Source: Candidatus Nitrosocosmicus arcticus
Lineage (GTDB): Archaea; Thermoproteota; Nitrososphaeria; Nitrososphaerales; Nitrososphaeraceae
Direction: 5' to 3'
DNA length: 32,147 nucleotides
Assembly (NCBI RefSeq): GCF_007826885.1
Contig: NZ_ML675595.1
Coordinates: forward strand, 1-32,147
The notes beneath the pieces are model-generated. The model saw nothing but the letters and a program-made list of their open reading frames with translations. It did no database searches and was not told the origin of the DNA. Within the stretch, counting starts at the first letter, position 1; each line of letters starts with the position of its first letter. Positions 1-32,147 of this stretch are shown here, piece after piece. The position numbers and the translations under genes are program-made.

Positions 1-1722
1 TACTTGAAATGATTTCTCCAAGGCGTTTGAATAATCATCAAATTGGTTGTTTCCCATGACCATTACTTGGCTTTCAATCTTAAAAACATCAAATGTCGAT
101 TTGTCAAGAGAACCTTTTGCTCTTTTAGCCAAAGATTTGAATACGCTCAATATTTTGGACTCGGGAGTAACATCACCCAGTGTGTAATAACCTTTCGTAT
201 TTCTCTTTCCTGATGTAGAATGAGTATCAGAAGTGCATATTTCAATGATCTTTAAATTTTCTGCCACAAGGGAGTCTACTATTTTTTCCCTTATTCCATT
301 TTTCATATTATTCGAATCTATCCAACATAGTGAATAGTCTACGTTATTGATTGAAATAATCAACAGTCCAAACTGACCGTGCCCTAAGTCTGGTTGTTTT
401 AACAAATCCTTATTCGTCTGTTCTTCTATTTGAAAACTATTGGCATATCCTACCTTGAAGGGAAATTGTTCTGATTCTCTCAGTTTAATCAGGTTATCCT
501 TACCTATTTTTATTAACAACTCGATATGTTCTTGTTCGATTTTATCCCCAAGTGAATTATGAGCGTCGATAATCAAAATTTGCTCAAAACCAATATGTTT
601 CGCATATATTTCAAGCTCTGTTTTGACATCAGGTGGTATGTCCTCCATCCCTGACGGAGACTTTGAAAACATGATTATTACATTTTTTCCAAGTGCAAAC
701 CCACTGCAATTACAATCCTTGTTGCGAATTGTAAGCGGAACTGAGCATTTATCACCTGCTTCTAAATGACTATGCTGATCTAATGACGTTAAATATTTTT
801 CAACCTCTTTTTTAGAAGGTATGTTTAAGGAGTGATCAGAGATGCTATGCATAACCATCGCAGAATTTGAATAAAATTTAAAAATATCGTATGGCAAATT
901 GCTGCCTCCTATTGGATTAAAAGGACCTGGATGGAGCTCGGGCAGTACAATAGAAATTTCCTTTTGATTCTCAGGTTTTAATTTTACTATTAGAGTGTTA
1001 ACCATTTTGGGGCTTGCTTTAGCTTCTGCAATCTTTTCCATTTCATCAGACTTATTCTCGGTCCAAGCAATAAGAAAAGCTTGCAATATCTTAAACGCGC
1101 TAGTAAAATTGGGTCTGCCGATTCTGTCGATAATAATAGTCCATAATACGCCTATGAATAAAATCACCGACCCGAAAACGTATACTGCAATGTTTGTATA
1201 AAATATGTGGTTAAAGTAAAAAAAAGAAAATAAAATAAAAATGATCAATGGCTGAATGAATGAAATTGGAACAGTCCTCTTTAACGATGCTCCGAACACC
1301 GACACGAAAATACCTATTCTTAGGCCTATGGCCATAAACATTCCTTGTAAAACGAAGTTGATGTTCAAACTATTGGTGTTAATAATAAATTCTGAAATAA
1401 ATCCACCAATTACGGTTAGAGTCCAAAGTAGGTTTGCAAATGCAGAGACATGCAAAACTTTGGAGAATCTGTTTAGAGGAGTCCCCCGCAAGGAAAGGTA
1501 GTCAAAAACAAGTGTGACTGAAAATACAGATGCAATAATTGGAAGACTTGTTAGAAAATCAGTAATGGAGTGTGGAGTAATTACGAAATTAATTAGTGCT
1601 ATATTTGTGATTAAACTTAAGATTGATATCAGAAAAGAAAATTTTTCTGATGAGGGATTTATATTTGTAAATAGCCATCTTTTATGAAGGCTGGAAACAC
1701 TATCAGATTCAAAATTACTCAT
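1..1722 (-). CDS. DUF2070 family archaeal membrane protein, 3' end cut by window edge
   Basis: I translated the reverse strand from the ATG at 1722 and found 574 codons without a stop to base 1, so the C-terminus is outside the window. The N-terminal third is hydrophobic with several membrane segments (about residues 27-230). The rest is a soluble domain with motifs I associate with DUF2070: ELHPGPFNPIGGSN (about 905-945), DAHNS (about 548-565), GHGQFG (about 372-390) and SDTHSTSG (about 212-235). The repeated His/Asp residues look like ligands of an enzyme active site, but I know of no established function. It starts 16 bp after the stop of the Sec61-beta gene, so the two are probably one transcript. 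A link to membrane or secretion biology is inference from that pairing. Confidence 0.85.
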   Translation of the reverse strand, partial: MSNFESDSVSSLHKRWLFTNINPSSEKFSFLISILSLITNIALINFVITPHSITDFLTSLPIIASVFSVTLVFDYLSLRGTPLNRFSKVLHVSAFANLLWTLTVIGGFISEFIINTNSLNINFVLQGMFMAIGLRIGIFVSVFGASLKRTVPISFIQPLIIFILFSFFYFNHIFYTNIAVYVFGSVILFIGVLWTIIIDRIGRPNFTSAFKILQAFLIAWTENKSDEMEKIAEAKASPKMVNTLIVKLKPENQKEISIVLPELHPGPFNPIGGSNLPYDIFKFYSNSAMVMHSISDHSLNIPSKKEVEKYLTSLDQHSHLEAGDKCSVPLTIRNKDCNCSGFALGKNVIIMFSKSPSGMEDIPPDVKTELEIYAKHIGFEQILIIDAHNSLGDKIEQEHIELLIKIGKDNLIKLRESEQFPFKVGYANSFQIEEQTNKDLLKQPDLGHGQFGLLIISINNVDYSLCWIDSNNMKNGIREKIVDSLVAENLKIIEICTSDTHSTSGKRNTKGYYTLGDVTPESKILSVFKSLAKRAKGSLDKSTFDVFKIESQVMVMGNNQFDDYSNALEKSFQV

Positions 1723-1738
1723 TAACAGTCAAAAAAAT

Positions 1739-1909
1739 TTAGACTGGAATCAAAATTTTTATTGCTATCGAAATGGCAATTAAAGCTCCTGCAATCCCTA
1801 GTATAATTTCAGGCTTTACCTTAACCCCTTTAGTTTCATCTTCAAAAAACCTTAATAGACCAGCACTTGATGCAGGTAAAGGTGCATTTTTCTTCGCCTT
1901 CTTACTCAT
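1739..1909 (-). CDS. Preprotein translocase subunit Sec61-beta (SecG-like), 56 aa
   Basis: The reverse strand reads MSKKAKKNAPLPASSAG near the start, then FFEDETKGVKVKP and one hydrophobic helix at about residues 35-55 ending in ILIPV. This is the archaeal Sec61-beta plan: a short basic cytosolic N-terminus with a Pro/Ala/Ser stretch, an amphipathic segment, and one C-terminal tail anchor. It is the small non-essential subunit of the SecYEG/Sec61 channel in the cytoplasmic membrane. The length of 56 residues is normal for the family. A TATA-like TTTTATTT lies around 1931-1939, about 26 bp upstream of the ATG, suggesting a leaderless message. DUF2070 follows 16 bp downstream. Confidence 0.9.
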   Translation of the reverse strand: MSKKAKKNAPLPASSAGLLRFFEDETKGVKVKPEIILGIAGALIAISIAIKILIPV

Positions 1910-1989
1910 ATTTAAAAATTCTTACAATGGAAATAAAAGCATTTCTGTATTAAAAAAATATGAAACAACGAATCAGATTCTAAATCATA

Positions 1990-1998
1990 TTTAAATGA
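1990..1998 (+). promoter_or_regulatory. TATA box of the TIGR00725-family gene
   Basis: The sequence ATATTTAAATG is centred near 1994-1995, almost exactly 26 bp before the TTG at 2021. This is the archaeal spacing from TATA box to transcription start and supports a leaderless message starting on the TTG codon. Confidence 0.5.
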
Positions 1999-2020
1999 CG
2001 GTCTTTTAATATTAACTAGT

Positions 2021-2536
2021 TTGAAACGAGCGCAAATCGGGGTTATAGGATATAATAGCGGCTCTCTTCCGATTAAATCAAAAACGCTTGATTTAGCCTA
2101 CGAGGTAGGGGGTATTATAGCGAAGAAAAATGCCATCTTGGTTTGCGGGGGGTTAGGAGGGGTAATGGAATACTCTTGTAAAGGCGCTAAAGACAATAAT
2201 GGTTTTACAATAGGGATAGTCCCACAAGAAGATTATTCAAGTGCTAACCAATACTGTGATGCAGTAATATGTACTGGGATCGGACTGTCTAGGGATTTTA
2301 TCGTGGCTTACTCCTCTGATGGTCTTATTTCAGTGGGAGGTGGGGTTGGTACATTAATTGAGCTTTGCGTTGGATATATAGTAAAAAAACCAATGGTATC
2401 AATTTCGGATAGTGGTGGAATTTCTGATGATTATGGGGGAAAATATTTAGATGAACGAAAGAGAATCTTGATCGAGAAAATAAAGTCTCCACTTGAGGCA
2501 GTAGAATACATACTAAAAAAAAATGGCCTACAGTAA
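2021..2536 (+). CDS. TIGR00725 family protein (SLOG/LOG-like Rossmann fold)
   Basis: The 171-residue product has the nucleotide-binding motifs of the SLOG superfamily (LOG, 'lysine decarboxylase-like', molybdenum-cofactor carrier proteins): GVIGYNSG near the N-terminus, VCGGLGGVMEYSCKGA at about residues 41-56, and SVGGGVGTLIEL at about 105-116. In the family the glycine loops bind a nucleotide or cofactor and the conserved Glu after GGGVGT is catalytic in LOG enzymes. The TIGR00725 subgroup itself has no firmly assigned reaction. The start is TTG; the TATA box 26 bp upstream supports it. It is divergent from the Sec61-beta gene and convergent with the dehydrogenase at 2616, so it is probably monocistronic. 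Confidence 0.8.
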   Translation: MKRAQIGVIGYNSGSLPIKSKTLDLAYEVGGIIAKKNAILVCGGLGGVMEYSCKGAKDNNGFTIGIVPQEDYSSANQYCDAVICTGIGLSRDFIVAYSSDGLISVGGGVGTLIELCVGYIVKKPMVSISDSGGISDDYGGKYLDERKRILIEKIKSPLEAVEYILKKNGLQ

Positions 2537-2615
2537 TGGTAGAATTTGTTGCCTTAAACCAGAATAATATTAAATAATTCAATATCATAAATCATCAAAA
2601 GTAAGTGGTATCATA

Positions 2616-3755
2616 CTATTTTATTGAATACAAATATTGATTCGGGTGATAAAAGGATCCGTATTTTGATTCCAATTCTAACAATTTATTCATGATGTTA
2701 TCTGGCCCATTCTTCTTAAAGAAATCAAAAATATCCATTTTAAGACCCATACCCAACTTCAATGCAATATTCAAATCCTCTATTGTGCAAACTTCATTAT
2801 CAATCAGCCAGGAGGCATTATTAGTTGCGACCCCTATTATTGAATATGGATCATATTTTGAAGCCTTTTCCGGAGTAAGATCTATCCTTTCATAATTGTC
2901 ACCCTTGTATTCATAAAAGCCTTTTCCTGTTTTTTGACCCAAGTCATGACTATCGTACAACTGCTTAATTCTTGGATGCAGCAAAAGGACCGCCTTGTCC
3001 CTCAAATTCATTTCATACGATGCTTTATAAACAACATCGAGGCCTGTATAATCGGCTAGTTCAAAAATTCCCATCGGAAATTCCAATTTGTATTTAACTG
3101 CAGAATCAATTACCTCCATAGAAACATTGTCTCTTTCCATCGAATAGAGTGCCTCATGTACCATTGGTATGAAGACTCTATTGACGATAAATCCAGATAC
3201 ATCCTTTTTACAAATTACGGGACGTTTGTTGATCTTATTAATATAATTTGTCACTTCTTCTGTTACTTTAGAATCTGTTCCAATGCCTGGAATCACTTCA
3301 ACCAATTTCATTAATTGAGGAGGATTAAAAAAATGAACACCAATGAATTTATCCGGACGGTCTGTTAGTTTGCTCAATTCCGTTATGGGTAACGTACTCG
3401 TATTTGATGCGAAGATAATGTTCTTTTCTGCCAAACTATTTAACTCTTGATATACTTTTTTCTTCAGATCAAAATCTTCTGGAACCGCTTCAATTATTAA
3501 ATCCGCACTCCCAATTGCTGTCTGAAGGTCGACCAGAGGGGTAATATTATTATAAAAAATATCAACTTCCTCTTTGGAAATCTTATTTTTTTCGGCAAAC
3601 TTTTGTAAAGACCATTTGACCTTCTCCATTGCCTTATCCAGGAATTTTTGTTCTATATCACGTAATACTACTTTATACCCTGCCATGGCCGAAACTTGAG
3701 CAATTCCATGACCCATTATTCCTGAACCCAAAACAGTTATATTTTTTATTGACAC
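2616..3755 (-). CDS. 3-hydroxyacyl-CoA (probably 3-hydroxybutyryl-CoA) dehydrogenase
   Basis: The 379-residue protein has the 3HCDH architecture. There is an N-terminal Rossmann domain with the dinucleotide motif LGSGIMGHGIAQ (residues 9-20), the SNTSTLPI segment with catalytic Ser near 120, and HFFNPPQLMKLVEVIPG with catalytic His141 and Glu153. C-terminal helical domains follow, the second at about residues 300-375. It oxidises (S)-3-hydroxyacyl-CoA with NAD+. In Thaumarchaeota this enzyme oxidises 3-hydroxybutyryl-CoA to acetoacetyl-CoA in the 3-hydroxypropionate/4-hydroxybutyrate carbon-fixation cycle; assigning that role here is by family. It is not fused to a crotonyl-CoA hydratase, unlike the crenarchaeal enzyme. 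The start codon is GTG, with a TATA-like GTTATATTTT about 27 bp upstream (3776-3785). Confidence 0.9.
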   Translation of the reverse strand: MSIKNITVLGSGIMGHGIAQVSAMAGYKVVLRDIEQKFLDKAMEKVKWSLQKFAEKNKISKEEVDIFYNNITPLVDLQTAIGSADLIIEAVPEDFDLKKKVYQELNSLAEKNIIFASNTSTLPITELSKLTDRPDKFIGVHFFNPPQLMKLVEVIPGIGTDSKVTEEVTNYINKINKRPVICKKDVSGFIVNRVFIPMVHEALYSMERDNVSMEVIDSAVKYKLEFPMGIFELADYTGLDVVYKASYEMNLRDKAVLLLHPRIKQLYDSHDLGQKTGKGFYEYKGDNYERIDLTPEKASKYDPYSIIGVATNNASWLIDNEVCTIEDLNIALKLGMGLKMDIFDFFKKNGPDNIMNKLLELESKYGSFYHPNQYLYSIK

Positions 3756-3811
3756 AATCAGCGATAAGCTACTATCAAAATATAACTTTTGTTTATTCTA
3801 GTTTACTCCAT

Positions 3812-5119
3812 CTAAAATTCATCTGTAATTCTAGTTTGTTTTGTTCCTTTTCTGATAATTTTACTGCTTTTCTTGCCAACTGCTTTATCCACCATTCTCA
3901 GAATATTGTTATCTCTAGTTTCTTTCGCATAAATCAAATATATCCATGCACTGTCCTTTTCTTCGGTTTTTCTGATGACCCTACCTATTCTTTGAGCAAT
4001 CTGATTAATGTTAGAAGTATTTGAAAGAATTATGGCTATCCTAACCTGGGGAATATCAAAACCTATCTCCAGAGTGTGGACGGATAGGAGCGGATAAAAA
4101 TCTTCCCCCCATTTTTCAAGGATCAATTTCCGATCTTTTGTTTTTATTTTTGAATGAATTATCTCAGATCTAATGTTTTTCTTGTCAAGGGTTTCCTGTA
4201 ACGTTATAATTGAATCAATAGTTTCACTGAAAACCATTATCTTTTCATTATTATGTTTTTCAATTATGGAAACGGCTTTTTCTAATTTATGTTTGGATGA
4301 ATTTAATAAATCCTTTCTTAATCTTACTTGGGTAAACCATTCCTTTGCGTACTTTGAACGCATTCCCCCCTGGTAAAGGATCTTTGAAATAACGCCTGGG
4401 TCATAAGCATTTAATTTGTAGGAAATATTTCTAATGGACTCGCTGGTTTTCTTGTAGATCTCTTTTTCTTCGTTTGTCAGGCTCACTTCCATAGAAACTA
4501 TTTCGGGTTTTGCTAATCTGCCGTCATCTACCGCTTCCTTGATGAGGTATTTCTTTACGGGTGGAATTATTTCAATAATTTCCTTGTACTTCGGGTCTAA
4601 CTCATTAATGGTAGCTGTTAGTCCCAATATCTTTCTTTTCGGATCAGCCGTTATTATTTTAAAAAGTTTCTTGAAAGAAAAGGCGGTGTTACTCAGTAAA
4701 TGAACTTCATCGAGGACGACCAATTTTGCATTTTCAATCAAAGGATGATTATTTATTGCACTTTGATATGTAGAAACAGTAATCTCCTTTTGATCTTTTC
4801 TCTCCCCATAATATGTTCCTACATATTCTTTTGAAATATTATATCTTAGGAGTCTGTTAACATTTTGTTCAATAAGTACAATTCGAGGAACGAGGAATAA
4901 AATATTAAAAGGACTAGTTATTTCTTTTTCGACACGCGCATTTCTCATGGCTTCTAAACATGCTCTCCTAGCGCTCTCGTATGCTATTTCCGTCTTACCA
5001 GTACCGGTCGAATAAATGATGGATCCTCGATAGCCGTTTTTAATCCAAGAATCAACTGCCGCTATTTGGTCTGGTTTTAACTCAAAGGGAAATTGGAGTG
5101 AGGAAATGGCAGGAGACAT
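3812..5119 (-). CDS. SF2 DEAD/DEAH-box helicase (COG1061/XPB-like)
   Basis: Counting from the ATG at 5119 the product has 435 residues. It has Walker A STGTGKT at 37-43, DEVH (motif II) at 137-140, LTAT (motif III) at 167-170, and motif VI QRIGRVIRK at about 376-384. These define a two-RecA-domain superfamily 2 helicase/translocase. The DEVH box and compact length resemble archaeal XPB/Rad25 and type-III-restriction-like helicases of COG1061; I cannot decide between DNA-repair helicase and another translocase. An upstream in-frame start exists at 5203, but it would add 28 low-quality residues. A TATA box at 5140-5147 lies about 25 bp before the ATG at 5119, so I prefer the shorter form. Confidence 0.85.
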   Translation of the reverse strand: MSPAISSLQFPFELKPDQIAAVDSWIKNGYRGSIIYSTGTGKTEIAYESARRACLEAMRNARVEKEITSPFNILFLVPRIVLIEQNVNRLLRYNISKEYVGTYYGERKDQKEITVSTYQSAINNHPLIENAKLVVLDEVHLLSNTAFSFKKLFKIITADPKRKILGLTATINELDPKYKEIIEIIPPVKKYLIKEAVDDGRLAKPEIVSMEVSLTNEEKEIYKKTSESIRNISYKLNAYDPGVISKILYQGGMRSKYAKEWFTQVRLRKDLLNSSKHKLEKAVSIIEKHNNEKIMVFSETIDSIITLQETLDKKNIRSEIIHSKIKTKDRKLILEKWGEDFYPLLSVHTLEIGFDIPQVRIAIILSNTSNINQIAQRIGRVIRKTEEKDSAWIYLIYAKETRDNNILRMVDKAVGKKSSKIIRKGTKQTRITDEF

Positions 5120-5458
5120 ATTATTATTTGTATATGTTTTTATATAATCCTTCCACAATAAAAATCGCATTAAATTCATTAAGCTCAATATTGAATAGAA
5201 CACGGGTTTTCAGAATTAAAGGTGGTTTTTCAATTATTTTGTGAATAAATATTCTTGCTAAAAGGGGTTCGAAAGTACACCTCCTGGAATTTTGAGGTAT
5301 TCCCGACATCCTATAATCAATTTCGAAATACTGTGGGATTTATTAAATCCTCTTCTATTTCAGATTCGGATGTAATCAACAATGATCACTAGTAGTTTAA
5401 AGAATCAATGGCTAGGGAAGGCTTAATAAGAGGAATTAGGTATATGAAGCAATAATAG
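5120..5458. other. Divergent intergenic region (helicase / aIF1)
   Basis: This gap of about 340 bp separates two divergent genes. It holds the helicase TATA box at 5140-5147 and a TATA-like CTTAATAAG near 5422-5430 that could drive aIF1 with a leader of a few bases. A 61-codon reverse frame at 5124-5309 has no family features and overlaps the helicase promoter. I see no RNA gene. Confidence 0.4.
5140..5147 (-). promoter_or_regulatory. TATA box of the SF2 helicase gene
   Basis: TTATATAA is centred about 25 bp upstream of the ATG at 5119 on the reverse strand. It falls inside the longer possible reading frame, which argues that the longer form is not made. Confidence 0.55.
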
Positions 5459-5767
5459 ATGGCTGTAATATGCAAGAAATGTGGCCTACCTGATGATTTA
5501 TGTGCATGCGGAGAGTTAGATAAAGAAGATACTCGAATTGTAGTAAGGTTGGAAACCCGACGATTTTCTAAGACAACAACCATGATTGAGGGCTTAGATC
5601 CAAAAATTAATGATATACATACAATTGTTAAAGAGCTTAAAAGCAGGTTGGCATGTGGCGGTACAGCAAAAGACGGTTTTATCCTTTTACAGGGTGATCA
5701 TAGAGATATTGTCAAAAATTATCTAGTAATAAAGGGCTTTAATGAAGCTTCTATAGAAATAATGTAG
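5459..5767 (+). CDS. Translation initiation factor aIF1 (SUI1 family)
   Basis: The 102-residue protein begins with a small cysteine cluster, CKKCGLPDDLCACG (residues 5-18), followed by the SUI1 domain. The domain includes RIVVRLETRRFSKTTTMIEGLD and the signature KSRLACGGTAKDGFILLQGDH (about 61-81). aIF1/eIF1 binds the small ribosomal subunit near the P site and monitors start-codon selection. The N-terminal Cys residues are the usual archaeal zinc-binding-like element. The ATG start follows a TATA-like CTTAATAAG by about 30 bp. The CPBP protease gene begins 24 bp after its stop and may be co-transcribed. Confidence 0.93.
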   Translation: MAVICKKCGLPDDLCACGELDKEDTRIVVRLETRRFSKTTTMIEGLDPKINDIHTIVKELKSRLACGGTAKDGFILLQGDHRDIVKNYLVIKGFNEASIEIM

Positions 5768-5791
5768 ATCTATAATTTTAAGAAAAGACTA

Positions 5792-6802
5792 TTGTTAAAT
5801 AAATCATCGTTTAATAAAGTTCTGAAATGGATAGACGATACACTTATCTTCATCGTTATCTTGGTAACGGCTTTCTCTTTTCTTATAGGTCTCTTTTTAG
5901 TATTTTTTACAAACCTTGGTGGTGAAGTTCATTGGTATAATGATATTCCTCTTGACTTTTTGATATTTGATATTTTTGGACTAAATTCAATATATTTCAA
6001 CTTAGGAATTACCTTCATGTTTTTTTGGACCGTTTACATGACATGTTATCTATTTTGTTTTTTAAAACCTTTTTCAATCCTTAATTTATCTTCAGTGAAA
6101 AAGCCGTTCCTAATGATTGGACTTGAAGCGATCAAAGTACAGCGTAATAACTATCTTGCAATAACTATTTCTTGGTTTTCAGGCTATTTTGTACTCTCAA
6201 TTTTGATTGATGTTATCCAACAGCTATTTGGTTTCAAGTTAGGGAACCCCTTAACTAATAACCCAATTTTATCCTTTTTTTATTTGTCTGCCGCCCCTTT
6301 GAACGAAGAGATATTCTTTAGGGTTCTCCTTTTAGGGATACCATTATTCCTGTTACTCATCCCAGTTGGTAAAGATTTATTCCTTTCAACACTTATTCAT
6401 CCATACAAAAATATTCGGTATAAAAAAGGAAAATACATAACTTTAGCAATAGCAATAATTATTGCATTGAATTCACTAGCTTTTGGATTATCCCATGTCA
6501 TATTTGGAGGTGGCTATGAAATCGGAAAAATAACTCAAGCTGGGCTGGGCGGCGTTATAATAGCTTGGCTTTATTATAGGTACAGCCTTTCTTCAGCTAT
6601 TACATTCCATTGGATTTCTAATTATGTATTTTTTGCGTATAGTATATTTGGATATTTTTTGTTCAAAACTCCTTGGAACGCCGAATCTGATAATCTATTC
6701 TTGGCTATCATATCAGTGGTTTTTATAATAATGGGTATAATATTTTTGTATAGGCTTTTCGAGCAACTAATTACAAAGTATTTGAAAAAATCAAAAATGT
6801 GA
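5792..6802 (+). CDS. CPBP-family intramembrane metalloprotease (CAAX protease/Abi)
   Basis: The 336-residue polytopic membrane protein has the three motifs of the CPBP (Rce1/Abi) family. They are NEEIFFR (about residues 171-177, the EExxxR motif), GLSHVIFGGG (about 232-241, conserved His), and ITFHWISNYVF (about 269-280, HxxxN/B). In Rce1 these acidic and His residues cut substrates inside the membrane; CPBP proteins have varied roles, and the substrate here is unknown. Membrane segments are visible at about 18-40, 70-95, 115-140, 180-200, 220-240, 255-275 and 305-325. The start is TTG. It ends 5 bp before the end of the convergent TFB gene. Confidence 0.85.
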   Translation: MLNKSSFNKVLKWIDDTLIFIVILVTAFSFLIGLFLVFFTNLGGEVHWYNDIPLDFLIFDIFGLNSIYFNLGITFMFFWTVYMTCYLFCFLKPFSILNLSSVKKPFLMIGLEAIKVQRNNYLAITISWFSGYFVLSILIDVIQQLFGFKLGNPLTNNPILSFFYLSAAPLNEEIFFRVLLLGIPLFLLLIPVGKDLFLSTLIHPYKNIRYKKGKYITLAIAIIIALNSLAFGLSHVIFGGGYEIGKITQAGLGGVIIAWLYYRYSLSSAITFHWISNYVFFAYSIFGYFLFKTPWNAESDNLFLAIISVVFIIMGIIFLYRLFEQLITKYLKKSKM

Positions 6803-6807
6803 TTTTT

Positions 6808-7722
6808 TCACAATTTCAAATGAGTTTTGAGTCCTTTATACCTATTTCGGATAGTAACTTCAGTGACACCGGCCGCTTCTGCAACATCTTTTTGAGTTTT
6901 ATTTTCACCATTCATTACACAAGCAACATACAGCGCTGCAGCTGCTAATCCCATCGGATCCTTACCCGCTGAAATCTTACCTTCTTCTGCCTTCTTTAGA
7001 ATTTCTAAAGCTTTTCTCTTGGTTTTTTCCGTGAGGCCAGCCTTGCTTGCTATTCTAGCTACACATTTTACTGGATCAACCACTGGCATTTTAAGATCCA
7101 ATTCTCTAATCAGTAACCGATAACACCTTGCAACGTCCTTCTTCTTTATGTTACTGGCATTTGCTACATCTTTCAAAGTTCTGGGCGTTTCTGTATCCCT
7201 ACATGCAGCATATAGTGCAGCTGCAACTAGTGCTGAGATAGATCTCCCTCTCACCAAACCCTTTTCTAAAGCCTTTCTATAAACATAAGCAGCTTTTTCA
7301 ATTACTGCATCACCAACTGCTAATTTATCCTTTAATCTGTCCAATTCACTGAATGCTTGCCTGAAATTCCTGTCAACAGGTTCATGGACTTGACTCCTAC
7401 TATCCCATGTCCTAAGCCTTTCGATGGTGCTTTTCATGGATGCAGAGAGTGGTTTACCAGATGCATCCTTATCCACTGGTCCAATAATCGTAGCTAAACC
7501 CATGTCATGCATAGCCAAAGATGTGGGTACTCCTGCTCTGCTCCTATCCTCATGTTCCTCCTTGGAAAAGGCTCTCCACTCTGGTCCAGTTTCTTCTATC
7601 CTTTCTGTAACTACAAAGCCACAGTTACCGCAAAACATTTCTCCAGTAGAATTGTCAGTAACCATTGGACCCTTGCCACACCGTGGACACTGGTCACCAA
7701 ACATAGAAATATCCTTTACCAA
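6808..7722 (-). CDS. tfb: Transcription initiation factor TFB (TFIIB homologue)
   Basis: The 304-residue protein has an N-terminal zinc ribbon with C12, C15, C31 and C34, then the B-finger/linker GPEWRAF and two cyclin-like repeats (about 110-200 and 205-300). TFB binds the TBP-TATA complex and recruits RNA polymerase. The listed start is TTG at 7722; an ATG seven codons in (7704), preceded by AAGGAT, is an alternative. A TATA box AGTTTATAAG at 7740-7749 would put the transcription start near 7718, between these two codons. I keep TTG because the family commonly carries a few residues before the zinc ribbon. A second TATA-like TTTATATC lies at about 7764-7772. Confidence 0.95.
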   Translation of the reverse strand: MVKDISMFGDQCPRCGKGPMVTDNSTGEMFCGNCGFVVTERIEETGPEWRAFSKEEHEDRSRAGVPTSLAMHDMGLATIIGPVDKDASGKPLSASMKSTIERLRTWDSRSQVHEPVDRNFRQAFSELDRLKDKLAVGDAVIEKAAYVYRKALEKGLVRGRSISALVAAALYAACRDTETPRTLKDVANASNIKKKDVARCYRLLIRELDLKMPVVDPVKCVARIASKAGLTEKTKRKALEILKKAEEGKISAGKDPMGLAAAALYVACVMNGENKTQKDVAEAAGVTEVTIRNRYKGLKTHLKL

Positions 7723-7739
7723 AAGATATCACCATAAAA

Positions 7740-7749
7740 CTTATAAACT
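7740..7749 (-). promoter_or_regulatory. TATA box of the TFB gene
   Basis: AGTTTATAAG on the reverse strand is centred about 22 bp from the TTG at 7722 and 40 bp from the ATG at 7704. A second TATA-like element lies about 24 bp further upstream. Confidence 0.45.
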
Positions 7750-7815
7750 AATTCCACATGTATTTATATCTTTCCTTACATATAAATATATCGGAATTTA
7801 TCAAATATAACTGCG

Positions 7816-7923
7816 TTAATACTTTGCTTTAGTTCTTTTCCTCCTCTCTACTTTGGCGTATTTTTTGCTCTCACTTCTTTTTGAACTGTAAGCATGCGTT
7901 CTTTTTTCACTTTTATTGCTCAT
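7816..7923 (-). CDS. Very small, highly basic hypothetical protein (35 aa)
   Basis: The reverse strand from ATG 7923 encodes 35 residues. About 40% are Lys or Arg, with Ser and Tyr and a central SSKRSESKKYAKVERRKR segment; there is no hydrophobic core. I do not recognise a family. Support for it being real is the promoter: ATTTATATAC at 7945-7954 is centred about 26 bp upstream, the leaderless spacing seen at neighbouring genes. The frame also fits neatly between TFB and the transporter operon. Such composition suggests RNA, DNA or ribosome binding, but that is inference. It is divergent from the solute-binding-protein gene. Confidence 0.55.
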   Translation of the reverse strand: MSNKSEKRTHAYSSKRSESKKYAKVERRKRTKAKY

Positions 7924-7944
7924 GGGTAAAAATAACAAGCGATT

Positions 7945-7954
7945 ATTTATATAC
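7945..7954 (-). promoter_or_regulatory. TATA box of the small basic protein gene
   Basis: The reverse-strand reading GTATATAAAT is centred near 7950, about 26 bp before the ATG at 7923. It is back to back with the forward TATA box of the transporter operon at 7998-8006. Confidence 0.5.
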
Positions 7955-7997
7955 TATAGTTTTTTCAAGGTAGAATGCCTGAAATTAAAATAATGAA

Positions 7998-8006
7998 TTT
8001 ATAATA
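7998..8006 (+). promoter_or_regulatory. TATA box of the transporter operon
   Basis: TTTATAATA is centred near 8002. A leaderless transcript would begin around 8028, between the possible TTG (8025) and ATG (8031) starts of the solute-binding protein. Confidence 0.5.
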
Positions 8007-8030
8007 CATTATTCCATCAATACTTTGTTC

Positions 8031-10478
8031 ATGAGGAATATCTTGCAAGTGGTTGTTTTTTTGACTGCACTTTTCGCTATCGTTCTTTGTAGTTCTGAGA
8101 ATTATGCTTTTTCCCAGATGAATAAGACTGGAGGCTATGCTGACCAAGTTAAATTTATAAGATTTTCTAATGAAAATGTTGCGTACCAGGAAGTGACTAA
8201 TGGTCACCTTGACAGTTATTTTTTCCAAATTCCTCTGCATCTTGTTGAATCAGCTAAAAAGAATTCAAATCTAGAAGTGTTTGAGAAGGAGGGTCTTTCT
8301 TATGGTTTGTTAATAAATCCTTATAATGCGAGCCAAACTTTCAATCCTTTCTCAATCAAAGAAATAAGATTTGCAATGAATTTCTTGATCGATAGGAACT
8401 TTATAGTAAATAATATTTTAAAGGGTTTCAGCAATCCCATCGTAGAGCCGTACGGACCCACATCTCCTGAATACCATAATGTGATACCTGTAGTAGATCC
8501 ATTGAAAATCCATTATGACTTAACCCTTGCTACTAAAAGTATCAAGGACTCTATGATAAAGGCGGGAGCAATTATGGATGGAACAGGTAAGTATACCCTA
8601 AATGGAAAAGCCGTGCTGGTTAAGATATTGATTAGAAATGACGATTTGTTAAGAAAATCTTTCGGTGATTTTGTTGCATCTGAGGTTGAAAAAGTCGGAT
8701 TTACGGTCGTGAAGGAATACGGTGATTTGACAAAAGCCAATAGAGTTGTTTATGGATCAGACCCGGCAGATTTGGAATGGAATGTTTATACCGAATCATA
8801 CATTTCTAGTTCATTCTCAAGGTATAATCCAACAACTGTTAGTCAAATGTATGCTCCGTGGTTTGGAAATATGCCAGGATCTCAGAATCCCGTCTTTTGG
8901 CAGTATTCCAATTCAACAATCGATGACCTAACACAAAAGCTCGTTTTTAACAATTTTACTTCTGAAATAGAACGAAATAATTTGTTAAGACAAGCGGAGT
9001 CGGCAGGTTTGCAAGAAGCAGTGCGCCTCTTTTTTGCAAGATCCTTTGATCCATACATTTCCTCATCAAAAATTAGTGGCCTGATTAACGACTATTCTGC
9101 CGGCATTGCTAATAAATTGTCATTGATAAACGCTATAAAAAACAATACCGATAATTCTACACTCAATATAGGGATGAAAGAAGTATATCAAGGAGCCTGG
9201 AACAATGTTAAGGGTTGCACAGATTTTTATTGTAGGATCATTTATTCACTTGTTGCTGACACTCCAACGATATCTAATCCTTATTCTGGCGACCCTGAAC
9301 CCTCTAGAAATATGTGGACCTATCTGTTCTCAAAAGGGCCTACTGATACTGTCATAGTTCCAAGCGATGCCCTTACCTGGAACCCATTTAATCAAAGTTG
9401 GGATAAGAACAAAAATCAAAGTAATTCTGCATTAACCAAAGTTACTATGACACCTTTGTTCTCAAATTGGCATAATGGGGAACTCATGGATAAGTATGAT
9501 CTCTTGTACTCTTATTATTTTCCATTCGAATGGTCCACTGATACTAAAAATAACGATAAGACCTTTGATGCCGAATATTCCAGTTTAATTTTTCCAACTT
9601 TGTCCCTGATTAAAGGAATAAAATTCTATGACAACAACACATTTGATACCTATGTCGATCTTTGGCATTATGACAAAAAATTAGTCCCCTCTTACGGGAC
9701 CTTATGGCCTTCTGAACCATGGGAAATTACTGCCGCTACGGAACGATTGGTTGCGGATAATAAATTGTCTTATTCAAAATCTGATGCTAATATTAAACAT
9801 ATAGATCAGTTATCTCTGAATCTTCCAGTGCAATCCGAATTGATAAAACGAGAGTTGATTAAGATGTCTAATGAAAATTATGTGCCCAATCCTTTGAAAG
9901 GTTTGATAAGTTTGGAGTATGCACTTGAACGCTACAAGTCATCAATAGACTGGATTAATATTCATCACAATGCAGTCATTGGTAACGGGCCTTATTATTT
10001 GGAAACTTTCAATCCTACTGGAGGGGTTGTAACCTTGAATGCGTTTAGAGATAATACATATCCGTTCAAGACAGGAATATACTCTGACTTCGAAAACCCT
10101 CCTGAACTACGCATTGATAGGATTAACATTCCAAAGTTCCTAAAAATAGGAGATCCATATGATTTTGACTTGCTTTTAGGTCTTAACAATCTATCTAATG
10201 GATCAAATAGTTTTAGTGGGATCATTGATCATTTCATTTCTGACAGAAATAATAAAATCGTAGTCGAAGGTTCTACTGTGATAAATAATATCTCTAATAA
10301 TCATTCTGATAGTAAAGGTCAACATCAGCTGGATGAATCTGGGGCTGTTACCATATCCTTGAATGCAAGTCAGACACAGGAACTTATACCAGGTCCAGCG
10401 AAAATAAAACTTATCATTACTTCTACAGAGTCACCAAAACCGCTGATCCAAGAAAATACCTTGATTGCCAGGCCTTGA
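8031..10478 (+). CDS. ABC transporter solute-binding protein, family 5, apparently with permuted halves
   Basis: From ATG 8031 the product has 815 residues; a TTG two codons earlier is possible. Residues 1-28 form a signal peptide (hydrophobic VVVFLTALFAIVL), so the protein is exported. Residues about 38-335 resemble the usual C-terminal half of family 5 binding proteins (peptide/nickel type): GHLDSYFF, then IKEIRFAMNFLIDR and a lobe with VASEVEKVGFTV. Residues about 378-680 resemble the usual N-terminal half: WHNGELMDKYDLLYS matches the 'fhdGeplta.Dv' region, and VIGNGPYYLETF matches the 'iGtGPY' motif that normally precedes the other half. Residues about 690-815 look like an added beta-sandwich. 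The family captures peptides, nickel or similar solutes; the ligand here is unknown. Two permeases follow. Confidence 0.85.
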   Translation: MRNILQVVVFLTALFAIVLCSSENYAFSQMNKTGGYADQVKFIRFSNENVAYQEVTNGHLDSYFFQIPLHLVESAKKNSNLEVFEKEGLSYGLLINPYNASQTFNPFSIKEIRFAMNFLIDRNFIVNNILKGFSNPIVEPYGPTSPEYHNVIPVVDPLKIHYDLTLATKSIKDSMIKAGAIMDGTGKYTLNGKAVLVKILIRNDDLLRKSFGDFVASEVEKVGFTVVKEYGDLTKANRVVYGSDPADLEWNVYTESYISSSFSRYNPTTVSQMYAPWFGNMPGSQNPVFWQYSNSTIDDLTQKLVFNNFTSEIERNNLLRQAESAGLQEAVRLFFARSFDPYISSSKISGLINDYSAGIANKLSLINAIKNNTDNSTLNIGMKEVYQGAWNNVKGCTDFYCRIIYSLVADTPTISNPYSGDPEPSRNMWTYLFSKGPTDTVIVPSDALTWNPFNQSWDKNKNQSNSALTKVTMTPLFSNWHNGELMDKYDLLYSYYFPFEWSTDTKNNDKTFDAEYSSLIFPTLSLIKGIKFYDNNTFDTYVDLWHYDKKLVPSYGTLWPSEPWEITAATERLVADNKLSYSKSDANIKHIDQLSLNLPVQSELIKRELIKMSNENYVPNPLKGLISLEYALERYKSSIDWINIHHNAVIGNGPYYLETFNPTGGVVTLNAFRDNTYPFKTGIYSDFENPPELRIDRINIPKFLKIGDPYDFDLLLGLNNLSNGSNSFSGIIDHFISDRNNKIVVEGSTVINNISNNHSDSKGQHQLDESGAVTISLNASQTQELIPGPAKIKLIITSTESPKPLIQENTLIARP

Positions 10479-10516
10479 GTAGGGTTTAAAATAACAATAT
10501 AGACGGATTTGCCTTG

Positions 10517-11584
10517 ATGACCATCATCGTTTACCTTTTAAAAAAAATCTCAATTTTGATATTAGTTTTGATTATCACACTATTGGTTACAATATTCCTT
10601 TTAGGTTCGACCATTGACAAAATAATGGTGGATAATATTCGAATGCAGGTAACTAACTCTCTATCCAACTCTATATCTGAAAACCAAAGACTAGGTCAGC
10701 TACAAGACCCTCAGGAAAGGCAGTCGATAATCAATAAACAAATTAGTATCCAAATTAAAAGTCTGGGGCTAGACGAACCTTGGTATTCTCCAAAAAAAAT
10801 AATTAATAGCCTCCTTCAAATCATTACATTAAACTTGGGTAATTCTAGATTTTTTACCACTCATGATGGCTCAAGTAGCGTGAATGAACTAATAATTGAA
10901 AAAGTACCAAATACAATTTTGTTGTTTACATCCTCCTCAATAACTGTAGTAGCCATAGGAATAGTAATAGGGTCTTATTTGGCAAAGATGGAAGGAAAAT
11001 TTTCCGATCAATTGATAGCTGGTCTTGCCTCTGCCAGTCAGAGTGTACCTCCATGGTGGTTTTCAATGATAATGATAGTTTTGTTTTCATTCCTGCTTCA
11101 AATTTTTCCTGCTAGATCTACACCTTTAATTTCTCCAGATACTCCGGGATACTTCATTGATTTATTATATCATATGACTTTGCCTTTTATTACAATGGTT
11201 ATCATAGGTTTTGCATCATCCGTTTACTATGTTAAATATATTGTTTTGAGGATAATTGATGAAGATTATATAAAGACCCTAGGAATTATTGGATTGCCTT
11301 CTAGAAAAATTTTACTCAAACACGCACTCAAGAACGCTGGACCTCAATTGACGACAATGTTAGGATTAGGCCTTACTGCAACATTGGGAGGGTCTATACT
11401 GATAGAAGAAATATTTGATTGGCCTGGCATGGGAAACCTGTTTTACAATGCAGTTATTCAGAATGATTCTCCTTTAATTATAGGCCTGGTATACTTCTTT
11501 ACACTGCTTTATTTATTGACAAGATTGCTATTGGACCTTACACTGTCACTTTTGGATCCACGAATTAGCACTGGAGATGAATGA
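10517..11584 (+). CDS. ABC transporter permease, DppB/OppB type
   Basis: This 355-residue polytopic protein is the first permease of a peptide/nickel-type importer. It has an N-terminal membrane helix (about 8-32), a periplasm-facing segment, then a cluster of helices from about residue 130. The EAA loop that contacts the ATPase is clear: DYIKTLGIIGLPSRKILLKHAL, followed by the family ending GGSILIEEIFDWPGMGNLFYNAV. The ATG at 10517 directly follows an in-frame TTG at 10514; I chose ATG. It begins 38 bp after the solute-binding gene and ends 21 bp before the second permease, so the three form one operon. Confidence 0.93.
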   Translation: MTIIVYLLKKISILILVLIITLLVTIFLLGSTIDKIMVDNIRMQVTNSLSNSISENQRLGQLQDPQERQSIINKQISIQIKSLGLDEPWYSPKKIINSLLQIITLNLGNSRFFTTHDGSSSVNELIIEKVPNTILLFTSSSITVVAIGIVIGSYLAKMEGKFSDQLIAGLASASQSVPPWWFSMIMIVLFSFLLQIFPARSTPLISPDTPGYFIDLLYHMTLPFITMVIIGFASSVYYVKYIVLRIIDEDYIKTLGIIGLPSRKILLKHALKNAGPQLTTMLGLGLTATLGGSILIEEIFDWPGMGNLFYNAVIQNDSPLIIGLVYFFTLLYLLTRLLLDLTLSLLDPRISTGDE

Positions 11585-11605
11585 GCTAATGGGTGTGGTT
11601 TATTT

Positions 11606-13027
11606 ATGTTGACTAGTAAAATGAAACTTCGTCTAAAGAACTACAAGGGTGGGGTCCTGGGCTTTGTTTTGCTTTTGTTCTTGATCGGGATCACTATCTA
11701 TACTGTTTTTTATATCCCAGCAAAGGAACGATCGGAATGGAATAATCCCTTCTATTGGATCGATTATCCCAAAAATGCGGCGCCTGCTTGGGTTAACTAT
11801 TTCTTAATGCCATTTAACCAGCAATTACCAGAACATAAGGTATATTCCAAGGAAGAAGCAGTAATTTCATCTTATGCTGAAACCGACTTTAAAGTGAATA
11901 ACCTTACATTTTTATACGAATATGTATATGGCCAATTTCCATCTGCTTTTAGCATACCATTTTCATTGGAGATCGGTGAAATTTCTCCAGCAGTAGAAAT
12001 TTCGGTTAAAAGGCCCGATGGATTGACATTTGATCTATATTATAATTCATTAGATCCTATACCAAGCGTCCAAAACGAGGTCGGGGCTCAATTATCTGAT
12101 GGCGATACCCACCCCTACGAGATATCTCAAAGACTTTTTTCATCGTCTAAAGAGGTAATTGATACTTTAATGAAATATACAAATTTGTTTAACTTTTCTT
12201 TAAGCGATTTGCCTTCTGAAAAAATTATCTTTTCTGAAACTAATTCAAATATACCTCTCAAAGGAACATATCAGTTTGTTTTTACTACTTATTCTTTTGA
12301 TAATGACACCATTCTAAAAGATATAAATCTCATAATAGAAGGCAAAGTGTTTGGATTGTTAGGAACAGATGAATTTCGACGGGATATATCCTTTGGGATC
12401 ATGATCGGAACTCCAGTAGCACTCCTAATCGGGGTCGCAGTAGCTTCATCCTCAACCACTATTGGTCTTTTCTATGGATTGATTGCTGGATATAAAGGGG
12501 GAAAAACAGGAACGTTTATGGTAATAATGATTGATATTTTTCTTTCGATTCCAACGATGGTATTATTTATCATATTATCACTTAATTTTGGAAGGAGTTT
12601 GTTATTTTTAATTGGACTTTTTGTCTTATTTGGTTGGCCAGGAGTGGCATTGATAAATCGAACATTTAGTGTTCAAATTAAGAATTATCCTTACGTCGAA
12701 GCTTCTAAATTGATGGGTGAATCTGATTTTAAGGTTGTATTGAGACATATTATCCCTCAGTTAATCCCCTTTACCCTTGCCAATTTTGCACTTTCGGTGC
12801 CAGCAGCAATATTGGCTGAATCTGCCTTGAGTTTTTTGGGATTTGGAGATCCATCTTTTCCCACATGGGGTCAAATGTTGCAGGATGCTCACTTCTCATC
12901 CGCTGAAATTTTAGGATATTGGTGGTGGATATTACCACCTGGACTTATGATTTCGATGACTAGCATGGCGTTTATTCTAATAGGAAGGTCTTTAGAGCAC
13001 AGGGCTAAACTGAGCAAAAAACAATAA
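11606..13027 (+). CDS. ABC transporter permease, DppC/OppC type, with large external insertion
   Basis: The 473-residue protein has a first membrane helix at about 16-37, then some 210 mostly polar residues before the family motif GLLGTDEFRRDISFG (about 250-264). The permease core follows, with the EAA loop ASKLMGESDFKVVLRHIIPQL and the C-terminal LAESALSFLGFGDPSFPTWGQML. DppC proteins are normally around 300 residues with a short stretch between helix 1 and the GTDxxGRD motif. This one therefore carries roughly 150-180 extra residues outside the membrane, with beta-strand-like segments. It pairs with the DppB-type permease upstream. No ATPase gene follows; the next gene is on the other strand. 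Confidence 0.92.
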   Translation: MLTSKMKLRLKNYKGGVLGFVLLLFLIGITIYTVFYIPAKERSEWNNPFYWIDYPKNAAPAWVNYFLMPFNQQLPEHKVYSKEEAVISSYAETDFKVNNLTFLYEYVYGQFPSAFSIPFSLEIGEISPAVEISVKRPDGLTFDLYYNSLDPIPSVQNEVGAQLSDGDTHPYEISQRLFSSSKEVIDTLMKYTNLFNFSLSDLPSEKIIFSETNSNIPLKGTYQFVFTTYSFDNDTILKDINLIIEGKVFGLLGTDEFRRDISFGIMIGTPVALLIGVAVASSSTTIGLFYGLIAGYKGGKTGTFMVIMIDIFLSIPTMVLFIILSLNFGRSLLFLIGLFVLFGWPGVALINRTFSVQIKNYPYVEASKLMGESDFKVVLRHIIPQLIPFTLANFALSVPAAILAESALSFLGFGDPSFPTWGQMLQDAHFSSAEILGYWWWILPPGLMISMTSMAFILIGRSLEHRAKLSKKQ

Positions 13028-13035
13028 TTGCTATT

Positions 13036-13473
13036 TTAAATCCTCCTTTCGAGTGGTACTTCCCTACCTTGGCTATCGTACGCATGGATATCCTCCTCAT
13101 CATAGGGATGACATATAATAATGGAGATTAAACCGTAAAAATGATTTAGGTCCTCAAGGGAGGGTTGACTTGTACCACTAGGATGGGAATGAGCTGTTCC
13201 AAGATACTTCAAGTCAAATGGTAATTCGTTTATTGGAAACCCGGAATAGAAAGGACCATGTTCGGAGAAAGGAGGGATGACTAAATTGTTTATTAATATC
13301 TCCATTTTTTTTCTTTCACCCTCTAAGATTAGTATTCCCTCATAGGGATGATGCATTTTAGCATAAGAAATTAATCCGTTAATTACGTTATGAGTGATTG
13401 CTACATTTTTTTTTTTGCTCTTATTTCCGTCCGGATCTTTATTTTTTTTACCCCTAAGAAACCCAAAATCCAT
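13036..13473 (-). CDS. JAMM/MPN-domain metalloprotease (Mov34/PAD-1-like)
   Basis: The 145-residue protein carries a complete JAMM motif: Glu45 in HHPYEGILILEGE, then H95-S-H97, Ser105 and Asp108 in TAHSHPSGTSQPSLED. This matches ExnHxHx(7)SxxD exactly, so the zinc site should be intact. JAMM enzymes cut isopeptide bonds of ubiquitin or archaeal SAMP-type modifiers, or act on other small-protein conjugates. No ubiquitin-like, E1 or E2 gene lies in this window, so the substrate is open. Residues 8-23 are very rich in Lys, a flexible basic tail. The ATG is preceded by a TATA-like TTTTTTATCTT near 13495-13505, about 26 bp upstream. It is convergent with the transporter operon, 8 bp apart. Confidence 0.9.
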   Translation of the reverse strand: MDFGFLRGKKNKDPDGNKSKKKNVAITHNVINGLISYAKMHHPYEGILILEGERKKMEILINNLVIPPFSEHGPFYSGFPINELPFDLKYLGTAHSHPSGTSQPSLEDLNHFYGLISIIICHPYDEEDIHAYDSQGREVPLERRI

Positions 13474-13617
13474 ATTTGATTTTAGAACTTACTAAGATAA
13501 AAAATAATATTTGGATTCATTTAAAAATCGTAACTACATAATTTTTATATTAAAAAAATAACCTGAATTCTTATGTTAGACTGAACTTGTTGATAAAATA
13601 ACAAACTTTTAATATTT

Positions 13618-15108
13618 TTGGAAAGCATTATTTTTAGTTTGATTTATCAGATTTCCATTATACTTATTTTTTCTACCATTGTATTTCTTGGCGGATTTCT
13701 ATCCGGTGCAAGTGCGCAAATTCTCCCACAAAACAATAATCAAAGTTCAGATTCCACCACTATTACTGCTCCTTCATCTACTCCTTCTATGGTTAAGAAC
13801 CCTTACGGGATCAGAATTACAAATCCCACAAATGGTGCTCAGGTTTTTATCAATGGTACAGATTATTTTGACAGTACAGGAAAAAGACTTTCCATTGAAG
13901 GTTTTTCTGTATCAAATAACGGTAATTTGACGAATTGCGAAGTGTCGTTAGTGACTAACAGCATTTTTCCATATCAAATGGTAAATGGGAGTGGTCCACT
14001 AGGAGTAAAGGACTTTTCCAAATGGAACTACCTATTTAGTTCGACCTACGCAAACTTTCATGAAGGCTCAAATAAGATCACTTCAAAATTAGCTTGTGAA
14101 GGGGGTACTGCAAAGGCATACTATAGTGTTAATGTAACGGGAACAAAATTTAATGGGACATTTCCTGCATCTTCTACAACTTTGGCTCTAGCTGAGGAAG
14201 GTATTACAGGTGATAGTTTACCTCCAAGCTCAAATATTGCAGGTAAATCTCAAAGTAATATAAGCTCAAGCGACATCAACTCGTCTAGTGAAGATTTGGC
14301 ACTTCCTGTGACTGGGATCGAAATCACATCTCCTTCCAATGGGGAAACGATTGATATTGATAAGCCTATAAATATTAACGGTAGTTCGGAATATCCAACT
14401 AATTACGATTGTGAAGTACTTTTAGCTGACGGTAATACTGCAGGCGTGATAGCACCAACTAGCGCTAACCATTCTAATTTTAAGAAAACAAAGCCTGGAG
14501 GCATTAACGGCACGAGTGATTTTAGAAGTTGGAGTATGGTACTTGAACCTGGATTAAATAACCTAAAGAATGGCACACAGTCATTAACTGCAAAATTGCA
14601 ATGCTATTCTCCGTTATCTTCCGTGAAATTTGCCAAAATAAGTATTGTTACAAATACTTCTAAACCGTTAGAACTCAAAGTAATGGATGTCAGTATTGAC
14701 AAAACTGGGCAAGGTATAAACCAAAAAATCATCATAGGTGTAAATGACGCTACTACAAATGATCCTTTGGTGGGTAGCGCTATCAGTGGTTCAATTAACG
14801 ATAATCCGTTTTCGGGGACTTCCGATTCACTTGGGAAATACAGCGTAACTATACCGTCTAGCGTTATAGATTCTAGCGCAACCATTAACGTATCAGTTTC
14901 GGCTACTGCTGATGGTTATAAGATTAAAAAGACGAGTACTACTTTTGAAGGATCACTTGCGGTAACTGATGAAACAACTCCATCCACATCCGATACTGAT
15001 AATCGTGATGTAACAAACAACGAAGAGGATCTTGCAGATAAAATATTTGATGATGTGCAAAAGCAACTAAGTGAGCAGGGAATTAATATTCCTCTCCCTT
15101 TTGGATAG
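13618..15108 (+). CDS. Secreted protein with duplicated Ig-like domain (surface protein, function unknown)
   Basis: Residues 1-33 are a signal peptide ending in GASAQ. After a Ser/Thr-rich linker come two homologous domains, about residues 63-176 and 233-346. Each opens with I-x-I-T-x-P-x-N-G, holds a DFxxW motif, and has one Cys pair (C107/C160 and C265/C329) that could form disulfides. A third beta domain (about 352-443) resembles carboxypeptidase-regulatory/Ig folds, with DPLVGSAISG and GTSDSLGKYSV. The tail is acidic and ends in a helix. Many N-x-S/T sites suggest N-glycosylation. It lacks a C-terminal membrane anchor, so it is secreted or held by other partners. The start is TTG. I do not recognise a named family; an adhesive or cell-surface role is inference. 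Confidence 0.8.
   Translation: MESIIFSLIYQISIILIFSTIVFLGGFLSGASAQILPQNNNQSSDSTTITAPSSTPSMVKNPYGIRITNPTNGAQVFINGTDYFDSTGKRLSIEGFSVSNNGNLTNCEVSLVTNSIFPYQMVNGSGPLGVKDFSKWNYLFSSTYANFHEGSNKITSKLACEGGTAKAYYSVNVTGTKFNGTFPASSTTLALAEEGITGDSLPPSSNIAGKSQSNISSSDINSSSEDLALPVTGIEITSPSNGETIDIDKPININGSSEYPTNYDCEVLLADGNTAGVIAPTSANHSNFKKTKPGGINGTSDFRSWSMVLEPGLNNLKNGTQSLTAKLQCYSPLSSVKFAKISIVTNTSKPLELKVMDVSIDKTGQGINQKIIIGVNDATTNDPLVGSAISGSINDNPFSGTSDSLGKYSVTIPSSVIDSSATINVSVSATADGYKIKKTSTTFEGSLAVTDETTPSTSDTDNRDVTNNEEDLADKIFDDVQKQLSEQGINIPLPFG
13804..14145 (+). repeat. Ig-like repeat A within the secreted protein
   Basis: The encoded domain begins GIRITNPTNGAQVFI, contains NCEV and DFSKWNYLF, and ends near LACEGG plus a YSVNVTGT strand. 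It matches repeat B in the order and spacing of the key residues. Confidence 0.6.
14314..14655 (+). repeat. Ig-like repeat B within the secreted protein
   Basis: The encoded domain begins GIEITSPSNGETIDI, contains DCEV and DFRSWSMVL, and ends near KLQCY plus a KISIVTN strand. It is diverged from repeat A, so the duplication is old. Confidence 0.6.
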
Positions 15109-15283
15109 AATACATATGGATTAACTAATTGGACATTGCTTGTATTTGATTAACAGCATCAGTAATTACATTGTCAATAATTACATTTCCTTTAGGACGT
15201 GATAATGTTTTCAGTTTTTTAAACCCGAATCATCTTTTTAATTAGAGTTGCCATCAAGAAATAACAAGGTTATTATTCTTTAT

Positions 15284-15291
15284 CTTTTAAG
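15284..15291 (+). promoter_or_regulatory. TATA box of the nop5-fibrillarin operon
   Basis: CTTTTAAG is centred about 24 bp upstream of the ATG at 15311 and lies inside the longer possible reading frame starting at 15248. It supports 15311 as the start. Confidence 0.45.
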
Positions 15292-15310
15292 TTATCTTGA
15301 ATTTAGATTT

Positions 15311-16648
15311 ATGACTGACAATGTGTACAAATTTTTGATTCTTGAGTTAGGCATTGCTATTGTAGATGAAAAAAATATGATCCAATCCTTTAAGAGATTT
15401 CACGACCCGGTACAATCCCACCTTAAAATTAAGAATAGGGACTATGAAGAAATTTCGGAGAGTTTGGAGGTTTTTAAAGTTAAACCAGAATTATTACAAA
15501 CTAATTACCCTGAGATAATAGATTATTTAAGAAACAATACGTTTCATGCTGAAAAAATTTCTGCAGTCGAAGAACGACAATCTCAGATCGATAAAATTAG
15601 TTTTTACACAGAGATGTATGATTCTGATCAACAGGACCATTCAGGCCGAGGGAGGGATATCTCAGATAATTTAAGAGAATTTTCTCTCAAATGGTCTTCA
15701 TTAAAAGTTAAGGAGGCTTCAGAGCAATTGGATTTGCATATTAGTCAATCCATCAATGCGTTGGATGAAATAGACAAGATATTGAATACAGTTGGAACTC
15801 GTATGAGAGAGTGGTATGGGCTTCACTTTCCTGAATTGGATAATCTACTTCAAAATATTGTAACATATGCAAATATTGTTTCTAAAGTTGGAAAGCGGGA
15901 AGAAATTACAGTAGAATTCTTACAAAGTTTGGAAATTCCGGAGAATAAAATTGAGATCATTATAATGACAGCAAAGAGAAGCAAAGGAGGCAAACTTACA
16001 GAAGAAAATTTATTAATATTACAGAGCCTCGCCAATGAGGTCATTTCATTGGCTCAAATTAGAAAGACCTTGGAGGACCATATTGATATATCCATGGAAG
16101 AAATATCCCCCAATTTGAAGGAATTACTAACGGCTACTGTCGGAGCACGACTGATCGCCAAAGCAGGGAGCTTGAAAAGGCTAGCTTCATTGTCTTCTAG
16201 CACGATTCAGATTCTTGGTGCTGAAAAGGCGTTATTTAGAACTTTGAAAACTGGTGCTAATCCTCCAAAACACGGCTTACTCTTTCAGCATCCCGTCATT
16301 CATTCTGCCCCAAAATGGCAAAGGGGCAAATTGGCAAGGGCCATTTCTTCGAAAGCTGCAATTGCTGCGAGAGTTGATCTTTATAGTCGTAATCCCGAAT
16401 CAAGCAATACATTGGCAAGTAAGTTGAATGACCGGATAACAGAAATTCAAGAAAAGTATAAAGAGCCTTCCGAAATTCAACAGAGACAACAGCAGCAAAA
16501 TTTCAAACGAGCCGATAGGGATTCCTATACTAGAAATAAAGGAAAGCAATACGGGAGAGATAGAGATAAAGATAGAGATGGGGATCGAGATTTTAAATTT
16601 AAGAAGAATAAGTTCAAAAAAAGATTTCATAAATCAAATAAAAAGTGA
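15311..16648 (+). CDS. nop5: C/D box sRNP core protein Nop5 (Nop56/58 family)
   Basis: From ATG 15311 the protein has 445 residues. It has an N-terminal domain (YKFLILELGIAIVDE), a long coiled-coil (about 110-290), and the NOP domain with the signature GARLIAKAGSLKRLASLSSS. The NOP domain continues with IQILGAEKALFRTLKTG and PKHGLLFQHPVI. A charged tail of Lys, Arg and Asp ends the protein. Nop5 bridges L7Ae-bound C/D guide RNA and fibrillarin in the RNP that 2'-O-methylates rRNA and tRNA. An upstream in-frame start at 15248 would add 21 residues not expected in the family. Fibrillarin follows 31 bp downstream, the classic archaeal operon. Confidence 0.95.
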   Translation: MTDNVYKFLILELGIAIVDEKNMIQSFKRFHDPVQSHLKIKNRDYEEISESLEVFKVKPELLQTNYPEIIDYLRNNTFHAEKISAVEERQSQIDKISFYTEMYDSDQQDHSGRGRDISDNLREFSLKWSSLKVKEASEQLDLHISQSINALDEIDKILNTVGTRMREWYGLHFPELDNLLQNIVTYANIVSKVGKREEITVEFLQSLEIPENKIEIIIMTAKRSKGGKLTEENLLILQSLANEVISLAQIRKTLEDHIDISMEEISPNLKELLTATVGARLIAKAGSLKRLASLSSSTIQILGAEKALFRTLKTGANPPKHGLLFQHPVIHSAPKWQRGKLARAISSKAAIAARVDLYSRNPESSNTLASKLNDRITEIQEKYKEPSEIQQRQQQQNFKRADRDSYTRNKGKQYGRDRDKDRDGDRDFKFKKNKFKKRFHKSNKK

Positions 16649-16679
16649 TGGGTTGTATTTACAATAGAAGGTATGTTAG

Positions 16680-17381
16680 ATGAACCAATTATCCTTGTAT
16701 AAATCGTTTGACAATGGGTCTTTTGTTATTTTGGTAGACCAGGCAAAAGAGAGATACCTTGCAACCCAAAATCTGGACACAGGAAAAAGTGTTTATGGAG
16801 AAAAAATAATAAAAATTGACGATCTTGAGTATAGAATTTGGGAACCTTATAGAAGCAAATTAGCTGGAGCATTGTTGAAGAATCTTAAAGAAAATCCAAT
16901 TAAGGAATCTTCTTCAGTCCTTTATTTGGGTGCGTCAACTGGAACAACCGTGAGTCATATATCAGATATAGTGGGAAATAAAGGGATGGTATTTGCAGTC
17001 GAACCGTCTGTCCGTGTTGCAAGGGAATTTTTGGAAAATGTCGCCTCAAGAAGAAAAAATATTATTCCTATTTTAATGGATGCAAGAAGATTTTTGCATT
17101 ATTATTCGTACTATGGTTTGGTGGATGTAGTGTACTCAGATATTGCACAACCCGATCAAACTGATATTGCGATCAATAACTGCAAATGTTACTTAAAATC
17201 CGGAGGGGATTTGATAATTGTTATTAAGACAAGAAGTATTGACGTATTGACCGATCCTAAATTGGTAACTCAAAACGAAGCAAAGAAACTCGAGAATAAT
17301 CAATTCCAAATTTTACAGATTATTAATCTTGAGCCTTTTGATAAGGATCATTCATTAATTCATGCAAAATATGTAGGTTAA
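16680..17381 (+). CDS. flpA: Fibrillarin-like rRNA/tRNA 2'-O-methyltransferase
   Basis: The 233-residue protein has the fibrillarin N-terminal beta domain and the segment YRIWEPYRSKLAGAL. The SAM-binding motif VLYLGASTGTTVSHISDIVG lies at about 80-99, and the catalytic-face segments VDVVYSDIAQPDQ and GGDLIIVIKTRSID follow. It is the methyltransferase of the C/D box sRNP and uses guide RNA held by Nop5 and L7Ae to select the 2'-OH. The length is normal. An AGAAGGT element 7 to 13 bases before the ATG is a plausible ribosome-binding site, expected for the second gene of an operon. RNase HII lies convergently 25 bp beyond its stop. Confidence 0.96.
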   Translation: MNQLSLYKSFDNGSFVILVDQAKERYLATQNLDTGKSVYGEKIIKIDDLEYRIWEPYRSKLAGALLKNLKENPIKESSSVLYLGASTGTTVSHISDIVGNKGMVFAVEPSVRVAREFLENVASRRKNIIPILMDARRFLHYYSYYGLVDVVYSDIAQPDQTDIAINNCKCYLKSGGDLIIVIKTRSIDVLTDPKLVTQNEAKKLENNQFQILQIINLEPFDKDHSLIHAKYVG

Positions 17382-17406
17382 GATGTTTGATCAGTGAAAG
17401 TATTTA

Positions 17407-18054
17407 TCAGAAAAGCTTTGTTTGAGCACATTCATTCATTAGGTTCTTGACAGGGCTCCACGAGAACCTGATGTGTTCTTTCGTTTCATTATTAAAAAGA
17501 TGATTTCTCAAAAATAATTTTGTTGATGGATCAGATGGATATCCTGACCCTATTTTTTTACATAAGATGTCCTCTATTTTCTTAATCTCTCTATCCCTAG
17601 TTACCTTGGCTATTATAGATGCTGCAGAAACTATCAAATTGTCTGCATCAGCCTTGTGAAAACAGTATATTTTGACTGACTTATTTGTCAAATTTTTTAG
17701 GATTGACTGCTTGAATCGATCGGGCTTTACATCACATGCGTCAATAATAATTTTGTCTGCACTAATATTGTCTGCAGTGATTGTCATAAATCTTGATTCC
17801 AGGACATTCAATTTTTTATGACTCACGTATTTGTCAATAGTCATCGGATTAATTCTGCATACGAAAACAGAAACAGCTGATTGTAAAATCTTAGTATACA
17901 TTGTTTCTCTTTTTTGGACTGTAAGTTTTTTAGAATCTGTTATGCCCTCATTCCTGATACTTTCTATTCCTGTTGAGTCGAATGAGATACCTGCAATTAC
18001 TAGGGGACCAATTACAGAGCCTCGCCCAGCTTCATCAATTCCGCCTAACAGCAA
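17407..18054 (-). CDS. rnhB: Ribonuclease HII
   Basis: The 215-residue protein begins GGIDEAGRGSVIGPLVIAG with active-site D7 and E8. It continues with TDSKKL, IIIDACD (D105) and KADADNLIVSAASIIAKVTRDR, whose Asp near 136 completes the two-metal site. RNase HII cuts the RNA strand of RNA:DNA hybrids and removes single ribonucleotides from DNA. The start must be TTG at 18054 because an in-frame TAG lies three codons upstream (18061-18063). It is convergent with the fibrillarin gene and is followed upstream by a long gene-poor stretch. Confidence 0.95.
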   Translation of the reverse strand: MLLGGIDEAGRGSVIGPLVIAGISFDSTGIESIRNEGITDSKKLTVQKRETMYTKILQSAVSVFVCRINPMTIDKYVSHKKLNVLESRFMTITADNISADKIIIDACDVKPDRFKQSILKNLTNKSVKIYCFHKADADNLIVSAASIIAKVTRDREIKKIEDILCKKIGSGYPSDPSTKLFLRNHLFNNETKEHIRFSWSPVKNLMNECAQTKLF

Positions 18055-18063
18055 TTTAATCTA

Positions 18064-19005
18064 TTCTTGTTGAGTTCACTAATCCTATATTAACGAAATA
18101 CTCTCGATTACTCTCATATAAACAAGTTAATTTGCCGCAAAAAATTGAAGCAAATCATAGATCGACTTTGCATATGCTTGAACCTGTCGTAATTGATTCA
18201 AAATGGCTCATCATCTATTACCGATACCTATAATCTTTTAGTGCTAAATAATTCTGAACCTTTAGCTCGTATTAATACAGAAAGAATCAATTTAATGAAC
18301 GTATTTAAAGGTATCAAACATGTTGGCCCATTGTGTTTAACCTAAGGAATAGATATGCAGACAGGATTACTTGCAAATCGCGTTCCCAAACCAGTTACAA
18401 GAATCTGGTACAAATGGCATATCATTAATTTGATTTTATGATGGGAAAGAATTAACAAAAGCAAATTCCTTGATGTATTGATAATAAATACCACTGATCG
18501 TTAGAATAAATTATAGTTACTATAGGTTATCAATTTGATCCTGAAAGAACAATATTAACCATTTGATTTAACCCCTGTAAATGAAAATTTGTTTATTTCT
18601 CATCCACCATATATGTATACGTTAAATCTACTAGGATTAAATTCAAGGATTAATCTCAGAAAATAGAAATTCTGAAGAAAACGAGGGTTAATAAAGAGAT
18701 AAATTCTATGACTAGAAAAATATGTAATTGCTACTCTTTCGAACTATTTACGATTTGAATAAAAATGGGAATCTTTTGTCTAAACAATCTTTTTCAAATC
18801 CTCAATCATTTAAAGTCTTTGTTGTGGTAGCTACTTTTCAATCTTACAAGAAAATTTGCAATTAGAAAAAGCCAATGCCATAAAAAATGAGTTTAATTCG
18901 AAAACAAAAAATCCCAAATGATTAGTGCTGACCTTCCTATAGGTACGAAGGCTATTAGTGTAATATTATTTTACTTCCATAGGATGGAATTGAGATTGAA
19001 TAAAT
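18064..19005. other. Long gene-poor region (942 bp) between rnhB and trm1
   Basis: No frame here looks like a conventional gene. The stretch is AT-rich except for about 18320-18420, which is richer in G+C. That part follows a TATA-like GTATTTAAAG (18301-18310) and contains an ACCAG/CTGGT inverted repeat (18390-18394 and 18405-18409). A 28-codon frame runs from ATG 18355 to 18441. Near the right end are an inverted repeat CCTTC/GAAGG (18932-18936 and 18947-18951) and a direct repeat ATTAGTG (18921-18927 and 18954-18960). No tRNA, RNase P RNA or SRP RNA signature was seen. Confidence 0.4.
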
Positions 19006-20241
19006 ATGGGATGTGCCTCCCTTTATTATTTGGAAAAAAAGAATGCCACGTATGATTGGTCAAAGATCAAAGAAGGGGGGGTCACGCTTTTGGTTCCATC
19101 CCGATCACTAGACCAAAAGGAGCCTCCTAAATTTCCTGCTTTCTTTAACCCGGCAGCAAAATTTAATAGAGATATTTCTATTTTCATATACCGACATTAC
19201 TTTGATCGGTCACGAAATAATATTTCCTTTGTCGATTCAATGTGTGGTTTGGGAGCAAGAGGAGTAAGAGTCGGGAAAGAGATCCCACAGATTCAGAAAG
19301 TGGTTTTTAATGATATTAATATGTTATCATCTCAAACTGCGAAGGTCAATACGATAATAAACAATGTATACCACAAGTGTGATTTTTATACTTCAGAAAC
19401 CTGTGGTTTCCTGTCCGCTAGTTCAAATTTTGAAAATCGCGCGACGATAATTGATTTGGATCCTTTCGGAACGCCTGCACCTTTTTTGGATTGCATCTTG
19501 CGTGCGGTTGAAAATGACGGCATGATCTCAATAACTGCGACCGATACCGCGGTACTGCTAGGTGTTTACCCACGAGTTTGTTATAGAAAATATTATGGAA
19601 TACCTTTGAGAACTATGTATTCTGTGGAAATAGGTACAAGATTGTTACTATCTTGTACAGCGTTAATCGCTTCCAGGCTTGACCTGTATATTACTCCTAT
19701 ATTTGCACATTCATACCGAAATTATATCCGAATTTATTGCAAAGTATCAAAAAGCAATTACTTAGCGAATAAGATATCTGACAAAATAGGCTCTGTTCTT
19801 CATTGTCACGAATGTGGATATAGAGAATTGATGAAAAAAAGTCTTTCTGATATTAATTGTCCTTTGTGTCAGAAAAAAATGAGGATGGGTGGTCCATTAT
19901 GGATATCTCACATATTCGATAAAAATGTGATTTTCAAAATACTGGCTGAAATCCTTGAATCGGAAACAAGAAACGCACAAGAATCAAAACTTGGTATTCA
20001 AAATATAAATCATATCAAGAGGTTTTTCGAGATTGCCTCTAAAGAATTAGATCATATTCCGTATCATTACATTAGTGACGAATTTGGGAAATTAATGAAG
20101 AATAGTACCCATCCACTTCCTAAGATAGTTGATAAACTAATTATGGATGGATACAACGCCAGCCCGACCGTTTTTTCATCGACTGGGTTTAAGACAGACG
20201 CGAATCTACGAGAAATTAAGTCTAGCCTTTCGAATCTTTAA
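19006..20241 (+). CDS. trm1: tRNA (guanine26-N2)-dimethyltransferase Trm1
   Basis: The 411-residue protein has the N-terminal substrate segment EGGVTLLVPSRSL and PAFFNPAAKFNRDIS. The SAM-binding motif FVDSMCGLGARGVRVGKE lies at about 75-92, and the catalytic IDLDPFGTPAPFLD at 149-162. The typical C-terminal domain with a zinc knuckle follows (CHECGY and CPLC around residues 268-289). Trm1 converts G26 of tRNA to m2,2G26 and is universal in Archaea. An in-frame TGA at 18997-18999 fixes the start to the ATG at 19006. A TATA-like TTATTTTAC near 18966-18974 would give a short leader. Length is near the family norm of about 380 residues. Confidence 0.95.
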   Translation: MGCASLYYLEKKNATYDWSKIKEGGVTLLVPSRSLDQKEPPKFPAFFNPAAKFNRDISIFIYRHYFDRSRNNISFVDSMCGLGARGVRVGKEIPQIQKVVFNDINMLSSQTAKVNTIINNVYHKCDFYTSETCGFLSASSNFENRATIIDLDPFGTPAPFLDCILRAVENDGMISITATDTAVLLGVYPRVCYRKYYGIPLRTMYSVEIGTRLLLSCTALIASRLDLYITPIFAHSYRNYIRIYCKVSKSNYLANKISDKIGSVLHCHECGYRELMKKSLSDINCPLCQKKMRMGGPLWISHIFDKNVIFKILAEILESETRNAQESKLGIQNINHIKRFFEIASKELDHIPYHYISDEFGKLMKNSTHPLPKIVDKLIMDGYNASPTVFSSTGFKTDANLREIKSSLSNL

Positions 20242-20328
20242 AAAAATTGGTTTTTTTAGTTTGAGTAAAGACAACAATATGATGTTGAGAAATACAAACA
20301 TCCTCTATTCCGTTATTTACTCGAATGT

Positions 20329-21441
20329 TCAGACACTAACGAGTGTAATTTCCGAATTTGGAATTATGATGGATTTTGAATATTTGCTATTCTTCTCAAT
20401 TATTAGATCTAACCCATCCTTTATCCTTTGCAGCGATTTCAATCCCAATTTGTCGGAATAGATTCGAGGAAGACTTGAAATTAAAAAGATCTCGTATTTT
20501 TCTCTTAATAAGTTGAGAAAATTAATGTGTTCCAAATCTTTTGAATAATGATACTTATTTAGTCCATTTAAATCTAGTCGGTTTTCAATTAGTTTAAGCA
20601 ATGCCCCATTACCTACTCCACCTCTATTTTCCGATAATAATATTATTATTCCATTATCTCTCACTGCATGGTAATTATTCCATAAGAGGTTTAAACTATT
20701 TCCGAGCGTCAATTGGCCGGAATAATTAGTGTTACCGGAAATGAACGCGGATTTTGAAGATTCGGCGGTTGGTTGAGTTATTGACTTAAATCTTTCAATG
20801 GCTTGGTTAAAAGAATGTGTGGGGTCTCCGATAAAGATCGAGTCTATTCCTTCGTTATTAGAAATTACATGTATTGATTGAAAATTAAGTTTAGATGTAA
20901 CTTCAATTGCCAATTTAAGAGGTTCATTATACTTACCAGGCTGAGGTAACGAATCAAAGATGCTAGAGTAAACTTGGTTCATTCCATCGGGATAGCATTC
21001 CCTCAGTAGTCTGACTGGGGATCCAGTGTAACCGAATACCGGATCATATTCGATCCTATCTATTATTATGATGTTGTTAAATTTACTTACTTTGTCCAAT
21101 ACTTCTTCGCTGGCTAGTCTACTGAAGCTAATGCCATTTTCACCAAGCTGTTGTTTTACTCTTTGAGGAATAGATTTTGAAAGTATACAGTACTCAATAT
21201 TTTCAATATTCAATTCTTTGGATTTGTTTTGGATAAATGTTAGCATTGGTATCATAAAAAAAAACGAACTTGTAATCAGAATCAGCGTTGATTCTTGAAT
21301 CACTATTTTGTTTTCTATCTCAATATTCAATTTCTCTAAATCCAGTTGATTCATTGAGGGTCTCGGTGTGTGGGAAATATTCTCATATTTGATGTCCAAT
21401 ATAATTTCTGAATCACCATACCCTAACCATATTTCCGGCAT
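20329..21441 (-). CDS. Divergent LarA/DUF2088-like protein
   Basis: The 370-residue protein follows the layout of the LarA (nickel-dependent lactate racemase) fold. There is an N-terminal domain starting WLGYGDSEIILDI, then SIHVISNNEGIDSIFIGDPTHSFNQAIERF, which resembles the LarA 'vNVvl...i..vfaGd...Ah..a' segment. GIIILLSENRGGVGNGAL resembles its 'GG.iilvae.s.GiG' loop. However, the 'ATGxHRP' motif that carries an active-site His appears replaced by LSKSIPQR (about residues 88-95), and the 'DxTRPxP' motif by SSFFFMIP. I therefore doubt nickel-pincer racemase activity. Function is unknown. It is divergent from pyrE, sharing a 58 bp spacer with a central TATA-like element at 21466-21474. Confidence 0.6.
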   Translation of the reverse strand: MPEIWLGYGDSEIILDIKYENISHTPRPSMNQLDLEKLNIEIENKIVIQESTLILITSSFFFMIPMLTFIQNKSKELNIENIEYCILSKSIPQRVKQQLGENGISFSRLASEEVLDKVSKFNNIIIIDRIEYDPVFGYTGSPVRLLRECYPDGMNQVYSSIFDSLPQPGKYNEPLKLAIEVTSKLNFQSIHVISNNEGIDSIFIGDPTHSFNQAIERFKSITQPTAESSKSAFISGNTNYSGQLTLGNSLNLLWNNYHAVRDNGIIILLSENRGGVGNGALLKLIENRLDLNGLNKYHYSKDLEHINFLNLLREKYEIFLISSLPRIYSDKLGLKSLQRIKDGLDLIIEKNSKYSKSIIIPNSEITLVSV

Positions 21442-21499
21442 TATAGATTATGTAAGCATGAGTAACATATAAAATCAAAGATCATCTAATTAGGAGAAG

Positions 21500-22123
21500 T
21501 TGAACGAAAAAGATAGAACCCGGTTGGAGGAAGATCTTGTGCTCTTCTTATTCGATAGAAATGCCATTAAGGTTGGAAATTTTACACTCTCAAGCGGTAG
21601 GAAAAGCCGTTTCTATCTGGATTTGCGAATATTGCAAAGTCATCCTGCTTATTTTAGAAAGGCTATTTCCTTACTGACATACCTTATTCATTCGCAAATT
21701 GGCTTTGGGAATTTTGATTATATATGTTCTGTACCAACTTCAGGGACCATTTTTGGTTCAGCACTTTCATACGAACTTTTTAAACCTCATATATACGTCA
21801 GGAAAGATCTTAAGAGCTATGGTACGCAGAAAAAAATAGAAGGAGAATTAGAGCCAAATTCAAAAATATTATTAGTGGATGATGTAATTACAACGGGACA
21901 TTCAATATTATCAGGAATAGAATCGTTGCCCTATCATTCAATCATAAGTGGAGTAGTTGTGTTGGTAGATAGACAGCAAGGGTCTAAAGATTTGTTTGAT
22001 CAGTTCGCAATAAAGATAAAAAGTGTAATTCCAATCCTTAACATTATCAAAATACTGAATGAGAAAGATAGGATTGATAAGAATGAATACGAGGCAATAA
22101 AAAAAGAAATAGAAGAAAATTAG
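21500..22123 (+). CDS. pyrE: Orotate phosphoribosyltransferase
   Basis: The 207-residue protein has the type I phosphoribosyltransferase fold with the PRPP-binding motif ILLVDDVITTGHSILSG (about 123-139). It also has the OPRT features FTLSSGRKSRFYLDLR, SVPTSGTIFGSALSYE and YVRKDLKSYGTQKKIEGEL, the last being the catalytic flexible loop. It makes orotidine 5'-phosphate from orotate and PRPP in pyrimidine synthesis. The start is TTG, closely preceded by AGGAGA. Its last 4 bp overlap the end of the convergent TBP gene. Confidence 0.95.
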   Translation: MNEKDRTRLEEDLVLFLFDRNAIKVGNFTLSSGRKSRFYLDLRILQSHPAYFRKAISLLTYLIHSQIGFGNFDYICSVPTSGTIFGSALSYELFKPHIYVRKDLKSYGTQKKIEGELEPNSKILLVDDVITTGHSILSGIESLPYHSIISGVVVLVDRQQGSKDLFDQFAIKIKSVIPILNIIKILNEKDRIDKNEYEAIKKEIEEN

Positions 22124-22683
22124 CTTTCGTATATCATTAAATTCTTCTCTTCCAGAAGGGTATGCAAATTGGTAACTGCCCTGTATACTTCAGTTTCTTT
22201 TTTTGCACCGGTGCAAACAAGCTTACCACTGGCAAACAACAAAATTACCGTTTTTGGATCCAACATTCTATGAATTAATCCTGGAAACTGCTCGGGTTCG
22301 TACATACTTCTTGGCAATATTCTGGCTGCTAACTCTAAATGGATTTTGCCTCCTAAACTTGCTGAGGCAACAATGTTCTGAATCTCAATGATCGGATCAT
22401 TTTCTACAGGTATTCCGCCTTTTCGTAACTTTTGAACCACACTTCTTACTGCCTTGATAGCTTGTTCTTCTGATTTTGCCCCGGTACATACCATCTTCCC
22501 TGAACTAAAAATTAAGGTAGCGGTTTTGGGGGCTTTTAATCTAAATACTAACCCCGGAAATTGATCTGGATGATATTCTACATCGGGAAATATCTGTGTA
22601 ATCAAGTTTAAATTTATAGTTTGATTGACCGTTGCAGATGCCACAACGTTTTCTATACTTACCATTGGCTTTGTTTGGGGCAT
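22120..22683 (-). CDS. tbp: TATA-box-binding protein TBP
   Basis: The 187-residue protein contains the two direct repeats of TBP. Repeat 1 has IENVVASATVNQTINLN, FPGLVFRLKAPKTATLIFSSGKMVCTGAK; repeat 2 has IQNIVASASLGGKIHLE, FPGLIHRMLDPKTVILLFASGKLVCTGAK. Each repeat is about 90 residues and forms half of the saddle that binds the TATA minor groove. It acts with TFB, encoded 15 kb away in this window. Upstream are two TATA-like elements: the 12-bp palindrome GTATATATATAC at 22699-22710, and GATATAAATA at 22713-22722. Confidence 0.97.
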   Translation of the reverse strand: MPQTKPMVSIENVVASATVNQTINLNLITQIFPDVEYHPDQFPGLVFRLKAPKTATLIFSSGKMVCTGAKSEEQAIKAVRSVVQKLRKGGIPVENDPIIEIQNIVASASLGGKIHLELAARILPRSMYEPEQFPGLIHRMLDPKTVILLFASGKLVCTGAKKETEVYRAVTNLHTLLEEKNLMIYES

Positions 22684-23008
22684 TATTCGTTTCCTTGGGT
22701 ATATATATACTCGATATAAATATACCTTTATGTGATATTGTCAAATTTGATCAATACCTATCTTTGTAGTTTCTTCTAACTTATATTTCATTCATTCCAT
22801 TATTATTTACAATAAATATAAATATCTATAAATTTAATCAATAATTTTACATAAAAAAATCATAATATGTAATTATTATATATAAATAAACAAATTAGAG
22901 TATTATCCTCTTATTCTTCAAAAAGTAACCAAAAACATGCTTTACCTCAAGATCATTAATCGATATTTTCGTGGCTTACATTATACATTTTAAATATCCT
23001 TCTTAAAA
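22684..23008. other. AT-rich divergent intergenic region (tbp / lyase)
   Basis: This 325 bp stretch holds the tbp TATA elements at one end and a CATTTTAAATAT element (22987-22996) at the other. The middle (about 22740-22920) is extremely AT-rich and shows no reading frame, RNA gene or long repeat. Confidence 0.4.
22699..22722 (-). promoter_or_regulatory. Tandem TATA elements upstream of tbp
   Basis: The proximal element GTATATATATAC is a perfect palindrome centred about 22 bp before the ATG. The distal GATATAAATA is centred about 35 bp before it and would give a start site with a leader of about 8 nt. Confidence 0.45.
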
Positions 23009-24403
23009 ATGAAAACTATGTCTCAAAAAACTAGAATTGATAGAGATTCATTAGGCGAGATAGAAGTCCCAGAAAATGTCTATTATGGTCCATTCACAGC
23101 ACGAGCAAAGGAACAATATCAAATAACAAAACTTCCCCCGCACAGGAACTTTATCAAATCCTTTTTAATGATCAAGAAAGCAGCTGCTATGACAAACCGA
23201 GACCTTGGCGTGTTGTCTTCACAAATTGCTGACGCAATAATTAGGAGTTGTGATGAAATTTTGGATGGAAAATTCTCTGAACAATTTGTAATCGAGACGT
23301 TGAATTCGGGAGCAAGTACAGCTTTTAATATGAATTGTAATGAAGTAATTGCAAACAGGGCACTAGAAATACTTGGCAAACCAAAGGGATCTTACGAATT
23401 TATCAACCCAAATGACCATGTGAATATGTCTCAGTCTAGTAACGATACCTCCCCGACAGCCATTCATATTTCTATCATCATGAATTGCTTAGAGTTAATA
23501 AAATCATTGAACCTATTGATTCGTTCAATCGAAAAAAAAGCCATTGATTTTAAGGATGATATAAAAATTGGAAGGACACACCTAATGGATGCAATCCCTG
23601 TTACTATGGGGGACGAATTTAGTTCGTACATGTTTGCATTAACAAAATCAAAGGAATATATTATTAAATCTGTGGAACAACTCTACTTTGTCGCCCTTGG
23701 AGGCACAGCAGTTGGAACAGGCGCAAATACCCCAAAAGGTTATCAACCGCTTGTGGTTGAAAATCTAGCAGATATTTCTGGACTGCCATTGAGGCCATCT
23801 CCTAACTTATTCTACTCGCTGCAAAGTAAGCTCGAAGTAGCGAATTGCTCTTCTGCAATAAAAAATTTGGCCATTGAATTGACCAAGATGTCAAACGATC
23901 TGAGGTTAATGGCCTCAGGGCCCACAGCCGGATTTGCAGAAATCACTATTCCAGCTGTTCATGCAGGGTCCTCAATAATGCCAGGAAAAGTTAATCCTTC
24001 CCTTTCTGAGACCCTAAATATGATTTGTTTCATAGTAATCGGTAATGATCTTTCGGTCACCCTGGCATCTCAGGCAGGACAGTTTGAATTAAACGTCATG
24101 CTCGGAGGTATGGTTAAATCAGTGTTAGATTCCACAGATATGCTCACTAATTTTCTGCCTATATTTTCCAAGAATATGGTTGATGGTATACAAACAAATA
24201 AACAAAAACTTCAATTAAGCGTACAGAAGAGCCCTGTGTTGGTCACCTTGTTGAATCCCATAATAGGTTATCTAAAAGCAGCTGAAGTCTACAAAGAAGC
24301 ATTGTCAAGCAATAAGACCATTAAAGAAGTTGTAATTGAGAAAAATTTAATGAGTGAGGAAGAATTCGATAACGCATTATCCAAGGAAAAACTCCTATCA
24401 TGA
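23009..24403 (+). CDS. Fumarase class II / aspartate ammonia-lyase family enzyme
   Basis: The 464-residue protein has the superfamily motifs NMSQSSNDTSPTAIHI (about 138-153), GRTHLMDAIPVTMGDEFSSY (about 190-209) and the signature GSSIMPGKVNP (about 319-329), whose first Ser is the catalytic base. Class II fumarase interconverts fumarate and malate; aspartase releases ammonia from aspartate. The GRTH and MPGK forms favour fumarase, but the usual TGSGT/GGAGT segment before NMN is NSGAST here, so substrate is not settled. Two in-frame ATGs occur, 23009 and 23018. The TTTAAATA element centred near 22992 lies 26 bp before the second, making 23018 a good alternative start. Confidence 0.85.
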   Translation: MKTMSQKTRIDRDSLGEIEVPENVYYGPFTARAKEQYQITKLPPHRNFIKSFLMIKKAAAMTNRDLGVLSSQIADAIIRSCDEILDGKFSEQFVIETLNSGASTAFNMNCNEVIANRALEILGKPKGSYEFINPNDHVNMSQSSNDTSPTAIHISIIMNCLELIKSLNLLIRSIEKKAIDFKDDIKIGRTHLMDAIPVTMGDEFSSYMFALTKSKEYIIKSVEQLYFVALGGTAVGTGANTPKGYQPLVVENLADISGLPLRPSPNLFYSLQSKLEVANCSSAIKNLAIELTKMSNDLRLMASGPTAGFAEITIPAVHAGSSIMPGKVNPSLSETLNMICFIVIGNDLSVTLASQAGQFELNVMLGGMVKSVLDSTDMLTNFLPIFSKNMVDGIQTNKQKLQLSVQKSPVLVTLLNPIIGYLKAAEVYKEALSSNKTIKEVVIEKNLMSEEEFDNALSKEKLLS

Positions 24404-24411
24404 TAGTTATC

Positions 24412-24600
24412 CTAGTTCTTAATTGTTGAATTGTGTCCACATGTATCACAAAACTTGAATTGTTCTCCATCGAGGTGGTTGAAATGTATCCCGCAGGTAT
24501 TACAGGTATGATGAGAATCCTCATACCCATCAGAAGCTATAAAATCGTTACTAGTTAAATTTGGACTTTGGCAATTTATACATCTGCAATTGCATTCCAC
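24412..24600 (-). CDS. Small zinc-ribbon protein (62 aa)
   Basis: This 62-residue reverse-strand protein has several CxxC pairs: C3/C5 and CINC near the N-terminus, CNTCG (about 33-37) and CDTCG (about 51-55), with flanking His residues. It therefore probably binds one or two zinc ions. The GTG start at 24600 is supported by a TATA box TTATAAAA on the reverse strand, centred about 25 bp upstream. I do not recognise a named family; such small archaeal zinc ribbons often bind nucleic acid or protein partners, which is inference. Its 3' end lies 8 bp from the end of the convergent lyase gene. Confidence 0.7.
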   Translation of the reverse strand: MECNCRCINCQSPNLTSNDFIASDGYEDSHHTCNTCGIHFNHLDGEQFKFCDTCGHNSTIKN

Positions 24601-24619
24601 AAGTGTATTTATCTATCTC

Positions 24620-24628
24620 ATTATAAAA
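24620..24628 (-). promoter_or_regulatory. TATA box of the zinc-ribbon gene
   Basis: The reverse-strand reading TTTTTATAATG is centred about 25 bp upstream of the GTG at 24600, supporting that start and a leaderless message. Confidence 0.5.
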
Positions 24629-24663
24629 AATGTATTGTTTAAATTATGTAAACTATATGTACA

Positions 24664-25173
24664 TTGATACAATTGAAGAAAATTATTTCTCCATGGTTAC
24701 CCTGTTTAGTTTTTTTCTTAATAATGTTATTCCCAATAGTATATAATGAATTTGGAAGCGTCCTAGCGCAACCCCAAGAACAAAATCAAACAGCTTCGGT
24801 GTCGGTGGGAGGGGTGAATCTACTTGCCAATCTGTCAAAGACTCCTGAATCTCAGGCTAAAGGATTAGCTATTAAAAATTCACTAGAGGAAACTGAAGGA
24901 ATGCTATTCATTTTTGAATCCCCACAAAAATATTCATTTTGGATGAAGGACATGAAATTCCCGATAGACATAATTTGGATTAATTCAGATGGAAAGATCG
25001 TTCACATTGAAAGCAATCTTCAGCCCTGCATTTTCTTGCTCCCATGTCCTTCCTATACACCAAAAGATGACTCTATGTACGTATTAGAAGTTGTTTCAAA
25101 TTTTACAAACAAATTTAATATAAATATCGGCGACGACGTTGACTCTCAAGTCATAAAACACCCTCAGCGTTAG
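24664..25173 (+). CDS. Exported DUF192 family protein
   Basis: The 169-residue protein starts with a signal peptide or N-terminal membrane anchor (WLPCLVFFLIMLFPIVY, about 11-27). The DUF192 domain follows: LANLSKTPESQAKGLAIK, EGMLFIFESPQKYSFWMKDMKFPIDIIWINSDGKIV (about 78-113), and a CPSYTPKD segment near 122-129. DUF192 has a compact beta fold and no proven reaction. Two cysteines (CIFLLPC) could form a disulfide outside the cell. The start is TTG at 24664; a second TTG three codons later is also possible. A T8 run at 25270-25277 may end the transcript. Confidence 0.85.
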   Translation: MIQLKKIISPWLPCLVFFLIMLFPIVYNEFGSVLAQPQEQNQTASVSVGGVNLLANLSKTPESQAKGLAIKNSLEETEGMLFIFESPQKYSFWMKDMKFPIDIIWINSDGKIVHIESNLQPCIFLLPCPSYTPKDDSMYVLEVVSNFTNKFNINIGDDVDSQVIKHPQR

Positions 25174-25738
25174 ATATTGTATGTTAGGACTTGAAACTAT
25201 CAACTAGTTTCTTATGATAACTGCTGAGACATTGTAATCCTGATTCTTGGCTTTTTGAGATTACTTGAATTTTTTTTAATTGCTTCACAGTATAAATTGA
25301 TTTTAGAAAATTAAAGCAAGTTTCACAGACGTACATACCTTAATAATAGAGAAATAGGCAATTAATTTGTTATTTTAAATCCAATGAAGTCATAAAATGT
25401 GCGAAAGAATTTTATTGATATCTTCATATCTTTCATTAGAATTATAGCAGGAATCAATTGCTAGGGATAAATCAGTTCTACTAAGAATTCTTTATAGAGA
25501 ATATGATCACCATCAATATTAGGTCATCTAAAGATTGTTATTCTTTAGTGTTCGATATTTTAAATAATCAGCATTTTACTTCGACTGTTACCGTAATGAA
25601 TTTCATTATCCAAAGAATTTAGTTATTAAATTCAACTTTATGAATCACAACGATAAAGATTTTTTTCTTTGCACTCCGCAGGTACGTAAAAACTTGTTAA
25701 ATTTTATTAGTTTACAGGTTCAATCATTTATTATGCGC

Positions 25739-25752
25739 GCGAAATATTTCGC
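25739..25752. repeat. Perfect 14-bp palindrome upstream of the eL39 promoter
   Basis: GCGAAATATTTCGC is a perfect inverted repeat centred about 38 bp upstream of the eL39 TATA box, in otherwise AT-rich DNA. A second, overlapping inverted repeat ATGCG/CGCAT surrounds it. It could be an operator. Confidence 0.5.
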
Positions 25753-25778
25753 ATGACGATGTTTATCGGATGTTAACA

Positions 25779-25787
25779 CTTAAAAAG
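25779..25787 (+). promoter_or_regulatory. TATA box of the eL39-eL31 operon
   Basis: ACTTAAAAAG is centred near 25784, about 29 bp before the eL39 ATG, giving a very short or absent leader. Confidence 0.45.
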
Positions 25788-25812
25788 AGGTAGTATTGTA
25801 AAAGAAGATATC

Positions 25813-25971
25813 ATGGCTGCCCGCAAAAGTACTACCAGAAAAATTAGACTATTGAAGAAAATTAAGCAAAATAGACCGGTGCCAGCCTGGATTATTATTC
25901 GGACACACCGACATGTTAGAACAAATCCAAAAAGAAGGTCATGGCGTAGATCAGATGTGAATATAGGATAA
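25813..25971 (+). CDS. rpl39e: Ribosomal protein eL39
   Basis: I translated 52 residues from ATG 25813: MAARKSTTRKIRLLKK, then KQNRPVPAWIIIRTH and NPKRRSWRRSDVNIG. This is the short, basic eL39 protein of the archaeal and eukaryotic large ribosomal subunit, where it lines the exit tunnel. PVPAWIIIRT and RRSWRRS are hallmark segments, and 52 residues is the normal length. The eL31 gene starts 18 bp downstream with its own ribosome-binding site. Confidence 0.96.
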   Translation: MAARKSTTRKIRLLKKIKQNRPVPAWIIIRTHRHVRTNPKRRSWRRSDVNIG

Positions 25972-25989
25972 AAAAGGAGATAATATAAA

Positions 25990-26355
25990 ATGTCAAATGT
26001 TGAGGATACACTCGCAAGAATTTATACAATAAATTTCAGTAAAGCATGGTTAACACCAAAGCATAAGAGAACTGATAGAGTAGTTAACATGATTAAAGAA
26101 TTCGCTATAAAACATATGAAAAGCACTCAAATTAAGATTGATCAAGAATTGAATCGATACATTTGGGAAAGAGGCAAGACTAATCCCCCAAGAAAGGTAA
26201 GGGTTAGAATTGTGAAAGATGAAGATGATCAAGTTATAGTCTCTCTATATGAGGATATTGTCATCGAATCAGATTCTCAAACGAAAACTGAAAATTCAGA
26301 AAAGATCAAAGCAGAAGATGGTAGTGTTCCAGTTAAAGAGAGTGGAGCGAAATAA
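25990..26355 (+). CDS. rpl31e: Ribosomal protein eL31
   Basis: The 121-residue protein has the eL31 fold sequence: YTINFSKAWLTPKHKRTDRVVNMIKEFAIKHM in the first half and IDQELNRYIWERGKTNPPRKVRVRIVK in the core. An acidic, Glu/Lys/Ser-rich tail of about 30 residues follows that core eL31 lacks. eL31 sits near the exit of the nascent-chain tunnel. An AAAAAGGAGA element 9 to 18 bases upstream of the ATG is a strong Shine-Dalgarno site, fitting a second gene in a leaderless operon. The aIF6 gene that follows eL31 in many archaea is not here. Confidence 0.96.
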   Translation: MSNVEDTLARIYTINFSKAWLTPKHKRTDRVVNMIKEFAIKHMKSTQIKIDQELNRYIWERGKTNPPRKVRVRIVKDEDDQVIVSLYEDIVIESDSQTKTENSEKIKAEDGSVPVKESGAK

Positions 26356-26400
26356 AGAAATAGCAAATACCTAAATCAATAATTATTTTTATCAGAACAG

Positions 26401-26407
26401 TTTTTTT
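26401..26407 (+). terminator. T-tract terminator after eL31
   Basis: A T7 run starts 46 nt after the eL31 stop. Archaeal polymerase terminates at such tracts without needing a hairpin. It faces a matching tract for the convergent FtsZ-like gene. Confidence 0.4.
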
Positions 26408-26437
26408 ATACTTAGAATCGCCCATAATTTTAGAGTC

Positions 26438-26444
26438 AAAAAAA
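26438..26444 (-). terminator. T-tract terminator after the FtsZ-like gene
   Basis: Seven A residues on the forward strand give a T7 run on the reverse strand, 54 nt past the FtsZ-like stop codon. Confidence 0.4.
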
Positions 26445-26497
26445 TCCCTGACAGTGGATTTGCAGATAGATTTTATTTCTTTTTCCAAATACTAAAA

Positions 26498-27490
26498 TCA
26501 ATTACTGGACTTTCTGTTACTCAAAACAAATATCGATTCAATATCTTTGAAATAAGGTAATTGAATATCATCCACTGCCATCTCTGGCTCAAAATCTAAA
26601 ATATTATTCTTCGGTATCAAAAAGTTCAGCGGATCGTATCCTGATACAATATCTTTATTTGTTTTCACCAAAATATGACATTTTGTAATTTCATTTCCAT
26701 CTTCTATTATGTTTACTTCTTGTTCAGCTTCTGTAAGTAAATTACTGGCTGTTTCTATCACATTTTTCATTATTGAAATTTTTTCAGTAGGTTGATACAA
26801 ATAAAGCGAGCATTTTTGGATACTATTAATATCAATTTTTTGTGTCAATTGAGCCATTGTTTCTATAAATGCGTCTTTTATGCCTGCTTTAGATTTATTA
26901 GAAGTAACAAAATTAAACTTTTCTGGAAAACTCTTGTTCAATGATTGAACTATTATATCGACTATCGCTGTATTGGTAATCTCGTAGCATTGTGCAATGG
27001 AAATATCATACCCATTTCTTATTACTGAATTGTTATCAATTACAATAACACTGTTAACGAATTTACATAAAAAAGAAAGAGATACACCGCAACGGAATAA
27101 CTTTTCTTTCTCAAATCCAAAAGGGAGTATAGTTAAGCATATTATCTCTCGTTTCATGTTATTCTTAAGTATTTGAGATAAGACTGGCAGAACTGCTGAT
27201 CCAAACTTGGAGGCTAAGTTCCCAACTATGATAATGGATTGATATTCATTAACCTTTGAAAGAATTTCGTCTTTTGCTTCCAATAATGCTTTTCTTATCT
27301 GGTCTAATGATGGATTAATTCTGAATGGAATAGTTATTTCAATTTTCTTATCGAAATCAAAACCAGTCGAGGAATTATTCTCCAAAAAAAGATAATCTAA
27401 GTTCACTTTTTCCAATACTTTAGTTGTTATCTTTACCCCTGCATTCCCAACACCGATAATACATGTATTTAAAGTAGTAGCATTCTTCAA
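26498..27490 (-). CDS. Divergent FtsZ/tubulin-like protein
   Basis: The 330-residue protein keeps the FtsZ layout: an N-terminal nucleotide loop IGVGNAGVK (12-20), SLDQIRKALLEA, then a strand plus loop at 86-98, LTILPFGFEKEKLFRCGVSLSFL (119-141) and SVIVIDNNSVI (147-157). These match FtsZ 'KPFxFEGxxR...' and 'xxVIPNDxLL'. The T4 glycine loop, normally GGGTGTG, is GNLASKFGS here, and I find no NxDxxD catalytic motif in the T7 region. GTP hydrolysis is therefore doubtful. Thaumarchaeota divide with Cdv proteins and encode a divergent FtsZ homologue of unclear role. The TTG start has a TATA-like CACTTTTATC about 30 bp upstream. Confidence 0.7.
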   Translation of the reverse strand: MKNATTLNTCIIGVGNAGVKITTKVLEKVNLDYLFLENNSSTGFDFDKKIEITIPFRINPSLDQIRKALLEAKDEILSKVNEYQSIIIVGNLASKFGSAVLPVLSQILKNNMKREIICLTILPFGFEKEKLFRCGVSLSFLCKFVNSVIVIDNNSVIRNGYDISIAQCYEITNTAIVDIIVQSLNKSFPEKFNFVTSNKSKAGIKDAFIETMAQLTQKIDINSIQKCSLYLYQPTEKISIMKNVIETASNLLTEAEQEVNIIEDGNEITKCHILVKTNKDIVSGYDPLNFLIPKNNILDFEPEMAVDDIQLPYFKDIESIFVLSNRKSSN

Positions 27491-27553
27491 TGGTCATTAA
27501 CAAACCTTGATCGATAGATAAAAGTGTTGTGAGATCACCTCTGACTTGTAGAT

Positions 27554-29164
27554 CTATATTGGAATTGCGTTTAGTACATGATTAGAAAAAGATACCACCC
27601 TTGCTCTGATTCTCTTGCCTAAGTAAGGATTTTCAAGATATAGTGTGCTATACTTATATGGACCAGTATCAGTAACCATCCTTCCTTCCTTTTGATCCGT
27701 GTATTTATGATAGAGCTTTGAATTTAGCCTTTTTGGCGGACATTTAATCTGGGTCGTACTTTTCAAAAATAACTCATCAGGAACACGGTCAAGAATTACT
27801 GATTTGTAAAAATCATTTCTACCCTTCAGTTTTCCATTTTCAATTTCGTTAATGAGTATCTCCCCTTCCCAATTTATCCACCTGGAATTTCTCCTTTTTG
27901 CTATCTCTTTAATTAATTTATGTAGCCTTTCTGATCTGGATGAAATTATGTCGTCATTGATTTTCATTAATTTTGAGGCCGCAGTTCCCGGCCTAGAACT
28001 GAACTTCGATGAGTTAACTATGTCAGGATCAATAAAAGATATTAAATCTAGCGTCTGTTCAAAATCCTCATTTGTTTCTGTAGGGAAGCCTGTAATTATG
28101 TCAGTTGCTATTGTGATTTCAGGAATTTTGTCTTTCAATTTCGTGACAAGATCTTTGACGGTATTGACCGTGTGTCCTCTTTTCATTTTTCTTAATACTC
28201 TTTCACTTCCGCTCTGGATGGGTATATGAATGAATTTAAAAAGCTTATTGCTTTCTGAATATAAAATCGATAGATCGTTCAGCATTTTATTTAGATACAT
28301 GGGGTTCATCATTCCCAGTCTGATCCTAAATTCTTGTTCTATTTTTTCGCAGCTTTTTAGTAAATTTATCAAGTTAGTCCCAATGTCCAATCCATAACAT
28401 CCATTATCTGTAGATGTAAGCCAAATCTCTTTACTCCCTTCTATTAAATCTTGTTTTATTTGTTTAACTATTTCACCAATTCGGTAACTCCTTAGGTGGC
28501 CCTTTGCAAGCTTTGTTTGGCAAAAGGTGCATTCACTTAAACACCCAGTTGAGATTTCAACGATACTGATTAGTGGACTTATCCTAAGCTTGGGAATATT
28601 TATTTTTTCAATTTGTGAATTCTCTAAAACCGATACGGTTTGTCCACCTAGAGTTGCATGAGCGACCTCAACTACCTTATCAATAGAATTGGGTCCAATA
28701 ATGCTTGCGTGGGAATTGACTGATCTTACTAGCCCTTCATCAGCTGCCGGCAAGCAACCGGCTATAATCAAAGGTCTATTAGTATTGGTCAAATACTTGA
28801 TTCGATTGATCATCTTATGTTCAGTCGAATTTTTTACTGAGCAGGTAACTATCAAATTAATACTGGCGTTTTCGGGATTCTCAGCCAATCTAAATCCTCG
28901 TTGTTTTAGCTGCCCTGCCATCATTTCTAAATCAGCAAAATTAGCAGAACATCCATACCCTTCAATCCAAAAACTGGGTATTTGTTGATAATTATGGTTT
29001 TTGAGGTCATCAGATCCAAAAACGGTTATTTTTCTATTGATTTTTTCAGAAGGATTTTCCGTTCTATTTAAAAGTTTAATGTGGTCAATTAATTGTGGCT
29101 TCAATGAAATGAAATTTGACGTGCCATATATTGTTCTGTTGGTTATAATAGAATTCAATATCAC
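27554..29164 (-). CDS. Radical-SAM tRNA methylthiotransferase (MtaB/CDKAL1-like)
   Basis: The 536-residue protein has three parts. First is a UPF0004 domain with Cys72 (EGYGCSANFADLE), Cys108 (VTCSVKN) and Cys137 (IAGCLP), which bind the auxiliary [4Fe-4S] cluster. Second is a radical-SAM domain with CLSECTFC (Cys208, 212, 215) and KFIHIPIQSGSERVLRKMKRGH. Third is a C-terminal TRAM domain. The family converts t6A37 of tRNA to ms2t6A37. Archaeal members are usually about 420 residues; here about 60 extra residues precede the UPF0004 domain and about 49 (460-508) interrupt the TRAM domain. The start is GTG at 29164, or TTG two codons later, which has AAGGAG five bases before it. A TATA-like GGTATATTG lies about 27 bp upstream. 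Confidence 0.9.
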   Translation of the reverse strand: MILNSIITNRTIYGTSNFISLKPQLIDHIKLLNRTENPSEKINRKITVFGSDDLKNHNYQQIPSFWIEGYGCSANFADLEMMAGQLKQRGFRLAENPENASINLIVTCSVKNSTEHKMINRIKYLTNTNRPLIIAGCLPAADEGLVRSVNSHASIIGPNSIDKVVEVAHATLGGQTVSVLENSQIEKINIPKLRISPLISIVEISTGCLSECTFCQTKLAKGHLRSYRIGEIVKQIKQDLIEGSKEIWLTSTDNGCYGLDIGTNLINLLKSCEKIEQEFRIRLGMMNPMYLNKMLNDLSILYSESNKLFKFIHIPIQSGSERVLRKMKRGHTVNTVKDLVTKLKDKIPEITIATDIITGFPTETNEDFEQTLDLISFIDPDIVNSSKFSSRPGTAASKLMKINDDIISSRSERLHKLIKEIAKRRNSRWINWEGEILINEIENGKLKGRNDFYKSVILDRVPDELFLKSTTQIKCPPKRLNSKLYHKYTDQKEGRMVTDTGPYKYSTLYLENPYLGKRIRARVVSFSNHVLNAIPI

Positions 29165-29280
29165 TCCTTGGTTGAATCGAATTGAGCAATATACCTTTTC
29201 CTCAATTACATGACTAGTAGGATTTTCATATTTGTCATTAGTTAATATATATCTCCCCAGACCGAAAACGTACTTTAGTC

Positions 29281-30036
29281 ATGAATGTTTTCTATAATTC
29301 CTATGTAGTGACCAAACAGATCTTTATCATTGCCTATATGACAGGATTTCTTTGGTTAAGAAGAAATCCGCTGTCATTAATATTTACGGCCATTTCTCCA
29401 TTTTCTTTGTTGTTTATCTTATTTGTGGTAAGTGGTGGCGAATATGTACAGTTTGCCGTCGCTGGGAGTCTGGTTATGGCACTAGTAGGTTATGGATTGG
29501 CTTTAGGTCAAGATATATCATTTTACAAAATTGAATACAAAATGCAAGATGTATTTGTGGCTTCTCCAGTTTCTCCAATAACCTATATGCTGGGATTGGC
29601 TCTGTCACAATTACTTTACGGGCTGCCAGCACTACTAGTCTTACTATCACTTGCCGTATTTTTTTCAGTTTCTATGAATTTTCTCCCTTTGTTACTGTTA
29701 AATGTCTTTCTCATTTGGGGGACTATGTCTTCCATAGGATTTTTTTTGTCTTCTCACATGTTACATATGCGAAACGCCACTCAGCTAATTTCTTTCGTAA
29801 ATGTTATAATTGCGGTTATACCTCCAGTCTTTTATTCAATAGAAAAACTTCCGGTAGAATTGCAATTCATCTCCTATTTTGTTCCCACTACCCACGCATC
29901 ATTAATGTTGCAATATTCAATGGGTTTCCCAATTCCTGAGGGTTGGTCTATCTCTTTAGGGTTAATTGTCCAATCCGTTTATTTTGTCTTTTTTATATTG
30001 GTGGCAAAGAAAAAGGCGTTGTGGAGAGAAAATTAA
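29281..30036 (+). CDS. ABC-2 type transporter permease (no adjacent ATPase)
   Basis: The 251-residue protein has six hydrophobic segments at about 35-50, 58-75, 104-125, 133-155, 165-185 and 224-242. It resembles ABC-2 export permeases of the daunorubicin/NodJ type: an N-terminal FLWLRRNPLSLIFTAISPF, then VFVASPVSPITYMLGLALSQLLYG with the 'SPvs...y..g..l' pattern, and PPVFYSIEKLP near the end. It would form half or all of the membrane part of an exporter or polysaccharide/lipid transporter. No ATP-binding gene is next to it: the left neighbour is the methylthiotransferase and the right one an aminotransferase, both on the other strand. TATATATC at about 29246-29252 is a likely promoter. Confidence 0.8.
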   Translation: MNVFYNSYVVTKQIFIIAYMTGFLWLRRNPLSLIFTAISPFSLLFILFVVSGGEYVQFAVAGSLVMALVGYGLALGQDISFYKIEYKMQDVFVASPVSPITYMLGLALSQLLYGLPALLVLLSLAVFFSVSMNFLPLLLLNVFLIWGTMSSIGFFLSSHMLHMRNATQLISFVNVIIAVIPPVFYSIEKLPVELQFISYFVPTTHASLMLQYSMGFPIPEGWSISLGLIVQSVYFVFFILVAKKKALWREN

Positions 30037-30076
30037 GAATAGAAAATTTTATGATGAAGCTCCTGCTCTAGTTTGG

Positions 30077-31429
30077 TTATTGTTTATTTTGTTCAAAGAT
30101 TCTTCTAGTCGCTTCGACCAATCTAGTTACATCTTTCTTGTCATTAGCGTTTGAAAAAGATCCCATCTTTCCAGGCAAGAAAAATATGTCATGTTTAGCC
30201 ATTAGGGCCATATCGTAATTAATCAATAACTCTTTGTCACCGAGTGCTGCATCAACAGCATTCTCAATCCTCTCTGCCCTTTCGCTTAGAAAATGAACCA
30301 TGAACAAAGAACCCATTCCAGTCACCTGGACTCTTATTCCGAGCTCAACGAATAATTTTGACAATTCTTTTCTTGCCATCTCTCCAAGATTATTGATTTT
30401 CTCATATATTTTTGGATTTTTTCTTAATTCTTTTAAAGTATGATATCCAGCTTTCATAGTCAATGGGTTTGCTGAGAATGTGCCTCCACCAATCGAACAA
30501 TATGAAGATTTATTATTGTCCACAGTTGAATCTGCCATTTTCATTATCTCTTTCTTTCCACAGACTGCTCCAATTGGGAGTCCTCCACCAATAATTTTGC
30601 CTAAAGTAAAAAGGTCCGGGTCTAACTTGAATAAATTCATAGCACCATTAAAGGCGAACCTGAATCCAGTAACTATTTCGTCTAGGATGAAGAGACTTCC
30701 ATTCCTTTTTGCAAACTCTTGTAATCCGAGTAGATATCCGTCTTGGGGCGTGATACATCCAGCTCCACCCAAAACAGGTTCAACAATAACCGCTGCCAGG
30801 TCGTCTTTAATAGACTCCAATACTTTGATGGATCTTTCTAAATCGTTAAACTGTAATGATTCAATAAAATGTCCCTCATCTTCAATTAGACCCATGCCTT
30901 CATCAGCTTCATATGGATAGTTCACTGATTGCAAGAGGTTCGTATTGAAACCATGCCATCCTCCCTCTACTTTGGCAATTACCCTCTTGCCAGTTGAAGC
31001 CCTCGCCAAACGAATTGCATACATAGTCGCTTCTGAACCTGTGCTACAGAATCTTAAATTCTCTGCAAGAGGTATGGCCTTACTAATTTCATTACCTAGT
31101 TTCCAACTTGCTTTATTTGCGGTCCCATAGAGAGTACCTTTGCCAATTTGTTTCTTTAACTTCGATGTCACAATTTCTGGAGAATGACCAAGGATAAGAG
31201 CCCAATGGCCATTCCAAAAATCCAAATACCTGTTTCCATCAATGTCAAATAAATATTTACCACGTGACTTAATGGTAAAAAAAGGATAAGGTTTAAAATA
31301 TCGAATGTTATGATTAATTCCTCCCGGAAAAATATCTCTGGATTTGAAATACAAATTCATAGATTCAAATGTTTTACTCTTGTACAAATCCGCATAATCT
31401 TCATATTTCATGCCTATTTTACTGTCCAT
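30077..31429 (-). CDS. Class III aminotransferase, glutamate-1-semialdehyde aminomutase-like
   Basis: The 450-residue PLP enzyme has the HemL-like order: FPGGINHNIRYF near the start, FCSTGSEATMYAIRLARA (127-144), EGGWHGFNTN (155-164), LFILDEIVTGFRF (246-258) and TLGKIIGGGLPIGAVCGK (275-292) with PLP lysine Lys278. The family includes glutamate-1-semialdehyde 2,1-aminomutase (5-aminolevulinate synthesis) and related transaminases. The N-terminal and HG loop sequences differ from ordinary HemL (PGGVNSPVR, HGxxD), so I assign it only to the GSA-like family. The ATG at 31429 follows a TATA-like CGATTTAAAAAC centred about 25 bp upstream. It is convergent with the ABC-2 permease, 40 bp apart. Confidence 0.85.
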   Translation of the reverse strand: MDSKIGMKYEDYADLYKSKTFESMNLYFKSRDIFPGGINHNIRYFKPYPFFTIKSRGKYLFDIDGNRYLDFWNGHWALILGHSPEIVTSKLKKQIGKGTLYGTANKASWKLGNEISKAIPLAENLRFCSTGSEATMYAIRLARASTGKRVIAKVEGGWHGFNTNLLQSVNYPYEADEGMGLIEDEGHFIESLQFNDLERSIKVLESIKDDLAAVIVEPVLGGAGCITPQDGYLLGLQEFAKRNGSLFILDEIVTGFRFAFNGAMNLFKLDPDLFTLGKIIGGGLPIGAVCGKKEIMKMADSTVDNNKSSYCSIGGGTFSANPLTMKAGYHTLKELRKNPKIYEKINNLGEMARKELSKLFVELGIRVQVTGMGSLFMVHFLSERAERIENAVDAALGDKELLINYDMALMAKHDIFFLPGKMGSFSNANDKKDVTRLVEATRRIFEQNKQ

Positions 31430-31449
31430 TTGCAGAATCTTTTATTTGT

Positions 31450-31458
31450 TTTTAAATC
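31450..31458 (-). promoter_or_regulatory. TATA box of the GSA-like aminotransferase gene
   Basis: The reverse-strand reading GATTTAAAA is centred about 25 bp upstream of the ATG at 31429, again suggesting a leaderless transcript. Confidence 0.5.
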
Positions 31459-31638
31459 GTGTTTTGAGATTATAAATTATTCAAAGATTGCTTAGTTTGG
31501 ATTATTTTAGTGAGTTATCTATTTGACAATCGTTTTTAATTCTGATATTGAGAATATCAAAGACATTTGCCATGTCCTGATTATATCGACCTATTGGTGG
31601 TTTAGATATCATTTTTATGATAAACCTAAGAACAAGAT

Positions 31639-31719
31639 TTATATTAATATTTTTTTGATTGTAAGTAGAACGCATCCAAGACAAAAGGCGGCGTCGGTAA
31701 TGAAGTTGGCTAATGCCAT
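31639..31719 (-). CDS. Possible 26-aa hydrophobic peptide
   Basis: The reverse strand from ATG 31719 encodes MALANFITDAAFCLGCVLLT followed by IKKILI, a single hydrophobic segment with a CLGC pair and a basic end, like a very small membrane peptide. Its codons (several GCC) are richer in G+C than the surroundings. A GGAGGT lies 14 bases upstream, rather far for a ribosome-binding site, inside a preceding leaderless 8-codon frame. It could also be a relic of a larger gene. I do not recognise it. Confidence 0.25.
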   Translation of the reverse strand: MALANFITDAAFCLGCVLLTIKKILI

Positions 31720-32036
31720 AATGTGATTTACAGACCTCCAGGTGCGCTCATAACATTGTAAAGCTACAAAATATAAAAATAGGGGGGTTCAATCAAAAAA
31801 TCAGTGCTGATCTGATAGATTGAATCTGACATGGGAATGATCAGATAGACTAGAATTCTAGATTACGATACTAATCAAAGTATTTAATATATTTTAGTAA
31901 AGATTTATATCATTTGTTAAAATATAAATTTCCAAAATTATTGCCTTGAATCAAAAGCACAGAAGACGTTTTGTCAAGTTGATGTTATCTAACTTTGAAA
32001 ATTCTTACGTTAGGTAATAATTATTGCATGACTCTT

Positions 32037-32147
32037 TTATAAAAATTCAACATACAAATCTAGTTTTTCGATCGTACTCTTTCTCTTTTTTGTTAATCTC
32101 TGAAATAGAGCAATAACAATAAAGAAACTCAATAAACGTCCTTTCAA
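32037..32147 (-). CDS. Possible C-terminal fragment of a gene entering from the right
   Basis: The reverse strand is open from the right edge to TAA at 32037-32039, giving 36 codons: a hydrophobic stretch LLSFFIVIALF, then a basic RLTKKRKS and a helical end EKLDLYVEFL. That pattern suits the end of a membrane protein. The stretch is short and AT-rich, so it could be chance. No family can be named. Confidence 0.25.
   Translation of the reverse strand: MKGRLLSFFIVIALFQRLTKKRKSTIEKLDLYVEFL

Follow-up and report, generated by a model that had tools for sequence, protein, structure and literature searches.

A probable circularly permuted family 5 substrate-binding protein of an Opp/Dpp-type importer in Candidatus Nitrosocosmicus arcticus

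Introduction

The window, i.e., the whole 32,147-nucleotide stretch of Candidatus Nitrosocosmicus arcticus DNA analysed here, encodes a protein with the motifs of family 5 substrate-binding proteins (SBPs), but in an unexpected order. A preliminary description of this DNA had placed GHLDSYFF and EIRFAMNFLIDR ahead of WHNGELMDKYDLLYS and VIGNGPYYLETF, the reverse of the usual arrangement, and all four motifs are indeed located in that way. Are the two halves of the fold exchanged along the chain, and if so, does the protein still serve an importer?

Results

The gene and the parts of its product

The open reading frame begins with an ATG at 8031 on the forward strand, and its stop codon ends at 10478. 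An in-frame TTG at 8025 is the earliest possible start. The protein has 815 residues from the ATG and 817 from the TTG; residue numbers used here run from the TTG. The features of the gene are as follows.

8031..10478, + strand: coding sequence of the probable permuted family 5 SBP (open-reading-frame list, Pfam SBP_bac_5, 7fi3 pieces, AlphaFold2 model)
8031..8120, + strand: N-terminal hydrophobic helix, residues 3-32 (sequence, AlphaFold2 helix 2-32, hydropathy scan)
8124..9149, + strand: canonical C-terminal half, placed first, residues 34-375 (VIA-align to 7fi3, HH comparison)
Residues ~59-67, + strand: NGHLDSYFF motif (sequence)
8361..8396, + strand: EIRFAMNFLIDR, counterpart of the canonical RqAi..aiDR, residues 113-124 (sequence)
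9150..9170, + strand: putative junction of the original C and N termini, residues 376-382 (edges of both matches)
9171..10097, + strand: canonical N-terminal half, placed second, residues 383-691 (VIA-align to 7fi3, HH comparison)
9468..9512, + strand: WHNGELMDKYDLLYS, counterpart of the canonical wHdGeplTAdDv, residues 482-496 (sequence, 7fi3 alignment)
9975..10010, + strand: VIGNGPYYLETF, counterpart of the canonical iGtGPY, residues 651-662 (sequence)
10098..10475, + strand: macroglobulin/Ig-like beta-sandwich, residues 692-817 (VIA-align Z ~11, alignment A1, hydropathy)

Residues 34-375 comprise the canonical second lobe together with the last strands of the first lobe. Among 31 relatives, R115 of EIRFAMNFLIDR and G655 of VIGNGPYYLETF are invariant, and R124 and P656 of the same two motifs nearly so. 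The N-terminal helix is either a signal peptide or an uncleaved membrane anchor; no clear lipobox was found.

The two halves of the fold are in swapped order

The Pfam profile SBP_bac_5 (PF00496) matches residues 24-264 at 69.2 bits (E 4.7e-19), against a curated cut-off of 32.4 bits. This match spans profile positions 137-351 only, and the order usual in the family, in which the half with iGtGPY precedes the half with RqAi..aiDR, is swapped, which makes the protein a permuted homologue of family 5 rather than one of its canonical members. In a phmmer search of the PDB with the single query, 7fi3_A, the OppA of Thermococcus kodakarensis, was matched in two swapped pieces, with query residues 387-680 on chain positions 18-309 (83 bits) and residues 38-295 on positions 321-598 (90 bits). 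A profile of 31 relatives (alignment A1) lifts the two pieces to 193 and 185 bits. That is, homology with the Thermococcus OppA-like subfamily extends over both halves, but the order of the halves is not shared.

The structure of the whole chain was modelled with AlphaFold2 from a 31-row alignment (pLDDT 88.5, pTM 0.83). VIA-align superposes model residues 34-375 on residues 332-755 of 7fi3 (Z 29.4, 337 residues, 2.5 Å). The fragment 377-817 was also folded alone (pLDDT 88.0). Its residues 7-315, i.e., 383-691 of the protein, superpose on the N half of 7fi3 (Z 33.4, 297 residues, 2.3 Å), and its residues 316-441 form a macroglobulin/Ig-like beta domain (Z ~11), which gives an identity to the extra C-terminal beta domain proposed in the preliminary description. 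The family 5 fold is thus recovered in both halves, and together they align 634 residues to the 724-residue 7fi3 chain. Judging by the whole-chain pTM, the two halves are predicted to pack against each other in the canonical way. In a sequential comparison with Foldseek, the TMt was 0.40. The structural matches listed for the SBP part are family 5-type proteins, with no type I SBP among them, and the copy of the PDB that was searched yielded no solved structure for any permuted member.

The chain is probably opened at the first crossing between the lobes

The position of the cut can be read from relatives. The 725-residue open frame of one Thermoproteota genome (G458) contains Pfam pieces 146-361 and then 2-141, and the same two-piece swapped pattern occurs in one frame in G692, G430, G448 and G008. 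The cut therefore lies at Pfam position ~141/145, after the iGtGPY strand, as had been proposed from the motifs. In the window protein it falls some 20-30 residues beyond VIGNGPYYLETF.

OppA is divided into domain I (residues 1-44, 169-270 and 487-517), domain II (45-168) and domain III (271-486), and by this division the breakpoint would correspond to the first of the crossings that connect the lobes. In the mechanism we propose, the chain would have been cut within the strand that makes the canonical protein's first passage from lobe I to lobe II, beyond iGtGPY, and its old termini, which both belong to lobe I, would have been linked to each other. The Ig-like domain would then be attached to the new C terminus, along with a membrane anchor in most relatives. 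Given a breakpoint at the first crossing, the permuted protein would keep one covalent crossing between the lobes instead of two, and the tether would be at the hinge.

The protein is encoded next to Opp/Dpp-type permeases

Two permease genes follow the SBP gene.

10514..11584, + strand: DppB/OppB-type permease, starting 35 bases after the SBP gene (BPD_transp_1, 110.9 bits)
11606..13027, + strand: DppC/OppC-type permease, 473 residues, domain at 287-459 (BPD_transp_1, 81.5 bits)

The linkage to Opp/Dpp permeases that characterises family 5 is thus present here, and it is kept in relatives: a DppB-type permease comes directly after the SBP gene in 62 of the 80 loci with room to see it, and the DppC-type permease is kept downstream in L002, L008, L010 and L011. 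The source genome encodes exactly one SBP_bac_5 protein, two Opp-type (oligo_HPY) ATPases on other contigs, and four further BPD_transp_1 genes. We conclude, with a probability of about 0.88, that the window protein is the extracellular SBP of an Opp/Dpp-type ABC importer, and that its fold is circularly permuted. The two halves would pack as the usual two-lobed trap, capture a peptide or similar solute, and hand it to the permeases; peptide uptake is the function we infer.

It is also conceivable that the protein is permuted but no longer serves uptake, and that the SBP fold is used by a surface, sensory or structural protein. The ATPase genes are outside the window, proteins of this genus are without a C-terminal anchor, and ammonia oxidisers are autotrophs. 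Nevertheless, two Opp-type permease genes come immediately after the SBP gene and are conserved in relatives, the genome retains two Opp-type ATPases and has no other family 5 SBP, and many positions are invariant across the 31 divergent relatives in alignment A1. We therefore regard a loss of the uptake function as unlikely.

The DppC-type permease itself has an unusually long N-terminal part, its domain starting only at residue 287 of 473.

Most relatives of the importer SBP continue after the Ig-like domain with a stalk and a C-terminal transmembrane helix (alignment A1, hydropathy); in this genus the helix is absent according to alignment A1 and the hydropathy scan. A C-terminal transmembrane helix is found in 24 of 30 swapped proteins versus 6 of 24 normal-order proteins (Fisher p 8e-5). 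The idea that the permutation serves C-terminal anchoring is nonetheless unsupported as a cause, as four phylogenetically independent pairs gave no signal. Some relatives differ at this end. L031:1432-4566 encodes a protein of 1,045 residues whose C terminus contains a CFI-box-CTERM domain and a number of hydrophobic stretches, and other g4 members have similarly long frames. In L039:1474-3969, the C-terminal sequence PEFPAGILVLMAAVFGGIIAATRRRLF resembles a PEF-CTERM sorting signal, which would replace the usual anchor.

The order of the halves appears to have switched repeatedly

Normal-order proteins are found among the direct relatives of the window protein, namely L142:679-3366 (G443), L157 (G505), L155, L201 and 7fi3. 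L155 and L201 come from two assemblies of one genus (G592 and G595). The first four are nested among swapped-order relatives, which is evidence for switches of order. As an example, the identity between L142 (normal) and L192 (swapped) is 41.6% over the N half and 38.6% over the C half.

In a 28-row tree calculated with IQ-TREE under LG+C20 PMSF, normal order occurs in three separate places among swapped proteins, and the starred branches force three switches. Trees of the N half and the C half, built separately, force three switches each. A single normal-order clade is rejected for the 28-row set (AU p = 0.0003). A 69-row tree that includes other family 5 proteins gives the same picture, with support of 98/97 and 99/99 for the key branches, and unites the window protein and 7fi3 in one clade, with 100/100 support, relative to those other proteins. 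From these sequence comparisons, the order of the halves appears to have switched at least three times within the 7fi3-like clade; outside it, the count of origins is limited by long branches in the large tree. The switches may be several gains, or one gain followed by reversions. FastTree runs put most of the more compact swapped proteins next to the 7fi3-like clade, which would favour an early gain and later reversion, although the branches concerned are open in the careful tree.

A tandem duplication with fusion, followed by loss of the outer halves, would produce the swapped order. Such a route works in both directions, in keeping with the repeated switches. Neither an N-C-N nor a C-N-C intermediate turned up among the proteins analysed.

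An alternative is that N-half and C-half modules existed separately and recombined repeatedly to give the swapped order, with no circular permutation of a single gene. The order labels do interleave on the tree, and the normal-order pair L155/L201 is placed differently in the N-half and C-half trees. Elsewhere, however, the half-trees agree: both group normal-order L142/L157 with swapped L190-L196, both unite 7fi3 with L059 in one clade, and both require the three switches. At those placements the two halves thus travel together, and we consider shuffling of modules improbable.

A broader reading is that family 5 SBPs switch repeatedly between the normal and the permuted form at the same hinge strand, that in Thermoproteota the permuted form prevails in the 7fi3-like clade, and that Thermococcus OppA is possibly a reversion. 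We put this forward tentatively, at slightly less than an even chance. If true, a single covalent crossing between the lobes, with the tether at the hinge, would be a stable and functional design for a major class of importers.

Each segment matches a different canonical half

Profiles of the first segment (residues 37-376) and the second segment (377-684) were built from the 31 relatives and compared, by HH, with 16 normal-order family 5 proteins from Thermoproteota, whose N and C halves were taken separately. The first segment matches the canonical C half with a probability of 99.9% (score 229), versus 0.1% for the N half. The second matches the canonical N half with 96.8% (score 76), versus 0.1% for the C half. 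Against the whole canonical profile, the score is 323 when rotated and 239 in the native order.

The preliminary description had proposed a family 5 circular permutation, and had named two results that would speak against it: a match of both segments to the same half, as in a duplication, and a sequential alignment that scores as well as the permuted one. Neither was obtained. The window protein is ~300 residues longer than DppA, as might be expected if both segments were copies of the same half, or if a sequential family 5 protein had acquired large insertions. However, the halves do not cross-match, rotation of the profile raises the score, and the structure alignments put the segments on two different halves of 7fi3; this reading is thus highly improbable and was dropped.

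The swapped order is found across the class

The source genome (~2.64 Mb, 98% complete) is in 22 contigs. Most of the named assemblies closest to it are of Candidatus Nitrosocosmicus, and one at 95% identity is labelled Nitrosopumilus. The query matches 310 of 400 Nitrososphaeria genomes, in 60 of 82 genera, and the best-listed of these relatives match end to end and in the same swapped order, including those from closed genomes. A phylum-wide profile search of Thermoproteota gave matches in 299 of 397 genomes (131 of 170 genera), where the best rows listed span nearly the whole model in one frame and weaker rows also contain proteins in normal order and partial matches. Permuted relatives of full length are found repeatedly across the phylum. 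In the plasmid collection, close relatives were not found, only three partial matches. The swapped order is class-wide and in part phylum-wide.

An artefact of assembly or binning, or a local scramble of this gene in one fragmented genome, can be dismissed, since full-length matches in the same order occur in many genomes, among them the single-contig genomes G070, G093 and G100 at 99% completeness and other closed genomes of relatives, as well as in the independent named GenBank records of other Nitrosocosmicus assemblies.

Other permuted family 5 proteins

A second type of permutation (P2) is seen in L124 and in a Nitratireductor plasmid protein, P0002. Here the chain starts midway through the C half, passes on to the N half, and closes with the first part of the C half, i.e., the order is C2-N-C1. 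PDB relatives match P0002 over the N-C1 part, and the best of them shows C2 as a separate, out-of-order piece. Among plasmid records, 51 have one place that covers at least 80% of P0002; the 40 matches listed are single alignments, in haloarchaea and alphaproteobacteria. The P2 genes inspected adjoin permease genes and, where the stretch is long enough, ATPase genes.

Like the window protein, the P2 examples WP_113156578.1 (Nitratireductor plasmid) and WP_238532955.1 (Halalkalicoccus) are permuted family 5 SBPs, and P2 genes also lie beside opp-type transporter genes. Unlike the window protein, they are opened inside the C half and lie in another part of the tree. P2 proteins should keep both lobe crossings.

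P2 loci are L148:3911-5509 (Nitratireductor sp. OM-1 plasmid pOM-1), L149-L153 and L124:1123-3174. P2 adjoins opp-type genes in haloarchaea and alphaproteobacteria and was seen once in Thermoproteota; the proteins are annotated plainly as ABC transporter substrate-binding protein.

L132:1799-3964 (G458), part of a complete opp operon, encodes a swapped-order SBP of 721 residues. Its chain ends soon after the GPY strand, with neither an Ig domain nor a C-terminal anchor. It is on a very long branch among normal-order proteins, and may therefore be an independent permutation.

Discussion

The closest known protein, Thermococcus kodakarensis OppA, is homologous to the window protein in both halves (26-27% identity, Z 29-33) and shares its clade on the trees, but runs N-then-C, whereas the window protein runs C-then-N and has the added Ig-like domain. 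The same contrast holds for family 5 as a whole (DppA, OppA, NikA, AppA), which shares the fold of both halves and the Opp-type permeases with the window protein but has its halves unswapped; the chain of the window type is opened at Pfam ~141/145. The homology is clear and the usual order, when tested, was not found; we classify the window protein as a permuted form of an already known family.

Circular permutation in nature has been reported before for a binding protein of an ABC importer. TpMglB-2 (Tp0684) is a permuted sugar-binding protein designated 'Type Ic' or Cluster Bc, and its authors raise tethering as a possible cause of the permutation (PMC4990184). It has the type I (cluster B) fold, is bacterial, and has another breakpoint, which adds a fourth crossing. 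This is the one report of a natural permuted binding protein in the open-access literature searched, where no published permuted family 5 SBP was found; PMC2588589 mentions SBP_bac_5 and circular permutation in unrelated places only. The preliminary description knew of no account of such a protein either. To our knowledge, the swapped order and its repeated switching are undescribed.

The significance of these findings is threefold. One of the largest families of SBPs has a permuted form in abundant ammonia-oxidising archaea, where it readily escapes notice, as annotation picks up no more than a partial Pfam match. Family 5 profiles and sequential structure searches should be used in the knowledge that they recover only part of such proteins. 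Lastly, with both orders interleaved in one clade at ~40% identity, matched natural pairs are available in which to ask how chain connectivity and hinge crossings affect folding, closure and transport.

Elsewhere in the window, the open reading frames 13618-15108 (496 residues), 5792-6802 (336) and 20329-21441 (370) gave no Pfam match at the thresholds used. The gene at 26498-27490, on the reverse strand, encodes a 330-residue protein with a partial match to the tubulin/FtsZ GTPase profile (positions 89-187 of 190).
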